A stretch of DNA of 64,000 bases from a virus (IMGVR_UViG_3300030104_007872:1-64000); one strand, 5' to 3'; positions 1-64,000 are shown, counted from the stretch's first letter. Notes: generated by a model not told the origin, from the letters alone. A program made the numbers and translations.

Positions 1-6
1 ACTCAC

Positions 7-297
7 TCAGTCTGAGTGAGTTAGGTCGGGGACAAGTGATTGAGCTTTCTTTACCTTGAGGTCTTCCCACTCTTGAATTTTCATAAAGCAAGCCTCTCTT
101 GTATCCTCACAATGTATCGGGTTGTTTGAAGCAGGCTCGAAAGAAAACTTTGGCTGATCAATCCACCAGCGATAAGTTGTTCGGGAGTTTTCCCAATCTC
201 CTTTATAAACAAAAAATCTTTCGCCAAAGATGTCTTCTACTAGCCAACCTTCATGCGGTTCGGTGGGCGGTCTGTGTATTCTTTGTGGTGCTTTCAT
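7..297 (-). CDS. Hypothetical small protein (96 aa)
   Basis: I do not recognise this protein. It is rich in Trp, Tyr and charged residues, has no membrane segment, and is probably soluble. I start it at the ATG at 297 (MKAPQRIHRPP), which lies one base past the stop codon of the preceding minus-strand gene; the longer in-frame version would overlap that gene. The tight spacing suggests it is the last gene of a short transcript with the genes at 299-649 and 667-801. It belongs to the leftmost cluster of tiny minus-strand genes, which is typical of early host-interaction genes in phages, but that role is inferred from position only. Confidence 0.6.
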   Translation of the reverse strand: MKAPQRIHRPPTEPHEGWLVEDIFGERFFVYKGDWENSRTTYRWWIDQPKFSFEPASNNPIHCEDTREACFMKIQEWEDLKVKKAQSLVPDLTHSD

Positions 298-298
298 A

Positions 299-649
299 TT
301 AACTTTTTTGTCTCTCGTTGAATGCCTCAAACATGTTACTGCCTGTCCTTGCTCTCTGCTCCTCTTGACGCTTGCGCCAGTTTTGGTTATTCTTTACCTT
401 TTCCTTCTGTTGAATCAAGTCAACCATGGCATCAGTGATGGTCGCCACAGTGGTGCGGAAACGATAGATATCTTCTTTGTTTTCTACTGCTTCTTGGCAC
501 AGAGTATAAATGCACTCACGGCTGTGGGAGTCTACGCAGCGAGGTAGTTCCTGAAGTGCCGCCCAGCCTCTTTCAGCCATGCGAGTTTTCTTGAGTGTCT
601 CAACGATGAAATCGTATAAGGTTGTTCTAAGTGAGTTGCTGATTTTCAT
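299..649 (-). CDS. Hypothetical helical protein (116 aa)
   Basis: Unrecognised. The C-terminal half is highly charged and predicted helical (runs of K/E/Q/R around residues 75-110), suggesting a coiled coil or nucleic-acid-associated surface; there is no signal peptide. I prefer the ATG at 649 (MKISNSLRTT) because the longer reading frame starts with TTG at 685 and would overlap the gene at 667-801. Its stop codon lies one base before the ATG of the gene at 7-297, so the two are probably translationally coupled. Confidence 0.6.
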   Translation of the reverse strand: MKISNSLRTTLYDFIVETLKKTRMAERGWAALQELPRCVDSHSRECIYTLCQEAVENKEDIYRFRTTVATITDAMVDLIQQKEKVKNNQNWRKRQEEQRARTGSNMFEAFNERQKS

Positions 650-666
650 ATGAGTAACTATAAACG

Positions 667-801
667 CTAATACTTCTTTCTGCAAGCATTTTTATTCTTT
701 TTTTTCTTTCGATCAACGAAAGTTTTGCTACCGCGTAAAAGAAATCCTTCGATCCAGTCGCTCTTGCGCTTGGCGTGTCCGTGTCTTGGTGGTTTTTTCA
801 T
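667..801 (-). CDS. Very small, very basic protein (44 aa)
   Basis: A 44-residue reading frame starting MKKPPRHGHAKRKSDW and ending in a lysine-rich tail (RKKKKNKN then CRKKY). The charge suggests binding to nucleic acid or ribosomes; no family is recognised. The upstream sequence contains TAGTGTAATTATCTCC directly before the ATG, resembling the AGTGTAAT motif found before many structural genes in this window, and a weaker sigma70-like pair (TTGCTA, 17 bp, TAGATT). The next gene (ATG at 649) starts 17 bases past its stop codon. Confidence 0.5.
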   Translation of the reverse strand: MKKPPRHGHAKRKSDWIEGFLLRGSKTFVDRKKKKNKNACRKKY

Positions 802-802
802 G

Positions 803-816
803 GAGATAATTACACT
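803..816 (-). promoter_or_regulatory. AGTGTAAT-type motif before the 667-801 gene
   Basis: Read on the minus strand, AGTGTAATTATCTCC ends right at the ATG at 801. It matches the AGTGTAATA-like motif that recurs before phage structural genes. It is the only such motif in the left-end early cluster. Confidence 0.35.
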
Positions 817-911
817 AGGTTCAAATAGTAGGATGTAAATCTAACCCACAAATAGGTAAATAGCAAGGATTATTTTATGTTTTCCCAAGTTTTATTCGCG
901 TGATAGCTTGT

Positions 912-998
912 GTAAGTCGTTGATACTTAACGAGTTACGCGGCGCGGGCTGGCCCCCGCGCCGTAACTCCTTGACGCTTAACGAGTTACGTTGTCAAG
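912..998. repeat. 87-bp nested palindrome, copy 1
   Basis: First of four copies. Order on the plus strand: arm GTAAGTCGTTGA, 3-4 bases, arm TAACGAGTTACG, a GC hairpin (GCGCGGG / CCCGCGC), arm CGTAACTCCTTGA, spacer, arm TTAACGAGTTACG, then TTGTCAAG. Each half is itself a dyad, and the two halves are also complementary to each other, so the element can fold as three small hairpins or one long one. It follows the stop codon of the 1017-1298 gene in the minus direction and precedes the leader of the 667-801 gene. Confidence 0.9.
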
Positions 999-1016
999 TG
1001 TTTTTATTTATTTTTT

Positions 1017-1298
1017 TTAGCAGGGCTTAATCTTCTCAGCCCACGCCTTCATCTCAAAGCCACGATCATCAACGAACCGAAGCGCACCCGTGTCCTTGTC
1101 GGCAATGATGCCGAACTTGATCGCACCCATAAGCTGGCGCATAAACTTTGTAGCATAGAACCACTTTAGTTCTCCAGCATTGGCATCAAGTTGCATACCC
1201 CTGTTCTCCGCCCACTCCACGGAGAAGGTAGTGCCAGCCGCGTAAGGGCCGAAGTTTCCAGTGAGGACGAAGGTGGTAGGAAGGTCATTCATATTCAT
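1017..1298 (-). CDS. Hypothetical small protein (93 aa)
   Basis: Unrecognised soluble protein beginning MNMNDLPTTFVLTGNFGPYA, with a central aromatic stretch and no membrane segment. Its start is fixed by a strong sigma70 promoter on the minus strand whose -10 box ends 5 bases before the ATG, so the transcript would begin at or next to the start codon and lack a ribosome binding site. A copy of the 87-bp palindrome lies just beyond its stop codon and another lies upstream of its promoter. Likely an early, host-polymerase-transcribed gene; the function is unknown. Confidence 0.65.
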   Translation of the reverse strand: MNMNDLPTTFVLTGNFGPYAAGTTFSVEWAENRGMQLDANAGELKWFYATKFMRQLMGAIKFGIIADKDTGALRFVDDRGFEMKAWAEKIKPC

Positions 1299-1303
1299 GC
1301 CTA

Positions 1304-1332
1304 ACTATACCACAGGTTGATTTAAAAGTCAA
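1304..1332 (-). promoter_or_regulatory. sigma70-type early promoter (leaderless)
   Basis: Minus strand: TTGACT (1332-1327), 17-bp spacer ending CCTGTGG, TATAGT (1309-1304). The ATG at 1298 is 5 bases past the -10 box. Confidence 0.85.
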
Positions 1333-1379
1333 GTAGTTTTTTTGTGTTTCGGTGATTTTTTTTTCGAGTAACAACTTCT

Positions 1380-1466
1380 GTAAGTCCTTCACTGTCAACG
1401 AGTTACGCAGCGCGGGATGGCCCGCGCCCCGTAAGTCCTTGAGGCTTAACGAGTTGCGGTGTCAAG
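1380..1466. repeat. 87-bp nested palindrome, copy 2
   Basis: Same architecture and exactly the same length as copy 1: GTAAGTCCTTCA, AACGAGTTACG, GC hairpin, CGTAAGTCCTTGA, TTAACGAGTTGCG, then GTGTCAAG and a T-run. It lies between the stop codon of the cell-wall hydrolase gene and the promoter of the 1017-1298 gene. Confidence 0.9.
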
Positions 1467-1473
1467 TTTTTTT

Positions 1474-1992
1474 TTATTTTAATTTAAAAAATGCGTGACC
1501 TCCCCAAAAGGCGACGGGCTTATGACCTCGCGCCCACTTGACCTTGCCAGTCTTCCATAGCTTTATAGTCATGTAGTGGTCGGCTTGGTTGATTACTTCG
1601 GTGTTCACCTTGTCCATGTTGCGAGCTAACTGCCAAGCATATTCTGCTTGTGGTAGAGTTAGCAAGAGATCCATTTTTTTACGGTTCGGGTCGTTCTTAT
1701 TCCAGCAACTGAATTGCCACGGTTGCAAGCATACCTGTTTAAAAGAAAGATTTCTTTTTTGCGCTCTGACTTTGATACAGGCCGCGACTGCATACATACC
1801 CGCCCGACCATCCCCGCGAGCTTCCGCGAGAATGGTCTGGGCAAGTATGCGTTGCTCACTACCTTTTGATTGTATTAATTGCGCGATTAGTAAACAGATT
1901 ATTATGAGAGCTTTGGATAACATGGGTATAAGGCTAGGCGTTTTTATTTTTTCGGTTATCAAGATACTGGTGCGGATATTTTTGCTGAACAT
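1474..1992 (-). CDS. SleB-type cell-wall hydrolase (putative endolysin)
   Basis: A 172-residue protein with a hydrophobic segment near residues 24-43 (MLSKALIIICLLIAQLI), then a Hydrolase_2/SleB-like domain: AQTILAEARGDGRAGMYAV, QVCLQPWQFSCWN, QADHYMT, and a C-terminal GGHAFF. In this family the Glu of EARG is the predicted catalytic acid, and the fold cuts peptidoglycan. The N-terminal segment could be a signal peptide or a signal-anchor-release segment, so the enzyme could reach the periplasm without a holin. The ATG at 1992 lies 4 bases past the upstream stop codon, so it is probably coupled to the 1997-2326 gene; an internal ATG at 1923 would begin at the hydrophobic segment. Finding a lysis-type gene behind an early promoter is unusual. 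Confidence 0.8.
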   Translation of the reverse strand: MFSKNIRTSILITEKIKTPSLIPMLSKALIIICLLIAQLIQSKGSEQRILAQTILAEARGDGRAGMYAVAACIKVRAQKRNLSFKQVCLQPWQFSCWNKNDPNRKKMDLLLTLPQAEYAWQLARNMDKVNTEVINQADHYMTIKLWKTGKVKWARGHKPVAFWGGHAFFKLK

Positions 1993-1996
1993 AACT

Positions 1997-2326
1997 TTAC
2001 CCTACCCACTTAACCACCTCAGCGACAGGCTCGCCGTTGATCTTTTCGATCCTGCCGACACGCATGGTGATATGGCGATTTTCGCCAGTTTCCATTTCCA
2101 CGACATCGACAGAGATGACAGCGTTGCCGTTAGACTCGGCAATCCATGAGGACTCAACGTCATGGATGAGGAACTTGCGAATGACGTCCGTGCCATGGTG
2201 GGAAACGGCACAGCAGTAGTCAACGACTTTATCGTTGAGAGCCTCGCGGAACTTGTCAGTGCGGAAAGCGTGAGAAGCGGGGAACTTGTGGAACAGGTCA
2301 GTAAGAGTTGAGATAGAGAATTGCAT
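1997..2326 (-). CDS. Hypothetical protein (109 aa)
   Basis: Unrecognised. The C-terminal half has alternating hydrophobic and charged residues suggesting a small beta-rich domain (for example NAVISVDVVEMETG). Unlike its neighbours it has a leader of about 35 bases between promoter and ATG, which contains TAACTTAACTC and ACTACCTA, two blocks shared with the leader of the gene at 4267-4545. The cell-wall hydrolase gene follows 4 bases past its stop codon, so both are probably on one transcript. Confidence 0.65.
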   Translation of the reverse strand: MQFSISTLTDLFHKFPASHAFRTDKFREALNDKVVDYCCAVSHHGTDVIRKFLIHDVESSWIAESNGNAVISVDVVEMETGENRHITMRVGRIEKINGEPVAEVVKWVG

Positions 2327-2366
2327 AGGTAGTTTTTAGAGTTAAGTTAATGTTTTATTATAGGTA

Positions 2367-2395
2367 ACTATACCACAGGGTCAGGTATAAGTCAA
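2367..2395 (-). promoter_or_regulatory. sigma70-type early promoter
   Basis: Minus strand: TTGACT (2395-2390), 17-bp spacer ending CCCTGTGG, TATAGT (2372-2367). It drives the 1997-2326 and 1474-1992 genes with a leader of about 35 bases. Confidence 0.85.
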
Positions 2396-2408
2396 GGGAA
2401 AAGATCAA

Positions 2409-2549
2409 TTATTTTTCGTTTTTTATTTCGTCGATGATATTGGCTTCATGCCAAACATGCCCGCCAGCATCCTCAAACAGATCCCCGCCAAGGGGCATCA
2501 TGTCGTTATCTTCGATGAACTTATTGATCTGATCCTCTGTGATTTCCAT
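2409..2549 (-). CDS. Small acidic protein (46 aa)
   Basis: A 46-residue reading frame starting MEITEDQINKFIEDNDMM and ending IIDEIKNEK; acidic and probably helical at both ends. No family recognised. The gene is supported by an excellent promoter whose -10 box ends 5 bases before the ATG, giving a leaderless transcript. Confidence 0.6.
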   Translation of the reverse strand: MEITEDQINKFIEDNDMMPLGGDLFEDAGGHVWHEANIIDEIKNEK

Positions 2550-2554
2550 GCCTG

Positions 2555-2583
2555 AATATACCACAGCCTCAGCGAATAGTCAA
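2555..2583 (-). promoter_or_regulatory. sigma70-type early promoter (leaderless)
   Basis: Minus strand: TTGACT (2583-2578), 17-bp spacer ending GCTGTGG, TATATT (2560-2555). ATG at 2549. Confidence 0.8.
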
Positions 2584-2654
2584 ACACTTTTTATTGTTTT
2601 TTTATCTTTTTTTTCTTAACTTTTTACTTGACAAGGTTTTGAGTATTAACTTGT

Positions 2655-2741
2655 GTAAGTCGTTGGTTATCAAGGAGTTACGCGGCGCGGGCAGGCCCCC
2701 GCGCCGTAAGTCGTTGAGTATCAGGCAGTTACGGTGTCAAG
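2655..2741. repeat. 87-bp nested palindrome, copy 3
   Basis: GTAAGTCGTTGG, CAAGGAGTTACG, GC hairpin (GGCGCGGG / CCCGCGCC), CGTAAGTCGTTGA, CAGGCAGTTACG, then GTGTCAAG. Same 87-bp length as copies 1 and 2. It lies between the stop codon of the 2758-2997 gene and the promoter of the 2409-2549 gene. Confidence 0.9.
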
Positions 2742-2757
2742 TATTTTTTTTACTTTT

Positions 2758-2997
2758 TTAATCCCATTTTTGCCACAGCACCTTGCCACCCTTGGAGAAG
2801 ACGCGCTGGCGGAGGACGGGACAGCCAAGCTCACCCTCGAAACGGCGCGTGACAGCACCCTGAAAGGCCATGGCCTTCTTAGGTGACGGTGAGATGCACA
2901 CGCGGGTGTCCGTCCCGCACTCCCAGTTGCCACCCAAGGAAGGCGGGCATTGCTGGAACTCGATGACGGTGAACTTGAAAAGGTTATTTTGAAACAT
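2758..2997 (-). CDS. Hypothetical small protein (79 aa)
   Basis: Unrecognised. It contains four cysteines spread over the protein (CPP, WECG, RVCI, GCP), which could bind metal, and a basic C-terminal half. The ATG at 2997 is fixed by a sigma70 promoter whose -10 box ends 5 bases upstream. The overlapping frame on the same strand (2721-2933) is less plausible because it has no promoter of its own and starts inside this gene. Confidence 0.6.
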   Translation of the reverse strand: MFQNNLFKFTVIEFQQCPPSLGGNWECGTDTRVCISPSPKKAMAFQGAVTRRFEGELGCPVLRQRVFSKGGKVLWQKWD

Positions 2998-3002
2998 GCT
3001 AT

Positions 3003-3031
3003 ACTATACGACAGGCTAAGGTTAAAGTCAA
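3003..3031 (-). promoter_or_regulatory. sigma70-type early promoter (leaderless)
   Basis: Minus strand: TTGACT (3031-3026), 17-bp spacer ending CCTGTCG, TATAGT (3008-3003). ATG at 2997. Confidence 0.85.
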
Positions 3032-3057
3032 GAGAAAAAAGGAATTATTTTTTGGGG

Positions 3058-3285
3058 TTAGCAAGCCATCCGATGGATGAACTCGCAAGTCCCGCGAAAG
3101 TCGCGGATGTCATCGCCCGCGTCACGCGCATCGTAGGCGAGGGACAGCACACACTGTATAGTGTGATTATCCACATCAGCCACGCCGTCGAAGGCATCGA
3201 CAAGCATCGCGTAGCGATGTGCCTTAGAAACATTAAGGCGGATGAAACGCAGGGCGGAAACAACAAGGTCATATGATGTAAGCAT
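3058..3285 (-). CDS. Hypothetical small protein (75 aa)
   Basis: Unrecognised, probably helical, with many Asp and Ala residues in the middle (YDARDAGDDIRDFRG). The ATG at 3285 sits 5 bases after a -10 box, as in its neighbours. No membrane segment. Confidence 0.6.
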   Translation of the reverse strand: MLTSYDLVVSALRFIRLNVSKAHRYAMLVDAFDGVADVDNHTIQCVLSLAYDARDAGDDIRDFRGTCEFIHRMAC

Positions 3286-3290
3286 AGGTA

Positions 3291-3319
3291 ACTATAACAC
3301 AGCCCTAGATTAAAGTCAA
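3291..3319 (-). promoter_or_regulatory. sigma70-type early promoter (leaderless)
   Basis: Minus strand: TTGACT (3319-3314), 17-bp spacer ending GCTGTGT, TATAGT (3296-3291). ATG at 3285. Confidence 0.85.
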
Positions 3320-3347
3320 GGGAAAAGATGTTTTATTTTTGTTTTTT

Positions 3348-3479
3348 TTAACGGTCGGGGCTACCAAGGTAGACCCCGCGAATCTTATCGCTTGCCCAGC
3401 TAACAAAGCCAAACACAGGCACGGCATAAACACAGACAAGAAACAAGTAAAGGGCGACGGTATGCATTAGGTCATTCAT
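3348..3479 (-). CDS. Single-span membrane protein (43 aa)
   Basis: A 43-residue reading frame: short polar start (MNDLMHT), one long hydrophobic segment (about residues 7-27, VALYLFLVCVYAVPVFGFV), then a short basic tail. It would insert in the inner membrane; small phage membrane proteins of this shape often act on host envelope or exclusion functions, but nothing more specific can be said. The promoter at 3486-3514 ends 6 bases before the ATG. Confidence 0.6.
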   Translation of the reverse strand: MNDLMHTVALYLFLVCVYAVPVFGFVSWASDKIRGVYLGSPDR

Positions 3480-3485
3480 GGGGTA

Positions 3486-3514
3486 ACTATACCATGCCCT
3501 GAGCTAACCGTCAA
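3486..3514 (-). promoter_or_regulatory. sigma70-type early promoter (leaderless)
   Basis: Minus strand: TTGACG (3514-3509), 17-bp spacer ending GCATGG, TATAGT (3491-3486). ATG at 3479. Confidence 0.8.
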
Positions 3515-3561
3515 GTCTTTTTTTTATTTTTATTGTATTTTTTTTATGCGTGTTAACTCTT

Positions 3562-3668
3562 GTAAGTCGTTGACTGTCAAGGAGTTACGCTGCGCGGGTA
3601 GGCCCCCGCGTCGTAACTCGTTGATACTCAGGTAGTTATGACTGCTAGTCGTTCAGCATGATGTCAAG
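3562..3668. repeat. Nested palindrome, copy 4 (with 20-bp insertion)
   Basis: GTAAGTCGTTGA, CAAGGAGTTACG, GC hairpin, CGTAACTCGTTGA, CAGGTAGTTATG, then 20 extra bases before the terminal ATGTCAAG. The extra bases and the GTCAAG tail encode the last residues and stop codon of the 3645-3815 gene, so here the repeat's outer end has been captured by a coding region. Confidence 0.85.
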
Positions 3669-3815
3669 TTTTTTTTTCCATTTTTTTCGGGCGAGTGTCT
3701 CATCGTTACCACACGATGCAAGCAGACGCTTGAAGCTCTCCCACGTTGGCCGTGGCTGTGCCATCTCTTCCCATGAGCGCAAGCGTTCCTGTGGTGTCTC
3801 GATGATTCGCTTCAT
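3645..3815 (-). CDS. Small basic protein (56 aa)
   Basis: A 56-residue reading frame beginning MKRIIETPQERLRSWEEM, with W/K-rich helices and a basic C-terminal half (ARKKWKKKLD). No family recognised. Its ATG overlaps the stop codon of the 3812-3931 gene in an ATGA junction, indicating translational coupling. The last codons run into palindrome copy 4. Confidence 0.55.
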   Translation of the reverse strand: MKRIIETPQERLRSWEEMAQPRPTWESFKRLLASCGNDETLARKKWKKKLDIMLND

Positions 3816-3931
3816 GGCTTGCTGAGTCTGCGCTTGCTGATGCTCTCACGCAGTCGCTCTAGTCGCACAATCTTGCGCTTGCGTTTGCGTTTGAGTTCTT
3901 TGTTGTGTTTCTTTGTGCTGTATGTTTGCAT
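3812..3931 (-). CDS. Tiny highly basic protein (39 aa)
   Basis: A 39-residue reading frame (MQTYSTKKHNKELKRKRKRK and on) with roughly half Lys/Arg. It is likely to contact nucleic acid or the ribosome, but no family is recognised. It lies 19 bases after the stop codon of the 3951-4214 gene and is probably on the same transcript. It couples to the next gene through an ATGA overlap. Confidence 0.5.
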   Translation of the reverse strand: MQTYSTKKHNKELKRKRKRKIVRLERLRESISKRRLSKP

Positions 3932-3950
3932 GACGTTAGTGTGTTAGTGT

Positions 3951-4214
3951 TTAGTACTGTCGCCCAATGCTCAGGTCAACGCGACCATGTGCAACGTCGA
4001 GTAGATCGCCGTGTGCCTTCCATGCTTCTTTCTTGCTAGGAAACTCGACGATGCGAGCAGTTCCCTCTGCTATCTTAGAGAACGGGTTACGGATAAGACG
4101 CTCGCACTTTTCGCGCCTGAAGTTGCCACCAAAGCAGACCTCATCAGAGATGCCTCTGCTAGTTTTCTTTTTAGCGAACAGAACGAAGAACGGAGTAGAG
4201 TCAGGTGTTTTCAT
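3951..4214 (-). CDS. Hypothetical small protein (87 aa)
   Basis: Unrecognised. Basic N-terminal half (FAKKKTSRG, FRREKCERLIRN) and a C-terminal part ending VDLSIGRQY. The shape (a short domain with F-x-S-K-K-E-A-W-K-A-H) resembles small phage proteins of unknown role. The promoter at 4221-4249 ends 6 bases before the ATG. Two tiny basic genes follow on the same strand. Confidence 0.6.
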   Translation of the reverse strand: MKTPDSTPFFVLFAKKKTSRGISDEVCFGGNFRREKCERLIRNPFSKIAEGTARIVEFPSKKEAWKAHGDLLDVAHGRVDLSIGRQY

Positions 4215-4220
4215 ATGGTA

Positions 4221-4249
4221 AGTATACGATAGATTTATATGTAAGTCAA
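4221..4249 (-). promoter_or_regulatory. sigma70-type early promoter (leaderless)
   Basis: Minus strand: TTGACT (4249-4244), 17-bp spacer, TATACT (4226-4221). ATG at 4214. Confidence 0.8.
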
Positions 4250-4266
4250 GGATTATTTTTATTTGT

Positions 4267-4545
4267 TTAGCACCCGACCTTGCCTGAGTGCTTTATCATG
4301 CAGATCTGCATGATGTTCATAACGTCAGGGTTACGCTCAAGCGCAAGGTTATCCCTGAAGTTAGAATTGCGGGAAGTATCGCAAGCCATGCTTACGACTT
4401 CCTCGACAACATCCGCACGAAACTGCGGGTAATCGCGCACAAGTTGCGCGACAAGAACAGGCACATCATCGTGACGGTAGCGCAAGACGTTAGCGAGAAC
4501 GTCAGCGATGAAGGAAGGGAAGGAAGCGAGCATTGTGTTTTTCAT
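4267..4545 (-). CDS. Hypothetical helical protein (92 aa)
   Basis: Unrecognised; mostly helical with a repeated hydrophobic pattern (FIADVLANVLRYRHDDVPVL). I start it at the ATG at 4545 (MKNTMLASFPSF); the longer frame reaches back through the leader and promoter. The leader of about 55 bases carries TAACTTAACTC and ACTACCTA, shared with the leader of the 1997-2326 gene. Confidence 0.6.
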   Translation of the reverse strand: MKNTMLASFPSFIADVLANVLRYRHDDVPVLVAQLVRDYPQFRADVVEEVVSMACDTSRNSNFRDNLALERNPDVMNIMQICMIKHSGKVGC

Positions 4546-4604
4546 TATTAGGTAGTGAGTTAAGTTAGAATTAAAAGGCTTATTTAATTGCCTATTACTC
4601 TGTA

Positions 4605-4633
4605 AGTATATCACACAATCGAAAGAATTGCAA
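4605..4633 (-). promoter_or_regulatory. sigma70-type promoter
   Basis: Minus strand: TTGCAA (4633-4628), 17-bp spacer, TATACT (4610-4605). Weaker -35 box than its neighbours. First promoter of the leftward cluster. Confidence 0.65.
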
Positions 4634-4647
4634 ACGTTATTTATCTT

Positions 4648-4818
4648 TTAATTGTTACAATGTTGTAACATAAAAACACTTGACAGGTTTGTAAAACCCC
4701 CCCCATTTCTAAGAAAAAAAAGATTATAATTACTATAAAAGTCGCGGGGGGAGTGTTTTCTCATTCTGTCAATCGGCATACCCCTCCCCATTTCTCCGAA
4801 CGGGTCTTTGGGGGTCAT
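4648..4818 (-). CDS. Doubtful small reading frame (56 aa)
   Basis: An ATG-started frame (MTPKDPFGEMGRGMPIDRM and on) with AAGAAG shortly upstream as a possible ribosome binding site. The composition looks plausible at the start, but the end crosses a low-complexity G/A-rich stretch and no promoter is clear. It may not be a gene. Confidence 0.25.
   Translation of the reverse strand: MTPKDPFGEMGRGMPIDRMRKHSPRDFYSNYNLFFLRNGGGFTNLSSVFMLQHCNN
4654..4669. promoter_or_regulatory. 16-bp palindrome, possible operator
   Basis: GTTACAATGTTGTAAC: two perfect 7-bp arms around TG, in the non-coding junction between the leftward early cluster and the rightward genes. The form is typical of a homodimer repressor site; no partner is identified. 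Confidence 0.4.
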
Positions 4819-4867
4819 GTTATCTTCTTTGCTGTTTAAAAAAAATTCCCAGCCCATATAATTAGAG

Positions 4868-5029
4868 ATGAACCTTGATCTTGTCACAAAGCTTCTCCCA
4901 GCCATAGCGGGTATTATGTATGCGGTAGTTGGCCTCGCGTATCTCCTTAAGAGTGAGTATGCTTGGAGTCTGATATGGATTTCCTACGCCACGGCCAACT
5001 TCGGCCTTACCGTTGCGGGAAACCAATAA
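4868..5029 (+). CDS. Small two-span membrane protein (53 aa)
   Basis: A 53-residue reading frame (MNLDLVTKLLPAIAGIMYAV and on) with two hydrophobic segments, about residues 8-27 and 33-50, separated by a short charged loop. It should lie in the inner membrane. Similar tiny proteins occur in aquatic phages without a known role. TATAAT at 4857-4862 ends 5 bases before the ATG, so this transcript may also be leaderless, though no clear -35 box is present. Confidence 0.6.
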   Translation: MNLDLVTKLLPAIAGIMYAVVGLAYLLKSEYAWSLIWISYATANFGLTVAGNQ

Positions 5030-5065
5030 AACACAAAAAAGCTCATAGCCCCAAAAACATTAATA

Positions 5066-5076
5066 AGTGTAATAAT
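5066..5076 (+). promoter_or_regulatory. AGTGTAATAAT late-type promoter motif
   Basis: AGTGTAATAAT ends 5 bases before the ATG at 5082. No -35 box is visible at a normal distance. One of about ten similar motifs in the window. Confidence 0.5.
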
Positions 5077-5081
5077 CTTGG

Positions 5082-5984
5082 ATGAGTCTTCCATATAGTG
5101 AATTTCCCGTTTACGTTGGACAGCCGAATAGTGATTCGGTAACCAACGAGAAAAGCAATTTCCTTGCAGCTACAGATGTGAACGTTAGTTATGCCGCGAG
5201 CATGACGCCGAAGCGAAGTGTTGTGGGAATAGGCGTAGCAGATCCCGATCCCAACAAAAGCATAGATCAATCCAATGCATTTACTTTTGGCGGTCCACTC
5301 ACAGCGAATATTTCTTTTGGTTTATTCTTGAACAATTCCGTCGGGGTGGGGGAGGATGGTTACTCTTTTTTAACGGGAAGCAACCAAGATAAGTATTTTC
5401 CAATACAAGTGGGAAGCGGTAAATTTGAAAGATGTTATTTAGATAGCTTTTCGGTTGATGTCCAGCCATACCAGCCAGTTAGCCTACAGGTTAATTTTAC
5501 TTCTCTCCGACCAGAGACGGGGGTTGCGATTTCTGGCGATTCAACACCATACAATGACGAGCATCCACCATTTGATTCTGATGAAGTAATTTATGGCCAC
5601 ACCTGTGCAGTGGCAGGAATGTCAACGCTATTTGGTAACGTTCAATCACAAATACAATATTCAAAAACATTTTCCAGAACCCCAGTTCTCACCTTGGGTT
5701 CGCTGGCCGCTGAAACGGCACTGTTGGATGAAGTGCAGCATCAGATGGTGGTGCAGGCAACAGGTCTTAACGAAATGATGCGATATACAGGAATTGGCAT
5801 CGGCACCACTAATCCTCTACCAAATCCCGTAACAGTTAACTTAACCAATGTGGATGGCGACACAAACTTCTATTTAAAAAGTTTAGATATGACTGCGGGT
5901 GCGCGAGTAAATACTCAAAGTTACGCCATGGCGGGAGGAGACACATTGGTAACAACTACAACTTTTACGCAGGCTTTAGTGTAA
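5082..5984 (+). CDS. Tail-tube-like structural protein, paralogue 1
   Basis: A 300-residue beta-rich protein distantly resembling three others in this window (19648-20865, 31958-32752, 33732-34823). Shared landmarks are a Gly-Asn/Tyr-x2-Ser/Asn-Tyr/Phe strand with a following proline-containing turn (here CYLDSFSVDVQPYQPVSLQV) and a C-terminal strand pair. I read it as a tail-tube or tube-initiation fold; the exact role is not clear. It sits far from the other tail genes, immediately before phoH. The stop codon is embedded in a second AGTGTAAT motif (Val GTG then TAA). Confidence 0.55.
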   Translation: MSLPYSEFPVYVGQPNSDSVTNEKSNFLAATDVNVSYAASMTPKRSVVGIGVADPDPNKSIDQSNAFTFGGPLTANISFGLFLNNSVGVGEDGYSFLTGSNQDKYFPIQVGSGKFERCYLDSFSVDVQPYQPVSLQVNFTSLRPETGVAISGDSTPYNDEHPPFDSDEVIYGHTCAVAGMSTLFGNVQSQIQYSKTFSRTPVLTLGSLAAETALLDEVQHQMVVQATGLNEMMRYTGIGIGTTNPLPNPVTVNLTNVDGDTNFYLKSLDMTAGARVNTQSYAMAGGDTLVTTTTFTQALV

Positions 5985-6000
5985 TTTTAGTGTAACTATA
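5978..6000 (+). promoter_or_regulatory. Tandem AGTGTAA motifs before phoH
   Basis: AGTGTAATTTT (5978-5988) overlaps the stop codon of the upstream gene and AGTGTAACTATA (5989-6000) follows directly. ATG of the next gene is at 6009. Confidence 0.45.
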
Positions 6001-6008
6001 TATGTTAC

Positions 6009-6728
6009 ATGGCAATTAAAAAACCCTCGAACACCTTAGAGTTAAAACCACATTTTCACCACTCGATCAAGTTCAAAGAGAGGCGGTTCAAATTCACGGC
6101 CAAACAAAAGAAATTCCTAAGTATTCTTTTAGAGCCCGCTAACCAAATATTATTCGTTTCTGGACCAGCAGGTTCCAGCAAAACATATATGTCTCTTTAC
6201 GGTTGTTTGCGTTTAATGGCAGATGATACCGACAGGGAACTACTTTATGTCCGAAGTATAGCAGAAAGCGCAGATAAAGGATTAGGTAGCCTCCCTGGAG
6301 ATATAAGTGAAAAATTCAATCCATTTTTAATGCCGCTTTATGATAAGTTAGATGAAATCATTTTTGAGGGTGATAGGGATTTCCTGAGAAGGCAGGAAAG
6401 AATTTCCGCAGTCCCCATCAACTTTATGCGTGGCGCAAGCTGGAACAATAAACTCGTCATTGCGGATGAAGCTCAAAATTTTACCTTCAAAGAATTAACC
6501 ACGTTGATAACCCGTATCGGAGAGCAAAGTAAACTTATAATTTGCGGGGATTTTATGCAAAGTGATATAAATGGCAAAAGCGGCTTCCAAGAAATGTTTA
6601 ATCTTTTCAAAGACGATATCTCACAAGAAAACGGAATTCTATCATTTGCGTTTAACCAAAATGACATCGTAAGGAGTAAAATACTCAAGTTTATCGTTTC
6701 TAAATTAGAATCTCATAAAAAAGTGTAA
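6009..6728 (+). CDS. phoH: PhoH-like ATPase
   Basis: A 239-residue P-loop ATPase of the PhoH family. Walker A is GPAGSSKT (52-59); the family sequence GSLPGD follows near residue 95; Walker B is LVIADEAQN (149-157); and ICGDFMQSD lies near residue 180. PhoH-like proteins are common in marine phages and have been linked to phosphate stress and to RNA metabolism, but the phage role is unsettled. Length is normal for phage versions. It lies between a tail-tube-like gene and a zinc-ribbon/sigma pair. Its final codons GTG TAA overlap another AGTGTAATA motif. Confidence 0.9.
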   Translation: MAIKKPSNTLELKPHFHHSIKFKERRFKFTAKQKKFLSILLEPANQILFVSGPAGSSKTYMSLYGCLRLMADDTDRELLYVRSIAESADKGLGSLPGDISEKFNPFLMPLYDKLDEIIFEGDRDFLRRQERISAVPINFMRGASWNNKLVIADEAQNFTFKELTTLITRIGEQSKLIICGDFMQSDINGKSGFQEMFNLFKDDISQENGILSFAFNQNDIVRSKILKFIVSKLESHKKV

Positions 6729-6734
6729 TATAAT
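6722..6734 (+). promoter_or_regulatory. AGTGTAATATAAT late-type promoter motif
   Basis: AGTGTAATATAAT starts inside the last codons of phoH (Val GTG, stop TAA) and precedes a 125-base non-coding leader before the zinc-ribbon gene. Confidence 0.5.
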
Positions 6735-6853
6735 AGGTATATAACAAGAGCAACGTCAACGCGCAAGCGGCGAACAGCTATATACAAAAGGACACGAGCC
6801 TTGTTTTAAAAATAGAAAAAACACCTTTTTAAATTATAAATATAAAAGAAACC
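6735..6853 (+). other. Non-coding leader before the zinc-ribbon gene
   Basis: About 120 bases with no gene. AACAAGAGC near its start and GAGCCTTGTT near 6798-6807 are partly complementary, giving a possible long stem; the middle contains GCGCAAGCGGCGAACAGC. A structured 5' leader is possible, but the pairing is weak and no known riboswitch is recognised. Confidence 0.3.
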
Positions 6854-7183
6854 ATGAGTCATTTATTTTGTCACAGTTGCGGAACCAAATTAGAATATGC
6901 ACACGCAAAACCAAATTTTTGCGTAAAGTGTGGCACCCCATTGGGTAATAATCTTTCGCAGGCATCGCAGCCCGCTGTCACTGCTCCTACCCCCCAACTC
7001 GAAGAAGACGAAACAAATACGGAACACGTTCCGCATATTGCAAATTTTCAAGTTGAAACCGAAGCGTCCGCTCGTAACACTTTCACAATAGGCTCATTGG
7101 CGGGAGAAAACACTGCTCCCGATTATATACCGAGGCGGGGAAGCCGCTCTCTCGATGATCTTATAGATGAAAGAGGGGGATAA
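6854..7183 (+). CDS. Zinc-ribbon protein
   Basis: A 109-residue protein with an N-terminal zinc ribbon of four cysteines in two CxxC pairs (CHSC near residue 6, CVKC near residue 22), followed by an acidic, probably disordered middle and a short conserved-looking end (DYIPRRGSRSLDDLIDERGG). Such domains bind nucleic acids or proteins. It overlaps the start of the sigma-like gene by 17 bases, so the two are translationally linked and may act together in transcription; that pairing is inference. Confidence 0.65.
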   Translation: MSHLFCHSCGTKLEYAHAKPNFCVKCGTPLGNNLSQASQPAVTAPTPQLEEDETNTEHVPHIANFQVETEASARNTFTIGSLAGENTAPDYIPRRGSRSLDDLIDERGG

Positions 7184-7865
7184 ATATACTTATGAAGATT
7201 TCTCTGATGTTATTGACCTCGCTATAAAAAAGCAGAGATCGAAATGGAGATTAAATGCGGTTAAATGGTTTGACTTCGACGATGTAGAACAAATCATTAA
7301 AACCCATATTGCAAAAAAATGGCATATGTGGGATCAGGAGCGCCCGCTGGAACCGTGGATTGGCAGGATCATCTCCAATCAGTTACGAAATCTAATCAGA
7401 AACCATTACGGAAATTATGTAAAGCCTTGCACTAATTGTAAATTTGCCCGAGCGGACAATTGCAGTTTAACGTCAAGCGGCAAACAGGATTCTTCCTGCG
7501 ATTTATACGCAAAATGGGAAAAATCCAAAAAATCAGGGCTAGAGTTGAAGATCCCCCTGTCTATGGAGGATTTTACTCATGAAATTGAAAATAGAAAATA
7601 TGTTGATTTTGATTTCGGAGGCTCACTGAAAAAGCTAAATATGTATATGGAGATAAAATTAACCGCAACTCATTACATTGCTTACCGAATGTTATACTTC
7701 GAAGACTGCACCGAAGAAGATGTTGCGCGTTACATGGGTTATAAGATATCGCCACAAAAAAAGAAACTTGGATATAGACAAGTAAAAAATTTAAAAAAGA
7801 AATTCCTTGAGGTCGCCTTGGAAATTCTAAACGAACAAGACATTATAAGTGATGGATCTAACTGA
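7167..7865 (+). CDS. Sigma-like transcription factor with a cysteine insert
   Basis: A 232-residue protein whose residues 36-81 fit sigma70 region 2 (FDDVEQIIKTHIAKKW, then EPWIGRIISNQLRNLIRNHY). A small insert with four cysteines (88, 91, 99, 111) could bind zinc. The C-terminal part (about 168-215) is helix-turn-helix-like, matching region 4 (HYIAYRMLYFEDCTEEDVA). I therefore read it as a phage sigma factor for middle or late genes, directing the host RNA polymerase to phage promoters. It is in the late-gene cluster, ahead of the terminase. A second sigma-like gene lies at 37107-37679. Confidence 0.6.
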   Translation: MKEGDKYTYEDFSDVIDLAIKKQRSKWRLNAVKWFDFDDVEQIIKTHIAKKWHMWDQERPLEPWIGRIISNQLRNLIRNHYGNYVKPCTNCKFARADNCSLTSSGKQDSSCDLYAKWEKSKKSGLELKIPLSMEDFTHEIENRKYVDFDFGGSLKKLNMYMEIKLTATHYIAYRMLYFEDCTEEDVARYMGYKISPQKKKLGYRQVKNLKKKFLEVALEILNEQDIISDGSN

Positions 7866-8901
7866 ACAGCAAAGTGAGTTCTTGCGTGAAAATGCAGCGC
7901 GGATACCAGATCTAATCAATTTGACTAGGCAATGTTTTGAAAACGACGCTTTAGACGGTAGATCTAAGGAGGGCAGGGCGGTAAGGAAATTTTTGGTTGA
8001 AAATTGTATTGATTTTCGCACCACATCTCGTCAACCAACCGAAAATATTGAGTTTACACGCGAACAGCGTGAATTCATACTCCAACAAGCCGAAAACGGC
8101 CTCTCTTCCCTGGAGATTGCTAGGATAGTTTTCCCCGACCGTAGGGTGTCACCCTTGAGTAATGAGCAAAGGGCAGTATTAGCTGAAATTCGTTCTGTTA
8201 ATCCTGATATTTTACCTTCACAAGATAGTGGCGCCCTCAATTCATACATTTCACCCAAGTCTACATCGAGAATCATTAAAAAAATCAATGACGCTACTGG
8301 TTTAGGCTTAGATGAATCGAAGATTAACAGACAAAAGCAAACTTGCATAGAGAAGCTTGCGGTCAATCTCTCCAACTCTAGATTTTTAAAAATTATAAAT
8401 AATTACCTCAATGTGGAAGACCGACTGCTGTTCGAGCATGAGCTTATCCGCTTAACGTGGGATAAGCCCGACTTAACGGCAGATGAGATTAATTTGTATT
8501 TAAATGTTTGCAAGGAGGTAATTAATTTGGAGGTGATTAGCTCTCACCTTAATAAATTGAATGACATGTTCGATGTAGCCGACGAACAGGCTGAAATGTC
8601 CATCAGGCTCGCGGAGATCATCAAGGCCAAGAGTTCGGAGTATCATCAGTGCGAGACGAGGATAGAAAACCTAACTAAAAAGCTTCAAGGTGATCGGGGT
8701 GAGAGAATGAAGAAGATGCAGAAGGAGAATGCTTCGTTTCTTTCTATTGTTCAATTATTTCAAGAAGAAGAAGAGCGTGAGACGATGATTCGTATTGCTG
8801 AAATGCAAAAAGAGGCCGTGCGGGAAGAAGCCGACAGATTGGAAAACATGTCGGAGTGGAAAGCTCGGGTATTAGGAATATCAAAGGATGATGCAGTTTA
8901 A
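7852..8901 (+). CDS. Coiled-coil protein, possible small terminase subunit
   Basis: A 349-residue protein with a helix-turn-helix-like segment near residues 65-100 (TREQREFILQQAENGLSSLE) and a long C-terminal coiled coil from about residue 250 to the end, rich in Glu, Lys and Met. It lies just before the nuclease and large terminase genes, where a small terminase is expected, and DNA-binding plus oligomerising helices would fit one. No family motif proves it. The start could be the GTG at 7849 or the ATG at 7852; both overlap the sigma-like gene end. Confidence 0.45.
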   Translation: MDLTEQQSEFLRENAARIPDLINLTRQCFENDALDGRSKEGRAVRKFLVENCIDFRTTSRQPTENIEFTREQREFILQQAENGLSSLEIARIVFPDRRVSPLSNEQRAVLAEIRSVNPDILPSQDSGALNSYISPKSTSRIIKKINDATGLGLDESKINRQKQTCIEKLAVNLSNSRFLKIINNYLNVEDRLLFEHELIRLTWDKPDLTADEINLYLNVCKEVINLEVISSHLNKLNDMFDVADEQAEMSIRLAEIIKAKSSEYHQCETRIENLTKKLQGDRGERMKKMQKENASFLSIVQLFQEEEERETMIRIAEMQKEAVREEADRLENMSEWKARVLGISKDDAV

Positions 8902-9895
8902 ATGCAAAGAGTGTGACCAAGAGTTCAAGTCTCTCAGGAGTCTACATGCACACATTAAAAAACATGATGTGTTATTGGGTGATTATTATGTGAAGCATTT
9001 CCAAAGAAGGGATAAGCTTACTAATGAGTTGCTTCCATTCAAGAAATATGATCAATACTTCAATATGCATTTTCTCAATGTGTCGAACATGAGAGAGTGG
9101 TGCGAAACTGCTCCTAAGGAAGATGTTGAGGATTTTGTGATTAGTTCCATTAAAAACAAGCTAACCTCGAAAGGGATCGAAGCAGGGCCACCTGCACTTT
9201 ACCTTGAAACCGCTGGATTACCTGACATAGAGATGTGCAAGAGCCTCTTTGGGAGTTATACCGAAACTTGCAAGAAGTTTGGCATGTTGCCAATGCTATC
9301 GGGGCAACTGCCAAAGTCATTTGAGAAAGACTTCTCAGACACACCCATAATAGTAGATACAAGAGAAAAGCAGCCACTGCAATTTAAAAATAGTAGGTTT
9401 TTGAAATTGGACGTTGGGGACTATGGCGTGTCGGGAGACTTTTATGATTACACCTTTGTAGACAGGAAATCTTACCAGGATTTTGCAGCAACACTAACAA
9501 CCTGCTACAGGAGATTCGTAAAAGAGATAGAGAGAGCGCGTAACTTAGGATGTTTTTTGTTTATAGTCGTTGAGTGTGGCTTTGACGATATCAATTACAA
9601 AAATAGCTCCATGTATAAAAAATTTAACTTGGGTTACCTCTATCATAACATGAGGGGCATTCAGGCTCAATATTCAGATTGCTGCCAGTTCGTCTTCAGT
9701 GGCTCCCGCGAGAAAAGCGTAGAGCTAATACCAAAGATCCTTGTTTTGGGCTCGAAGCTCTGGAATGTGGATCTGCAATATTTTTGGAACAAACAAATTA
9801 AGAAAGATGGCTTGGGAGACAGGAAAACAGAAGTTACACACGAAGTTCAAAGATATAAACCAGTATATTCTAAGCAAAGAGGGGTTTTTGGATGA
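8888..9895 (+). CDS. C2H2 zinc finger plus ERCC4-type nuclease
   Basis: A 335-residue protein. Residues 6-26 form a C2H2 zinc finger (C6, C9, H22, H26). The middle (about 75-135) looks like a small helical domain ending SYTETCKKFGMLP. The C-terminal half is an ERCC4/XPF-type nuclease: VDTREKQPL (156-164), KLDVGDYGV (173-181), VDRKS (191-195) and RFVKEIERA (209-217), with the acidic and lysine residues of the metal site in place. Such enzymes cut branched or flap DNA. It overlaps the upstream gene by 14 bases and the terminase gene by about 90, so it is probably made together with the packaging machinery, perhaps to resolve DNA branches before packaging. Confidence 0.8.
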   Translation: MMQFKCKECDQEFKSLRSLHAHIKKHDVLLGDYYVKHFQRRDKLTNELLPFKKYDQYFNMHFLNVSNMREWCETAPKEDVEDFVISSIKNKLTSKGIEAGPPALYLETAGLPDIEMCKSLFGSYTETCKKFGMLPMLSGQLPKSFEKDFSDTPIIVDTREKQPLQFKNSRFLKLDVGDYGVSGDFYDYTFVDRKSYQDFAATLTTCYRRFVKEIERARNLGCFLFIVVECGFDDINYKNSSMYKKFNLGYLYHNMRGIQAQYSDCCQFVFSGSREKSVELIPKILVLGSKLWNVDLQYFWNKQIKKDGLGDRKTEVTHEVQRYKPVYSKQRGVFG

Positions 9896-11672
9896 GACAG
9901 AGGCAAAAATTTTGCTTTATAAGTTTCTCAGGGAAAATCCATCATTTGCATCCGAACTTCTAACTGGGGTAAAATTATTCCCCTTTCAACATATGGCTAT
10001 AAAGGCCATGATGGAGTCGGATTACTTTTTGGGCATCTGGAGCCGTGGAATGTCCAAAAGCTTCTCTACGGCCATTTTCGCGCTCTTAGACGCTATTCTG
10101 AATCAAGGTGTGCAGATAGGTATTCTGTCTAAGTCTTTTAGGCAATCAAAAATGATCTTCAAAAAGATAGAGGAGATATCAAAAAGTCCCAAGGCAACCT
10201 TTTTTGCTCAGTGCATTACCCGAACCTCAAAAATGAATGATGAGTGGGTCATGGAGATAGGCAGGAGCAGTATTCGCGCTTTACCATTGGGAGATGGCGA
10301 AAAATTGAGGGGCTTTAGGTTTCAAAGAATGATTATTGATGAGTTGTTGTTGATGCCCGAAAAGATTTACAATGAAGTGATTATGCCATTCTTGTCTGTT
10401 GTAGACAACCCGACGGAACGTCAAGAAGTTTATGATTTAGAAACCGAACTGATTGAACAGGGAAAAATGAAAGAGGAGGAGAGGCGTAGGTGGCCAAACA
10501 ACAAAATCATAGGTCTTTCCTCAGCTTCTTACAAGTTTGAATATCTTTATAAGCTTTATCAACAGTATGAGCGGTTAATTCTAAACGAGAACACTCAAGA
10601 CGGCGCACATAGAACGATAATGCATTTTAGCTACGACTGTGCGCCTGAACAATTGTATGACCAGAATTTAATTAGCCAAGCTCAAACGAGCATGAGTGAG
10701 TCACAGTTCGATAGGGAATTTGGAGCTTTCTTTACGGATGATAGCTCTGGTTACTTCAAGGTTAGCAAAATGGCCGCTTGCACTCTGGCTGATGGCGAAG
10801 GCCAATCAGTTGAGGTGGTAGGCAACCCAAAAGATGAATACATCTTGGCTTTCGACCCATCTTGGTCGGAAAGTGAAAGCTCAGATGATTTTGCAATATT
10901 ACTTATAAAACTTAATAAAGACCTTAGAAAGGGCACCGTAGTTCACAGTTACGCTTTATCTGGCGCAAATCTAAAAACTCATATCAAATACATGGCGTAT
11001 TTGTTAAATCATTTCAATATAGTTGCTGTCGTGGGGGACTACAATGGGGGGGTGCAATTTATGAATTCCTGCAACGAAAGCGACATCTTCAAAAAAGTTA
11101 ATTTGAGATTAGAGACTCTCGAAGCTGATTTAGATAAAATTCCAGATTATGAAAAAAATCTTAGACGCTTAAAGAATCAATATAATAAATCATCTAGAAA
11201 ATTTGTTTTACTAAGAAAACCCACTTCGTCTTGGATTCGCTCTGCCAATGAAAGCTTGCAGTCAGCCTTTGACCATAAAAAGATATTTTTTGCGGGAGCA
11301 GCCATGGATGATGATTATAGTATTCAGCGCAAGGCGAGGATACCGATCAAAGATTTAAAATTCTTAAAAAATGATTCTAACGAGGCTTCTAGCGCTGGAG
11401 CAAGAATGATTGATTTCGTAGAGCACCAAAAGGACATGATGGATCTGATCAAAGTCCAATGCGCTTTAATTAACATAACCACTTCTGCTCAGGGAACTCA
11501 AAGTTTTGATTTGCCACCCAGCCTGAGAAAACAAAAGGGTTCTGACAAGGCTCGCAAAGACTCTTACTCTGCGTTAGTTTTAGGTAACTGGATGATGAAT
11601 GTTTACTACGATATGCAAAGCCATGAAGGGGTGACTGGACAAGAAACGTTTACCCCAATGTTTATTTCCTAA
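9807..11672 (+). CDS. terL: Terminase large subunit
   Basis: A 621-residue packaging motor from the ATG at 9807. The ATPase domain shows a Walker A-like SRGMSKSFS (79-87) and Walker B MIIDE (175-179). The nuclease domain shows an RNase-H-like set: AFDPSW (348-353), VVGDYNGG (Asp 411) and a C-terminal Asp near 585 (KDSYSALVLGNW). It translocates DNA into the prohead and cuts concatemers, working with the portal. The frame extends upstream to 9741, but the earlier starts lie deep inside the nuclease gene. Portal follows after 49 bases. Confidence 0.92.
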   Translation: MAWETGKQKLHTKFKDINQYILSKEGFLDETEAKILLYKFLRENPSFASELLTGVKLFPFQHMAIKAMMESDYFLGIWSRGMSKSFSTAIFALLDAILNQGVQIGILSKSFRQSKMIFKKIEEISKSPKATFFAQCITRTSKMNDEWVMEIGRSSIRALPLGDGEKLRGFRFQRMIIDELLLMPEKIYNEVIMPFLSVVDNPTERQEVYDLETELIEQGKMKEEERRRWPNNKIIGLSSASYKFEYLYKLYQQYERLILNENTQDGAHRTIMHFSYDCAPEQLYDQNLISQAQTSMSESQFDREFGAFFTDDSSGYFKVSKMAACTLADGEGQSVEVVGNPKDEYILAFDPSWSESESSDDFAILLIKLNKDLRKGTVVHSYALSGANLKTHIKYMAYLLNHFNIVAVVGDYNGGVQFMNSCNESDIFKKVNLRLETLEADLDKIPDYEKNLRRLKNQYNKSSRKFVLLRKPTSSWIRSANESLQSAFDHKKIFFAGAAMDDDYSIQRKARIPIKDLKFLKNDSNEASSAGARMIDFVEHQKDMMDLIKVQCALINITTSAQGTQSFDLPPSLRKQKGSDKARKDSYSALVLGNWMMNVYYDMQSHEGVTGQETFTPMFIS

Positions 11673-11700
11673 CATTTAAAAGTGGAAAGTTAACTTTGCA

Positions 11701-11712
11701 GTGTAATATAAT
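11701..11712 (+). promoter_or_regulatory. GTGTAATATAAT late-type promoter motif
   Basis: CAGTGTAATATAAT lies 9 bases before the portal ATG at 11722, inside the only gap between terminase and portal genes. Confidence 0.5.
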
Positions 11713-11721
11713 CTGTAAAAT

Positions 11722-13716
11722 ATGGCCAAGAGAAAATATACCAAAAAGTCTGATTATTGGAAAAAGTTTGAGAACGGCGATACTCCGCAGATTTCAAAGG
11801 CGAGCGCAGTTAATGTAGAGCCTGATTTATTGGGTGAAGCTTTTTACACATCTGACGCTTCTTATACTGCTGTCTCTCATGCAAGGGCGGGTTTGGCAGA
11901 AAGCCTAAGAGGGGGAACCAGAACCAATAGGGTGGCTTATCGCAATCCAACCGATAGATTTTCAAGTATTCGGGTGGGTATGCTGCCGTATAATTATGCC
12001 ACGGATGGCGTAAACGTTAGGGATAGTATCGAACTTTGCCAAAAAGCCTACGCCAATGTTGCTGTTTTTCGCAACGCAATCGACATCATGGCGGAATTCA
12101 CAAATACAGACGTTTATCTTGAGGGTGGCACCAAAAAAAGCAGGGAATTTTTTACGGAGTGGTTTAGGAGAATTAATTTAATTAATATTAAGGATCAGTA
12201 TTTTCGCGAGTATTACCGCAGTGGCAACGTGTTCCTGTATAGGGTTGATGGTAAATTTAAGGTCGATGATTATGCAAAATTAATGAATCAGGTGGGTGCG
12301 ATAAATCCTTCGGCAAACAAGATTCCACTAAGGTATATCTTGCTGAACCCCTTTGATATTATAGCTAAGAGGGCGTCTTCTTTTGCCGTGGATGCTTACG
12401 AAAAGGTTTTGTCTGAATATGAGATGGCTAGACTCCAGAACCCTCAAACAGAAGAGGATATGGAGATTTTCCAAAGCCTTGAGCCAGAAGTGCAGAACTT
12501 GATTAAAAAAGGCTCTTACTATACGGACGGTTTAAAAATTAAACTAGACCCCTATAGACTTTCATATTCTTTCTATAAAAAGCAGGATTACGAACCTTTT
12601 GCTATTCCGTTTGGCTTTCCCGTTCTAGAAGATATCAATGCAAAGCTTGAATTAAAGAAAATGGATCAAGCGATTACCCGAACCGTTGAAAACGTGATTT
12701 TGCTTATCACTATGGGCTCTGATCCAGAGAAGGGTGGCATTAACCCTAATAATCTTAAGGCTATGCAGAACTTGTTTAAAAACGAGAGCGTGGGCAGAGT
12801 TTTGGTTTCAGATTATACAACAAAGGCTGAATTCATAATTCCCGAGCTAAACAGAGTGTTGGGGCCTGAAAAATATGAAATCCTTAATGAGGACATTAAA
12901 CAAGGTTTGCAGAACATTGTTATAGGTGAGGAGAAATACAGCGCCACTCAAGTTAAAGCTCAAATATTTATTGATAGGCTCAAAGAAGCCAGACACGGAT
13001 TCGTAAACGAGTTTCTACAGCGCGAGGTTAAGCGTGTGGCCAAAGAGCTTGGATTAAGGTCTTATCCTACGGTAAGGATGAAAGACGTGGACATGCGTGA
13101 TGAAACGCAACTAATGAAGGTGGCCACAAGATTAATGGAATTAGGTATTCTTACTCCCCAACAGGGAATGGAGATGTTCAATAATGGCCGCTTTCCAGAG
13201 GCCGAGAAAATAGCCCCAGCGCAACAGAGCTTTGTCAAGGAAAGGCAAGACGGTTTTTATAATCCTCTTGTAGGTGGCGTTCCGATGGCTACACCAGCGG
13301 GAGCGGCACCCCCTAAGAACACAACCCCCAAGCAGGCGGGCAGACCAGAAGGCACAACGGGAATACCTATTGCAGACGCGACATATTCGAGGGGGAATAT
13401 TCAAACCACAATTTATCAAATAGAGGACTTTATTTCCACAGCCACGGAGCTTGTGGGGAAAAAACTAAAGGTAAAAAAGTTAAATACATCTCAAACCGAA
13501 ATGGTTGATAATTTGTGCGAATCTATCGTTTGCGCCAAAGATAAAGAATATTGGGTAGAAACACTGCAATCTTGTGTAAAGGATTTTAGCGAAATAGAAG
13601 ATCTGGAAACCTTAGATAAGGTTTTGGATGTGTCTAGCGCTCATAACTTAGAGGCTTATCCAGCCGCAATCCTTTATCACAGCAATGAAAGACGATCCGA
13701 AAACGAAGAATGCTGA
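11722..13716 (+). CDS. Portal protein
   Basis: A 664-residue protein in the expected place between terminase and head-assembly genes. After a basic start, residues 90-450 have the portal layout: a helical/wing region, DPYRLSYSFYKKQDYEPFAI and PFGFPVLEDINAKLELKKMD before the long stem helix, then VKAQIFIDRLKEARHGFVNE as a clip/crown-like region. The C-terminal part (about 500-560) is Pro/Gly/Thr-rich and disordered, followed by a helical tail. It would form the dodecameric channel at one capsid vertex. The end overlaps the next gene by 32 bases. Confidence 0.8.
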   Translation: MAKRKYTKKSDYWKKFENGDTPQISKASAVNVEPDLLGEAFYTSDASYTAVSHARAGLAESLRGGTRTNRVAYRNPTDRFSSIRVGMLPYNYATDGVNVRDSIELCQKAYANVAVFRNAIDIMAEFTNTDVYLEGGTKKSREFFTEWFRRINLINIKDQYFREYYRSGNVFLYRVDGKFKVDDYAKLMNQVGAINPSANKIPLRYILLNPFDIIAKRASSFAVDAYEKVLSEYEMARLQNPQTEEDMEIFQSLEPEVQNLIKKGSYYTDGLKIKLDPYRLSYSFYKKQDYEPFAIPFGFPVLEDINAKLELKKMDQAITRTVENVILLITMGSDPEKGGINPNNLKAMQNLFKNESVGRVLVSDYTTKAEFIIPELNRVLGPEKYEILNEDIKQGLQNIVIGEEKYSATQVKAQIFIDRLKEARHGFVNEFLQREVKRVAKELGLRSYPTVRMKDVDMRDETQLMKVATRLMELGILTPQQGMEMFNNGRFPEAEKIAPAQQSFVKERQDGFYNPLVGGVPMATPAGAAPPKNTTPKQAGRPEGTTGIPIADATYSRGNIQTTIYQIEDFISTATELVGKKLKVKKLNTSQTEMVDNLCESIVCAKDKEYWVETLQSCVKDFSEIEDLETLDKVLDVSSAHNLEAYPAAILYHSNERRSENEEC

Positions 13717-14440
13717 ACTGAATAGTTCTGTTGAATTTTACAATGGGGAGGCGACGATCTCCATTTTCGAAAAAACTAATAAATCTGAGGCTGATTATGG
13801 CAAACCATATGCCAACCTTGACGAAGAAAAAAGAACTATCACTCTAGATCAAGATAAGAGAGATAAACAGCAATTACGCCACGAAACACTGCGCGAAATG
13901 TTGAAGCATCATGAGGATGCTGTAAAAAACGTTAAAGCTGAAATCGCAGCCCTTGAAAAGGATATGCGACAAGATCAGGGTGATATTCGTAGGGAGTCGG
14001 ATGCTAACATGAGCAAGAAGCAATACGACAAAATTGACAAGAAAGAACTCAAGCGTGACACCAAAAAAGAAAAGGTGCAACATGAGAAAGACGCAGTTAA
14101 GGATGACGAGAGCAAAATCAAGAAGCTAGACAAAGGTGCTCCGTCAGAAAAGAAGAGTGCGGAAAAGAAGGCTTTAAAGAGAGACATAAAATTTGATAAG
14201 GAGTCCAAGAAAAAAATGGAGGCCGAAACCTCCCCCAAGCAAAAGGCGGCGCTTGACAAAAACAAAGATGGCAAAATCACCAAGGAGGACTTTGAAATGC
14301 TCCGCAAGGGCAAAAAGAAGGCTGATGGAGGCTATGGCGGTGGCGACATGAAGAAAAAAATGAAGCCTAAAAAAAGCTACGCTCAACTCTTGTTGGATAT
14401 TGCTGCTGAGAGGTTTGGTAAAAAAAAAGAAGTGAACTAA
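13685..14440 (+). CDS. Charged coiled-coil protein with EF-hand-like loop
   Basis: A 251-residue, Lys/Glu/Asp-dominated protein, mostly helical. Near residues 191-202 it has the EF-hand-type loop DKNKDGKITKED, with Asp/Asn at positions 1, 3, 5 and an acidic residue at 12, so calcium binding is plausible. Its position between portal and protease suggests a head-assembly or internal head role. The frame ends just after a run of nine A residues (14420-14428); the -1 frame continues for 72 codons without a start of its own, so a longer form is likely made by frameshifting (see next entry). Confidence 0.6.
   Translation: MKDDPKTKNAELNSSVEFYNGEATISIFEKTNKSEADYGKPYANLDEEKRTITLDQDKRDKQQLRHETLREMLKHHEDAVKNVKAEIAALEKDMRQDQGDIRRESDANMSKKQYDKIDKKELKRDTKKEKVQHEKDAVKDDESKIKKLDKGAPSEKKSAEKKALKRDIKFDKESKKKMEAETSPKQKAALDKNKDGKITKEDFEMLRKGKKKADGGYGGGDMKKKMKPKKSYAQLLLDIAAERFGKKKEVN
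14420..14428 (+). promoter_or_regulatory. A9 slippery site
   Basis: Nine consecutive A residues read as AAA AAA AAA in the upstream frame. Homopolymeric A runs of this length promote -1 ribosomal slipping, and the zero frame stops 10 bases downstream. Confidence 0.55.
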
Positions 14441-14637
14441 AGGATAGTGATTTCCTTGACCCCAAAAGAAGATCTTTCCCAGTGTTGTCAGCTAGAGATG
14501 TAAAAAACGCTGTTAGTAGCTGGGGTCGATATGAGGGGTCAATGACTTTTGAAGAGTTTAAAAGCAAACTTATACGAAGGGCTAAAAAAATAGGAGCAGA
14601 AAGTGCTCTACCCAAAAGCTGGATGGACAAAAAATAA
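14422..14637 (+). CDS. -1 frame extension of the 13685-14440 gene
   Basis: An open frame that begins directly after a TAA at 14419 and has no ATG until its middle (14542), yet encodes a well-formed domain: KDSDFLDPKRRSFPV, then SARDVKNAVSSWGRY, FEEFKSKLIRRAKKIG and ALPKSW. Small domains of this type (DPKxRxFPV, DVxNAVSSWGRY, ALPKSW) are found at the ends of phage head proteins, as I recall the family. A -1 slip on the A9 run would join it to the upstream protein and give about 317 residues. Its TAA overlaps the ATG of the next gene. A sequencing error in the A run is the alternative. Confidence 0.6.
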   Translation, partial: KKRSELKDSDFLDPKRRSFPVLSARDVKNAVSSWGRYEGSMTFEEFKSKLIRRAKKIGAESALPKSWMDKK

Positions 14638-16124
14638 TGGATTACAAATACACCACTACTTTTGAATCGCCTTTGCTGGCCTGTGAAATTAATGAGTCTT
14701 CATTAATATCCAAAGCTTCTTTGCAAAATTTAGCACCGCTTGTTCCCACCGACATTGATTACGATAGCAATATTGATTTGCTCGGCGTGGCCTTTAACGC
14801 TGCTGTAGTAAATAAATTTAATCGCAATGGAGACGGGATGGATACAGAAACCGCATTGCGCCATACGAAAAATTTTGTTCATAAGCCCACAAATATTGAA
14901 CACGATAAACAAAAGGTGGTTGGGCACATAGCTGCCGCTGGATTTAGTGAATTTGGATCTAACGAAATACTATCGGAAGATGCGGTCAAAGACAAAAAGG
15001 GTGCATTCAATATCGCTTTGGGAGCGGTTGTTTATAAGTCAGTCAATAAAAATTTTAGCAACCTTATTGAAAAATCTCTTAACCCTGAGGACCCTTCGTA
15101 TCAGAAGGTTTCGGCAAGCTGGGAAGTGGGCTTCAGCGACTATGTTCTAGCCTTAGGAAGTGATAGTTTAGAGGAGGCAAGAATTGTCTCTGACCCCGAT
15201 GAAATCCAGCAATTACAAGGGTTTTTGCGGAGTTATGGTGGTTCAGGTAAGACTCAAGATGGCGAGAGTATTTATAGATTAATTGTGGGTGACATCTACC
15301 CACTAGGCATCGCTTACACGCTTAATCCCGCCGCCGATGTGAAGGGTTTATATTCGGATAAAGTTGAGAACTCACATCTTTTTATAAATGATAAGCGTGA
15401 TAAAATTTCACAAAATAATGATTTTAATGTAACTAGAAAAAAGAATACTGCTATGGAAATCGAAAAAATTGTCTCAGAGCTTAAGGAACTTCTGACGGAA
15501 AAGAAATTTTCCAACGAAGCTGTCGCTTCAATGACTGACACTTTCTCTAATGCTATTAGGGAAAGGGACGAGCAATATCGTAATGATCTTGCAAGCGCCA
15601 AGTCAGAAAAGGAAGCTGTAGAAAAAGAATTTACCGATCTAAAATCTTCGGTAGCCGAACTGGAGGAGAAGCTAGGAACCGCTAATGAGCGGATTTCTGG
15701 TTTTGAGAACGAAAAGAAGGCTGAAGAAGCTGTTGCTCGATTTAACGAGCGCATGGACGAACTTGATAAAAAGTTCGAACTTGATGATCAAGATCGGGAA
15801 TTTCTTGCCAGAGAACTCAAGGAAGTCGGAGATGAGGAGTCTTACGCCTCTTTTTCTGATAAGTTGACTGTTCTTTGGAAGCATAAAGACAAAGAAACTC
15901 AGGCGGCTTTCAACGCTGAAATTGAAGCTCGCATTGATGAGGAAGTCGCAAAAAGGCTTAGCAACGCCTCCACTGAACCAGTGGAAGTTGAGGAAGCTTT
16001 GGATGCGGCAGAACAAACTGACGCTGAAATCTCCAACGCTAATGAGGCTGTTTCTTCACAGGAACCATCTCTTAGGGATAAGTTTAAAGCGGCTTTCAAG
16101 CGCGAAAACATTTCAATTTCCTAA
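14637..16124 (+). CDS. Prohead protease/scaffold fusion
   Basis: A 495-residue protein. The first ~225 residues look like a prohead-protease-type domain: NRNGDGMDTETALRHTKNFV, KPTNIEHDKQKVVGHI and SASWEVGFSDYVL, with His and Ser residues that could be catalytic. The remainder, from about residue 270, is a long acidic coiled coil ending in Ser/Asn, typical of a scaffold. The in-frame ATG at 15453 (MEIEKIVSELKELL) starts exactly at the coiled coil and may give a separate scaffold, as in lambda-type C/Nu3 pairs. It would build and then digest the procapsid core. The capsid gene follows two genes on. Confidence 0.65.
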   Translation: MDYKYTTTFESPLLACEINESSLISKASLQNLAPLVPTDIDYDSNIDLLGVAFNAAVVNKFNRNGDGMDTETALRHTKNFVHKPTNIEHDKQKVVGHIAAAGFSEFGSNEILSEDAVKDKKGAFNIALGAVVYKSVNKNFSNLIEKSLNPEDPSYQKVSASWEVGFSDYVLALGSDSLEEARIVSDPDEIQQLQGFLRSYGGSGKTQDGESIYRLIVGDIYPLGIAYTLNPAADVKGLYSDKVENSHLFINDKRDKISQNNDFNVTRKKNTAMEIEKIVSELKELLTEKKFSNEAVASMTDTFSNAIRERDEQYRNDLASAKSEKEAVEKEFTDLKSSVAELEEKLGTANERISGFENEKKAEEAVARFNERMDELDKKFELDDQDREFLARELKEVGDEESYASFSDKLTVLWKHKDKETQAAFNAEIEARIDEEVAKRLSNASTEPVEVEEALDAAEQTDAEISNANEAVSSQEPSLRDKFKAAFKRENISIS

Positions 16125-16157
16125 ACAATCACTTTAATTTAACACAAACATAATATT

Positions 16158-16787
16158 ATGGCTCTTCGAATTTTACCATTCAGACAATATGACGACAATG
16201 ATGTCGTGAACCTCTATGCGATGGAAAACGCTGGGGTGAACGATGCCACTACGGATGCGGGCTCTGGCGATGCTGGAGTTTTCGTAAACATTCTTGACGG
16301 CGACTTCAATAAAGATCCTGTAACATACCAAACGAACTCTTATCTGGGTGACTCCAGCTTTCCGTATCTTGGTTCTACAGAGATGTATCCTGAAGTTAAC
16401 CTCAAAGTTACTCCAGCAGCTTCAGGAACACATCCTCTTGGACTTACCCTGCTTCAGACTGCAAAGAACGACGAAAACGGAGAAAAACTTCTCTATAACC
16501 CAACCAAAGCTACTGAGCTTCAAGCCCTACTTCCAGGGCAAGCAGTTCCAGTTGCCACCAAGGGTATCTTTACTCTTGCAACTGAGGCTTTTGAAGGCGC
16601 AGCTAATCTCTACACCATCGGATCAGGAGTAAGAATTTCTGATCAGGGTGGAGGAAAAATCACTGGCTGTCACCATCACCACCACGGACATATTGGCCAT
16701 GTTCTTGGAACTGGTTCGCGGACCTCTGAGGGGCCAACCACGGATCAATTCGCTGGAGATTATCTAGTTATTGGTTTAAAAATCTAA
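16158..16787 (+). CDS. Small head protein, possible decoration protein
   Basis: A 209-residue, beta-rich protein lying between scaffold and major capsid genes, where decoration or cement proteins are usual. It is rich in Gly, Thr, Asn and Asp and has no membrane segment. Residues 171-181 form a natural histidine cluster (CHHHHHGHIGH), followed by Gly/Ser/Thr-rich sequence, and could bind divalent metal ions. It has its own short spacers on both sides. The decoration role is inferred from position only. Confidence 0.55.
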   Translation: MALRILPFRQYDDNDVVNLYAMENAGVNDATTDAGSGDAGVFVNILDGDFNKDPVTYQTNSYLGDSSFPYLGSTEMYPEVNLKVTPAASGTHPLGLTLLQTAKNDENGEKLLYNPTKATELQALLPGQAVPVATKGIFTLATEAFEGAANLYTIGSGVRISDQGGGKITGCHHHHHGHIGHVLGTGSRTSEGPTTDQFAGDYLVIGLKI

Positions 16788-16819
16788 TTCAACTCTTCCT
16801 TAAGAAAGGCTCAATCAAA

Positions 16820-17959
16820 ATGAAAATTACTTTAAAAAGAACTCCAGAACAAGTCGAGCTTATCAAAGCTATGGCTTCACGCAACCGTAATGTTGCGTAT
16901 GAGGCGCAGGTTGCACTTGCTGAATTTATCGGACCCGTGTTGGCCGAGGTTCTCAATCAAGCTCCAACAGTGAGCAATCTGTTCCAGTCTCTTCAATTCA
17001 ATGCAGACGACAACCCAAGCATTCCGCTGGATCTCTACTACAACATTTCCGATGAGGATTATGTTAACGTATGGAGCCAGAGTCACGCTGGCGGTCTTCC
17101 TCAGAACCAAGTCCTTCCGACTGCTTCTGAGTTGAAGCTTGCTACTTACAGCCTTGACGCTGCGGTAAGCTTTGATCGTCGCTATGCGGCCAAAAGCCGT
17201 ATGGATGTAGTCAGCAAGACATTCACTCGTGTTGCACAAGAGATTCTCCTCAAGCAGGAGAGGACTTCCGCAACATTGCTGATGACTGCTCTCGCTAACG
17301 CTTCAACAACAGTTAATTCTATCGCTCACAAGCACGTTCAACTCTCAAATGTTAACGACCGCTTTGTGTTGGCCGACCTGAATGAATTGCTTACTCTTGC
17401 CAAGAGGATTAACACCTCATGGGTTGGCGGAACGCCAACCGAGCGCAGGAAGGGTATTACCGACCTGATCGTTTCTCCTGAAGTTGTTCAGGAGCTTCGC
17501 GCAATGGCCTACAATCCTATCAACACCGCAGCCGCCCCAATGGCATCTGCTCTTAAGGATAGTATTCCAGCTACCGATGAAATCAGAAATGCCGTTTATA
17601 ATAACGCAGGTCTTCCTGAGTTTTACGGTGTTTCCATCATGGAAATCAACGAGTTGGGAACTGGTCAAAAGTTCAACACGATCTTTGATACTGCCGCTGG
17701 CAGCACTGAGTATTCGGCTGCTGATGGCGCTCGTAAGTCCCAGTTTACTGGAGCTACGAATCAAATCCTCGTGGGTGTGGATCGCACACGCGACTCCCTC
17801 ATCCGTGCAGTAGCAACCGATGCTGAGAATGGCAGTGAGATGAATCTCATCGCTGACGACCAGTATAGTATTCGCCAAAATAAGATTGGCTACTTCGGTT
17901 CCATGGAAGAAGGCCGTGTGGTTCTTGATAACCGCGCCCTTGTTGGTAAGATCGTATAA
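16820..17959 (+). CDS. Major capsid protein
   Basis: A 379-residue protein in the position of the major head protein, following protease/scaffold and followed by a strong terminator, as expected for the most abundant transcript. Features fit an HK97-type fold: a helical N-terminal part (AEFIGPVLAEVLNQ), a spine-helix-like stretch (RVAQEILLKQERTSATLL) and a C-terminal P/A-domain with the DLIVSPEVVQELRAM pattern and late beta strands (NQILVGVDRTRDS). Its codon use looks more optimised (GC-richer third positions) than its neighbours. It would be cleaved at the N terminus only if the protease acts there; no site is clear. Confidence 0.82.
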   Translation: MKITLKRTPEQVELIKAMASRNRNVAYEAQVALAEFIGPVLAEVLNQAPTVSNLFQSLQFNADDNPSIPLDLYYNISDEDYVNVWSQSHAGGLPQNQVLPTASELKLATYSLDAAVSFDRRYAAKSRMDVVSKTFTRVAQEILLKQERTSATLLMTALANASTTVNSIAHKHVQLSNVNDRFVLADLNELLTLAKRINTSWVGGTPTERRKGITDLIVSPEVVQELRAMAYNPINTAAAPMASALKDSIPATDEIRNAVYNNAGLPEFYGVSIMEINELGTGQKFNTIFDTAAGSTEYSAADGARKSQFTGATNQILVGVDRTRDSLIRAVATDAENGSEMNLIADDQYSIRQNKIGYFGSMEEGRVVLDNRALVGKIV

Positions 17960-17982
17960 TCAATCTAACCTACCCCACAAGA

Positions 17983-18015
17983 GGGTCGCTCCGAAAGGAG
18001 CGGCCCTTTTTTTTT
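17983..18015 (+). terminator. Rho-independent terminator after the capsid gene
   Basis: Stem GGGTCGCTCC / GGAGCGGCCC (one G-T pair) with a GAAA loop, followed by nine T residues. Confidence 0.95.
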
Positions 18016-18030
18016 GTAATTTACTTTTCC

Positions 18031-18042
18031 TGTGTATATAAT
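18031..18042 (+). promoter_or_regulatory. TGTGTATATAAT promoter-like motif
   Basis: TGTGTATATAAT lies 5 bases before the ATG at 18048 and directly after the capsid terminator, so it probably restarts transcription. Confidence 0.5.
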
Positions 18043-18047
18043 AGTAT

Positions 18048-18518
18048 ATGGCAAAGAAAAAGACAGGTAAGAAAAAGACCGCTAAAAGCAAGGGTGAGCT
18101 TCCTTTTGAGGAGGTAACCACGGGCCAAGAACAACCCAAGAAAAAGGGTATCTTGGAAGAAATTGAGGAAATGAAGGCTAGCGGTAACACAAAGAGCGAG
18201 GAATTCAAAAACAAGATAAAGGAGCTAGAGGTTATCTTGGGCGTTGATGAAGTGAATCCGTTTGGCACTAATGAGCTTGACATCTTCGAAGACAACTTGA
18301 GGGAAATGAATGTGACCGACATGATGAGACTTGCTCAAAAAGTTGGCCTCAATCCCCATCAAGAAAGAACTCGACTCAAGAAGAATCTCATTAATGAATT
18401 TAAGGGTTACAACCGCAATAACCGCAGGAATATCGCGCCAAATATGAGCAAGACTATTGAGCTTGACCCAAACAACCCACAACACGCTGAAACTATTAAA
18501 ATTCTACGAGAATTCTAA
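18048..18518 (+). CDS. Hypothetical head/connector-region protein (156 aa)
   Basis: A basic N-terminal tail (MAKKKTGKKKTAKSKGELPF), a short helical coiled coil around residues 40-65, and a C-terminal helical domain (DNLREMNVTDMMRLAQKVGL, then RTRLKKNLINEFKGY) that resembles SAP- or Rho-N-like helix pairs found in small phage head proteins. It lies after the capsid gene, where head-completion or connector genes start. No specific function can be claimed. Confidence 0.5.
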   Translation: MAKKKTGKKKTAKSKGELPFEEVTTGQEQPKKKGILEEIEEMKASGNTKSEEFKNKIKELEVILGVDEVNPFGTNELDIFEDNLREMNVTDMMRLAQKVGLNPHQERTRLKKNLINEFKGYNRNNRRNIAPNMSKTIELDPNNPQHAETIKILREF

Positions 18519-18524
18519 TAATTG

Positions 18525-18534
18525 GTGTAATAGT
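18525..18534 (+). promoter_or_regulatory. GTGTAATAGT late-type motif
   Basis: GGTGTAATAGT ends 4 bases before the ATG at 18539. Confidence 0.45.
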
Positions 18535-18538
18535 TGGT

Positions 18539-19024
18539 ATGGCGTTAACTGCATTAGGTGAATTAGCTTCGGGAATTCTAAATACTGAATTTGATGATAA
18601 TACTGGAATCGCTACGACAGGAGCGATTAGTGGATGGCTATTCGAAAACCTTGGGCGATTAAATACTTGGATTTATACTGATTTCAGCGGACAGGATGCA
18701 ACTGGCTCTTCAGCAGGAGCATTCAACATTGAGGCGCAGAACATCCATAAAGAATTATATCTTTATCACTACTACAACAAGGAGGCCAGAAACGCCCTCA
18801 GGGGAATCATTCACTCCAATGTGAGTGGAGATAATATTTTATCCTTAAAGGACGGAGAAAGCTCTGTAACGTTCGTTAACAGGAATGAGGTGTCCAAAGT
18901 CTATAAGGGGCTTGCAAGCGATTCTATGGCGAATGTGGAGCGACTAGCGGCACAATACAACATATATCAGGCTGAGCCTAGACAATTAGGTGGCGTTGAC
19001 GGTGACACGGGCTATCTCTACTGA
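18539..19024 (+). CDS. Structural protein, probable connector region (161 aa)
   Basis: A 161-residue protein with a hydrophobic but not membrane-spanning N-terminal part (LGELASGILNTEF), several Tyr-rich helices (KELYLYHYYNKEARNALRG) and a C-terminal helical end. It looks like a small virion component of the head-tail interface, judged by position. Its stop codon overlaps tail-to-tail with the stop of the minus-strand gene at 19018. Confidence 0.45.
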   Translation: MALTALGELASGILNTEFDDNTGIATTGAISGWLFENLGRLNTWIYTDFSGQDATGSSAGAFNIEAQNIHKELYLYHYYNKEARNALRGIIHSNVSGDNILSLKDGESSVTFVNRNEVSKVYKGLASDSMANVERLAAQYNIYQAEPRQLGGVDGDTGYLY

Positions 19025-19344
19025 GAGGTGGACTTATGACCGTTATACAACTTTTCCATGATTTTCTCCACGTCGAGTTCCAGCATCGAAATTTTTAAAT
19101 TTTGTTTTACGTCGTCTGGGAGGCTTCCACTCCCCCATTTGCCCGCAGGCCAATCGCGTACAAAAATTGCGTGTTTCTCGACATCCTTTCCAATCATTTG
19201 GATTTGGAAATCGTTATGCTGAACTGAGCTTTGCAAGTTCGATGCCCACCAAACAATACCCGCAGCCTGAACGGCTAGACCAATTCCAAGAGAGATGAAG
19301 AACTTGCTGTCTACGGCGCGTTCTTTCCTTGCGTTATGGCTCAT
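19018..19344 (-). CDS. Single-span membrane protein (108 aa)
   Basis: Residues 1-13 are polar and basic, residues about 14-36 form one membrane span (FFISLGIGLAVQAAGIVWW), and the rest is a soluble, partly helical domain. The layout (short cytoplasmic start, one span, outer domain) is compatible with a spanin-like, holin-accessory or exclusion protein, but no family is recognised. It lies at the end of the inverted neck/tube block, 3 bases past the stop codon of the previous gene. Confidence 0.5.
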   Translation of the reverse strand: MSHNARKERAVDSKFFISLGIGLAVQAAGIVWWASNLQSSVQHNDFQIQMIGKDVEKHAIFVRDWPAGKWGSGSLPDDVKQNLKISMLELDVEKIMEKLYNGHKSTSQ

Positions 19345-19347
19345 GGC

Positions 19348-19572
19348 TTAGCCCTGTATGCCATCAAATAGTCGGGCAGCTTCACTCACAAGTCTCATCT
19401 TGCTTTCGTATGGTAAGCCTAGATCGGAGGCATATTTTTTAGCCTCAGCGTCATTCATAGCGAGTATTTTATACTTGAGACTCTTAGTTCCCTTTATATC
19501 GCCCCAATCTATACCTGTATTAACTTTCTTAGGTTTTTCCTTTTGAACGGGTTTCTTATCTTCGTCATTCAT
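19348..19572 (-). CDS. Small hypothetical protein (74 aa)
   Basis: I start it at the ATG at 19572 (MNDEDKKPVQKEKPKK), because the longer frame passes through the terminator hairpin at 19591-19619. A charged, probably disordered N terminus is followed by a short helical domain (KYKILAMNDAEAKKYASDLG, then RLVSEAARLFDGI). GTGTAATAGT lies about 8 bases upstream on the minus strand, so it has its own late-type promoter motif. Function unknown. Confidence 0.6.
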   Translation of the reverse strand: MNDEDKKPVQKEKPKKVNTGIDWGDIKGTKSLKYKILAMNDAEAKKYASDLGLPYESKMRLVSEAARLFDGIQG

Positions 19573-19580
19573 AACATTTA

Positions 19581-19590
19581 CTATTACACA
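19581..19590 (-). promoter_or_regulatory. GTGTAATAGT late-type motif
   Basis: Minus strand TTTGTGTAATAGTAAATGTT runs up to the ATG at 19572, directly after the bidirectional terminator. Confidence 0.5.
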
Positions 19591-19619
19591 AAAAACCCCG
19601 CTTGTGCAGCGGGGTTTTT
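19591..19619. terminator. Bidirectional rho-independent terminator
   Basis: Stem CCCCGC / GCGGGG with a 7-base loop, A-run on one side and T-run on the other. It ends the leftward tube-gene transcript. Confidence 0.9.
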
Positions 19620-19647
19620 CATTTTTTGGTTGATTTAACAAGGACTA

Positions 19648-20865
19648 TTAATCCATTCCGCCAGCATCAGTATCGTAGGTATTGACCGCAAGAGGATATA
19701 TTGGCTGATTGCCTGACAAAACTCCCGTATATACTGTGCAGAAAATACCGTGGTCGGTATCGGCAACACCACCGATTTGAGTTGTAAATGTCAGATCCAC
19801 CGACTTGTTAGCTCCTATGCTTGAAGAGGTGTTCTGACTGTCCATTGTGCAGTTCTTAAGAAGAAACTCATATGCGTTCGTGTCATCCGCCCTGTTTATT
19901 TGCAGCGTTACATCCTTCTCCAAGTTCTTGTCAATGATGTCGGCAAGCACGAAAGCATTTTCGTCGTTTACGAGAGCACTCACGGAAAGTGATGCCACAA
20001 TTGGGAAATCCACAGTTCTTGCATATGCGAACCTGCTCCCAAGTCTGTCGAGAGGCGTTCTGGAAAGTGGAACTGACAGAGAGGCGCTTTGAATGTGCGC
20101 TCCAGTCGCGCCTCCAAGTGCAATGTTGGTTGACTCTTGGGCTCCTTGCAACTCAAGAGTAATATCTCCTGGGCGTAGGGCCAGAGTTTGAGCATCGGTC
20201 ACTTTCCTATCCGCAGCCGAAGGCGCTCCACTTTGGGCGTAAGGAACTTGACACAGCGCATCATATGATGTCCCCTCCTCTTGGTTCACACCTGGACTAT
20301 CTATGCTCATATAACCACCCGTGGCTACTGAGTCTACATTGACATCCGAAATTACGTTAGATCCCTCACAGGTTACAGAAACAGTTGGAATCGAGCCCAC
20401 AGAACAATCAAATGTATAGTCGCTGACATACATGTTGCCAAGACCAAGGAATGTTCCAGTTTTCTTATCGGCGGCATCCTGACCTTCATTAACCGTAAGG
20501 ATAAAGAAGTTAGAGCCTGAAGTTGCTGTTTGGTGACCAGAAGTGAAACTACCACTCATGTTAGCAGTGGAAGCGGAGCCTGCATTATTTTTGCCAGTAA
20601 TGACATAAAAGTTTAAAGCCTTTTCATTAAAACCATCTGTTGGATAATAAGTGAAATCCAAGCTAACGGTGGGCGCGTCAATAACCTCCGTACCGATACG
20701 GGCCAGTTCGCCATATTGGTTAACGTCTGTGCGAGAAAGGTTAAAGCCATAGTTGGCGCTTTGAACCCTCTGTAGTTGAACGTGGTCGCCACTTGTTGTG
20801 GACGCTGCATTAAAACTACAGTAGAGGGCTTCGGACTGGTAAATTACTCTGTTTCTTGATGCCAT
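19648..20865 (-). CDS. Major tail-tube-like protein, paralogue 2
   Basis: A 405-residue beta-rich protein. Landmarks shared with the other tube paralogues: SNFFILTVNEGQDA near residue 121, the strand YVSDYTFDCSVGSIPTVSV near 147, IQSASLSVPLSRTPLDRLG then RFAYARTVDFP near 260-290, and a paired C-terminal strand. A terminator follows it, and it has a well-separated start, which fits a highly expressed protein; I take it as the likely main tube subunit. It lies downstream (minus direction) of the neck genes in an inverted block. TGTAAACAAAATAA lies upstream of its ATG. Confidence 0.65.
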   Translation of the reverse strand: MASRNRVIYQSEALYCSFNAASTTSGDHVQLQRVQSANYGFNLSRTDVNQYGELARIGTEVIDAPTVSLDFTYYPTDGFNEKALNFYVITGKNNAGSASTANMSGSFTSGHQTATSGSNFFILTVNEGQDAADKKTGTFLGLGNMYVSDYTFDCSVGSIPTVSVTCEGSNVISDVNVDSVATGGYMSIDSPGVNQEEGTSYDALCQVPYAQSGAPSAADRKVTDAQTLALRPGDITLELQGAQESTNIALGGATGAHIQSASLSVPLSRTPLDRLGSRFAYARTVDFPIVASLSVSALVNDENAFVLADIIDKNLEKDVTLQINRADDTNAYEFLLKNCTMDSQNTSSSIGANKSVDLTFTTQIGGVADTDHGIFCTVYTGVLSGNQPIYPLAVNTYDTDAGGMD

Positions 20866-20921
20866 AATAAAAAGATCTTTATTTTGTTTACAGTTTAATC
20901 GTTAAAATATGAAATTCAGTA

Positions 20922-21776
20922 TTAGTTTTCAAAGCGATATCTGTGTTGTTGTATGTCGAAATCTATGAAGCCAACATAAAGATCGTTAGCCAAGCTTTTC
21001 CGAACTCTATCGCTTAACTTAGAGGTCTTAGCGCTTTCCACATAAAACATTGTGTTGCCCCCTTGAAATTCGTTTTTTAGCCCCGTATAATTATAGCTGC
21101 CATCTTTTAAATCACCTAATTCTGTTATGGGGTATCCAGTAAACGGGATGTTGCCTATAACCTCATCCACAGAATCCGCAAAAATAGATAGCACCCCATC
21201 TAGTTGGTAGGGGTCTTCAGCAAGAACCACCGCTTTAACCATAACCTCAGTTTGTTGCAGGCCACCAAATGCATAAGGCTTATTTTGAGTGTCCGCTGCG
21301 GCAAGAAAAATAGCGGGAACCACATCATCATAAGGCGCGATGTAATCATAATTTGCTGATGGTAGTCTGGAATTAACCTTATATTTATTTTCTACCACCA
21401 AATCCTCCTCGGTATCATTGGTGAAATAGATGTTAAAATCCTTAACTGCAAAACTACCAGTTACCGCCGCACCTGTGGGCGCCCCAGATGCCAACACTCT
21501 CCCATTATCAAAATCTAATACAACGCCATCGTTTCTACCCGAAAATCCACCATTAATGAAAACGCCAGTGGGAATGTTTGCCCCTGTTATTGAAGAGTCT
21601 GCAACCCATTGTTTATATGGACTTCCAAAAACCGTGTAGGTTGAATCTATTCGGGGGTCGTCGTAGTAAAAAAAATCTCCCGTTTTATCTGAATAAGCCT
21701 CACCTTTGGTGGTGAGAAAATTATCAAACCACAAAAAGAAAGAGGTTGTTAATCTATGTTGGAACTGTTCAATCAT
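20922..21776 (-). CDS. Neck/tail-completion-like protein (284 aa)
   Basis: A 284-residue structural protein starting MIEQFQHRLTTSFFLWFDNFL. The N-terminal helix followed by a beta-rich body with Gly/Asp turns resembles tail-terminator or baseplate-proximal proteins; the order neck, completion, tube supports a tail-completion role. No sequence motif is specific. It overlaps the upstream gene by 4 bases (ATGA), so the neck genes are one translational unit. Confidence 0.5.
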   Translation of the reverse strand: MIEQFQHRLTTSFFLWFDNFLTTKGEAYSDKTGDFFYYDDPRIDSTYTVFGSPYKQWVADSSITGANIPTGVFINGGFSGRNDGVVLDFDNGRVLASGAPTGAAVTGSFAVKDFNIYFTNDTEEDLVVENKYKVNSRLPSANYDYIAPYDDVVPAIFLAAADTQNKPYAFGGLQQTEVMVKAVVLAEDPYQLDGVLSIFADSVDEVIGNIPFTGYPITELGDLKDGSYNYTGLKNEFQGGNTMFYVESAKTSKLSDRVRKSLANDLYVGFIDFDIQQHRYRFEN

Positions 21777-22354
21777 TTGAGTTCTTCGAAACGTTGAGTG
21801 TATTTCTTAATAAGCGCGGAAATGTAAGGAGTGTTGCTAAATCTTCCACCCCTTACCTTTACACGGCTTTGAATCGCTGCGCCCGATCTACCTTTATTTT
21901 TTCGCAAAAGGTAGCCCAATCCCGAAATCCCGCGCTCTATTCCTTGAGCCCAACTTCTTCCAAATGCCCAAGGCAACGGCGTAATGGCAAAGATATCTTC
22001 AGCAGTTGGTATACTAACCTGAAAGTTGTTGCCTATTCCTCCTTGTGTAATTGGCGCTATATATCTAATCTCTGTTGCTTCAAGGAGTGAAAGTATCGGC
22101 ATTATGGGTTCGTCGCCACTATCAAAACCAATAAAAGCAAATAAGTTGGTTACCCCATTCAGGGTTCCGCTGATATTTGTTCCACTAGGGCCGCTTTTGA
22201 TTTCTTGCGTCACAGGATGACCTAAGAATTCAGCTATCATCTCCTTTTTAATTCTTTTAAATTTTTCAGAGATCTCTTTTTCAAAGGGTTTTCTTAAAAG
22301 CTTGGGTGTTTGCCGCTTTAGAGCCCTTCTAACGTCTTGTGGTAATGTGGCCAT
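21773..22354 (-). CDS. Neck protein, HK97-gp10-like (193 aa)
   Basis: A 193-residue protein with a basic helical start (VRRALKRQTPKLLRKPFEKE), a beta-rich middle and a basic C-terminal region, the outline of HK97 gp10-type neck proteins that sit between head and tail. The assignment rests on shape and gene order. Its ATG overlaps the stop of the upstream gene (TAATG). Confidence 0.5.
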   Translation of the reverse strand: MATLPQDVRRALKRQTPKLLRKPFEKEISEKFKRIKKEMIAEFLGHPVTQEIKSGPSGTNISGTLNGVTNLFAFIGFDSGDEPIMPILSLLEATEIRYIAPITQGGIGNNFQVSIPTAEDIFAITPLPWAFGRSWAQGIERGISGLGYLLRKNKGRSGAAIQSRVKVRGGRFSNTPYISALIKKYTQRFEELK

Positions 22355-22818
22355 TAATCGTCGATGGGGGTAAGCAGGAACGTAAAAAATTGATTATCAA
22401 ACAAACCCGAGGGATTGCCATCGCTTTTTATTGAAAATTTTCGCCCGTCGAATTCGACCCTTCGAGCTTCCCTGATGTAATCATAAGCGCTTTCCTGCAC
22501 TACAATTTTTACAGAACCAGCAGGAAGAATAATCTTGTTTTGTGAACCGCCCTGTTCCCCTGGGTCTGAAATATACTCTTTTTCTAAATCCTGATAATAT
22601 ATTCTAGCGGTAAAACTGCTAGATACCGTTGAGTATTCCACTGAGGTATTTGATCCTGTATTAGTGCGCTTATACAGGGCGTTCCATGATGGTGTTGAAG
22701 CTATTAAGGTTTTTTTAGCATTTTTATAAACTGTAATACTTTGTGCAAACGTGTCGTGTAAAATTGTAGCCAAATCCTTAATTTTGGTTACTTGTTCTGG
22801 TTTTAAAAATCCCGCCAT
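22354..22818 (-). CDS. Head-closure-like protein (154 aa)
   Basis: A 154-residue protein with an N-terminal helix (VTKIKDLATILHDTFAQSITVYK) and a beta-barrel-like body (FTARIYYQDLEKEYI, GSVKIVVQESAYDYI, RRVEFDGRKFSIKSDGNPSG), a pattern fitting head-closure/stopper proteins of SPP1-gp16 type. It is the first gene of the inverted block. AAGTGTAAAAATCA lies just upstream on the minus strand. Confidence 0.5.
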   Translation of the reverse strand: MAGFLKPEQVTKIKDLATILHDTFAQSITVYKNAKKTLIASTPSWNALYKRTNTGSNTSVEYSTVSSSFTARIYYQDLEKEYISDPGEQGGSQNKIILPAGSVKIVVQESAYDYIREARRVEFDGRKFSIKSDGNPSGLFDNQFFTFLLTPIDD

Positions 22819-22863
22819 ATTGATTTTTACACTTTTATTTATATAATAAGATAGGATTAAGGC
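22819..22863. promoter_or_regulatory. Divergent promoter region
   Basis: A 45-base gap serving both directions. The minus strand carries AAGTGTAAAAATCA before the ATG at 22818. The plus strand carries TTATATAATAAGATAGGA before the ATG at 22864, where AGGA may also be the ribosome binding site. Confidence 0.45.
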
Positions 22864-23154
22864 ATGGATGCGAAAAAAAAATTAATTAAGGGCTCTGAAA
22901 AAGAAGTCTCTGGACTCTTTAAAATGATGTTAATGATGGTCGAAGACATGAAAAAAGACCACGATTTTCATTATGATAAGCTTTATGAGAATATCCCTAA
23001 GGAACACCACCCAATAATTAATGCGGCTAATCACTTTACCCCCGAAAAGGTAGCTTGGATTCGCAAGAGAATTTTGGATTTTGGAAACGAATCAATTAGA
23101 AATATAGGCTCTGAGTTTGATAATTATAAGGTAAGCTTCATATTTAAAAATTAA
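22864..23154 (+). CDS. Hypothetical helical protein (96 aa)
   Basis: A small helical protein (MDAKKKLIKGSEKEVSGLF and on) rich in Met, Lys and His (MMLMMVEDMKKDHDFHYDK). It is the first rightward gene after the inverted block and leads into the tail-assembly genes. No family is recognised. Confidence 0.5.
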   Translation: MDAKKKLIKGSEKEVSGLFKMMLMMVEDMKKDHDFHYDKLYENIPKEHHPIINAANHFTPEKVAWIRKRILDFGNESIRNIGSEFDNYKVSFIFKN

Positions 23155-23166
23155 AGGAATAAGGTT

Positions 23167-23922
23167 ATGGCTTTTAAGGAATTATATTCATTTACTATAG
23201 ATCAGGAAAAAGAGATTGAAAAAACTCACACGCGAACAAATAAAAAAACAGGCGAAGAAACAAAGGTAACCAAAAAGGTTAAGGAGAAGGTTCCAATCAC
23301 TGTTAAGCTGAAAAGGCCGTCGCGAAGAGAGTTGGAAGATGCGGAATTAGAATATTCCGTAGAAATGAGCCGCTGTGTTAAAAGGGGTATTTTAACCAAG
23401 GCGATGCTCTATAAGAAATACAGTGATACGGGAGGCGTGTTCAGCGAGGAAGATGCAAAGGATTATGGAAAACTGTATAAGGATATTTTGAATTTGCAGA
23501 ATGAGTATATCCGCTTGGATTCTGTTGATAAAAAATCTGAAAAACAGAAAAAACGTTTAGAGGAAATAAAGGATGAGCTAGCTGAAACCAAACGGAAAAT
23601 GGTTGAAGTTGAATCTAATATGCAGTCCCTCTTCGATCATACGGCAGACAATAAGGCTCAGAATCGACTTTTGCTTTGGTATACTTTGATGTTAACTCAC
23701 ATTCAAGGAGAGGAGGACGAAAGTGCAATTCCATACTTTAATGGTGACACTTTTGAGGAAAAGATCGAGGACTATTACCTTAAAGAGGATGAAAGTTCAG
23801 AGTTCTATGGGGAAGTAGTTAAAAAGATAACGACTATTTTAGCTTTTTGGTTCTTTAATCAAGCTTCAAGTCCAGAGGAGTTCAATGATCTTATCGAAAA
23901 GATGGAAAAGGGTGAACTTTGA
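23167..23922 (+). CDS. Probable tail-assembly chaperone 1
   Basis: A 251-residue, highly charged helical protein located directly upstream of the tape-measure region, the usual place for tail-assembly chaperones. Residues 3-50 hold beta strands around a Lys-rich loop, residues 95-160 a coiled coil (LAETKRKMVEVESNMQSLF), and the end is helical. It has a fair ribosome binding site (AGGAATAAGG). The next gene starts in its stop codon. I checked for a G/GT-type -1 frameshift and found a blocking TGA in that frame. Confidence 0.5.
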   Translation: MAFKELYSFTIDQEKEIEKTHTRTNKKTGEETKVTKKVKEKVPITVKLKRPSRRELEDAELEYSVEMSRCVKRGILTKAMLYKKYSDTGGVFSEEDAKDYGKLYKDILNLQNEYIRLDSVDKKSEKQKKRLEEIKDELAETKRKMVEVESNMQSLFDHTADNKAQNRLLLWYTLMLTHIQGEEDESAIPYFNGDTFEEKIEDYYLKEDESSEFYGEVVKKITTILAFWFFNQASSPEEFNDLIEKMEKGEL

Positions 23923-24902
23923 GTGAAGAGTTTTATATTTCTGTTATTGGTGAGGTATTTGACGGGTGCACAGAAATAAGCATCAGAGGTGTAAGTGCTT
24001 ATTTAAAGCATGTCAGTATCAGGGATCAAAGATATATACACAAATACTACGAAAAATATAGGCAAAGGGCGATTGATAAAGGTGTAGAAACCGAAGCTGA
24101 TCGCTTGACGTATATAGTCGAGGAAGAATTGTGGCTAGCCGAAGACGATACAAAGATAGCATTGCTAGCCGACGAAATTAAAAACTTAGAGAAAACAGTT
24201 AAGAGTTTAAACCTGCCTTCTCAAAAGGAACAGGTGCAGGTTACGCTGCGAGAGAGGCGCGAGGAATGGCTGGGCTTGCACCAGCAAAGAAAAGAGGCGG
24301 TCGGAAAAACCGCTGAAGATTACGCCACAAATAGGGCGTCTGACGAATTGCTGAGATTTGTTTTGTTTAAAGATGAAGATTTAACGGAACATTTTTATAC
24401 AGAAGAAGAATTTGAAAATTTGGAGAGTTGGGAAATCTTAAAAATTGGTAAAAAGCAGGAAGAGGTAGCAAAACGCTTTGATGAGCTAACTTTACAAAAG
24501 GCAGTTTTGCGTCCGTTTTTTAGTATGTACCTATCTTTGTGTGAAGATGTTGGTATTTTTTATAGAAAACCCGTAACTCATTTATCGATTTATCAATTAA
24601 AGGTGGCGCTTTTTGGCAGAATGTTTTTTAACGTTTTTCAATACACTGATGATATTCCCGATCATATCAAAGATGATCCCGAAAAGCTGTTGGCTTATGC
24701 GGACGCACAAAAGAAGGGTGATGCCGACTTGGGAATTGATCAAAATGCGGATGCAAGTGCGGTATTCGGAGCGACCAAGCAAGACATGAAGAGTCTTGGT
24801 TTAGAAAGCCAGTCAAACGTTTCTTTGCGAGATGAAGCTCAAAAACATGGCGGTAGACTAGATATGAAACAAATGATGCGATTAGCTGGGCATGATGTGT
24901 AA
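23919..24902 (+). CDS. Probable tail-assembly chaperone 2
   Basis: A 327-residue helical protein beginning with TTG (TTGAGTGAAGAG), which overlaps the TGA of the upstream gene, so translation probably restarts there. Helices are charged with a conserved-looking aromatic block (VLRPFFSMYLSLCEDVGIFY, residues ~196-215). Position before the tape measure suggests a chaperone or tape-measure partner. The stop is formed by GTG TAA within an AGTGTAA-like motif. Confidence 0.5.
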   Translation: MSEEFYISVIGEVFDGCTEISIRGVSAYLKHVSIRDQRYIHKYYEKYRQRAIDKGVETEADRLTYIVEEELWLAEDDTKIALLADEIKNLEKTVKSLNLPSQKEQVQVTLRERREEWLGLHQQRKEAVGKTAEDYATNRASDELLRFVLFKDEDLTEHFYTEEEFENLESWEILKIGKKQEEVAKRFDELTLQKAVLRPFFSMYLSLCEDVGIFYRKPVTHLSIYQLKVALFGRMFFNVFQYTDDIPDHIKDDPEKLLAYADAQKKGDADLGIDQNADASAVFGATKQDMKSLGLESQSNVSLRDEAQKHGGRLDMKQMMRLAGHDV

Positions 24903-24920
24903 ATCTTTGTGTAAATAATA
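24897..24920 (+). promoter_or_regulatory. Tandem GTGTAAAT motifs before the tape measure
   Basis: GTGTAAATC (24897-24905) covers the upstream stop codon; GTGTAAATAATA (24909-24920) lies 15 bases before the ATG at 24936, leaving room for AAAGG as a ribosome binding site. Confidence 0.5.
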
Positions 24921-24935
24921 CAAAGGTTAACGGAA

Positions 24936-27900
24936 ATGCCAGTTAGAATACCAGTAACAGAAACAGGATTAGAGGCCAGTATATTAGAGGCTACCCGTAG
25001 GGCTGGCGCTAAAGCGGGAAAAAATTTAAAAATAAATCTGGGGACTAACCCCAAAAGTATAGAGGCTCTTTCGCAACCACTAGGGCGTATTACTGGAAAA
25101 GCCGACGAATTTACCAAGTCAATGGAGGCGGCTAACGCTCGTGTGTTGGCATTCGGTGCATCCGTTGGGGTTCTGAGTGCGGTAACCAAAGGCTTTAAGG
25201 ATTTAGTTACGGTTACAATTGAAGTTGAAAAGCAATTAACTTCAATTAACACCATTGTTGGGGGCACTGCTGCTGAATTATCTAAGTTCAAAAAAGAAAT
25301 CTTTGATGTTGCTCGGGAGACCGAGCAATCGTTCGATACTGTGGCCGAGGCCGCTCTTGAATTAAGTCGTCAAGGTCTCAGCGCTGAGGATGTCCTTAAG
25401 AGATTGGGTGATTCTATGATCCTAACTCGACTGTCTGGCTTGGGTGCTGGCGAGGCTGTGGCAGGACTAACTGCGGCAATCAACTCTTTTACTAAAGCTG
25501 GGGTTACAAGCGAAGAGGTGTTGAATAAGCTTTCTGCGGCAGCGGTTTCCGCAGCGGTTTCCGAAAGAGATTTGATTGAAGGTATTAAGCGTTCGGGCGC
25601 TGTTGCGGTTCAGGCGGGCGTTAGTCTAGATGAGCTTATTGGTGTAATTTCCGCAGTTCAACAAAGAACAGCGCGGGGTGGTTCAGTTATCGGTAACTCC
25701 TTCAAGACTATTTTTACGAGAATCCAGAGTTTGGATAAGCTGGAGACGATGCAGAATCTTGGGGTGCAGGTTACAGATCTTCAAGGGGATGTTTTACCTG
25801 CTATTCAGCTTATTAAAAATTTAGCAGGAGCTTTAAATGCTTTACCTGAAGCCAAGCAACTTCAAATTGCAGAAAAATTAGTTGGTAAATTTCAAATTGC
25901 ACCTTTTTTGGCTATTTTAGAAGATTATAATTCTGAAGCTCAGATAGCTATAGAGGTTACTAAAGTTGCACAAAACGCTACTACAGAAGCTTATCAACGA
26001 AATGTTGCTCTTAACAAAACTTTGTCAGCAGCAATTAATGAGGCGACAATTAATCTAAAGGAGTTAGCCAACACATTGGGTGAAATTGGTGTAACCGACA
26101 GCCTGAAAAATATTCTTGGCTTTTTTAACACTTTGGTAAGTAAAATCCAAGATGTTATGGAGGGCGAAGGTCTTGGAAGCGATTTTGCAAGAGCGATAGT
26201 CAAGGGCATCAGTAATGTTATTAGCGGACCTGGGTTAGCGATCTTTGGAGCCATCATTGCTAAATTAACAATTGATTTAGCTAAGTTTGGAACGAAGGCT
26301 CTTACTACATTCTTTGGCATGAATAGTGCCGCCAAGCAAATTGCGACTACGCAAGGAGCAATAGCGTCAACTCTTTTAAGTAATCAGGAAATTCAAAAAC
26401 GAATTTTAAGTATAGAAAATTCTACTCTTAGTGTTGAGCAAAAGAGGAAGGCCCAGATGGACTTTTTCACAACGGCCTTAAACGCTCAATATGCTACCAT
26501 GCAAAAAATGCAGACTATTGCGGGTCGCATAGCTCCTGGGGTAGTCAAAGGAACATCTGGCGGTGGTCGAGGTGCAGGAGGATTTGTTCCAAATTTCGAT
26601 GCCGTGAGGGGTTATGGCCCACAACGAGGCATGATTCCAAATTTCGATGCGGTGAGAGGTTACGCTCAAGAGAATGCTGATATTAGTCGCGGCGTAGGTG
26701 GAGCACCCGCTTCGGCTAGACCCGTAGCTATTCCTAATTTTAATTTTGGTCAAGGACAGAGAGGCACAATGATCGCCAACACCAGTGAGGTGATGGTTCC
26801 AAATTATGCTGGCGGGGGATCTGCCATCTTTAATCGCGACATGATAGGGGCGGCAGGGATGCCGCGTGGCGCTCGCTCAATTACAGGTGCTAGCGGATAT
26901 ATACCGAATTTCCAGAGGGGACTTAAAAAAGATCAGGCTGGCTTCGAACATTCTTTTAGAAATGCGAGCATATCCAACTTAGATAAGACTATTGCCAACA
27001 GTAAGAATGCTGCCGCCGTTGCCGCAGCCAAGGCTGTCAAGGACAAGAGACAGGGTAAGAAGGCTGGGGTCATAAGCTTTAATGCCAAAGACTATGGGGT
27101 CGCTGCGATGTTTGCTGGCAAGGGTTCCGCAGTTAGGTCGGTTAACCAACAACTAGACACGCTCATAAAGTCGGGGGGAGAAGCGGCGCTCAGGGCGAGT
27201 CAGCTAAAAAAGATGGGCGCGACAGCTATTAATTATTCTGGCGTTCAAGTGCAAGACTTGGAGTCCATGAAAAACCGCAAGCGCGGGAAAATTAATGAAC
27301 CGAGTAACCGAAGGGCGCTGTCGCGTTTTTTCCTTAAGCCTCTTCAGCGTTATGGTAACTTTATGACCGATACCATATTTGATGGTAACGAATTAGCTCA
27401 AATTCAAAATCAAAACAGAAAATTTGTTAGCGGTCCAGATATTTTTTCGAGTTCAGTAGAGGGTGGTCTTTTCGAGGCTGCAATTAGGCTTGTCACTAAA
27501 GGCGCGAAAGCCAGTAGGGCTTTTAAATCCCATAGCGATTCCCAAGCTGCATTTGATTTTGAGGAGACATCACCTCCACAACAGGGCTTTAAAGACGCTT
27601 TTGGTTTTGGCAGAAATCTTAGGAGGGCTGACGCAAAGAGAACTGCGGACGCAGACTCAGTAAGAACACTTATAAGCAAGACTTTAAGAACTGATGACGG
27701 GTTTCAAGCTATGAAATCCGCCGCAAGGAGACAGGGCTTCAAGGGTGCTGCTTCTGGTTATATTCCAAATTTCGCTTCACCGCTTCAAGATGCCATTGCA
27801 AGAGAAATGTCTGCTGGCATACCAATTAATCAAGTAAGGATCAATCAAGATGGTGGTCTTCGTAATGCTGGAAACCCAATGGGTCTGGCGGTGACTAATA

Positions 27901-30900
27901 TTCGGGATGAGCCTACGGGGGCTATTCCAAGGGGAGCGGGGGGTTTTGTTCCAAATTATAATATTGGTATGGGGCTGCGCCCCCCAGCGGCTGCTGCTGG
28001 TGGTGCTGGCCCTCAGAGTTTGGGGGCAAGAGCCTTAGACAAAAGCCTGAAGGGTTTGTCGGCATCAGTAAGAGCAACAGGTAAGGGCATTGTCGCCTTG
28101 GGTGGCTCGGCGGGACTGGGAATTGAAAAGCTTTTTGCTCTTCAGATTGGCATGACCGCTCTAACAGGCATGACTTCCGAAGCGGAGAGTGGTATGGGTA
28201 AATTTGCTCACGGTTTGAGTAGCGCGTTAAACGCGGTCGTTATGACCAGTTTTGCAATGCAAGGTCTTCAGGGTTTTGCGAAAGAGGGGAGTGCGGCGGC
28301 TGGTGTACTGGGTAAGTTGGGTGTAGCAGCCGTTGGAGCAACTGTAGCGTTTCAGGTTTTTAAGGGCTTAAAGTCTATATTTAATGAGGTCACAGGAGTA
28401 AATAAGTCTGCTAACGTGCAGATAGCATTATTGGCGGATGCCGCCAAAGATGCAAGCTTAAGTCTTGCAGGCTTAACCGCTGTGCAACAAAATGAGCTAA
28501 AGGAGGAGGCTAAGGAAATTTTTGAGGCGAGGGGCGGCGAAGGTAGATTTAAGTTCAGGGGTTTTCAAGGAGACGACGAAGAGATTGAGCAACGATTTGG
28601 AGAAGCTATTGCTTTCGCTCGGCAAGGCGGCACGGGTAGGGCAGAGATAAATAGGCTCATAACAGAAATGTTTGAGATCACATCGGGCACCAGAATAATA
28701 GTGGATGAGTTTGAGGGGATCATAGACGCGAGTACAGTTACCAATGAGGTAATTGAAAGAACTTTAGCTAAAATACTAGACTCAGGAAGGGATACCGCAG
28801 AGCGAATTGACAGAATTCTTAGTGGCGTTGGCGAACGGGAGCGTGGAATTTTAGGCAGGCCACGACCAGATCAATCCACGCCAACAATCTTTGGTTTACC
28901 CGTTCTGTCACCACAACAGATTGGTGGGGAGCTACAAAGAAGGGCTGTACGGGATGAATTGAAAAAGGAGCTAATGCTTAGGGCCAAGATAGATGACGTA
29001 ACCGCAGAGCAGAAAGTTAGGGAATTCGAGATGGCTCAGGTTATTGCTGAAAAAAATAACAATCTGGAAAAGGAAGCTAATGTTAGACGCATGGCCGCGA
29101 ATGAAGCCAAGCAGATCTTGGACATTGAAATTAAAATGGCTCAAATTCAAGTCGAAAACAAAGCGGCCATTAAGGATGTGCAAGACCAAAGAAAAATCAT
29201 CATGGGTCTTTCAGATGCCGAAATCGCGAATATGCGAGAACAAAAGGGGCTGCGTGATATTGAAGTAGCTGCACATAAAAATATTCTCAGCTTAATAAAG
29301 GATGAGGTTGGAAACATAGAAGAATTAACACTTGAGCAAAGAGAACAGCAAATAGTAGCACAAGCACTGGCTGGTCTTGATAGGAAACAGCTTCAAGATA
29401 AGGAGGCAATCAAATCCGTCTTGATTAACACTATTGATCTTCAAGGCAAGGAGGGTGATGCTTTAAGAATAGCAGAAGCATTAGCAAATGGAAAATTAGA
29501 TGCGGTCTTTAGAGAGATGGAGTTAAGAAAGCGTGGTCTTGTCGATTTGGAAAAAGAACGAAGGGAAAACGAACAAATTACCAGAAGTATTAAAGAGCGT
29601 TTGGAGTTCGCTAAACTTGCGGCGGGGGGCCAGAGATTTGAGACTGAACTGGGCACTCGCCAGAGAAGGACTGAGTTAGGTCTCCAACGAGAGAGAATTC
29701 AGGAAAGCACTATGAGGGACGCCCAAAAGAATCGAGCCCTAGCGGAAATAGCCAATGAACTTGCCGAACTTGATTTGACTGATGCCAAGGCTCAAGCCAT
29801 TGAAAAAACCACGACGAGCGTAGAGGAGCTTATTTCAAAAATCCCCAGTCTTGAATCTGCTCTTAGACCCTTGTTGAATATGCTTGCTGACCCCGTTCAA
29901 GGTGGAACTGGAGCGCAGATTTCTGAAGTGGGAGAGGGAGTAAGGAAAGCTGTCGCTGCGAGCGGTGGAGTTGGGGCGCAATTTATGAGTCCCATTGTTC
30001 AGGAAGTCGTCGGGGTTGGGTTGTCTTCTGAAATGAAACTGGCGGCTGCTGCAACTGCTCAAGAAACAGAGGAAACGGGTAAATTGACTCAGGCGAAGGA
30101 GGCCGAGACAAAAGCCACAAATGACCAAAGAACTACATTGGCAGGCGTTAATAAAGCTCTTATTAGTTTAAGAAGAAATTTAATCGGTGCTACTGACGCT
30201 GGCTCCATAGTCTCAGCAATCAGGGACGAACAAAAAGAATTAAGAACTGGCGCAAGAGGAGTAACTGACATTAGCGAATCTGGCATAGAGTTTGATTTCG
30301 CTAAACAGAAAATACTTGATCAACAATTTTTAGCTCAGACACAAGCCGAATCCAATCAACTCGGTAGGCAGTTGGACTTCTTAGATCGAATGAGAGACGT
30401 TAAGGCGGCGATGTTGAGGGGTGACATCAATCGTGAGGAAGCTGCTCGGAAAATTTTACAAATTGAAAAGGAAAGGTTGGCTGTAAACAGCACCCTTGCC
30501 AACAGATGGAAGGATACTTTTGACACTAGTGCTGCCGAAAGACAAAGACAAATAACCAACGCTTGGGTTTCAGGTGCAAAACAATTTGCAGATGCCATTG
30601 GCAACGGTTTGGTGGATGCCATTGCGAAGGGTGAATCGTTAGGCGATTCGCTTCGTAATGCCGCTGCAAGTTTTGCAGATATGATGGCGCGAGCCTACAT
30701 GCAACAGGCGGCAAATCGAATAGTTGGTAATGTTGGTGGCGGCATGATAAGTGGCGGTGGCGGTGGAGGCGGCATTGGCGGCGGCGGCATTTTGAGGGGC
30801 ATTGGTAATTTCATTGGCGGGCTTTTCCAAAGCGGTGGAATGGTTAGGGGTGGCTCTGGAACCAAAGATGATGTGCCTGCCGTCTTGACGGGTGGCGAAT

Positions 30901-31958
30901 TTGTAATGAGGAGAGGTGCCGTTAGCAAATACGGCGCTCCTTTTATGGAGGCTTTAAACGCAGGAGCGGTTACAGGCTTTCAGTATGGCGGAAGAGTTCA
31001 GAGGGGTAATAATTTATTTACTCCAAGTAAGAGCCGTGGATCAATAGTTGGGTCTAGTAATTTACTAAGATTTGCAACTCAGGGCTTCACTAGTGGCGCC
31101 TCAGATGTAATTGTTGGAGGCTCTGGTGTGGCGGGTATTGGCTTGGAAGCTGAAAGTGTCCGCTTAACAAATCGTGGCAGAATGCTTGGTCCTCGTGCTG
31201 AGAGATTAAGGGAATCCAAACAAACCGCTTTTGGTTTAGTTGGTGAGCAGGAGGGCATAATGGCCAATTATAGGGAAAAGCTTTTACAGCAAAAACTTGC
31301 CAAAAAAGAAGAAAAGAAAAGGAAGAAGGAGCAGGAAGCTCAAGAAAAATATCAGAGAGAATTAGAAAAATTTCGAAGAGCAGAACAAAGAAGACAGGAG
31401 AAACGCTCTATGTGGACTAGTCTGGCTATAATTGCGGGCGGCGCTCTTTTAGGTGGAGGATTTGGTGGTTACTCAAGTCAAGTTGGTGCCGCATATGGAG
31501 GAACCGCAAACATGACCGTTGCAGGAAGCATGGCGGATAGAAGCTTCGCTAACACAGGTGGTGGACTTTTTCCCCGTGCCGCAGGGGGATATGTTCCCCG
31601 TGCCGCAGGTGTAGATACGGTTCCATCAATGTTGTCGGGTGGCGAATTTGTGATGAATGCTGGAGCCACACAGCGTTTGGGTTCAGCTAATCTAAATGCT
31701 CTGAATTCAGGCGGGGGCTCTTTAGGAGGCTCTCCAGATATAGTCGCTAAGCTAGATGAACTTATTACCGTAACCAGCGAGGGTCATGGAGACATAAATA
31801 TTGTGGTTAACTCAGATGGAGGTGGGCAAGTGCAAGGGGGAGCCGCTCCAGAAGCTGCGGCCTCAGCCCAGCGCCAATTAGCTGAATCGCTCAAACAAGC
31901 GGTGGTGAAAGAGATTGAAAACCAGAAAAGACTTGGGGGCGCCCTTAGAAGAAGATAA
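24936..31958 (+). CDS. Tape measure protein
   Basis: The largest gene, 2340 residues. The N-terminal ~450 residues show the TP901-type tape-measure domain (FDVARETEQSFDTVAEAALE, GVSLDELIGVISAVQQRTAR, IGNSFKTIFTRIQSL). Hydrophobic segments near 425-455 and 1100-1150 could enter membrane. The centre has seven copies of an [IV]PN[FY] tetrapeptide in Gly-rich settings, bracketing an embedded globular stretch near 680-930. A long coiled coil follows (about 1310-1700). The C-terminal part has two repeats built on GGEFVM, one near 1985 and one near 2233. At about 1.5 angstrom per residue the tail would be near 350 nm. The next gene overlaps its stop codon. Confidence 0.92.
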   Translation: MPVRIPVTETGLEASILEATRRAGAKAGKNLKINLGTNPKSIEALSQPLGRITGKADEFTKSMEAANARVLAFGASVGVLSAVTKGFKDLVTVTIEVEKQLTSINTIVGGTAAELSKFKKEIFDVARETEQSFDTVAEAALELSRQGLSAEDVLKRLGDSMILTRLSGLGAGEAVAGLTAAINSFTKAGVTSEEVLNKLSAAAVSAAVSERDLIEGIKRSGAVAVQAGVSLDELIGVISAVQQRTARGGSVIGNSFKTIFTRIQSLDKLETMQNLGVQVTDLQGDVLPAIQLIKNLAGALNALPEAKQLQIAEKLVGKFQIAPFLAILEDYNSEAQIAIEVTKVAQNATTEAYQRNVALNKTLSAAINEATINLKELANTLGEIGVTDSLKNILGFFNTLVSKIQDVMEGEGLGSDFARAIVKGISNVISGPGLAIFGAIIAKLTIDLAKFGTKALTTFFGMNSAAKQIATTQGAIASTLLSNQEIQKRILSIENSTLSVEQKRKAQMDFFTTALNAQYATMQKMQTIAGRIAPGVVKGTSGGGRGAGGFVPNFDAVRGYGPQRGMIPNFDAVRGYAQENADISRGVGGAPASARPVAIPNFNFGQGQRGTMIANTSEVMVPNYAGGGSAIFNRDMIGAAGMPRGARSITGASGYIPNFQRGLKKDQAGFEHSFRNASISNLDKTIANSKNAAAVAAAKAVKDKRQGKKAGVISFNAKDYGVAAMFAGKGSAVRSVNQQLDTLIKSGGEAALRASQLKKMGATAINYSGVQVQDLESMKNRKRGKINEPSNRRALSRFFLKPLQRYGNFMTDTIFDGNELAQIQNQNRKFVSGPDIFSSSVEGGLFEAAIRLVTKGAKASRAFKSHSDSQAAFDFEETSPPQQGFKDAFGFGRNLRRADAKRTADADSVRTLISKTLRTDDGFQAMKSAARRQGFKGAASGYIPNFASPLQDAIAREMSAGIPINQVRINQDGGLRNAGNPMGLAVTNIRDEPTGAIPRGAGGFVPNYNIGMGLRPPAAAAGGAGPQSLGARALDKSLKGLSASVRATGKGIVALGGSAGLGIEKLFALQIGMTALTGMTSEAESGMGKFAHGLSSALNAVVMTSFAMQGLQGFAKEGSAAAGVLGKLGVAAVGATVAFQVFKGLKSIFNEVTGVNKSANVQIALLADAAKDASLSLAGLTAVQQNELKEEAKEIFEARGGEGRFKFRGFQGDDEEIEQRFGEAIAFARQGGTGRAEINRLITEMFEITSGTRIIVDEFEGIIDASTVTNEVIERTLAKILDSGRDTAERIDRILSGVGERERGILGRPRPDQSTPTIFGLPVLSPQQIGGELQRRAVRDELKKELMLRAKIDDVTAEQKVREFEMAQVIAEKNNNLEKEANVRRMAANEAKQILDIEIKMAQIQVENKAAIKDVQDQRKIIMGLSDAEIANMREQKGLRDIEVAAHKNILSLIKDEVGNIEELTLEQREQQIVAQALAGLDRKQLQDKEAIKSVLINTIDLQGKEGDALRIAEALANGKLDAVFREMELRKRGLVDLEKERRENEQITRSIKERLEFAKLAAGGQRFETELGTRQRRTELGLQRERIQESTMRDAQKNRALAEIANELAELDLTDAKAQAIEKTTTSVEELISKIPSLESALRPLLNMLADPVQGGTGAQISEVGEGVRKAVAASGGVGAQFMSPIVQEVVGVGLSSEMKLAAAATAQETEETGKLTQAKEAETKATNDQRTTLAGVNKALISLRRNLIGATDAGSIVSAIRDEQKELRTGARGVTDISESGIEFDFAKQKILDQQFLAQTQAESNQLGRQLDFLDRMRDVKAAMLRGDINREEAARKILQIEKERLAVNSTLANRWKDTFDTSAAERQRQITNAWVSGAKQFADAIGNGLVDAIAKGESLGDSLRNAAASFADMMARAYMQQAANRIVGNVGGGMISGGGGGGGIGGGGILRGIGNFIGGLFQSGGMVRGGSGTKDDVPAVLTGGEFVMRRGAVSKYGAPFMEALNAGAVTGFQYGGRVQRGNNLFTPSKSRGSIVGSSNLLRFATQGFTSGASDVIVGGSGVAGIGLEAESVRLTNRGRMLGPRAERLRESKQTAFGLVGEQEGIMANYREKLLQQKLAKKEEKKRKKEQEAQEKYQRELEKFRRAEQRRQEKRSMWTSLAIIAGGALLGGGFGGYSSQVGAAYGGTANMTVAGSMADRSFANTGGGLFPRAAGGYVPRAAGVDTVPSMLSGGEFVMNAGATQRLGSANLNALNSGGGSLGGSPDIVAKLDELITVTSEGHGDINIVVNSDGGGQVQGGAAPEAAASAQRQLAESLKQAVVKEIENQKRLGGALRRR

Positions 31959-32752
31959 TGTTTGGAGCGCGTTTAAATTATGAGTCCAGATTTTTTGTCA
32001 CTGGGCAGGAATTGTCTGGCATTGACTCTATTGACATAGGATACGCTAACGCCACGAATATTTTGCAGCCACTTGGCTTTCCGACGGGCTTAACAGTCGT
32101 TGCTGGCCCGACAGAAGAATCTTTGTCGCTCTCTAGGTATCTTGTTTATGACGATCCCATTCTTGCTTTTACGGGTGACTCATGCATGTCGGGTAGTATT
32201 AATTATCAAGGAAAAGCCTATGGTTTTGATAGTGGTTACCTAAATAATTATTCCGTCAATTGCGCCGTGGGCAACATTCCGAGGGTCAATGCTAGTTTTT
32301 TAGTTTATGATGAAATGAGGACTGGGGATGGTGCTGACGCCTCAGGCGCCATAGCCGCGCCAACACTTCACATACCCAATCAAGGTTCCATCACTGTCAC
32401 TTGCGATAATTCAACAACCAACAGAGTTGTTGGTTTTGATTATTCAATTACCTGCAATCGCAAGCCTTATTACACAATAGGTTCTGAAAAGGCGGCTGAT
32501 GTAAAATTGATACCGCCGCTGATCTATAATGCTACGGTTCAATTGGACGTTGATGACGCCTTCATGGAAAGTGGATTTAGTTTCTTGGGAACAGGTAAAG
32601 AGCAAAGAGGCGTTTCATTTACCATCAATGGTCGCGATGGAACTGCTCTGCAATCTCTTACTGTCCCTCAAGCCTGTTTAACATCTGAGCAGTTAAATGC
32701 TTCGGCGGATGGCGCATTAAGATTAACTCTAACTTATATGGGACACTCATGA
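31958..32752 (+). CDS. Tail-tube-like structural protein, paralogue 3
   Basis: A 264-residue beta-rich protein. The strand YLNNYSVNCAVGNIPRVNA (about 96-114) closely parallels the same strand in paralogue 2, and FGxxxGYLNNYS matches paralogue 4. It is shorter, lacking the middle insertion. Located directly after the tape measure, it may cap the tube at the distal end (a distal-tail or tube-initiator role); this is inference. ATG overlaps the tape-measure stop (TAATG). Confidence 0.55.
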   Translation: MFGARLNYESRFFVTGQELSGIDSIDIGYANATNILQPLGFPTGLTVVAGPTEESLSLSRYLVYDDPILAFTGDSCMSGSINYQGKAYGFDSGYLNNYSVNCAVGNIPRVNASFLVYDEMRTGDGADASGAIAAPTLHIPNQGSITVTCDNSTTNRVVGFDYSITCNRKPYYTIGSEKAADVKLIPPLIYNATVQLDVDDAFMESGFSFLGTGKEQRGVSFTINGRDGTALQSLTVPQACLTSEQLNASADGALRLTLTYMGHS

Positions 32753-33729
32753 GCGAAGATTTATTTTACAACAGAGACAGAAATATATCAGGTGTTTCTA
32801 CGCCCACTGAATTAACGTCACTAAACCTTACGCCTTCTTATGGCTCACAGGTGCAATTCAGCGCCAATAATGGTGAATACGTTACAGATAATTTTTATAC
32901 CAATAGGATTCCCTTATCTTTAAATAGCTTATCTGCCTCCTTTAGGGTTAGGTATCAAGTTAATGAAGTGAATGGTAGGAGGTTAGCTAATTTCTTTGAA
33001 AGCAAATCTGGAAATCGCAGTTTTGAATTCAACCCCGACAGTTCCAGAATTTATAAAAATGTATCAGGTTTTTGCAATTCATACCTGATCAATTTTACAA
33101 ACAATCAGCATTATGATGTCGCGGCAGAAGTGTCCTGTGATACGGGGCCAACTCTCTTAAAATGGTCGGGTGGGTGTTATGTTAATACGGGTGTTCGTAA
33201 ATGGCATGTAGGAGAACAATATCATAAGTATGATATTATTTATACTGGCATAAACCCACAAAACAAGCTGGATAACTTTTATTATGCGACTGCTACCCAT
33301 ACAGCGTCGAGTCCTGAAGCGGATGGCCCTTCAGGAACTAGCCCTCAATGGACACAAGACTTCTTTTTTAACCCAGATATAGGATTAAGTACGCAAGTGG
33401 ACATAAAAGTGGACAAATTAAATTATGAGAATTCAGTCACAGAAAGACTAAAAACAAGTCAGAATGCCGCATCCATGTCGTTTAGTTATACATTTAAAGA
33501 TTTACCAGAAAGACAGACCAAGGCAATGTTGCACTTTTTAGAAAACAAAGGTGGCTATAGAAGGTTTAAAGTTGGCATAACGGGAACAGCGGGTGTTTTG
33601 CCTATTTATAATAGATCTAAAGTTTGTCATTCTCCTAGCTGGTCTCATACTTGGAAATATTTTGATTCGAATGACCTTCAGGTGACATTAATTGAAGACC
33701 CAATGGGTGTAATTCCAACAGGAACATAA
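32749..33729 (+). CDS. Minor tail protein with internal duplication
   Basis: A 326-residue protein made of two related halves. Unit 1 (about 50-130) has SLSASFRVRYQVNEVNGRRL, ANFFESKSGNRSFEF and CNSYLINF; unit 2 (about 220-320) has AASMSFSYTFKDLPERQTKA, LHFLENKGGYRRFKV and CHSPSWSHTW. Each has the pattern of a phage minor-tail-M-type domain: a strand, a helix ending in a loop with Gly-Asn/Gly-Tyr-Arg, and a Cys-containing strand. A role at the tail tip next to the tape measure is likely. Starts in an ATGA overlap with the previous gene. Confidence 0.6.
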   Translation: MSEDLFYNRDRNISGVSTPTELTSLNLTPSYGSQVQFSANNGEYVTDNFYTNRIPLSLNSLSASFRVRYQVNEVNGRRLANFFESKSGNRSFEFNPDSSRIYKNVSGFCNSYLINFTNNQHYDVAAEVSCDTGPTLLKWSGGCYVNTGVRKWHVGEQYHKYDIIYTGINPQNKLDNFYYATATHTASSPEADGPSGTSPQWTQDFFFNPDIGLSTQVDIKVDKLNYENSVTERLKTSQNAASMSFSYTFKDLPERQTKAMLHFLENKGGYRRFKVGITGTAGVLPIYNRSKVCHSPSWSHTWKYFDSNDLQVTLIEDPMGVIPTGT

Positions 33730-33731
33730 CA

Positions 33732-34823
33732 ATGCCTCGTAACAGGAATATAATAAAAAGCAATAATACTGCTGTGGCCGTGCAAAATGGTGGTGGAAAC
33801 GCCTTTTCGACAATCGATCTGGATTTAAACTTATTCACCACGGTTCAGGATGGCAACTACAACGTATCATTCGAGCGCTCACCCTTGAAACAAGTGGGGA
33901 GTCAGCTTTACACCACTCAAGATCTTGTTAGGCAACCAGATGTAGAGTTGGCGCTTTCATATTACCCTGAGCCCAGCATGTCAAATGAGAACTTTGGTGG
34001 CCTATTAAAGACTTATCCAACGGCTGACTCCATACAGGCACTTTCGGGCGTAACGGATTTTTCCACCAATTTTTTTGTTTTAACTGCACCCTACCAAGGC
34101 GATGATGCTTTAGAAAAGATAGCGTTCGATGAGGCGAGTAATGATCTCAGTGATTGGGATGCAACGGTCTTTGGAAATTGTTATTTAACAAGTTATCAAT
34201 TAACTTATGCTGCGCGACAATTGCCAGTTGCATCGATGGGATTTGTTTGCTCAAATATGCAATTTGAAACCTTAACTGGAACCACAATGGAGTCGCCCGC
34301 AGTCAATCTGGAAAACGGAAACGCTACTGGCGGTAAGTGTTTGTTTCAATTTGATAACGCCATACGAGATCCCGTGATTGTAAACCCTAATTCTACGGGT
34401 AGCAGTGTAACTTTACAAAATTTACAGGTTGGTGGTCAGCGGCTTGTTGACAAACACCTTATTCAATCAGTGGATATGTCGATAACCATGGATAGAGCAT
34501 CCATGTATGGCCTTGGTAATAATTTTGCTTATGATAGAAAGCTGGAGCTTCCAGCAAGGGGAAGCTTTAATGTTTCCTCTCTTGTATCGGGTGTCAGTCA
34601 AACTACTGGCTCTGTCACGGGTTTATTAACAGGGGATTCCTCTTATGACTTCGAATTGGTTTTAGAAGGAAGCGGTAAGAGCATGAGATATTCCATTGAG
34701 GGTGCTAAGCTAAATTCAATTAGTTATGGAATGCCAATCGGCAGCTTCATGACTTATGATGCGAGTTTTAATTTTGAGGTTACCGAATCTTACGGTTTAC
34801 GAGTAAGAGGTACAGCTTATTAG
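33732..34823 (+). CDS. Tail-tube-like structural protein, paralogue 4
   Basis: A 363-residue protein close in plan to paralogue 2: STNFFVLTAPYQGDDA near 112, NCYLTSYQLTYAARQLPVA near 150, IQSVDMSITMDRASMYGLG then NFAYDRKLELPARG near 245-280, and VSSLVSGV. It ends tail-to-tail with the minus-strand FmdB-like gene. Having both this and paralogue 2 suggests two tube or tube-like layers, or separate tube and tip proteins. Confidence 0.6.
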   Translation: MPRNRNIIKSNNTAVAVQNGGGNAFSTIDLDLNLFTTVQDGNYNVSFERSPLKQVGSQLYTTQDLVRQPDVELALSYYPEPSMSNENFGGLLKTYPTADSIQALSGVTDFSTNFFVLTAPYQGDDALEKIAFDEASNDLSDWDATVFGNCYLTSYQLTYAARQLPVASMGFVCSNMQFETLTGTTMESPAVNLENGNATGGKCLFQFDNAIRDPVIVNPNSTGSSVTLQNLQVGGQRLVDKHLIQSVDMSITMDRASMYGLGNNFAYDRKLELPARGSFNVSSLVSGVSQTTGSVTGLLTGDSSYDFELVLEGSGKSMRYSIEGAKLNSISYGMPIGSFMTYDASFNFEVTESYGLRVRGTAY

Positions 34824-35203
34824 TCATAATCAACCTTTACGTTTTTACTCTCGTAGGTTTTTTTCATCTCAGCCATGTGTTTGGCGCCATTTCGTTTTTC
34901 AGAATAATTTTTGAAGTATTTTTGCTTCACTGGATCTATTCCACCATTGGCAGCAGCCCTCTTTTCGCTGAGTTCACTAGAGTAATCCATCATATCTCCA
35001 TAGGTGCCCTTTTTGTTGTATGTGGAGTCTATAAACTGTTGATTACTAAATGGATCTATATTGGCATCCACTGAGGCATTCGGCGCCAAGAATACTCTGT
35101 CCCACGTTACCCCATCTTTCTCATAAACGTGTTCGTCATTCATACCCTGAAAAACTTCTTCGTATTCTTCTCTCTCTGGGTGCTTGTAAACGTAAATAGG
35201 CAT
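34820..35203 (-). CDS. FmdB-like small protein lacking zinc cysteines
   Basis: A 127-residue protein starting MPIYVYKHPEREEYEEVFQ, the pattern of the FmdB zinc-ribbon family start (MPxYxYxC), followed by GVTWDRVFLAPNAS and a helical end (KQKYFKNYSEKRNGAKHM). The cysteines that bind zinc in cellular FmdB are absent. Forms like this are widespread in aquatic phages, role unknown. Stop codon overlaps that of the rightward tube gene. Confidence 0.6.
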   Translation of the reverse strand: MPIYVYKHPEREEYEEVFQGMNDEHVYEKDGVTWDRVFLAPNASVDANIDPFSNQQFIDSTYNKKGTYGDMMDYSSELSEKRAAANGGIDPVKQKYFKNYSEKRNGAKHMAEMKKTYESKNVKVDYD

Positions 35204-35213
35204 AATGCATTAT

Positions 35214-35244
35214 AAAAAAAAGAGAGGGTATTTCTACCCCCTCT
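35214..35244 (-). terminator. Rho-independent terminator (minus strand)
   Basis: Minus strand: 10-bp stem with one mismatch (AGAGGGGGTA / TACCCTCTCT), GAAA loop, then eight T residues. It lies past the Hsp20 gene and before the FmdB-like gene. Confidence 0.8.
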
Positions 35245-35321
35245 TTCAGTATGTCGCCGCAGGATCTCACTACAGGATTAATGGCCGTTATAGAGGATGC
35301 CACCAACCCATTCCTTGAGCG

Positions 35322-35642
35322 TCACTTGATCTGTATTTCCCTACCCTCGGAAACGGTCCTCTTGGGCAGTGTTAATTTTAAAAGCCCGTACTTTAAGTCG
35401 GCTGTGATGTGATCTACAGAAACAAGGTTATTTAAATACAGTTTAAATTCCTTTTCTCGGTCCTTGTTTTTTGCTGTCACCGTCAAAATGTCATCAGTGA
35501 CATTGATTACCATATCTTTCTTGGAAAACCCTGGAAGCTCAATCTCTGAAGTGTAAACATCTCCCGATTCCTTCACGCAAGACCTTTTACTTGGGGTGAT
35601 CCTATGAATGTCGTTAAACAGTGTGTTAATTAGTGTGTTCAT
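35322..35642 (-). CDS. Small heat-shock protein (Hsp20/alpha-crystallin)
   Basis: A 106-residue protein that is almost entirely an alpha-crystallin domain: SEIELPGFSKKDMVINVTDD, ILTVTAKN, FKLYLNN, VDHITADLKYGLLKLTLPK. The N-terminal arm is short. Hsp20 proteins hold unfolded proteins for refolding; phage copies are known from T4-like cyanophages and may help virion assembly or protect host proteins. It has its own sigma70-type promoter, and a terminator follows, so it is expressed as a single gene. Confidence 0.9.
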   Translation of the reverse strand: MNTLINTLFNDIHRITPSKRSCVKESGDVYTSEIELPGFSKKDMVINVTDDILTVTAKNKDREKEFKLYLNNLVSVDHITADLKYGLLKLTLPKRTVSEGREIQIK

Positions 35643-35647
35643 ACTTT

Positions 35648-35676
35648 ATTATATGATGTAACGCGATAAGTTTCAA
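35648..35676 (-). promoter_or_regulatory. sigma70-type promoter for hsp20 (leaderless)
   Basis: Minus strand: TTGAAA (35676-35671), 17-bp spacer, TATAAT (35653-35648), then 5 bases to the ATG at 35642. The -35 box overlaps the end of the upstream glycosyltransferase gene. Confidence 0.75.
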
Positions 35677-36752
35677 GCGGTATTTATTTGTGACAAAAGT
35701 GTATCGACTGTGTTAGAGTATGTAAACTTGTTTCGAAGTTCCAGTCCTTCCGTATTTATTTGGCCAGCCCTACCAGCCCCTTCTTCCATCATCCAAATAA
35801 CTTCTTCTTCCTCCCAAGTGTAAAAAGTGCCCTGATTAAATGGGGTATCCTTATTAAAGAAAACCCCGTCTTCAGCAGGCATTTGTCCTCGTGCAGGAAT
35901 TAAAATAGCATTTTTTTCTGTCGCCCAATCTTTATGGGAGGTCTCATTTAAAACCAAGCTCCATTTACCTAAACAGGTCGCGTTAAAAGCAGGTAAGTTC
36001 CATCCCTCGCCACCTGACAGTCCAGTTAGGTCTACATCAATTGCATTTAGGAATTCATTAACCTCCTTGTTGGTCTTTAAATATGGTAGAAAATTAATGT
36101 TAGTGTAATTTTTACCCTGACAAACCCCACTTAGAATACGATTCATGTCCTCGGGCTTAAAGAACGGGTTATTGATACAACACGACAACTGATACTTATT
36201 ATTGTTCCCGTATTTTTTTAACCAAGCCTTAATAATTCGATCAGTGTGCTTCCTATTTTCGAATTTACCCATCAAACCAAAATGAACAGTGTCCTTTAGG
36301 TAAGTCTTGTTGGTTTGATAAAAATCTTCATCAAAGCCCAGAGGTACAAATTCAGCTTTCGTTGCACCTAGATTTGCGAAATTGTTTTTTGCGTAAGATG
36401 AACTAAAAAAAGTTTTATCTTGAGCTTCACAAATCTTTAATTCGATGTCTGTCGGTTTATTACATTCGTAAAATGTCAGAAGGTATTGGTCTTTATTTTT
36501 TCTATTTTCACTACCATTTAGGTGCCAAATCTTCAAACAGGGTATTTCGGGCTTTAAGAAATCAAACCTTTTATTGATGCCGTTTTCAATATATTTACCC
36601 AAGTCAGGCGCGACAGAATAAGCGGATAAGTCGGTATTCCCCACGGGAAATATACCTAATTCAACGTCTCTCTTAAAGAGTTCTCGGACAATGTTATAGG
36701 TAACATTGCCGAGACTCAATGAGTTGAATGGGGCGTCAATCAGTAATTTCAT
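35673..36752 (-). CDS. Glycosyltransferase (GT-B type, family 4-like)
   Basis: A 359-residue GT-B type protein. The C-terminal half shows VHFGLMGKFENRKHTDRIIK (about 172-191), the strand that starts the nucleotide-sugar domain, and SGGEGWNLPAFNATCLGKW (246-264), the Glu/Gly segment that contacts the sugar nucleotide in family 4 enzymes. It is outside the main sugar island and lies with SSB and a sigma factor, starting in a TAATG overlap with ssb. The acceptor is unknown. Confidence 0.75.
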   Translation of the reverse strand: MKLLIDAPFNSLSLGNVTYNIVRELFKRDVELGIFPVGNTDLSAYSVAPDLGKYIENGINKRFDFLKPEIPCLKIWHLNGSENRKNKDQYLLTFYECNKPTDIELKICEAQDKTFFSSSYAKNNFANLGATKAEFVPLGFDEDFYQTNKTYLKDTVHFGLMGKFENRKHTDRIIKAWLKKYGNNNKYQLSCCINNPFFKPEDMNRILSGVCQGKNYTNINFLPYLKTNKEVNEFLNAIDVDLTGLSGGEGWNLPAFNATCLGKWSLVLNETSHKDWATEKNAILIPARGQMPAEDGVFFNKDTPFNQGTFYTWEEEEVIWMMEEGAGRAGQINTEGLELRNKFTYSNTVDTLLSQINTA

Positions 36753-37114
36753 TAAAATGGGACTTCTTCCGCTACTGGAGTGTTTGACTCAGAAGAATCG
36801 TCGTCGGATTTTTTCCCACTACCTATGAACTGAAGATCCTTACCCCTGATGTAATATTTCGTAAATGTCTTACCTTCTTTTTCCCACGATGACATGCATA
36901 GTTCGCCTTGCACAATAAATTCGCGACCCTTGGTAAGATACTGTTCTGCAATTTCTGCCGTTTTGTCCCAATACTCGCAATCAAGAAAGCATTTTGTTTT
37001 TGCGTTTGCGGAAGAGATTCCAACTCGAAGGTTGGCAACCTTTTTTCCACTCGGTGTTGTCTTTACTTCTGGATCTTTAACCAAATAAGCTGCTGCGGTG
37101 ATTGAGTTATACAT
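36752..37114 (-). CDS. ssb: Single-stranded DNA-binding protein
   Basis: A 120-residue OB-fold protein of the bacterial SSB type: SITAAAYLVKDPEVKTTPSG, KVANLRVGIS, FLDCEYWDKTAEIAEQYLTK and GREFIVQGELCMSSW. An acidic linker leads to the C-terminal tip EEVPF, equivalent to the DDDIPF tip that recruits partner proteins. It coats single-stranded DNA in phage replication and recombination, and would work with the RecA-like and DnaB-like proteins at the right end of the window. Overlaps the sigma-like gene by 8 bases. Confidence 0.88.
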   Translation of the reverse strand: MYNSITAAAYLVKDPEVKTTPSGKKVANLRVGISSANAKTKCFLDCEYWDKTAEIAEQYLTKGREFIVQGELCMSSWEKEGKTFTKYYIRGKDLQFIGSGKKSDDDSSESNTPVAEEVPF

Positions 37115-37679
37115 ATTTTTCTTGTGTCTTCAGTTTATTAATGAATCTATTGTGAATATTGATACAACCCTGAATGCTCATTTCTAATTCTTTAGCAATG
37201 ATTCTCCAAGGAGTGAGCTTATTATCCATGCCATTGTAACGCATGTCAATTATTTTTTTCACTCTTAGGTCTTTTTCTCTTTCGAGGCTATTCTCAAGCA
37301 AGGAAAAAGCCTCATCTTTAGTTATATCACCCAAGAAACTCTCGCACGATGGCTCGATGTAGTTTTTTTCATCATTTATCAAAAATTCCTTACTTCTTTT
37401 TTTCTTATTCAAAAGGTTTAGGCATTTCCATTTAGTTTGGTTCGCCAAATGAGTGGAAAATTTTGTTTTCTTAGTCGGATCGTAACTCATGGCTGAGGAA
37501 TATATCGTTGATTCCCTCTCTTCCATTAAAAAGTTCTTATCAAGGACATACTGAGGGCTGGACATAAATTGATTTAGCATGGTGTGGTAAATCCCTGAAT
37601 GCCTGTCTATAAGCTCCAGAAGACTTTCCTCATCATTGTCCTCCTTGATTTTGTAAATAAGTGTTAGATCACTCTGCAT
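37107..37679 (-). CDS. Second sigma-like factor
   Basis: A protein of about 190 residues with sigma70 region 2 (MSYDPTKKTKFSTHLANQTK then WKCLNLLNKKKR) and a region 4-like C terminus (IIDMRYNGMDNKLTPWRIIA then KELEMSIQGCINIHNRFINK). Length and layout resemble T4-gp55-type sigma factors. The start is uncertain: the frame extends to a TTG at 37712, while the ATG at 37679 overlaps the end of a 23-codon ATG-led frame (37669-37740) whose codons look coding-like. The gene starts in the repeat-rich control region shared with nrdB. Confidence 0.75.
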   Translation of the reverse strand: MQSDLTLIYKIKEDNDEESLLELIDRHSGIYHTMLNQFMSSPQYVLDKNFLMEERESTIYSSAMSYDPTKKTKFSTHLANQTKWKCLNLLNKKKRSKEFLINDEKNYIEPSCESFLGDITKDEAFSLLENSLEREKDLRVKKIIDMRYNGMDNKLTPWRIIAKELEMSIQGCINIHNRFINKLKTQEKYV

Positions 37680-37740
37680 CCATAATATTAGTTTCGGTTC
37701 TAGCTTTTTCAAAAAAATCTCGCTGATTTTTTATTTCCAT
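37669..37740 (-). CDS. Short upstream frame before the sigma gene (23 aa)
   Basis: MEIKNQRDFFEKARTETNIM then DAE and TGA. Its TGA lies just after the ATG at 37679, a possible translational coupling. It could instead be the true N terminus separated by a frameshift. Too short to classify. Confidence 0.3.
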   Translation of the reverse strand: MEIKNQRDFFEKARTETNIMDAE

Positions 37741-37780
37741 CTTTTACGCAAAATCGCTTAATTATTATAATATAATTGTA

Positions 37781-37863
37781 AAACGTTTACGGTAAAGACG
37801 AACGTTTACGGTAAAGTAAAACGTTAACTGTAAAGAAACGTTCTTTAACCGTTTCACGGTTAA
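37781..37863. promoter_or_regulatory. Operator-like repeat array
   Basis: Three near-identical direct repeats of AACGTTTACGGTAAAG (from 37782, 37801 and, degenerate, 37819: AACGTTAACTGTAAAG), each containing the dyad TTTACGGTAAA, then AAACGTTCTTTAACCG and the inverted repeat TTAACCG-TTTCA-CGGTTAA. Spacing is 18-19 bp. It lies between the divergent sigma-like and nrdB genes, so it probably binds a regulator of one or both. Confidence 0.65.
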
Positions 37864-37943
37864 TTATAACGCCGTGATTCCGTTTGTCAAATTAAATTTT
37901 TGGGAAATTTTTTCTATTGACGAGAGACGTATTTGAGGGCACA

Positions 37944-37953
37944 AGTGTAATTT
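37944..37953 (+). promoter_or_regulatory. AGTGTAATTT late-type motif before nrdB
   Basis: AAGTGTAATTT ends 9 bases before the ATG at 37963. Confidence 0.45.
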
Positions 37954-37962
37954 CCTTTAGTC

Positions 37963-38934
37963 ATGATTTTTGAAGAACAACTAGCGCGAAAGCCCAACCA
38001 TTATCCATGGGCACAAGATTTTATAGAGGCAATGCACAACGGTTTTTGGACCGACAAAGAATTCAGTTTTAGTAGTGATATTCAGGATTTTAACGTTAAT
38101 TTAAACGGAACCGAAAAAGAGATGATTATCCGCACTCTTTCTGCAATTGGCCAGATTGAGGTGGCGGTAAAAAAATTCTGGAGCAAACTTGGAGACAACC
38201 TTCCCCATCCCAGCTTAACGGACTTGGGTTACGTTATGGCCAATACAGAGGTCATTCACAATAATGCGTACGAGCGCTTATTGACGGTTCTGGGGCTTGA
38301 AGACGTTTTCGAAGAGAACCTTAAGCTAGACTTTATTGAAGGCCGTGTGCGCTATCTGAGGAAGTATAACCATAAATTCTACAAGGACTCGAAGAAGCAA
38401 TATGTCTATGCTCTTATTTTGTTTACCCTCTTCGTGGAAAACGTTTCCTTATTTAGCCAGTTTTATGTTATCAATTGGTTTAATCGCTTTCGCAACGTTC
38501 TTAAAGATACAGGACAACAGGTAAAATATACCCGCAACGAAGAAAATATTCACGCTTTAGCGGGAATCAAAATCATAAACACTATACGAAGCGAGCACCC
38601 TGAGCTTTTTGACGAGGAATTGCAGGAAAGGGTTGCCTCTGAATCTGAAGCGGCACTGATAGCAGAAAGTAACATTGTCGATTGGATGGTTAACGGCTTC
38701 AATGAAAAAGGTTTAAATGCAGATATTTTGAAGGAATTTATTAAAAATAGAATCAACGATTCTTTGGAGAAAATTGGTTTTGCGCCAGTATTTAATGTTG
38801 ACACTTCTTTGCTGGAAGATACAATGTGGTTTGAGGAGGAATTAATGGGCAATAATGCCACTGATTTCTTTCATTCTCGCCCAGTAGAATATTCAAAAAA
38901 TTCACAAACATTTGACGCTGACGACCTCTTTTAA
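37963..38934 (+). CDS. nrdB: Class I ribonucleotide reductase, small subunit
   Basis: A 323-residue di-iron protein. Metal ligands fit Glu66, Glu96, His99, Glu159, Glu194 and His197 (TEVIHNNAYERL and NEENIHAL). Tyr103 stands in the place of the radical tyrosine of E. coli NrdB (Tyr122, with the same E-x2-H-x3-Y spacing). It makes the tyrosyl radical that NrdA uses to reduce ribonucleotides, so the phage can feed DNA synthesis. The C-terminal tail (FDADDLF) is the usual NrdA-docking type. Overlaps nrdA by one base. Confidence 0.93.
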   Translation: MIFEEQLARKPNHYPWAQDFIEAMHNGFWTDKEFSFSSDIQDFNVNLNGTEKEMIIRTLSAIGQIEVAVKKFWSKLGDNLPHPSLTDLGYVMANTEVIHNNAYERLLTVLGLEDVFEENLKLDFIEGRVRYLRKYNHKFYKDSKKQYVYALILFTLFVENVSLFSQFYVINWFNRFRNVLKDTGQQVKYTRNEENIHALAGIKIINTIRSEHPELFDEELQERVASESEAALIAESNIVDWMVNGFNEKGLNADILKEFIKNRINDSLEKIGFAPVFNVDTSLLEDTMWFEEELMGNNATDFFHSRPVEYSKNSQTFDADDLF

Positions 38935-40580
38935 TGAAAAAATATAAATGGCTCAACAAAGACTCTAGGGCATTCCTAAAAAGGGGTTATTTACAAGATG
39001 GAGAATCTGCCGAACAGCGTGTGGCTGATATTGCAAAAGCTGCGGAAAAGCACCTTAAGATAAAAGGTTTTGCTGAAAAATTTGAAGATTACGCTGCGAG
39101 GGGCTTTTATTCTTTAGCTAGTCCAGTTTGGGCAAACTTTGGGCGAAAGCGAGGATTACCTGTATCATGCAATGGTGTTTTCATTGAAGATCGCATGGAT
39201 GCCATTTTAGACAAACAGGCTGAGGTCGGAATGCAGACCAAACATGGCGCGGGAACCTCGGCCTATTTTGGTGATTTAAGAGGGCGCGGCGAACCAATTA
39301 ATTCTGGCGGCACATCCAGCGGCTCTGTGCATTTCATGGAGCTTTTCGATAAAGTATCTTCTGTTGTTTCTCAAAGTAACGTAAGGAGAGGTTCCTTTGC
39401 CGCATATTTGCCAATTGATCATCCCGACATCAAGGAATTCTTAAGGATAAGGGGTGAAGGAAACCCTATTCAAGAGATGTCTTTTGGTGTTTGTATTGAT
39501 GATGAGTGGATGAGATCATTGATGGGCGGTGATCGCCAAAAAAGATCCACATGGGCCGCACTTATACGCAAACGCTTCGAAACAGGATACCCCTATATTT
39601 TCTTTACTGATAGTGCTAATGAAAATGCTCCCAAGGCTTACAAGGATAAAAACCTAAAAATTTCTGCGTCTAATTTGTGTAGCGAAATATCCCTGCACTC
39701 TTCCGAAGAAGAGTCGTTTGTCTGCTGCTTGTCCTCTTTAAATTTGGTTAAATGGGAGGAAATAGTAGAAACAGATGCAGTAGAAACGCTGGTTTATTTT
39801 TTGGATGCAGTAATGGAAGAGTATATCCAGAAGACCGAACACATTCCGTTTATGAAGCCGTCGCATGAGTTTGCAAAACGACAACGCGCCTTAGGCGTTG
39901 GTGTTCTGGGTTGGCATTCCCTGCTTCAGCAGCAGATGATTCCATTTGAAGGAATGAAGGCTCATGCTCTTAATATCGAAATTCATAAAACCATAAGAGA
40001 TAGAGCGGATAAAGCCACGGAGAATCTAAGCGTGTTACTTGGAGAACCTGAGCACCTCAAGGGTTATGGTAGGCGCAATATGACCACAATGGCAATCGCG
40101 CCCACCACATCAAGTTCCTTTATATTAGGTCAGGTATCACCGTCTATTGAGCCTCTTAATAGTAATTATTTCACAAAAGACTTGGCAAAAGGTAAGTTTA
40201 CTTACAAAAACCCTTACCTAGAGACGCTATTGGAAGAAAAAAATAAAAATACCATTAGCACATGGAAGTCAATTCTGTTAAAGGGTGGTTCAGTTCAGCA
40301 TTTAACGTTTTTAACCGATGAAGAGAAGGCTGTATTTAAAACTTTCGGGGAAATCTCACAAAAAGAAATTGTGATTCAGGCATCGCAACGCCAAAGGTTT
40401 ATTGATCAAGGGCAAAGTCTCAACCTTATGATTTCGCCAAAATGTCCACCCAAAGAAGTTAGCGAGTTACTTATTTTTGGCTGGGAACAAGGTATTAAAA
40501 GCTTTTATTATCAGCGCAGTGCAAATCCAAGCCAAGAATTAGCTCGATCAATCCTTTCTTGTGCGGCGTGTGAGGGTTGA
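38934..40580 (+). CDS. nrdA: Class I ribonucleotide reductase, large subunit
   Basis: A 548-residue catalytic subunit. Active-site residues: Cys79 (LPVSCNG), Asn247-Cys249-Glu251 (SNLCSEISL), the partner Cys264/265, and the Tyr pair in SFYYQRSANP. The C-terminal CAACEG carries the swinging redox cysteines. It begins straight with the catalytic domain, with no N-terminal ATP cone, so it should not show the usual dATP shut-off of overall activity. That suits a phage needing high dNTP pools. It follows nrdB directly. Confidence 0.93.
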   Translation: MKKYKWLNKDSRAFLKRGYLQDGESAEQRVADIAKAAEKHLKIKGFAEKFEDYAARGFYSLASPVWANFGRKRGLPVSCNGVFIEDRMDAILDKQAEVGMQTKHGAGTSAYFGDLRGRGEPINSGGTSSGSVHFMELFDKVSSVVSQSNVRRGSFAAYLPIDHPDIKEFLRIRGEGNPIQEMSFGVCIDDEWMRSLMGGDRQKRSTWAALIRKRFETGYPYIFFTDSANENAPKAYKDKNLKISASNLCSEISLHSSEEESFVCCLSSLNLVKWEEIVETDAVETLVYFLDAVMEEYIQKTEHIPFMKPSHEFAKRQRALGVGVLGWHSLLQQQMIPFEGMKAHALNIEIHKTIRDRADKATENLSVLLGEPEHLKGYGRRNMTTMAIAPTTSSSFILGQVSPSIEPLNSNYFTKDLAKGKFTYKNPYLETLLEEKNKNTISTWKSILLKGGSVQHLTFLTDEEKAVFKTFGEISQKEIVIQASQRQRFIDQGQSLNLMISPKCPPKEVSELLIFGWEQGIKSFYYQRSANPSQELARSILSCAACEG

Positions 40581-40592
40581 AGTGTAATAAAT
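40581..40592 (+). promoter_or_regulatory. AGTGTAATAAAT late-type motif
   Basis: AGTGTAATAAAT begins right after the nrdA stop codon and ends 4 bases before the ATG at 40597. Confidence 0.5.
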
Positions 40593-40596
40593 TTAA

Positions 40597-41010
40597 ATGA
40601 AGCCAAGCTTTTCACAGAAAATATTCAAATGCCTCAAAGAGAAGGTAGAGAAGCATAATGAAAAGCATTCTAAACCTGTATCCCTAGAGCAGGTTATCAG
40701 GGTATATAAACGCGGAGAGAGGCTTACTGAGCATTTTTGGCAACCACGGCTTACAACAGCGCAATTGGCCATGGCTAGGGTTAATCTTTTTTTAAAATTG
40801 GCCGCAGAGCGAATAGTTGATGATTTTTATGCGGCGCAAGATCAGGATATTCTGATAGCCTCACATCGCAGCCATGAACAAGAGATGATGGAGCCATTCT
40901 GTAATTTTAAAGATTTAGATTATGTTTCTGCGAGGTGTGATTTACTCTTGGCGCACATTTCCGATAAAGATGGCAACCAAATATTCAAGGCTCCACCACT
41001 TGAAGAATAG
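40597..41010 (+). CDS. Hypothetical phage protein (137 aa)
   Basis: A 137-residue mostly helical protein with LTTAQLAMARVNLFLKLAAE near the middle and a C-terminal helix pair. Two cysteines are apart, so no metal site is evident. The pattern of a short helical protein with EHFWQPRLTTAQLAMARVN suggests a DNA-metabolism accessory, since it follows nrdAB, but I cannot name a family. Confidence 0.5.
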   Translation: MKPSFSQKIFKCLKEKVEKHNEKHSKPVSLEQVIRVYKRGERLTEHFWQPRLTTAQLAMARVNLFLKLAAERIVDDFYAAQDQDILIASHRSHEQEMMEPFCNFKDLDYVSARCDLLLAHISDKDGNQIFKAPPLEE

Positions 41011-41021
41011 CCCTGTTTTTA

Positions 41022-41042
41022 TATAATCATGCTAAAAGCATG
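41022..41042 (+). promoter_or_regulatory. TATAAT and small hairpin at the head of the sugar island
   Basis: TATAAT (41022-41027) is followed by the perfect inverted repeat CATGC-TAAAA-GCATG (41028-41042) just before the ATG at 41045. It is the only clear gap before the 20-kb island, so it probably holds its main promoter. Confidence 0.4.
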
Positions 41043-41044
41043 AA

Positions 41045-41902
41045 ATGAGGTTTTTATTCGTATCAGATTTTACATTAGAGCAAAGATCGGGTGGCGCTCA
41101 GGTTAGTAATGACCTGATCATAAAAAGAGGACGCGAGTTGGGCCATGAAATCATTGAGCATGACTACACTTCTTCTCCTGTGGATTTTTTATCTTATTAC
41201 GACTCAATTATTAGCTCTAATCTTGAGGTTATAAGTAGGTCGGCGCCTATCAAACTAGATTTCATAACAAAACATGGAAACCATATACGGCTGGAGCACG
41301 ATTCTTGCTCCTATTTAAACGCAGAAGTTAGGCGGTCACTGTTCGAATCATCCAACCTTAACTTTTTTCTTTCGGATTTCCACATTGGGTTTTTTCGTGA
41401 AAGGTATGGAAATTACTTTGAGAATGTTGAAATCGTTTATGACCCTATTGACACTGGACTCTTTTGCGATGATAGCTCAGAAAAGATTTATGATGTGGTT
41501 TATTGTGGGTATTTGCACGAACTTAAGGGTTTAAAAAACTTACTACATTTCGCCTCCTCAAATCCAAATAGGGAAATATCAGTTTTTGGCTGGTGTGATT
41601 TTAAACCCGAATCAGCTTTTTCTGCTTTGGATAATATCTCCTTCCACGGAGAAAGGACTCACGAAGAAATTGCAAAGATATTTAAGCAAAGTTTAGCTGT
41701 ATATCACAGCCCAATAGTTAATGAACCCTTTTGCCGCATGGTTGGTGAGGCTCTTTTGTGCGGCGTTCGCGAGGTTATAGGCTCAACAGAGAAGATAGGC
41801 TCTTATTTAGAGTTTCAAAAACATGGTATCGAAAAGTTTAGCCAAGACTGTTCAAATGCTCCTGATGTATTTTGGCAAAAAGTACAGGAATCACTCAAAT
41901 GA
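41045..41902 (+). CDS. Glycosyltransferase 1 of the island (GT4-like)
   Basis: A 285-residue GT-B type enzyme: MRFLFVSDFTLEQRSGGAQV at the N terminus (a Gly-rich acceptor loop), VVYCGYLHELKGLKNLLHFA at the start of the donor domain, and HSPIVNEPFCRMVGEALLCG with the Glu/Pro-rich sugar-nucleotide contact of family 4. It is short for the family but has both halves. First gene of the sugar island; its TGA overlaps the next ATG. Confidence 0.72.
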   Translation: MRFLFVSDFTLEQRSGGAQVSNDLIIKRGRELGHEIIEHDYTSSPVDFLSYYDSIISSNLEVISRSAPIKLDFITKHGNHIRLEHDSCSYLNAEVRRSLFESSNLNFFLSDFHIGFFRERYGNYFENVEIVYDPIDTGLFCDDSSEKIYDVVYCGYLHELKGLKNLLHFASSNPNREISVFGWCDFKPESAFSALDNISFHGERTHEEIAKIFKQSLAVYHSPIVNEPFCRMVGEALLCGVREVIGSTEKIGSYLEFQKHGIEKFSQDCSNAPDVFWQKVQESLK

Positions 41903-42807
41903 AAATAATTTTAGCGATTAATAAAACACTCAGCCGCAATCAAACCGAGTGTTTAGATGGCGGTTATTATAATTTCTATATTCCTCTTTTGGAGTTGGGC
42001 CACGAAGTTTTATTATACGATACTGTCAGAGGTGCAGAAAAAAGCTTCAATGAGCTTGTGGAAACCTTTAACCCCGATTTAATTTTTTGTTGTATTACTG
42101 GCAATAAAGAGGTCACCCCGTACGAACCATTTGAAGAAATAAAGCATATAACTAAAAACACAAAAATAAAAACATTCAATTGGTTTTGCGATGACACTTG
42201 GAGATTCGACGATTTTAGCAGTAAAGTTTGCAAACACTTCACTCATTGTTCGACGCCCGAAGAAAAATATTTAGATAGATATAAGGACATAGGATATGAA
42301 AATATTTTATTGGGGAATTGGCACTGCAACGCTGATTTGCGATTTCCTTATAATAAATCCGTCGATGTCGGCTTTTGTGGGGGTATCACTCAGGCACGAG
42401 CGAGCGTTTTCAATTCTCTTATAAGCGGTGGGGTCAATTTAAAATGTTTTTATGGACTGTCTTATGAGGATATTTTTAAAGCTTACGCCTCCTCTAGGAT
42501 AGGTATTAACCTTACTGTTAATGATAATGACCCCTCGAAAAAGCAGCAGATGAAGCTGCGTATCTTTGAGATTGTCGCATCGGGAACTTTCCTGCTAACA
42601 GAAAATGTGGAAGGTTTGGAAAAGTATTTTGAAATTGGAAAGGAAATAGAAACCTTTACAACACCCCAAGAGGCGCAGGAAAAAATAACACACTATCTTC
42701 AAAATGAAGAGGCTAGGGAAAAAATAGCTGCCGCTGGCCACAGACGCTTTTTGACAGATCACCGTTCAAGTGTTAGATTAACTGAGGTTTTGGAACAAAT
42801 AAAATAA
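41899..42807 (+). CDS. Glycosyltransferase 2 (CgeB-like C-terminal domain)
   Basis: A protein of about 302 residues from the ATG at 41899, which overlaps the upstream stop codon. The C-terminal half has RIGINLTVNDNDPS and QMKLRIFEIVASGTFLLTEN, then a last helix, fitting the CgeB/YkvP-type glycosyltransferase domain. The N-terminal half is a Rossmann-like acceptor domain (INKTLSRNQTECLDGGYYNF). Substrate unknown. Confidence 0.7.
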   Translation: MKIILAINKTLSRNQTECLDGGYYNFYIPLLELGHEVLLYDTVRGAEKSFNELVETFNPDLIFCCITGNKEVTPYEPFEEIKHITKNTKIKTFNWFCDDTWRFDDFSSKVCKHFTHCSTPEEKYLDRYKDIGYENILLGNWHCNADLRFPYNKSVDVGFCGGITQARASVFNSLISGGVNLKCFYGLSYEDIFKAYASSRIGINLTVNDNDPSKKQQMKLRIFEIVASGTFLLTENVEGLEKYFEIGKEIETFTTPQEAQEKITHYLQNEEAREKIAAAGHRRFLTDHRSSVRLTEVLEQIK

Positions 42808-43737
42808 ATGACAATATACATACAGAAACATGGAAGCCACGCTGGCTACTGGATATACAGTGGATATGCACACGCATGGATTTATCATGGCTTTCAGGTG
42901 AAATTTTTTGAATCCTTTGAGGAGGTTGACACAAAACAGCCCTATGCCCTGATGATAACCGATTCTTGGCTTAATAACGAGTATGAGGATTACATTAATG
43001 CCTTTGATTATCTTAAAAAGAGCGAATTTTGTATACTTTATGCATCTCCAAAAGGTTTTCCTGACCCCTGGGGCACCCATCCTAATTTTGTATGCCCGCT
43101 CAACGACGAATTTATCAAAAAACTTGACGATATTGATAACTTAGTTAAGTGGAATTTTTCAGAAACTGACAATGAATATTTTTCTCATTGGAAAGACATA
43201 AAAACCATCCCCCTTGCATTCGATAATATAAATTACGAATGTGCAAAAGATGACGAAAAGGAATATTTATATGATGTCTGTTTCATCGGCAGCGTAGCTA
43301 ACAATGGCTTTAATGAAAAAATAGAAATCATAAAAGCTTGCTTAAATGCATTTGCCCACAGCGATTTAAATTGTGGGTTTTCTATCGGCCAAAATATTTC
43401 TCACGAAAAAGAAAACGAGGTTTTAATTAGGTCTAAAGTATGTTTAAATATTCACGATAAATATCAAAGGGTCTTAGGGTTGGATGCCAACGAAAGAACA
43501 TTCAAGTCTTTAGGCGCCAATGGGTTATTGGTTAGCGATTCTACAACTCAAGTAAAAAACCTCTTTCCAGATGTATTTTGTTCTAATGAACCGCAGGAGC
43601 TTGTGGATGAGTGCAGCAGGCTCGTTTCTAAGGATGTGAAGGAATTAAATAAAATTAAAAAACAAAACAGGCAAACCATAGAGGATCAACATTCCTATAT
43701 CAGAAGAGTCGAACAATTATTGACCTATGCGAATTAA
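42808..43737 (+). CDS. Glycosyltransferase 3 (CgeB-like)
   Basis: A 309-residue protein with the same plan as its neighbour: YDVCFIGSVANNGFNEKIEI opening the C-terminal domain, VCLNIHDKYQR, and ERTFKSLGANGLLVSDSTTQ. The N-terminal half opens with MTIYIQKHGSHAGYWIYSGY. It directly abuts the upstream stop codon and overlaps the next gene by 11 bases. Confidence 0.68.
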   Translation: MTIYIQKHGSHAGYWIYSGYAHAWIYHGFQVKFFESFEEVDTKQPYALMITDSWLNNEYEDYINAFDYLKKSEFCILYASPKGFPDPWGTHPNFVCPLNDEFIKKLDDIDNLVKWNFSETDNEYFSHWKDIKTIPLAFDNINYECAKDDEKEYLYDVCFIGSVANNGFNEKIEIIKACLNAFAHSDLNCGFSIGQNISHEKENEVLIRSKVCLNIHDKYQRVLGLDANERTFKSLGANGLLVSDSTTQVKNLFPDVFCSNEPQELVDECSRLVSKDVKELNKIKKQNRQTIEDQHSYIRRVEQLLTYAN

Positions 43738-44452
43738 TATAATCATTCCAAATTACAACAAGGAACCTTTTGTCATAAAGTGCCTTGAGTCTTGCTTAAA
43801 TCAGACTTATGAAAACTTAGGCGTCATTTTCATCGATAACGATAGTACTGATAATAGCTTGCAACTTGTTAAGGATTTTTCAAAAACGCACGACAGAGAT
43901 TTTATCATAGATGTGGCAGAAAATATCTATCCCCGCTGTTGGGAGGAATGTATAGAAAAGGCTGAACAATATTTAGATGGGGAATATTACACAATTGTTG
44001 GTTCAGATGATTACCTTGATGAGAATTATATCGCTAATTTTTGCGAGTGGATAAAAGAGCAAGAGGAGGAGGTCTTAGCCGTTCATTCAGACTTACTTTG
44101 GGTTGAGGATGGTAAAGATTTCAATTATACAACCTACAAGTATAGCGACATAGACGATTTAAAATTGAAATTAGTTCAAGGGTGCGCCATAAACAGCCCA
44201 ACAGTTTTTTATAGTAGGAAAATCACCGAGGATAAGAGCCTTAAGGCTAAACCAGAGGTATATAGCGGCGCAGCAGATTATGATTTTTATTGCCAATTGG
44301 TTGATAAGGGTATATTTATTCACAATATAGGCGACTGGATAGGCTATCATTACAACGTCAACAAATCTCAGGCAACGTGGGAGATGCATCTTGATCCTAT
44401 TAATTATACAAATGTAATTATTAAAAAGTATAAGGACAAGTGGAAAATTTGA
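43727..44452 (+). CDS. Glycosyltransferase 4 (GT2, GT-A fold)
   Basis: A 241-residue family 2 transferase: INIIIPNYNKEPFVIKCLES and LNQTYENLGVIFIDNDSTDN at the nucleotide site, and YYTIVGSDDYLDENY as the metal-binding acidic motif. YSGAADYDFYCQLVDKG matches the usual catalytic region. Inverting transfer to a growing glycan is typical of the family. Start overlaps the upstream gene. Confidence 0.82.
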   Translation: MRINIIIPNYNKEPFVIKCLESCLNQTYENLGVIFIDNDSTDNSLQLVKDFSKTHDRDFIIDVAENIYPRCWEECIEKAEQYLDGEYYTIVGSDDYLDENYIANFCEWIKEQEEEVLAVHSDLLWVEDGKDFNYTTYKYSDIDDLKLKLVQGCAINSPTVFYSRKITEDKSLKAKPEVYSGAADYDFYCQLVDKGIFIHNIGDWIGYHYNVNKSQATWEMHLDPINYTNVIIKKYKDKWKI

Positions 44453-45750
44453 CGCAAACATTAGATAGTGTAAGGGATTTTTTACGGAGCAAATCCCCCA
44501 AAAAATGGATAGCTGGCGAAGATTATGTACAATATGCGGGGCCAGTTTTTGACGAAGAAGAGATATTATCCGCTGTAGAAACACTGTTGGACGGCTGGCT
44601 CGTTTTGGGCAAGCGAGGTTTATCTTTCGAGAGGCAGTTTTGCAAGCTGTTGGGTAAGGATTATGGCGTATTGACTAATAGCGGAAGTAGTTCGAACCTA
44701 ATAATGATGGAGGCCCTAAAATCCAAAAGATTATACGGACTCCCAAATGACACAAAAGTTATTACTCCTATAGCGGGATTTCCCACGACGCTAAATCCAA
44801 TATTTCAGGTAGGGTTTAAGCCACTGTTTGTAGATATTGACATCGATACTCTTAATTTAAATTTAGAGCAAGTAGAAGAAAAGGCTAAAAAAGGCGCAAA
44901 AGTAATAACATTTGCACATGTTTTGGGCAATCCACCAAATATGGATCAGCTAATGCAGATAGTGAATGAGTATGATTTGATTTTACTTGAGGATTGTTGT
45001 GATGCGCTAGGTTCCAGCTACAGAGGGAACGATTTGGGTAGTTTTGGAGAATTTTCCACATGTTCTTTTTATCCAGCCCACCATATTACAATGGGAGAGG
45101 GTGGATTTGTCGCTTCAAAAACCTACAACCAGCAAATTGTCGCTAGAAGCTTAAGGGAATGGGGGCGCGGATGTTATTGCGTAGGGGAAAAGGCGGGTTT
45201 GTCTAAAACGGGGTGCTGCGGCAAAAGGTTTAGCAATTGGCTTCCAAGTTTACCAGATGAAGTTTTTGATCACAAATATGTCTATGACGAGATTGGCTAT
45301 AATTTAAAACCTATTGAAATTCAAGCGGCTATCGGTTTGCAGCAACTGAAAAAATTACCTTCAATTATCACACGCAGAAAAGAAAACCATAAAAAACTTT
45401 ATGATATTTTTGCGAAACATGAAGAGTATTTTATTTTGCCAGAGGCAACCGATGGGAGTGACCCTAGTTGGTTTGCTTTCGCCGTAACTCTTCGCGATGG
45501 CTGTAAATTCAAGAGAAATGAAATAGTGGACTTTTTTGAGTCGCATAAAATACAAACGCGCCCTTATTTTGCTGGAAATATCATGTTGCAACCCGCTTAT
45601 CGCGGGATTGTCAACGCCGAGGATGTTGTTAAAAAGTATCCCAATGCTCGCAAAGTAACCACCGACACCATGTTTCTAGGAACCAGCCCAGTAATTACTG
45701 ATGAACAAATTAGATATATTGAAGAAGTTTTATATAATTTCATTGGATGA
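44440..45750 (+). CDS. rfbH: RfbH-type 4-keto-6-deoxyhexose 3-dehydrase (E1)
   Basis: A 436-residue DegT-family protein, full length for the RfbH/E1 subgroup. The PLP lysine is replaced by His214 in SFYPAHHITMGEGGF, the hallmark of 3-dehydrases rather than aminotransferases. The iron-sulphur cysteines are present: Cys187, then 57 residues to Cys245, Cys247, and Cys259/260 after a longer gap than in Salmonella RfbH. In the known pathway it removes the C3 hydroxyl of CDP-4-keto-6-deoxyglucose with PMP and a [2Fe-2S] centre, en route to 3,6-dideoxyhexoses. The start is GTG at 44440 with AAGGA upstream. Here the nucleotide carrier is not certain because the adjacent dehydratase is RmlB-like. Confidence 0.85.
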   Translation: MENLTQTLDSVRDFLRSKSPKKWIAGEDYVQYAGPVFDEEEILSAVETLLDGWLVLGKRGLSFERQFCKLLGKDYGVLTNSGSSSNLIMMEALKSKRLYGLPNDTKVITPIAGFPTTLNPIFQVGFKPLFVDIDIDTLNLNLEQVEEKAKKGAKVITFAHVLGNPPNMDQLMQIVNEYDLILLEDCCDALGSSYRGNDLGSFGEFSTCSFYPAHHITMGEGGFVASKTYNQQIVARSLREWGRGCYCVGEKAGLSKTGCCGKRFSNWLPSLPDEVFDHKYVYDEIGYNLKPIEIQAAIGLQQLKKLPSIITRRKENHKKLYDIFAKHEEYFILPEATDGSDPSWFAFAVTLRDGCKFKRNEIVDFFESHKIQTRPYFAGNIMLQPAYRGIVNAEDVVKKYPNARKVTTDTMFLGTSPVITDEQIRYIEEVLYNFIG

Positions 45751-46694
45751 AGATAGTTTATGTCACAGGGTGCTTGGGTTTTATTGGATCTCACATTACG
45801 CGACACTGCCTGAATAAGGGGTGGTATGTTAAGGGTGTTGATAAGCTTACTTATGCTGCCAACAGGGAGTTTCTAAACGAATTTCAAAAATTCGAAAATT
45901 TTTCATTCCTACAAGAGGATATCAATGATCTAAAGTTTTTATATGAATGTGACTATGTTATTAATACCGCAGCGGAAACTCATGTGGGAAACAGTATCAT
46001 TAGTAGCGCTGATTTCATAAAATCAAACATTGATGGGGTCCATAATTTGCTAGAATTGATTAAGAATTATAGAATAGAAAACCTCAAAAAACCAACACTG
46101 TTACATCTTAGCACTGACGAAGTTTATGGAGATATTGCCAATGGAGATCACGGAGAGGAAGATCTTTTAAGGCCAAGTAACCCATATTCAGCGACTAAAG
46201 CTGCTGCCGACATGCTAATTTTAGCTTGGGCTCGCACTCACTCGATACCTTACCTTATTGTTAGACCCACGAACAACTACGGAATTGGTCAGTATGTAGA
46301 AAAATTAATTCCCAAGGCTTGTAAGTATTTAAAAATCAAGAAAAAAATACCCCTTCATAATGGGGGTGAACCCGTAAGGAATTGGTTACACGCCGATGAT
46401 ACCGCGAGTGCGATCACCACACTGATAGACAGTGGTTGTAAAAACGAAATATATAATATTTCTGGGCCTTTTGAGCAAAGTAATTATGAGACCTGCAAAA
46501 AAATCATTAAACTCTTCGACCCAAGTTTGAAAGTGGACGAGTGTTTAGATTTTTCCTATGATAGGGCAGGTCAAGATGTTCGATACGCTCTTAATGATTC
46601 CAAGCTACAGGGTATTGGCTGGTCCGCGTCAAAAAACTTTGATGAGGAATTACCAGCAATAGTTGACCACTATAAGCATAAATTTATCTGGTAA
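45747..46694 (+). CDS. NDP-glucose 4,6-dehydratase (RmlB-like)
   Basis: A 315-residue extended SDR enzyme: TGCLGFIGSH for NAD(P), LHLSTDEVYGD (the Thr-Asp-Glu of 4,6-dehydratases), NPYSATKAAAD (Tyr-x3-Lys), RPTNNYGIGQYVEKLIPK and RAGQDVRYALND. These are RmlB hallmarks, which act on dTDP-glucose; CDP-glucose dehydratases of the usual rfbG type look different. It would supply the 4-keto-6-deoxy substrate for the adjacent RfbH-like enzyme. Somewhat short at the C terminus. ATG overlaps the upstream TGA. Confidence 0.8.
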   Translation: MKIVYVTGCLGFIGSHITRHCLNKGWYVKGVDKLTYAANREFLNEFQKFENFSFLQEDINDLKFLYECDYVINTAAETHVGNSIISSADFIKSNIDGVHNLLELIKNYRIENLKKPTLLHLSTDEVYGDIANGDHGEEDLLRPSNPYSATKAAADMLILAWARTHSIPYLIVRPTNNYGIGQYVEKLIPKACKYLKIKKKIPLHNGGEPVRNWLHADDTASAITTLIDSGCKNEIYNISGPFEQSNYETCKKIIKLFDPSLKVDECLDFSYDRAGQDVRYALNDSKLQGIGWSASKNFDEELPAIVDHYKHKFIW

Positions 46695-47704
46695 TGAGAG
46701 CTTGTGATTACATAGCGACAGCATTGAGCAAAAGAGGCGTAAAGTATGTTTACGGCGTAATGGGCGGCGGTGCTGCGGGTTTAAATGATGGCTTCATTAA
46801 AAACAGCAATATACAATACATCGGCTTTCACCATGAGCAGGGGGCAAGTCATGCAGCTATAGGGGAAAGCAAGGTTACAAAAAAAATTGCAGTCGTTAAT
46901 CCGACCACGGGTTGTGGTGGCACTAATTGCGTAACTTCGGTCTTGGATGCGTGGCAAGACAGTATACCAGTGGTATTCATATCGGGCAATGTGCGCTTAA
47001 GTCATACCAGTTCACACATCAATAGAATAAACAATACATCAATTAGAAAATTTGGAATACAGGAACACGATATCGTTTCTACAGTAAAATCAATTACAAA
47101 GTATTCAAAATTTGTAGAGACAGCGGAGGATGTTCCATACGAACTTGAACGTGCTATTCATGAGGCGACAAGCGGAAGAATGGGGCCAGTGTGGCTAGAC
47201 ATTCCCAGTGATGTTCAGCATGGTGACATACCCGAAACCCACAAAACCTTTACTCCTGGAATTGATAACGTTTTAAATAAAGGTTTAGACTATGTAGAGC
47301 AAAGCATTAACAATTATGACAGGCCGTTAGTCCTTGCGGGGTATGGTGTGGTTTTAAGCGATTCTAAAAACGACTTTAAAAAGTTTATCGAACAAAACAA
47401 CGTACCTTTTGTTACTAGTTATTTAGGTATTGATATTCTTGGTTATGAACACCCACTAAACTTGGGAACTATAGGAATCAAGGGCAGTAGGGCGGGTAAT
47501 TTTGCGATTCAAAATTGTGATTGCCTAATAGTGATGGGTTGCTCTCTCAACAGTTCGCATTTAGGCTATGATGAAAATTTGTTTTCTCCGAAGTCCCACA
47601 AAATAATCATTGACATAGATTCAGATGAACACGCAAAAAACAAAGTTAAGATAGACAAATTAATAAAAGCAGATTTGCGCGAATTTTTTAATCATGAAAG
47701 CTGA
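46694..47704 (+). CDS. ThDP-dependent enzyme, N-terminal subunit (acetolactate-synthase-like)
   Basis: A 336-residue protein with the PYR domain (HHEQGASHAAIGESK, with the cofactor-activating Glu48) and the central domain of the acetolactate-synthase family (RPLVLAGYGV, FVTSYLGIDILGYEHPLNLG, GSRAGNFAIQNCDCLIVMG). It ends at the inter-domain linker (LREFFNHES), and the PP domain is encoded by the next gene. In O-antigen clusters such enzymes add a two-carbon unit to 4-keto-3,6-dideoxysugars (the YerE reaction of yersiniose), so a branched sugar is an attractive role. Confidence 0.75.
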   Translation: MRACDYIATALSKRGVKYVYGVMGGGAAGLNDGFIKNSNIQYIGFHHEQGASHAAIGESKVTKKIAVVNPTTGCGGTNCVTSVLDAWQDSIPVVFISGNVRLSHTSSHINRINNTSIRKFGIQEHDIVSTVKSITKYSKFVETAEDVPYELERAIHEATSGRMGPVWLDIPSDVQHGDIPETHKTFTPGIDNVLNKGLDYVEQSINNYDRPLVLAGYGVVLSDSKNDFKKFIEQNNVPFVTSYLGIDILGYEHPLNLGTIGIKGSRAGNFAIQNCDCLIVMGCSLNSSHLGYDENLFSPKSHKIIIDIDSDEHAKNKVKIDKLIKADLREFFNHES

Positions 47705-48443
47705 GTGGATTGATAGATGCAAGAGGTGGAAAAGTAAGTGGCCAATCTTCAAAGATTCGTTTATTGACGATTCGAACGGCGTTAATCTTTATAATTTTAT
47801 TGAGATTTTAAATTCCGTAATAACAAAAAACGAAACAATAGTCAGTGATGCTGGATCGGCCATATATGTGCCCTGCCAGAATTTAAAATTAAAAGAGGGT
47901 CAAGACTTCATCATATCTGGGGCTCAAGCCGATATGGGTTTTGCATTGCCAGCTTCCATTGGTGTATACTTGGCGGATTCTACGAAAAATGTATTAGTTG
48001 TAACGGGCGACGGAAGCTTCAATACCAATATTCAGGAGTTAGCTGTGATTAGAAGCCTAAACGTACCAATAAAAATCTTTGTCTGGAACAATAATGGTTA
48101 TTTGAGCATTAGAAATACACAAAGCAAGTTTTATGAGGGTCGCGTCTATGGGACAGACAAGGATACTGGGCTCTGGTTTCCAGAATTAGAATCAGTGGCA
48201 AAGACTTATGAATTTGACTTCGTAAAATTATCAACGAACGTGGAAGTGAGAGATAACTTACTTAAAATTATTAATAATAAAAACCCTATGATATGTGAGG
48301 TTATTTGCGACCCCAATCAAGATATTACACCAACCTTAATGCTAAAAGAGGACGAGGCAACGGGTGAAAAAATTCAGTGCGGTTTGGATGACATGTTTCC
48401 ATTTTTGTCACAAGCAGAACTAGATAACGAAAAATACAATTAA
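47694..48443 (+). CDS. ThDP-dependent enzyme, C-terminal subunit
   Basis: A 249-residue PP domain: AQADMGFALPASIGVYLAD, the ThDP/Mg site TGDGSFNTNIQELA (from Gly105) and NNNGYLSIRNTQ (from 132). It completes the enzyme of the previous gene, which it overlaps by 11 bases in a different frame. The split falls in the linker, so the two can act as alpha/beta subunits; a recent split by a frameshift is the alternative. Confidence 0.78.
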   Translation: MKAEWIDRCKRWKSKWPIFKDSFIDDSNGVNLYNFIEILNSVITKNETIVSDAGSAIYVPCQNLKLKEGQDFIISGAQADMGFALPASIGVYLADSTKNVLVVTGDGSFNTNIQELAVIRSLNVPIKIFVWNNNGYLSIRNTQSKFYEGRVYGTDKDTGLWFPELESVAKTYEFDFVKLSTNVEVRDNLLKIINNKNPMICEVICDPNQDITPTLMLKEDEATGEKIQCGLDDMFPFLSQAELDNEKYN

Positions 48444-48445
48444 TT

Positions 48446-49375
48446 ATGAAAAAAAATATTTTACAATTTAATAAAATGAAAGCCAAGGGGGAGCCAATAA
48501 CGTGGGTAACCGCCTACAGTTATCCGTTTGCTGCTGCCGCAGAGAGGGCTGGAATCGAAATGATATTAGTTGGCGATTCAGGAGGTATGGTCGAGCTTGG
48601 CTACGAAACGACAAATCCTGTCACAATGGATGAAATGATTACATTCGCTAAGGCAGCAAGAAAGGGCGCCCCAAATACTTTTGTCGTTGGCGATATGCCT
48701 CAAAGTTCGTATGAAATTTCTGATGAGGAGGCGATCAAAAATGCGATGAGGTTTGTAAAAGAGGCGGGGGTGGACGCCGTTAAGCTTGAAGGTGGAGATA
48801 GAGTGGTTAGCAGAATAAAAGCTATTGTTGATGCGGGCATATTGGTTATAGGCCACCTTGGCTTAACCCCCCAAAGCACTGTTTCATTTGGCGGCTACAA
48901 GGTTCAGGGTAAGTCTGTCGAAAGCTTTGAAGAAATGGTGGATGATTGTCGCAGTATTAGCGATGCAGGGTGCTGCATGATATTACTAGAGGCTATTCCA
49001 AGTTCTGTCGGCGGTCAAATTTCAAAAGCGTTCGATATCCCAATCATGGGTATTGGAGCGGGAGATCTGGTAGATGGGCAGCTTTTGATCATGCACGATT
49101 TAACAGGGTTCTACACAGATTTTCGACCTTGGTTTGCAAAATGCTACATCCCGCAAGTTATTGAAAAATATGCGAATGAATTAAGCAATTATAAAGACAT
49201 TAAAAAACACGGTATTGACACGAGGATGGACGGGCTGAATGTCCTTGTCGAGTATGCGCTCAGCGACTATCACCACGAGGTAAAGAACAAGGAGTATCCC
49301 CCCTCAGAGTATATTTATCCGATTAAAGATGAAGATTTGGAAAAGCTGAAAAATTCCAGATACTGGGTGGACTAG
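48446..49375 (+). CDS. PanB-like hydroxymethyltransferase
   Basis: A 309-residue TIM-barrel protein of the ketopantoate hydroxymethyltransferase family. The full active-site set is recognisable: Asp44 (VGDSGG), Asp83 (VGDMP), Lys113-Glu115 (VKLEGG), His137 (GHLGLTPQS) and Glu182 (LLEAIP). The family adds a hydroxymethyl group from methylene-tetrahydrofolate to a 2-keto acid. PanB has no clear use for pantothenate here, and the C-terminal ~45 residues (from about 265) are an unusual extension. Sitting between a ThDP enzyme and sugar epimerases, it may build a branched acyl or sugar unit. Confidence 0.78.
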   Translation: MKKNILQFNKMKAKGEPITWVTAYSYPFAAAAERAGIEMILVGDSGGMVELGYETTNPVTMDEMITFAKAARKGAPNTFVVGDMPQSSYEISDEEAIKNAMRFVKEAGVDAVKLEGGDRVVSRIKAIVDAGILVIGHLGLTPQSTVSFGGYKVQGKSVESFEEMVDDCRSISDAGCCMILLEAIPSSVGGQISKAFDIPIMGIGAGDLVDGQLLIMHDLTGFYTDFRPWFAKCYIPQVIEKYANELSNYKDIKKHGIDTRMDGLNVLVEYALSDYHHEVKNKEYPPSEYIYPIKDEDLEKLKNSRYWVD

Positions 49376-49380
49376 ATTTA

Positions 49381-50163
49381 ATGAAGAAGAGTATATTGAT
49401 CACTGGCGCCAATGGCTATGTTGCGCGAGCGCTACAGAAGGGCCTGAGCGCTTATGACCTAACGACGATTCAGCGCACGGATTTTGACCTAACCGACCAA
49501 AAGGCCACCGAAGATTTCTTTAAAAATAAATTTTTCGATGTTGTCATTCATACGGCGATTAGGGGTGGTAGGAGATTACAGCAAGACGACAACGAAGTTT
49601 TTGATGGTAATGTTCAAATGTTTTTAAATTTATTAAAAAACAAAAATAGTTTTGGAAGATTCATAAATTTAGGTTCGGGCGCTGAGGTAAAAGAAACTTC
49701 CACTCCTTATGGATTTAGCAAGAGCGTTATTAGCAACAGGCTGTTAAGTGAACCTAATTTTCATAACGTGCGAATATACGGCATTTTTGACGCTAATGAA
49801 CTGTCCACTAGGTTTATAAAAGCCAACATTACAAATTACCTCAATAAACAGCCAATGAAGGTCCTTCAAAACAAAAAAATGGATTTCTTCTACATGCCCG
49901 ATTTAATTAAACTTATTGATTTTTTAGTGGCTGGTAAAAAGCCCTTGAAAGTAATTGAGTGCTGTTATGACGAAGCCTTTTCTTTATCGTGGATTGCAAA
50001 TTTTATCAATACATTAGGCTCTCACAAGGTAGATATAAAATTAGCTAGCAGTGACACAGACGCCGATTATGTTGGGTCCAATTCTGCTGAAAATTTACCG
50101 ATTGAATTTACAGGCTTAATCAAGGGAATTAGAGAAACTTTTAATATACTTAAAAACGAATGA
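49381..50163 (+). CDS. NAD-dependent epimerase/dehydratase (short)
   Basis: A 260-residue SDR-type enzyme: ITGANGYVARALQKGL for the cofactor, VVIHTAIRGGRRL, LGSGAEVKE and YGFSKSVISN (Tyr-x3-Lys). The last part is shorter than in classical epimerases. The most likely job is a 4-reduction or epimerisation of a nucleotide sugar; the RfbH-route would need such a reductase. Overlaps the next gene by 4 bases. Confidence 0.68.
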   Translation: MKKSILITGANGYVARALQKGLSAYDLTTIQRTDFDLTDQKATEDFFKNKFFDVVIHTAIRGGRRLQQDDNEVFDGNVQMFLNLLKNKNSFGRFINLGSGAEVKETSTPYGFSKSVISNRLLSEPNFHNVRIYGIFDANELSTRFIKANITNYLNKQPMKVLQNKKMDFFYMPDLIKLIDFLVAGKKPLKVIECCYDEAFSLSWIANFINTLGSHKVDIKLASSDTDADYVGSNSAENLPIEFTGLIKGIRETFNILKNE

Positions 50164-51248
50164 AACTTTCTTATTCAGACATAATAGATTCGCGTAAGGG
50201 TGAGGCGGCAGTGGTTGTTGGTGCGGGGCCATCATTAAATAACAACAAAAAACAAATTATCGATGCTCAAAAAGATGGTTTGATAAAAATTTGCGTTAAC
50301 GAGTGGTTTCGCCTTTTTGAAAACAACTCAAAGCCAGATTATTTAGTTTTGGCTAGTGGGCATCACACAGATTCCATCACCGCTCACGGACCTATCGCAA
50401 ATGAGTTAAAGTTTCCTATTTTTTACGCTAATTCCACAGACGCGACCCCTCAGTCATGGGTGGAAGAGAATATGAAGGCGGATTGGTTCGGCTTTGATCA
50501 GCGGCATTGGCAAGGCAAAAATTGCCGTCATCTTATTGGTGAAATTGCCCACTGGATTGCTGAGGAATATCACAGACTAACGGGCGAATATCCACTACCA
50601 AATTCTATTAAGGAGGGCTCCACGGATGGATATCCCCTCTTTCCTATTGACATGCATTCGCTTAATGCGGTCACTGGGGGTTCCTCCAGCTTCTTCAGAG
50701 GTGCTACTTCGCCCAAGGCTGAGGAATTAAAAGAGATGATACAAAGGGCGCCCGAGGGCTTTTCATTACAGAATTTGAAAATGTATGGCAATAATGGAAT
50801 AATGTGGGATGGGCGCTGGCCATATGGCGGATTATGTGAGGCTGTGCGGTGGGAGTTTGACGCTACCGCAGGATGGAGGGCGGTTCCAAGATTTCCATGC
50901 ACTAAAGTGGGTGATGCTTCAACGTTAACGGTGCAGGAAACCCTGCAAAATACATCAGGATTTGATTGTCATTATAGCACGGGGGATACGGTAATAGTTC
51001 ACGCTCTTGCATTTGCTATTTTGATGGGTTGTAATCCCATCTATGTAACAGGCATGGATTTGGATTATCGTGTGGGCTACGCTAGTTCTCAAGCAGCCCC
51101 ACTCAATAACGATTGGCAAAGGTTTGCTAGGAATTTGATTAATGATTTGAAAATCCTTAATGAGAGCGCTATAATGAGGGGTATCGAAATCATCAATCTT
51201 CAAAAAGATGCTTGGTACGGCCAAATTAAACACGGAGAACTTAAATGA
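50160..51248 (+). CDS. DUF115/Maf-type protein (probable nonulosonic acid transferase)
   Basis: A 362-residue protein of the DUF115 / motility-accessory-factor type: VVVGAGPSLNNNKKQIIDA at the N terminus and IYVTGMDLDY near the C terminus. In flagellated bacteria Maf proteins attach pseudaminic or legionaminic acid to flagellin serines and threonines. Its place right before neuB supports a transferase for the nonulosonic acid made by NeuB/NeuA. A pterin-kinase-like fold also belongs to this superfamily, so substrate is uncertain. Confidence 0.7.
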   Translation: MKLSYSDIIDSRKGEAAVVVGAGPSLNNNKKQIIDAQKDGLIKICVNEWFRLFENNSKPDYLVLASGHHTDSITAHGPIANELKFPIFYANSTDATPQSWVEENMKADWFGFDQRHWQGKNCRHLIGEIAHWIAEEYHRLTGEYPLPNSIKEGSTDGYPLFPIDMHSLNAVTGGSSSFFRGATSPKAEELKEMIQRAPEGFSLQNLKMYGNNGIMWDGRWPYGGLCEAVRWEFDATAGWRAVPRFPCTKVGDASTLTVQETLQNTSGFDCHYSTGDTVIVHALAFAILMGCNPIYVTGMDLDYRVGYASSQAAPLNNDWQRFARNLINDLKILNESAIMRGIEIINLQKDAWYGQIKHGELK

Positions 51249-52093
51249 ATAAAGAATGTCCCACCCATACATATGTAATCGCAGAAATAGGTATTAACCA
51301 CAACGGTGATGTAGATATAGCGAAAGAACTTATCGAGCAAGCTTGCTCAGCGGGTTGCGATGCCGTTAAATTTCAAAAAAGAACCATTGATCTGGTTTAC
51401 TCACAAGAAGAGTTAGATTCGCCACGGGAATCTCCATTTGGAACCACGACCAGACAGCAAAAAGAGGGTATAGAGTTGCACATTTCCGAATTGCAAACAT
51501 TAGAAGATTACGCCTCAAGCCTTGGTCTTGACTTTATTGTTTCATGTTGGGATGGGAATAGCTTAGATGAGGTAAATAATAATCTTAATGTTCGTTACCA
51601 CAAAATTGCGTCAGCAATGTTGACCGATGTCATGTTTTTGGAGAAAGTAAATAATACAGGCAAGCCTGTTATCCTCTCAGTGGGCATGTCTACTGATGAG
51701 GAAATAGACAAGGCTTTAAATTTACTGGATAACGTCGAATATATATTGGCTTGCACCAGCACTTATCCAACAAAAGCCGAAGAAGTAAACCTTCTTCACG
51801 TTTCTACGTTAAAAAATCAATTTGAAGACTTAGGCGTTGCGGTAAAAGTTGGTTTTTCAAATCATTACAACGGTGCAGATGCGTGTGTGGGCGCTGTCGC
51901 CTTAGGCGCCGAGTGTATTGAGTTTCACATAACACGAGACAGGACGATGTATGGTTCGGATCAACCTGCGTCTATTGAGGATGCCGCGTCTCTTGTTGCG
52001 GGTATTCGAAATATGGAGATGATGATTGGAGATGGAATTAAAAAAGTCTATGATTCCGAAAAACCTATAGCCGCTAAATTAAGGAAAAATTAA
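51245..52093 (+). CDS. neuB: Nonulosonic acid synthase (NeuB-like)
   Basis: A 282-residue TIM-barrel synthase: YVIAEIGINHNGDVDIAKEL (with catalytic Glu14), GCDAVKFQKRTID, IASAMLTDV, GKPVILSVGMSTDEEIDKAL, CTSTYPTKAEEVNLL, VGFSNHYNGADACVGAVALG, EFHITRDRTMYGSDQPASI. It condenses PEP with a hexose derivative to form sialic, legionaminic, pseudaminic or similar acids. The C-terminal antifreeze-like (SAF) domain of standard NeuB is absent, so it is the short type. ATG overlaps the stop of the DUF115 gene. Confidence 0.88.
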   Translation: MNKECPTHTYVIAEIGINHNGDVDIAKELIEQACSAGCDAVKFQKRTIDLVYSQEELDSPRESPFGTTTRQQKEGIELHISELQTLEDYASSLGLDFIVSCWDGNSLDEVNNNLNVRYHKIASAMLTDVMFLEKVNNTGKPVILSVGMSTDEEIDKALNLLDNVEYILACTSTYPTKAEEVNLLHVSTLKNQFEDLGVAVKVGFSNHYNGADACVGAVALGAECIEFHITRDRTMYGSDQPASIEDAASLVAGIRNMEMMIGDGIKKVYDSEKPIAAKLRKN

Positions 52094-52097
52094 AACG

Positions 52098-52535
52098 ATG
52101 AGAGTAACAAATATCGACACCCTTTCCGCGTATTTTGATAGATTAATAACAGAAAACATAAAGTTATTTTTTTTCAAAAAGGACCAAGAACAGGAAAAGG
52201 TTGATCATCAAAAAGAAGTAATTTCTGATATTAAAGGTAAAATCTCCACTCTAATTAAAGAGTGCTTAGATACTGGTAAATACGAATATCTTTCAGAAAA
52301 ACGAACATTTAACGAAAACTCTATAGTAGAAAATTTAGAGGAATTAGTTTTTAATGATATTAATATAGGCGAATCGGATAGAGAAAGATTAAAACAAGTA
52401 CAATCTGAGACTCCAAGCTTAGATAAGTTCATAGTTAATGAAAAGAGACTTCGTAAGGCTAATGAGGGAAGGGCGCGTAATAAAAATGAAATTGACAACC
52501 AATTTCAAAAAATAATCGAAGAGCCTCAGACATGA
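52098..52535 (+). CDS. Hypothetical island protein (145 aa)
   Basis: A helical, charged protein (MRVTNIDTLSAYFDRLITEN, IKLFFFKKDQEQEKVDHQKE) with no signal or membrane segment. It lies between neuB and an epimerase and may be an accessory of the sugar pathway; I recall similar small proteins only as unknowns in surface-sugar clusters. Overlaps the next gene by 4 bases. Confidence 0.45.
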   Translation: MRVTNIDTLSAYFDRLITENIKLFFFKKDQEQEKVDHQKEVISDIKGKISTLIKECLDTGKYEYLSEKRTFNENSIVENLEELVFNDINIGESDRERLKQVQSETPSLDKFIVNEKRLRKANEGRARNKNEIDNQFQKIIEEPQT

Positions 52536-53521
52536 AGGTCTTAATAACAGGGGTGGCAGGGCTACTGGGCTCTAATTTTGCTAAATATTTACTATCCAAG
52601 GGTTACACCGTTATAGGAATTGACGACCTGTCAGGTGGTTATAGAGAGTCTGTGCATGATGAGGTGGATTTTCACCAAATAAACCTAAGTGATCATAAAC
52701 GTTTGGAAGAATGTTTCCTTAAAACACAACCCGACTATGTTTATCATTTTGCTGCGTATGCAGCAGAGGGTTTAAGCCCATACATCAGGAGGCACAACTA
52801 CACCAACAATCTGGTTTGCTCCGCTAATGTTATTAATGCTTGTGTTAATTTTAACGTAAAAAAACTCATATTCACGTCATCAATGGCGGTATACGGCAGA
52901 GGCAATCCACCATTTACTGAAGATCAGCGCCCTACACCTGAAGACCCGTATGGTGTTGCTAAATACGCCGTAGAGATGGACTTGAAGATGGCGCATAAGC
53001 AGTTTGGCTTAAATTATTCCATTGTGCGACCCCACAATGTCATAGGTGTGGGTCAAAACATTTGGGATCGCTATCGCAATGTTATTGGAATATGGATTCG
53101 AAAATGCATGAGTGGAGAACCGATTAGCATTTTTGGCGACGGAACTCAAGTTCGCGCTTTTTCTGATATTAAATTTTACATGAAACCCTTTGAAAAATTA
53201 ATGAAAAATTATGAGGGTGAAATTTTTAATATTGGCGCTGATAAAGATTGGACTATAAATGATGCCGCAAATCTAGTGGCAGATGTGGCAAAAGACTGTG
53301 GGTATCAACCTTCGATTACACATTTACCGCCTCGAAACGAGGTTCACACCGCTTACTGCGATCACGCAAAAGCTAAGGAGTTTTTAGGCTTTATTGACGA
53401 AACCAATTTACAACAAACCATCAAAGATATGTTTGCTTGGGCGGCTGCACAAAAAGATCATGCCGTAACATACTTTGATTACGAAATAGAAAAAAATCTT
53501 TATACTTTTTGGAAAAAATGA
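52532..53521 (+). CDS. NAD-dependent sugar epimerase/dehydratase (GalE-like)
   Basis: A 329-residue extended SDR: ITGVAGLLGSNFAKYLLSKG, FTSSMAVYGRGNPPFTEDQ (Ser-Ser-Met then Tyr), DPYGVAKYAVEMDL (Tyr-x3-Lys), VRPHNVIGVGQNIWDRYRNV. UDP-hexose 4-epimerase-type activity is the best guess; UDP-HexNAc as precursor for the nonulosonic acid would fit the place. Ends in ATGATG overlap with the next gene. Confidence 0.75.
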   Translation: MKVLITGVAGLLGSNFAKYLLSKGYTVIGIDDLSGGYRESVHDEVDFHQINLSDHKRLEECFLKTQPDYVYHFAAYAAEGLSPYIRRHNYTNNLVCSANVINACVNFNVKKLIFTSSMAVYGRGNPPFTEDQRPTPEDPYGVAKYAVEMDLKMAHKQFGLNYSIVRPHNVIGVGQNIWDRYRNVIGIWIRKCMSGEPISIFGDGTQVRAFSDIKFYMKPFEKLMKNYEGEIFNIGADKDWTINDAANLVADVAKDCGYQPSITHLPPRNEVHTAYCDHAKAKEFLGFIDETNLQQTIKDMFAWAAAQKDHAVTYFDYEIEKNLYTFWKK

Positions 53522-54558
53522 TGAAATTCGGTATTTGGCGACATGAAAATTCCATAGGAAATTCGGTGGAACACACGATGGGTCTAGCGGTTTATTTAAC
53601 AGTCAATAAGATTGATCCCGCCAATGTGGAAGTTTATGTCGAGAACGATTGGCAGAAAGATTTCGTTCTGTGCATACAGGGTATTCAGGAAAAAAATGTA
53701 AAGTTTTTTGAGCGCCCCGTTGAAATGGACACTAAAGATCCGTATTTTGATGACATTCACATGCCAAACGTTTACGGACCAACCGCTTTCCCGCTTAGTT
53801 ACGAGTGCGATTGGAATTATCTAGATAAACATAAAGAGCTTAACGTTTCACTTAAGTTTGACGATAGCGATTACGAAAATAAATTTAATTTACCTAAAGA
53901 TGCAGTTGTTCTCTTTTGTAGGGAACACGGAACGTGGTGGAAACGTGAGGATGGTAGTGAATTTGAGCCCGAGAGATTTGTGGACCCCGAAACCTTCCAT
54001 GATTTAGCTCACTATTACGCTAATAAAGGCTATAAAGTGATTAAGATTGGTGACGCCAAACAAAAAAGGTTGCGGGGAAATTATACACCTTTTGAATTCG
54101 GAGAGAGATACGAACACGAGAACCTGATCGATTTTACCAAATATCTTGACGAAGACGGCAACCCTAGATGGACTCTGAAAGATTATCTGTTTATTCTACA
54201 AAATTGTAAGGTTTTTATCTCCTGTGATGCTGGAATTTGGCCAATGGCCGCAGCAATGAATAAAAATCTTGTTTTTTGCAATGTGATGTGCATACTTTAC
54301 CCTATAACCCTCAAGCCACTTTCGGATGGAGCAAAGCTTTCGGATGATGGTCTGACCATAGAGTTTACGAAGCCCAATATGGTGACGTGGATGCCACGGA
54401 AAACTACTAGGGTCTTACTGAAACATGCAACCATAGACACGGATAAGCTTAAAAGAGTTGAAGAGGATAGCGGAACGTATAAGATTTTCTCCACTGATGT
54501 GATTTTTAGCGATAACACCTTCACGGAAATACTCACAGCAACAGAAACGTTAATTTAG
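53518..54558 (+). CDS. Putative glycosyltransferase, GT9-like outline
   Basis: A protein of about 346 residues starting at one of two tandem ATGs (53518 or 53521). The centre has LFCREHGTWWKREDG, and the C-terminal half has LKDYLFILQNCKVFISCDAG then IWPMAAAMNKNLVFCN, resembling the heptosyltransferase-like donor-site pattern (a Gly/Pro-containing loop after SxxG). No firm family. Transfer of a sugar to the glycan fits the place. Confidence 0.45.
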   Translation: MMKFGIWRHENSIGNSVEHTMGLAVYLTVNKIDPANVEVYVENDWQKDFVLCIQGIQEKNVKFFERPVEMDTKDPYFDDIHMPNVYGPTAFPLSYECDWNYLDKHKELNVSLKFDDSDYENKFNLPKDAVVLFCREHGTWWKREDGSEFEPERFVDPETFHDLAHYYANKGYKVIKIGDAKQKRLRGNYTPFEFGERYEHENLIDFTKYLDEDGNPRWTLKDYLFILQNCKVFISCDAGIWPMAAAMNKNLVFCNVMCILYPITLKPLSDGAKLSDDGLTIEFTKPNMVTWMPRKTTRVLLKHATIDTDKLKRVEEDSGTYKIFSTDVIFSDNTFTEILTATETLI

Positions 54559-54559
54559 C

Positions 54560-55237
54560 ATGAATATCGCTGCCTTTATACCTGCGCGAGGTGGTAGCAA
54601 AGCAATTCCGCGCAAAAATATTATAGAATTTGCAGGGCAACCACTATTAAGTTGGTCAATCGAACAGGCTCAAGCTTCCGAATACATAAATAACGTTTAC
54701 GTTTCTTCTGATGATGATGAAATTTTGCGGATTTCTGAAAATTATGGTGCAAAGTCAGTTAAGCGTCCCGATGATATTTCTGGCGACTTAGCTTCAAGTG
54801 AATCCGCTTTACTGCACTTTACAAGTCACCTTAAAAATGTTGATCTCGTAGTCTTCCTTCAGGCCACGTCGCCGCTACGCGAACCCTGTGATCTGGACGG
54901 GGCAATAGAGCACTTTTTAATGCATAATTACGATTCCCTGTTTTCAGCAAATGAATTGGGAGACATGTGCATCTGGAGAAAAAAAAACAATAAGCTTAAA
55001 AGCTATAATTATAATTATAAAAATCGCCAGCGTCGGCAAGATCTTAATCAGGAACAACTGGTGGAAAATGGTTCGTTTTATTTATTTACGCCAAAATGCT
55101 TGCGAAAATATAAAAATCGTTTAGGCGGAAAAATAGGATATTTTTTAATGGAAAATTGGAAAATTCACGAGGTTGACACGCCAGAGGATCTAGTGTTATG
55201 TGAGTTTATGTTTAAGCAGAAGGGATTGAATAAGTGA
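54560..55237 (+). CDS. neuA: CMP-nonulosonic acid cytidylyltransferase (NeuA-like)
   Basis: A 225-residue CMP-sugar synthetase: AFIPARGGSKAIPRKNI (the nucleotide loop), LLSWSIEQAQAS, YVSSDDDEIL, KRPDDISGDLASSESALLH, VVFLQATSPLRE, ENGSFYLFTPK and IHEVDTPEDL. It activates the acid made by NeuB with CTP for transfer. ATG lies one base after the upstream stop codon. The exact acid cannot be read. Confidence 0.88.
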   Translation: MNIAAFIPARGGSKAIPRKNIIEFAGQPLLSWSIEQAQASEYINNVYVSSDDDEILRISENYGAKSVKRPDDISGDLASSESALLHFTSHLKNVDLVVFLQATSPLREPCDLDGAIEHFLMHNYDSLFSANELGDMCIWRKKNNKLKSYNYNYKNRQRRQDLNQEQLVENGSFYLFTPKCLRKYKNRLGGKIGYFLMENWKIHEVDTPEDLVLCEFMFKQKGLNK

Positions 55238-56208
55238 ATGAGTCAGTAGAGAGAGTGGTTTATATGAATGGGGAGTTTATTCCCGAGTCGCAGGCTAAGG
55301 TATCTATATATGATTCTGCCCTCATGTTTGGCGATATGGTTTTTGAAATGACCCGCTCGTTTAATAAGAAGCAATTCAAATTACGGGAACATTTGGAAAG
55401 GTTATACGCATCGATGAAATATATTCACCTCGATTACCCAATGAGTATTGAGGAGATGGAAGATGCAGTTTACAAAACTATCGAAGTTAATGAGCCCGCT
55501 TTCGGAAAGGACGATGAGCACCGTATTATGATTGATGTCACACGGGGACTACTGGGAATATACGAGGGGGTTAACGGATTACGGTCTGGGCCAAATGTAA
55601 TTATAGCGGATTTTCCGCTAAAGTGGACGGTGAGTTCTATGGGCCATTTATTTGATACGGGTATCAATGCGGTAATAACCTCACAAAGAGCTATTCCTGC
55701 TTCTCTTTTAGAGCCCAAAATAAAAAATAGAAGTAGGATACATTACCTTATGGCTAACATAGAGGCGTCAAAGATGAAGGGTCAAGATAACTGGGCTCTT
55801 TTGCTTGATCCCGATGGATTCGTGGCCGAGGGCACGGGGGATAATTTCTTCATAGTTAAAAACGGACAGATAGTTACTCCTGAACCCCGTAATATTTTGC
55901 GCGGCATAAGCAGAGATTATATATTTGAATTGTCGCAGCAGCTTAATATTAAGTGTATTGAAAAAAACATTGAGCCATATGATGTAATGATGGCTGACGA
56001 AGCTTTTATGACGGGCACACCATTTTGCCTCCTTCCTGTGACAAGCTTAAATTCTGTTAAAATTGGTGACGGAGCCATGGGATCACTTACGCGCTTGCTA
56101 TTGGATCGCTGGAGCGCCAATGTAGGCTTAGACATAGAAAGGCAGATTAAAGATTATTCTTGTCCATCCAATTCATCATCTCCGTCTCCATACATTTTTA
56201 AAAAATGA
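55234..56208 (+). CDS. Class IV aminotransferase (branched-chain/D-amino-acid type)
   Basis: A 324-residue PLP fold-type IV enzyme: YDSALMFGDMVFEMTRSF, KIKNRSRIHYLMANIEASK (lysine region), DGFVAEGTGDNFFIVKNGQI, NILRGISRDYI and DEAFMTGTPFCLLPVTSLN. It transfers an amino group, probably between a branched-chain or D-amino acid and a keto acid. In this island it could act on the product of the ThDP/PanB pair. Its last ~20 residues are Ser/Pro-rich. Overlaps neuA and the following isomerase gene by 4 bases. Confidence 0.78.
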   Translation: MNESVERVVYMNGEFIPESQAKVSIYDSALMFGDMVFEMTRSFNKKQFKLREHLERLYASMKYIHLDYPMSIEEMEDAVYKTIEVNEPAFGKDDEHRIMIDVTRGLLGIYEGVNGLRSGPNVIIADFPLKWTVSSMGHLFDTGINAVITSQRAIPASLLEPKIKNRSRIHYLMANIEASKMKGQDNWALLLDPDGFVAEGTGDNFFIVKNGQIVTPEPRNILRGISRDYIFELSQQLNIKCIEKNIEPYDVMMADEAFMTGTPFCLLPVTSLNSVKIGDGAMGSLTRLLLDRWSANVGLDIERQIKDYSCPSNSSSPSPYIFKK

Positions 56209-56978
56209 AGTTGGGAATAATTCAAGGTAGATTGTCTGAACCAATCGAGGGCTTCCAAGAGTGTCCAGAAAATTGGGCTAGAGAGTTCGAGTTATTGGTA
56301 GGTTTTAAATTGAATCATATAGAATGGATTGTTACAGCGGAGAAATTTAATACCAACCCCCTTTTCGCTGAAAATTTACGGAATTATCCAATTTCTTCTG
56401 TTTGCGCTGATTTTATGGTTAGCGAAAAGTTTTCGGATGGCGATTATTTAAAGCGTTTTTTGCGGCCCACTTGCGAAGCAGTTTTGCGTCATGGGATCAA
56501 ACATTTGACCATCCCCCTCCTAGAGGAAAGTGATGTGAGCAACTCAAAAGCAAGAGAGATATTTGCGAGTAATTTTGCACCTTATGTAGAAGAGTTTAGC
56601 GATATTACTTTTTTAATAGAAGCGGAACTTCATCAAGATAAACTAAAGGATCTTCTTGAGATCAGCCCAACCTTAGGTGTGACTTATGATACGGGCAATA
56701 TTACTTCTTGTGGTTTCAGTCACGAAAACTATATTAAGGAACTTAAAGACAGAATCAAACAAGTTCACATAAAGGATAGGACTATAAATCCAGTGGAAAC
56801 CGTTCCACCCACACGGGGACGCACTGATTTTAATTTAATTTTTAAAAAGCTTAAAGAGATAAATTTTGACGGTCCATATACACTTCAAACGGCCCGCGAA
56901 AAAACGGGAAATGAACTTGAAACAATTCAAAAACACGCAACAATAATACGAAATTTATATTATGAAGAATTTTTTTAA
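56205..56978 (+). CDS. Sugar-phosphate isomerase/epimerase (xylose-isomerase-like TIM barrel)
   Basis: A 257-residue TIM-barrel protein: LGIIQGRLSEPIEGFQECPE, FLIEAELHQDKL (metal Glu), LGVTYDTGNITSCGFSHENY (Asp), IKQVHIKDRT (His-Lys-Asp-Arg) and FDGPYTLQTAREK. Typical of the AP-endonuclease-2 / sugar-isomerase superfamily with a divalent-metal site. Similar enzymes stand in surface-sugar and legionaminic-type clusters. Substrate unknown. Confidence 0.72.
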   Translation: MKLGIIQGRLSEPIEGFQECPENWAREFELLVGFKLNHIEWIVTAEKFNTNPLFAENLRNYPISSVCADFMVSEKFSDGDYLKRFLRPTCEAVLRHGIKHLTIPLLEESDVSNSKAREIFASNFAPYVEEFSDITFLIEAELHQDKLKDLLEISPTLGVTYDTGNITSCGFSHENYIKELKDRIKQVHIKDRTINPVETVPPTRGRTDFNLIFKKLKEINFDGPYTLQTAREKTGNELETIQKHATIIRNLYYEEFF

Positions 56979-57777
56979 CCTAAAGGGCAAAACCGCCTTA
57001 ATCACAGGCGGGGGTGGGCTTTTAGGGCCAAAACATGCTGAAGCGATTATTGAGCAGGGTGGCCGTGTTATTTTAGCTGATTGGCACCAAGATCGAGCCG
57101 CAAAAAAAGCCGAGCAACTCAACAGAGAACATGGAGAATCCGTTGCTGATTGGCATCACATGGACGTTACCGATAAATTGTCCATCGAAAGGGTTGTCGA
57201 TAAATATAATAAAATAGATATCCTAATAAATAATGCAGCTAAAGATCCAAAAGTTAAAAAAGATGCGGGGCTTACGGTTGAATCGAGGTTTGAAACCATG
57301 ACTGAGAAATATTGGCAAGAGGGGGTAGATGCAGCCTTAAATGGAACGTTTTTGTGCTCACAGGTTGTTGCAAACTTAATGTTGAAGTGTGGCGGTGGAG
57401 TGATTCTTAATATTGCTTCTGATTTAGGTGTTATAGCTCCCGATCAGCGCATTTACGAAAAAGAAGGGTTAGATGAGGATCAACAAAATGTTAAACCAAT
57501 TACTTATTCTGCGGCAAAATGGGCCATTATAGGTATGACTAAATATTTGGCGGTTTATTTCGCTAAGAAAAATATACGAGTCAATTCACTTAGCCCCACA
57601 GCAGTCTACAATAATCATCCAGAAGATTTTGTGGAAAAGTTGACGAATTTAATTCCAATGGGTAGGATGTCAGATATCAATGAATACAAAGGGGCAATTG
57701 CTTTTTTGTGCTCTGACGCAAGCTCTTATATGACAGGAGAAAATTTGGTAATCGATGGTGGTAAGAGCGTATGGTAA
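56962..57777 (+). CDS. Short-chain dehydrogenase/reductase
   Basis: A 271-residue classical SDR: ALITGGGGLLGPKHAEAI, DILINNAAKDP, ILNIASDLGVI (catalytic Ser), ITYSAAKWAIIGMTKYLAVY (Tyr-x3-Lys) and YMTGENLVIDGGKSVW. It would reduce or oxidise a sugar intermediate. Paired with the isomerase upstream, which it overlaps by 17 bases. Confidence 0.82.
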   Translation: MKNFFNLKGKTALITGGGGLLGPKHAEAIIEQGGRVILADWHQDRAAKKAEQLNREHGESVADWHHMDVTDKLSIERVVDKYNKIDILINNAAKDPKVKKDAGLTVESRFETMTEKYWQEGVDAALNGTFLCSQVVANLMLKCGGGVILNIASDLGVIAPDQRIYEKEGLDEDQQNVKPITYSAAKWAIIGMTKYLAVYFAKKNIRVNSLSPTAVYNNHPEDFVEKLTNLIPMGRMSDINEYKGAIAFLCSDASSYMTGENLVIDGGKSVW

Positions 57778-58067
57778 TATATGTAGATATCGACGGGACG
57801 ATTTGTGAGTCAGCGCCAACAGGTGATTATTCAGATGCGCTACCAGTCCAAAGCTCTATAAATAAAATAAACAAATTATATCACGAAGGTAACACCATTA
57901 TCTATTGGACTGCTCGTGGCACTGTAACATATATAGATTGGCTAGAGATGACCAAAGATCAGTTAAATCAGTGGGGCTGTTTATTTCACGATGTTAGAGC
58001 AGGAAAGCCTCAGTATGATTTATGGATTGATGATAAATCTATAAAAATAGAAGAACTTGATGAGTAA
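57771..58067 (+). CDS. Small HAD-type phosphatase (capsule biosynthesis type)
   Basis: A 98-residue HAD-like protein: IYVDIDGTICESAPTGDYSD (nucleophile Asp6 and Asp8), IIYWTARGTVTYIDWLEMTK, LFHDVRAGKPQYDLWIDDKS (Lys and Asp). It is the small capless kind seen in capsule loci, probably removing phosphate from a sugar phosphate or nonulosonate precursor. Overlaps genes on both sides. Confidence 0.78.
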   Translation: MVIYVDIDGTICESAPTGDYSDALPVQSSINKINKLYHEGNTIIYWTARGTVTYIDWLEMTKDQLNQWGCLFHDVRAGKPQYDLWIDDKSIKIEELDE

Positions 58068-58986
58068 AATATTAGTAACAGGTGGCTCGGGAATGGTGGG
58101 CAAACATTTGCAAAAAATCTTACCGAATGCGGAATATTTTTCAAGTCGTTCTTGTAATCTTAAAAGGGAATCGTTGACTTCTGCGGTCTTTTACAAAATG
58201 CGGCCCGACGTGGTGATTCATCTTGCTGCGAAGGTGGGCGGGATTTTAGACAACATAAGACATCCCGTAGAATTCTTTGAAGATAACATAGCAATAAACA
58301 ATAATGTTATAAAGTCCGCTTATGAAAGTGGCTGTAAAAAAATAATTTCAGTTTTAAGTACCTGCATTTATCCAGATGAGGTTCCAGAGTCAGATTATCC
58401 GATGGTCGAGGCATCTCTGCATTCTGGGCCTCCTACACCAACCAATTTTGCATATGGTTATGCAAAAAGATGTCTGGCGGTTCAGTTAGCAGCCTATAAT
58501 CAACAGCACAATACTCAATACAGCACTTTAATTCCCTGCAATTTATATTCAGAATACGATCACTTTGAGGGTGAAAGGGCTCATTTTTTATCTAGCCTAA
58601 TAAATAAAATTGATACAGCTAAACGCCAAAACGCTAAAAAGATTAACCTCTTGGGCACTGGAGCGCCACTGCGGCAGTTTATGTATGCGGGGGATTTAGC
58701 TGAGGCAATTGTATTAACCTTAGATAAAGATGATGTCTTCAATTATAACATTTGCACACCTGAAAACAAGAGCATTAAAGAGATCTGTGATATTGCGCTA
58801 GAGGCATGTGATGCTACCCATCTAAGTGTCGAGTGGGACGAAACAAAACCCGACGGCCAATATAGGAAGGACGCCTCGTCAAAGAGATTCTTAAAAGATT
58901 TTCCAGATTTCAAATTTACCAAACTTGTAGAAGGAATTAAAAAAACTTATAATATAATCAGTAATGAAAGAGTGGAGACTAAATGA
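58060..58986 (+). CDS. GDP-fucose-synthase-like / probable GDP-colitose synthase
   Basis: A 308-residue SDR of the Fcl type: VTGGSGMVGKHLQKIL, VVIHLAAKVGGILDNIRHP, LSTCIYPDEVPESDYPMVEA, NFAYGYAKRCLAVQLAAY (Tyr-x3-Lys), PCNLYSEYDHFEGERAHF. Fcl is a dual 3,5-epimerase/4-reductase of GDP-4-keto-6-deoxymannose. The closely related ColC makes the same reaction on GDP-4-keto-3,6-dideoxymannose to give GDP-L-colitose. Because a ColD-like gene follows directly, ColC activity is the better reading. Confidence 0.78.
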   Translation: MSKILVTGGSGMVGKHLQKILPNAEYFSSRSCNLKRESLTSAVFYKMRPDVVIHLAAKVGGILDNIRHPVEFFEDNIAINNNVIKSAYESGCKKIISVLSTCIYPDEVPESDYPMVEASLHSGPPTPTNFAYGYAKRCLAVQLAAYNQQHNTQYSTLIPCNLYSEYDHFEGERAHFLSSLINKIDTAKRQNAKKINLLGTGAPLRQFMYAGDLAEAIVLTLDKDDVFNYNICTPENKSIKEICDIALEACDATHLSVEWDETKPDGQYRKDASSKRFLKDFPDFKFTKLVEGIKKTYNIISNERVETK

Positions 58987-60133
58987 ACCAAACGTTACCT
59001 TTTGGGATAGGTTAAAGATTTGCTCATTTTTTCTGAATCCTAAAAATTTCTGGACGATGAACGGTAAAGTCTCTCTCTTTGAGGAGTCTATGGCCGATTA
59101 TGTAGGCTGCAAATACGCGGTTTATGTTTCCAGCGGCTCGACCGCTAATACCTTATTGGCTATGCATCTTCGTGATAATATTGCGAAGAATAATATCGAG
59201 AAAGATACCATAGTTTTTCCATCTACCACTTGGACCACTTCGATTTCTCCTTTTTTAAGGGAGGGGTTCAAGCCGAAATTTATAGACGTAAACCTCAAAG
59301 ACTTCTCTATTGATTTAGATTCTCTTGAGAATTACCTAAAAGACAATCATGAGCAAGTTTGCTGCGTTTTTCTGACTTCTTTGATTGGATTTGTGCCTGA
59401 CATGAAAAGGCTTGAGGCTATCTCTAAACGCTTCAACGTTAAGGTAATGTTGGATAATTGTGAAAATACTTTTGGCACCTACGGCGGTAAAAATGTTTCG
59501 TCTTTTTTCACCTCTACCACCAGCACATATTTTGGACACCAGATTCAGAGTGTCGAGGGCGGCTTTGTATTCACTAATTGTCAAGATGAATACGAATATT
59601 TTTTAATGGCTCGCAATCACGGCTTAACTCGCAGCCTTAAAAATTCTTCACACGTTCGCAATAAAAATGTTGACCCGCAGTTTGATTTTTTTCTACTGGG
59701 TAATAATTTTCGCAATACAGACATCAATGCCTTCATAGGTCTTTTGGACTTTAAAAGGATAGATAAAATAAAGAATAAGAGGGAAAAACTGTATGAGGTT
59801 TTTTTAAATGAATTAAAATGCAACATGGGCCTTTCCTTGCCGAGTGAGTTGCGCGGTCATTCCCCGTTTTGCTTGCCAGTTTTGTGCGATACTGTAAAAC
59901 AGAAATCCCTTTTGTTGAAATATTGTAAAGAAAACAATATTGAGACTAGGCCAATTATCTCAGGAAATTTATTAAAACAAAGCTGTTATTCCGCTTTTGC
60001 TGATCCGCTTTCGTTTCCCAATAGCGAGCGCTTGCACACGCATGGGTTTTATGTCGGGCTACACGCGCACGTTAAAAAGTCTCAGGTTGAAAAATTAACC
60101 TCACACATTAATATCACTTTAAATGAAAAATAA
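58964..60133 (+). CDS. ColD-like GDP-4-keto-6-deoxymannose 3-dehydratase
   Basis: A 389-residue DegT-family enzyme whose PLP lysine is replaced by His192 (STYFGHQIQSVEGGFV), as in ColD (SHHIATMEGG). Further matches to ColD: SSGSTANTLLA, LDNCENTFGT, ARNHGLTRSL, GNNFRNTDINAFIG, IETRPIISGNLLKQ and HGFYVGLH. It would dehydrate GDP-4-keto-6-deoxymannose at C3 with PLP and glutamate, without the iron-sulphur centre of RfbH. It lies between the ColC-like and gmd genes, completing the route to GDP-colitose. Confidence 0.82.
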   Translation: MKEWRLNEPNVTFWDRLKICSFFLNPKNFWTMNGKVSLFEESMADYVGCKYAVYVSSGSTANTLLAMHLRDNIAKNNIEKDTIVFPSTTWTTSISPFLREGFKPKFIDVNLKDFSIDLDSLENYLKDNHEQVCCVFLTSLIGFVPDMKRLEAISKRFNVKVMLDNCENTFGTYGGKNVSSFFTSTTSTYFGHQIQSVEGGFVFTNCQDEYEYFLMARNHGLTRSLKNSSHVRNKNVDPQFDFFLLGNNFRNTDINAFIGLLDFKRIDKIKNKREKLYEVFLNELKCNMGLSLPSELRGHSPFCLPVLCDTVKQKSLLLKYCKENNIETRPIISGNLLKQSCYSAFADPLSFPNSERLHTHGFYVGLHAHVKKSQVEKLTSHINITLNEK

Positions 60134-61166
60134 AAAAATTATAATTACAGGAGTTACTGGACAGGATGGAAGCCTTATGGCCGATTATCTGTTGAAAAAC
60201 ACGGAGCATACCGTGGTTGGTGGCGTTCGTAGACTGAGCGTCAAAAATCATCAAAACATCCAGCATTTGCTAAAAAATCCTCGGTTTTATCTGATTGATC
60301 TAGACGTAACAGACAGCCAGAATATCGCTAGGGTTATTGAATCCGAAAAGCCTGATTATTTTATTAATTTTGCTGCAAATTCCTTCGTTGGTGTGAGTTG
60401 GGAAATGCCCTTGAACAATATGGAAACCAATTGCATGGCTGTCCTGCATCAGTTGGAGGCAATTCGTTCACATGCGCCAAAATGCCGTTATTACAACGCA
60501 GGAAGCTCAGAGGAGTTTGGCGATGTTGTGGAGACACCGCAGACCGAAGACCACCCCTTGCGCCCCAGAAGCCCATATGGAGCGTCAAAATGCGCCGCTA
60601 GGCATTTAGTTAAGGTCTATAGAGATTCTTACGATATTTATGCTGTTCAGGGTTGGCTCTTTAACCACGAGGGTGTGCGCCGTGGTGAAGAATTCGTAAC
60701 GCGAAAAATAACCAAGAATGTCGCAAGAATAGAGGGTGAGTTTCGCAAGGGCGACGGAATTACACCGCTGCAATTAGGAAATGTGGACGCTAAACGAGAT
60801 TGGAGTGACGCGGAAGATTTTGTAGACGGTGTTTGGAAAATGTTAAATCAAGATAAGCCAAAAGATTACATCTTATCATCCAATGAAACCCACACAATCA
60901 GAGAGTTTGTTGAAGAGGCTTTTAATTACGCAGGCTTTCATCGCAGCATGTGCTCTTGGCGCGGCGAGCATGAGGATGAAAAATATTTTCATGGAGATGA
61001 TTGTTTGGTAGAAATTAATCCTATTTTTTATCGCCCAGCGGAAGTAGATATCTTGTTGGGTGATTCAACCAGAGCACGTCAAGAGCTAGGTTGGTCACCA
61101 AAAACAGATTTCCTAAATCTTGTCAAGAAGATGGTTGACACGGATATCAAGGAGCGCAATACTTAG
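60123..61166 (+). CDS. gmd: GDP-mannose 4,6-dehydratase
   Basis: A 347-residue enzyme: IITGVTGQDGSLMADYLLKN, VVGGVRRLSVKNHQNIQHLL, INFAANSFVGVSWEMPLNNM, NAGSSEEFGDV (Ser-Ser-Glu), SPYGASKCAARHLVKVYRDS (Tyr-x3-Lys), LFNHEGVRRGEEFVTRKITK, LGNVDAKRDWSDAEDFVDG and RPAEVDILLGDSTRARQELG. It makes GDP-4-keto-6-deoxymannose for the adjacent ColD-like enzyme. Overlaps it by 11 bases. Confidence 0.93.
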   Translation: MKNKKIIITGVTGQDGSLMADYLLKNTEHTVVGGVRRLSVKNHQNIQHLLKNPRFYLIDLDVTDSQNIARVIESEKPDYFINFAANSFVGVSWEMPLNNMETNCMAVLHQLEAIRSHAPKCRYYNAGSSEEFGDVVETPQTEDHPLRPRSPYGASKCAARHLVKVYRDSYDIYAVQGWLFNHEGVRRGEEFVTRKITKNVARIEGEFRKGDGITPLQLGNVDAKRDWSDAEDFVDGVWKMLNQDKPKDYILSSNETHTIREFVEEAFNYAGFHRSMCSWRGEHEDEKYFHGDDCLVEINPIFYRPAEVDILLGDSTRARQELGWSPKTDFLNLVKKMVDTDIKERNT

Positions 61167-61168
61167 GG

Positions 61169-61516
61169 GTGCCAAAAACAAAAGGTCCAAATAAGAGAGA
61201 TATACTTTTTCGTTTATTAGATGTCCCCGCGAAGGGGCGCCGTCCCTTTTTTGCAAGGGAGATGAAGATGTTAAATGACCTGTGTGAAAGGTATTCTCAG
61301 GACTTCATGTCTATTGTAGATTTCGGCAGGAAATTTGATTCTCTAGCTTATTTGGTTAGCGATAAACTAAAACAACGCTTGGACGAAAAGTTCCGAGCTT
61401 TTAATTTTAGAGTTGATTTATCGAAGTATGAAGTCTATGATATTGGAGAAAAGGTGGGGGATGATAGATTCGTTCGCCCTAAAGCAAAAACAGTAAAAGA
61501 TTTTTTAGATGAGTGA
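61169..61516 (+). CDS. Hypothetical protein before recA-like gene (115 aa)
   Basis: A 115-residue protein with GTG start at 61169 (AGGGGTG; a plausible ribosome binding site lies at the end of gmd). Basic N terminus and helical body (SQDFMSIVDFGRKFDSLAYL then VSDKLKQRLDEKFR), mixed charges at the end. It overlaps the recombinase start by 8 bases and may be a recombination accessory; no family recognised. Confidence 0.5.
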   Translation: MPKTKGPNKRDILFRLLDVPAKGRRPFFAREMKMLNDLCERYSQDFMSIVDFGRKFDSLAYLVSDKLKQRLDEKFRAFNFRVDLSKYEVYDIGEKVGDDRFVRPKAKTVKDFLDE

Positions 61517-62621
61517 CAATATAGGCCCTGCAAACATTCTTGATAACTACTTGAAGGCGAATAAGGATGATCATTACAATTTTGAGGAAACGATTGAGTA
61601 TAAGGTCTCAAGCGGCTCATTACAGTTAGATCTGTATTTGGCGGGCGGGTTTGGTCCTGGGTTACATCGTTTTACAGGTGTTAACGAAGGCGGTAAAACT
61701 TCAGAGTCATTACAGGTAATGAAAAATTTTCTTGGCACCATTGACAAGTCTCGGGGCCTTTATATTAAAGCGGAAGGAAGACTCGGGCCAGAAGTTCAAG
61801 AAAGGTCGGGTGTGAAGTTTGTATTCACCCCAGAGGAGTGGGTGGACGGCACATGCTTTGTTTTTGAAAGCAATATATATGAAACCGCAATGGGGCTGAT
61901 TCGGCAGCTTATTACAAATAACGATGATAAGATTAAATATTGTTTTATATTAGATTCGGTGGACGGTTTAATTCGAAAAGATGATCTTGGAAAGAATTTT
62001 GACGAAAGTAGTAAGGTTGCGGGTGGAGCGGTGATCGCCTCTGATTTCTGCAAAAAAACCAGCACCGCCTTAGGCAAACGTGGACATATGGCAATATTTA
62101 TTAGTCAGGTTCGCGCTGATATTAAACTTGACCCGTATGCTAAATCTCCTGTGCGACAAACTACCGCTACAGGAGGCAATGCGCTTTTGCATTTCGCAAA
62201 CAATATCATGGAATTTGAGCCACGTTTCAAGGGTGATTTAATTTTACAAAATCCTTCCGTAAAAATGGTGGATGCTAAAAAGAACCCAATCATCGGCCAT
62301 CATGCCAAAGTAACAATTAAGAAATCAGCACATGAAAACACCAACACTACAATCTCCTATCCTATTAGATATGGACGCACTGCTGGGACATCTATCTGGG
62401 TTGAAAAAGAAGTTATAGACTTGCTGTATGCTTGGGAATTTGTCGAAAAGAAAGGCGCTTGGATTAAACCTAGCGACGACTTTAAGGAGTTGCTAAATTC
62501 TGAAAATTTACAATTTCCCGATAAAATTCAAGGGGATAATAAACTCTTTAAAACTGTCGAGGAAAACAAGGAGTTGTGCGAGTTCTTAATAAAGTATTTC
62601 AAGGAGCAGATAGCTGTATGA
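61509..62621 (+). CDS. RecA/UvsX-like recombinase
   Basis: A 370-residue P-loop recombinase: Walker A GVNEGGKTS (57-65), Walker B-like KYCFILDSVDGLI, AIFISQVRADI (L1/L2 surroundings) and TATGGNALLHFANNIMEFEP. It is a divergent phage RecA, which pairs DNA strands in recombination-dependent replication and repair. It would work with the SSB and with the nuclease encoded next, whose ATG overlaps its TGA. Confidence 0.87.
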   Translation: MSDNIGPANILDNYLKANKDDHYNFEETIEYKVSSGSLQLDLYLAGGFGPGLHRFTGVNEGGKTSESLQVMKNFLGTIDKSRGLYIKAEGRLGPEVQERSGVKFVFTPEEWVDGTCFVFESNIYETAMGLIRQLITNNDDKIKYCFILDSVDGLIRKDDLGKNFDESSKVAGGAVIASDFCKKTSTALGKRGHMAIFISQVRADIKLDPYAKSPVRQTTATGGNALLHFANNIMEFEPRFKGDLILQNPSVKMVDAKKNPIIGHHAKVTIKKSAHENTNTTISYPIRYGRTAGTSIWVEKEVIDLLYAWEFVEKKGAWIKPSDDFKELLNSENLQFPDKIQGDNKLFKTVEENKELCEFLIKYFKEQIAV

Positions 62622-63025
62622 AGTTTGTTGACGGGCACGGAAAAACGCGAAATCTCAAAAACGCAAAAAAATATCTCATAGATTGGTGTAAGCCCAGTAG
62701 AAGTAAGTTTCAAACGGCGGTTAAAGAGTTTTTATTTCCATACTGGAAAAACGATATTGTCTTCGAAGAATTCAGGGTTGTTGGCAGCAGGCTGACTTTA
62801 GATTTTTATAATGCTAATAAAAAAATCGCTGTTGAGGTACAGGGGGCACAGCATACAAAATACGTTAAATTTTTCCACAAGAATCGTTTTAGATATTCCG
62901 ATCAATTAAAGAGGGATCAGAAAAAACTTGACTTTTGTAAAGCAAACGATATACAGTTAGCAGAGGTTTATCCGCAGGATGTGGTTACCGCTTCCCTCTT
63001 TGAAGACCAAGAAATTTATTTATGA
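62618..63025 (+). CDS. Endonuclease, VSR/DUF559-like fold
   Basis: A 135-residue nuclease of the PD-(D/E)xK kind: FEEFRVVGSRLTLDFYNANK, KIAVEVQGAQHTKYVKFFHK, DQLKRDQKKLDFCKANDIQL, AEVYPQD. The Asp in TLDFY, Glu-x-Gln in VEVQG, and the later Lys are the metal site. The family covers very-short-patch repair-like and uncharacterised nicking enzymes. Its start overlaps the recA stop (ATGA). Confidence 0.75.
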   Translation: MKFVDGHGKTRNLKNAKKYLIDWCKPSRSKFQTAVKEFLFPYWKNDIVFEEFRVVGSRLTLDFYNANKKIAVEVQGAQHTKYVKFFHKNRFRYSDQLKRDQKKLDFCKANDIQLAEVYPQDVVTASLFEDQEIYL

Positions 63026-63270
63026 ACTTAGATGATGAATCCGAATCCACAGATTTTCGCGTTCCAACTGAATGGGTAGAAAAGCTTTATGAATTATCTG
63101 GTGGCGCAGATAAATATAAAGGAGTGTTATTGGCACTCTCTTCTGAACAGGGAGATCCACTTATATATTTTAAATACGATTCAGGAATGACCGAAACAGC
63201 GCTAAGAAAGTCAATGTTCGATTACCTTAAAAATTTGGATAACTACACTTCTACCGAAGAACAGACATGA
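63022..63270 (+). CDS. Hypothetical small acidic protein (82 aa)
   Basis: An 82-residue acidic protein (MNLDDESESTDFRVPTEWVE and on) with a helical centre and FKYDSGMTETALRKSMFDYL. It bridges the nuclease and helicase genes with ATGA-type overlaps on both sides, so it is probably a replication accessory. No family recognised. Confidence 0.55.
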   Translation: MNLDDESESTDFRVPTEWVEKLYELSGGADKYKGVLLALSSEQGDPLIYFKYDSGMTETALRKSMFDYLKNLDNYTSTEEQT

Positions 63271-64000
63271 TTTACAATTTTGAACTTGAGAAACAATTGC
63301 TTGCGGGTCTAATTAAAGAGCCTGACGCATTGGCTGAGATATCCAATTTCATTGGAACTGGTGATTTTTATTCTGATAATAGTTCCCTTCATTCAACAAT
63401 TTTCCGAATTATACAGCAGGCTATTCAATCGGGTGATGAAGTTGATGAGGTTATAATTGCTCAGCGCGTTAACGATGTCGGCATTTCATTTCAAGATAAT
63501 TTAAATCCCGCTGACTACATTAAGTCCTTGGCTTTACGCAAAGTTCCCAAAGGCAACACAATTAAAACCGCGAAGGAATTAAAAAAATACTCCATTCGTC
63601 GTGAAATTTTAGATTCTTCCGCTGACATTGGGAAGAAGATGAAGAGTATGCCGCCTGAGGCGTGTTATCGAACTATAATTGAAGCTGCTGACACCATATA
63701 CAATTCCAGAATAAACCTTTACGAATTAGGCAACGATATTCCCGAAAACATTTATGAGGAAATGGAAGACCTCATAGAGGATAGGGGAAATAATCCCGTT
63801 ACTGAATTTGGTATGATGGGGCCTCATACAAAGGTAAATGAAATTTACGGTTCGCTATTACGCCCAGGAAATATAACGGTCATAGTGGCAAGATCAGGAG
63901 TTGGAAAGACAAACTTTTGCATGGACTATACAACAAAGGTGAGCCTCCAGTATGATGTTCCCGTCTTACATTTCGATAACGGTGAAATGAGCAAGGAGGA
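63267..64000 (+). CDS. dnaB: DnaB-like replicative helicase (runs past the window)
   Basis: The frame runs to the window end. The N-terminal domain (MIYNFELEKQLLAGLIKEPD and on) is DnaB-like, with a helical linker (KTAKELKKYSIRREILDSSA); the RecA-like motor domain begins near residue 180 with PGNITVIVARSGVGKTNF (Walker A) and VPVLHFDNGEMSKE (Walker B region, normally SLEM in DnaB). It would unwind the replication fork. The C-terminal part is not visible. Confidence 0.87.
   Translation, partial: MIYNFELEKQLLAGLIKEPDALAEISNFIGTGDFYSDNSSLHSTIFRIIQQAIQSGDEVDEVIIAQRVNDVGISFQDNLNPADYIKSLALRKVPKGNTIKTAKELKKYSIRREILDSSADIGKKMKSMPPEACYRTIIEAADTIYNSRINLYELGNDIPENIYEEMEDLIEDRGNNPVTEFGMMGPHTKVNEIYGSLLRPGNITVIVARSGVGKTNFCMDYTTKVSLQYDVPVLHFDNGEMSKE

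Follow-up and report, generated by a model that had tools for sequence, protein, structure and literature searches.

The stretch of DNA analyzed here, referred to as the window, covers 64,000 nt of a 78,084-base virus record, and positions are counted from its first letter. The record encodes a terminase, a tape measure protein, a UvsX-type recombinase, and the alpha subunit of DNA polymerase III. A set of sugar genes is found on the plus strand of the window in close succession: an RfbH-like 3-dehydrase (44440..45750) is followed by an RmlB-like NDP-glucose 4,6-dehydratase (45747..46694), the N- and C-terminal chains of a YerE-like ThDP enzyme (46694..47704 and 47694..48443), a Q-type PanB-like hydroxymethyltransferase (48446..49375), and a protein of the SDR/epimerase family (49381..50163). 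The coordinates and strand of all ORFs named in an initial annotation of this DNA proved correct. At the 3' end of the record, outside the window (G000:C1:75891-78084, corresponding to L232:13891-16084), PSCyt2/PSD1 (DUF1549/DUF1553) and DUF1501 genes are located. Such genes are typical of Planctomycetes and Verrucomicrobia; this end may represent host DNA at the edge of a prophage and thereby hint at the host.

The same gene order, from RfbH over the RmlB-like protein, both ThDP chains, and PanB to the SDR, is found again in contigs L088/L089 and L101 and is thus beyond chance. Many other viral contigs contain these genes together, and PanB adjoins a ThDP gene in two bacterial genomes as well, which supports the initial view of RfbH, the RmlB-like protein, the ThDP pair, and PanB as one sugar cassette and removes the doubt that they might not occur together elsewhere. 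The accompanying claim that no described phage carries the set holds for the cultured-phage collection searched, in which the full set was not found; among uncultivated viral contigs the set is common. PanB and ThDP matches in the cultured-phage collection all stay below 60% identity and mostly belong to unannotated or bacterial-looking records. Relatives of RfbH at about 41% identity are present in cultured Synechococcus phages (e.g. MK799832.1 and MK016663.1), and no cyanophages are among the ThDP matches listed for this collection. In one contig with an otherwise conserved cassette, a 526-aa ORF to which no family was assigned is placed between the ThDP gene and PanB (L007:5115-6695).

The first protein of the cassette belongs to the RfbH/E1 group. 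It reaches 456 bits with the NCBIfam RfbH equivalog model (cut-off 423); among solved structures, the CDP-4-keto-6-deoxyglucose-3-dehydrase E1 is its nearest match (3BCX/3BB8, E=1e-100). The lysine of the PLP site is replaced by histidine (SFYPAHHIT), the four cysteines of the 2Fe-2S cluster align with those of 3BCX, and the hallmark motif is present in 82 of the 84 viral RfbH proteins. A reductase partner for RfbH was not identified, which counts against the pathway proposed below. The RmlB-like protein is nearest to dTDP-glucose 4,6-dehydratase, with 291 bits for TIGR01181 (below the cut-off of 365), and obtains only 57 bits with the CDP-glucose dehydratase model. The RfbF cytidylyltransferase (TIGR02623) is absent from the window's record and exceeds the cut-off in one of 22 viral records, which may be fragments. 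Nor does the window's record hold a glucose-1-phosphate nucleotidyltransferase (PF00483), a further point against the pathway. Since neither enzyme is present in the record, NDP-glucose would have to be supplied by the host, and the identity of the sugar nucleotide is uncertain.

Kinship and split of the ThDP enzyme

The N-terminal chain contains the PYR and middle domains (PF02776 and PF00205), and the C-terminal chain the PP domain with its GDG motif (PF02775). In a comparison with solved structures, the best match of the N half is JanthE at 181.7 bits, ahead of 5AHK (167.6), which we take to be the PpYerE named in the review cited below, and of the next acetolactate synthase (ALS; 132); the C half scores 137.8 bits with JanthE, 67 with ALS, and 56.6 with 5AHK. 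JanthE (8RPH) is the YerE-like enzyme of Janthinobacterium sp. HH01 (PMC12188165). It is the best solved relative of both halves, although it differs from the window's enzyme in being a single chain with CDG in place of GDG, and shares 32% identity with the joined halves. The fused viral relative in L002 scores 386.5 with JanthE versus 223.8 in the same comparison, and the predicted fold of another fused relative, in L118, fits JanthE best (TM 0.92, compared with 0.77-0.86 for AHAS entries). At the position equated with the AHAS arginine that serves the acceptor keto acid, Arg276 in E. coli AHAS II, the window carries serine, whereas all five ilvB references carry arginine. With TIGR00118 the N half reaches 201.6 bits against a cut-off of 538 that applies to whole proteins, the halves being scored separately; a full-length bacterial relative likewise falls below it. 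As in the window, the ThDP gene is linked to RfbH in the majority of viral loci and in many bacterial ones.

By kinship, these scores and the modeled fold support the assignment of the pair as a YerE-like carboligase, as the initial annotation had proposed, with carboligation as the predicted activity. The reservation that the pair might be nearer to acetolactate synthases is not borne out, since JanthE scores higher for both halves, and an ordinary acetolactate synthase was rejected on these scores, the L118 fold, and the serine in place of arginine. The pathway proposed below is weakened by the ThDP proteins of L094 and L098, which group near ilvB in the first tree. Viral ThDP enzymes with and without a linked PanB are not told apart by their pocket residues, which therefore show no change of donor and likewise count against that pathway.

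The break lies between the middle and PP domains, where the two chains overlap by 11 nt in different frames. Some viral relatives are fused, such as the 590-aa protein of L002, and others are divided at the identical place. One clade (support 1.0) unites 58 distinct viral sequences, 53 of them split and five fused; the first tree, in which this clade was defined, contained two AHAS references that were dropped from the later trees, L210 because of ambiguous bases and L212 because a wrong ORF had been picked. In 36 of the 54 tabulated split pairs the overlap amounts to 4 nt (ATGA). Because 53 viral sequences share the break and so many pairs show the short overlap, a sequencing error or frameshift was rejected; judged from these sequences, the split is a genuine viral trait. 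Its origin within this viral lineage was probably a single event, and one bacterial split (L029) stands apart from the viral clade.

The PanB-like protein and its neighbors

Both profile and fold place the fifth reading frame of the cassette in the PanB family: it matches Pantoate_transf, reaches 264 bits with TIGR00222 (cut-off 207.6), and has 1M3U as its best fold match, with the metal-site and catalytic residues conserved as aligned. It differs from 1M3U in being about 45 aa longer, in belonging to a separate clade, in its link to ThDP genes rather than panC, and in Gln86 and Asn57, which replace Phe/Tyr and a Leu-class residue, respectively, beside the metal-site loops. This Q-type (TTNPVTM, DMPQ) forms a clade of its own (support 100/100), and its viral sister clade, characterized by DMPYMSY, carries Tyr and Ile at the two positions. 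In a set of 96 distinct viral PanB proteins, which is defined by the scan pattern (PanB-seeded scans plus the window) and is no census of viral PanB, 94 are encoded less than 3 kb from a ThDP gene, mostly within 30 bases; the other two are canonical DMPF types. Q-type PanB also stands next to a YerE-like ThDP gene in one Elusimicrobia genome (L008) and one Neomarinimicrobiota genome (L033). A phosphonate pathway, in which PEP mutase, a member of a barrel superfamily related to PanB, acts with phosphonopyruvate decarboxylase, was considered and rejected, since both profile and fold identify the protein as PanB and a middle domain is present in the ThDP enzyme.

The second clade was observed in 69 contigs (L249-L317), each copy adjoining a ThDP gene. 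A gene matching RfbH is in reach in 49 of them, with a number of weak matches that may represent other members of the aminotransferase-fold family. The remaining 20 lack such a match, and in some contigs the PanB-ThDP pair lies among other sugar genes without RfbH. This absence counts against the pathway proposed below, as do the ThDP partners of this clade, which fall into two types, those of one type (31/60) having arginine at the AHAS position. In Sporomusa acidovorans (G003, the genome of L009) six PanB-like matches were noticed, including L182, L200, L204, L205, and L206; four of these proteins cluster closely together and are akin to the viral clades.

PanB is one of several enzymes found beside the ThDP gene. 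Across 174 ThDP loci, which include overlapping fetches of one contig and share ancestry, so that the numbers are descriptive and carry no significance test, PanB occurs in 25, an HpcH/HpaI aldolase in 20, an aminotransferase in 36, none of these in 93, and two together in none. The HpcH/HpaI aldolases (PF03328), a family that includes YfaU, adjoin the ThDP gene in, for example, L118 and L120, with an Fe-S protein nearby. This companion of the aldolase (L118:11813-12988 and L120:12540-13703) has 4Fe-4S motifs and weak LdpA/DUF561 matches. In L132 and many other contigs a class I/II aminotransferase is located between RfbH and the ThDP gene. On a later ThDP tree, seven module changes were counted for PanB and 21 over all states, numbers that are indicative only, the tree being quick and its branches long. 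As PanB, the aldolase, and the aminotransferase exclude each other, each of them would supply an alpha-keto-acid donor to the ThDP enzyme.

A role of the Q-type PanB in pantothenate synthesis is not indicated by its surroundings. In 32 PanB-bearing viral records, which may be fragments, panC, ilvC, and ilvD never exceed the cut-off (the single ilvC match reaches 14.9 bits); in two bacterial genomes (G001 and G002), panC is directly adjoined by a second PanB, whereas the Q-type copy adjoins the ThDP gene. The Q-type is therefore probably not the pantothenate enzyme, and its sequence context makes the preparation of a side chain more likely than that of a vitamin. Counted against the donor role are two further Elusimicrobia genomes (G092 and G128) in which the Q-type is the sole PanB and lies away from ThDP genes; no panC match was found in these genomes, whose completeness is not established, and YerE-like relatives are encoded elsewhere in them. 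Auxiliary metabolism, in which the viral ThDP enzyme and PanB would raise valine, pantothenate, and CoA synthesis of the host, agrees with profiles that annotate the proteins as IlvB-like and PanB and with a viral survey that lists viral 'ilvB' under pantothenate and CoA synthesis (PMC8226683). It is nevertheless highly improbable, given the lack of panC, ilvC, and ilvD in these records, a ThDP pair nearer to JanthE than to ALS, neighboring genes devoted to sugars, and the separate housekeeping PanB in G001 and G002.

A proposed donor pathway for a branched sugar

A close described counterpart is the synthesis of yersiniose A in Yersinia pseudotuberculosis, where an RfbH-type dehydrase and the ThDP carboligase YerE create a carbon branch at C-4 (PMC12247030). 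The window differs from it in its viral nature, the two-chain ThDP enzyme, the additional PanB, an RmlB-like protein instead of CDP-glucose dehydratase, and the lack of a cytidylyltransferase. ErwE, which acts in the erwiniose pathway of Pectobacterium atrosepticum, prefers hydroxylated donors, e.g. 4-hydroxy-2-oxobutanoate, whereas YerE prefers pyruvate (PMC12247030); it is by this donor preference that ErwE is compared with the window's enzyme. The panB-encoded enzyme is reported to be promiscuous with 2-keto-4-hydroxybutyrate, there catalyzing its cleavage; the same paper describes the formation of this compound from homoserine by an evolved aminotransferase (PMC6966089). YfaU forms it from pyruvate plus formaldehyde (PMC7918591). 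From the chemistry of the three slot enzymes, each of which can make or modify alpha-keto acids, the donor preference of ErwE, and the promiscuity of PanB, we infer that PanB would synthesize the donor.

Gene content, family kinship, the conserved linkage, and the mutual exclusion of the slot enzymes make it fairly probable that the virus encodes a pathway for a C-4-branched 3,6-dideoxyhexose, with PanB providing a hydroxylated donor before ligation. In this scheme, whose substrates, step order, and product are inferred, the RmlB-like enzyme would dehydrate NDP-glucose of the host and RfbH would take off the C-3 hydroxyl. PanB would act ahead of ligation and hydroxymethylate an alpha-keto acid with methylene-tetrahydrofolate, in the simplest case converting pyruvate into 4-hydroxy-2-oxobutanoate, and a hydroxylated three-carbon branch would result in place of an acetyl group. 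The two-chain YerE-like enzyme would then decarboxylate the alpha-keto acid and attach what is left of it, as an acyl group, to the ketone at C-4. Finally, the SDR (PF01370), a candidate ketoreductase of the branch by its position and encoded after the ThDP gene or PanB in many viral loci, would probably reduce the new side-chain ketone. A broader reading, offered only tentatively, is that viruses possess modular C-branching pathways with an exchangeable donor enzyme, that this PanB subfamily makes 4-hydroxy-2-oxobutanoate or a relative, and that undescribed branched sugars are formed.

The initial annotation had arranged the last steps differently: the ThDP enzyme would use pyruvate to place an acetyl group on the 4-keto sugar, and PanB would hydroxymethylate this group afterwards. 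The same genes and linkage, together with the position of PanB mostly between the ThDP and SDR genes, speak for this order. Nonetheless, PanB retains the family residues around the metal and the keto acid, while a sugar acetyl lacks the carboxylate, and related loci fill the slot with enzymes acting on free keto or amino acids. As the exchange with HpcH aldolases and aminotransferases points to donor synthesis before ligation, hydroxymethylation of the finished keto sugar is quite unlikely and that part of the annotation probably wrong. The donor might also be another one, with PanB using 2-oxobutanoate or converting ketoisovalerate into ketopantoate, and a larger branch would follow. The substrate is not readable from sequence, the changes at Gln86/Asn57 and the Tyr/Ile of the second clade allow for varying substrates, and the substrate range of JanthE includes several longer keto acids (PMC12188165). 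Nothing speaks directly against such a donor, which we regard as unlikely; 4-hydroxy-2-oxobutanoate is the documented donor of a YerE-like enzyme that PanB reportedly handles.

The type of pathway is already known. As far as searched, what is new is the donor step by PanB, the ThDP enzyme in two chains, and the broad distribution among viruses: PanB is not described as a donor source of carboligases in the literature searched, and no earlier report of the viral set was found in a search that covered few subscription journals. If the proposed donor pathway is true, viral 'ilvB' and 'panB' genes are likely misread as amino acid and vitamin genes, PanB gains a role beyond pantothenate synthesis, and new branched sugars are predicted, which raises the question of why phages rebuild rare surface sugars.

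The suggestion that the class IV aminotransferase at 55234 takes part in the ThDP/PanB pathway found no support. For 15 of 16 other viral copies of this gene, NeuB is matched no more than 8 kb away, and PanB is in reach only in L234/L235. Together with NeuB, a PseF-like cytidylyltransferase, a TIM-barrel protein, and an SDR, the aminotransferase forms a second sugar set in the window (51245-57777), much of which recurs in the 16 other viral contigs found via this gene.
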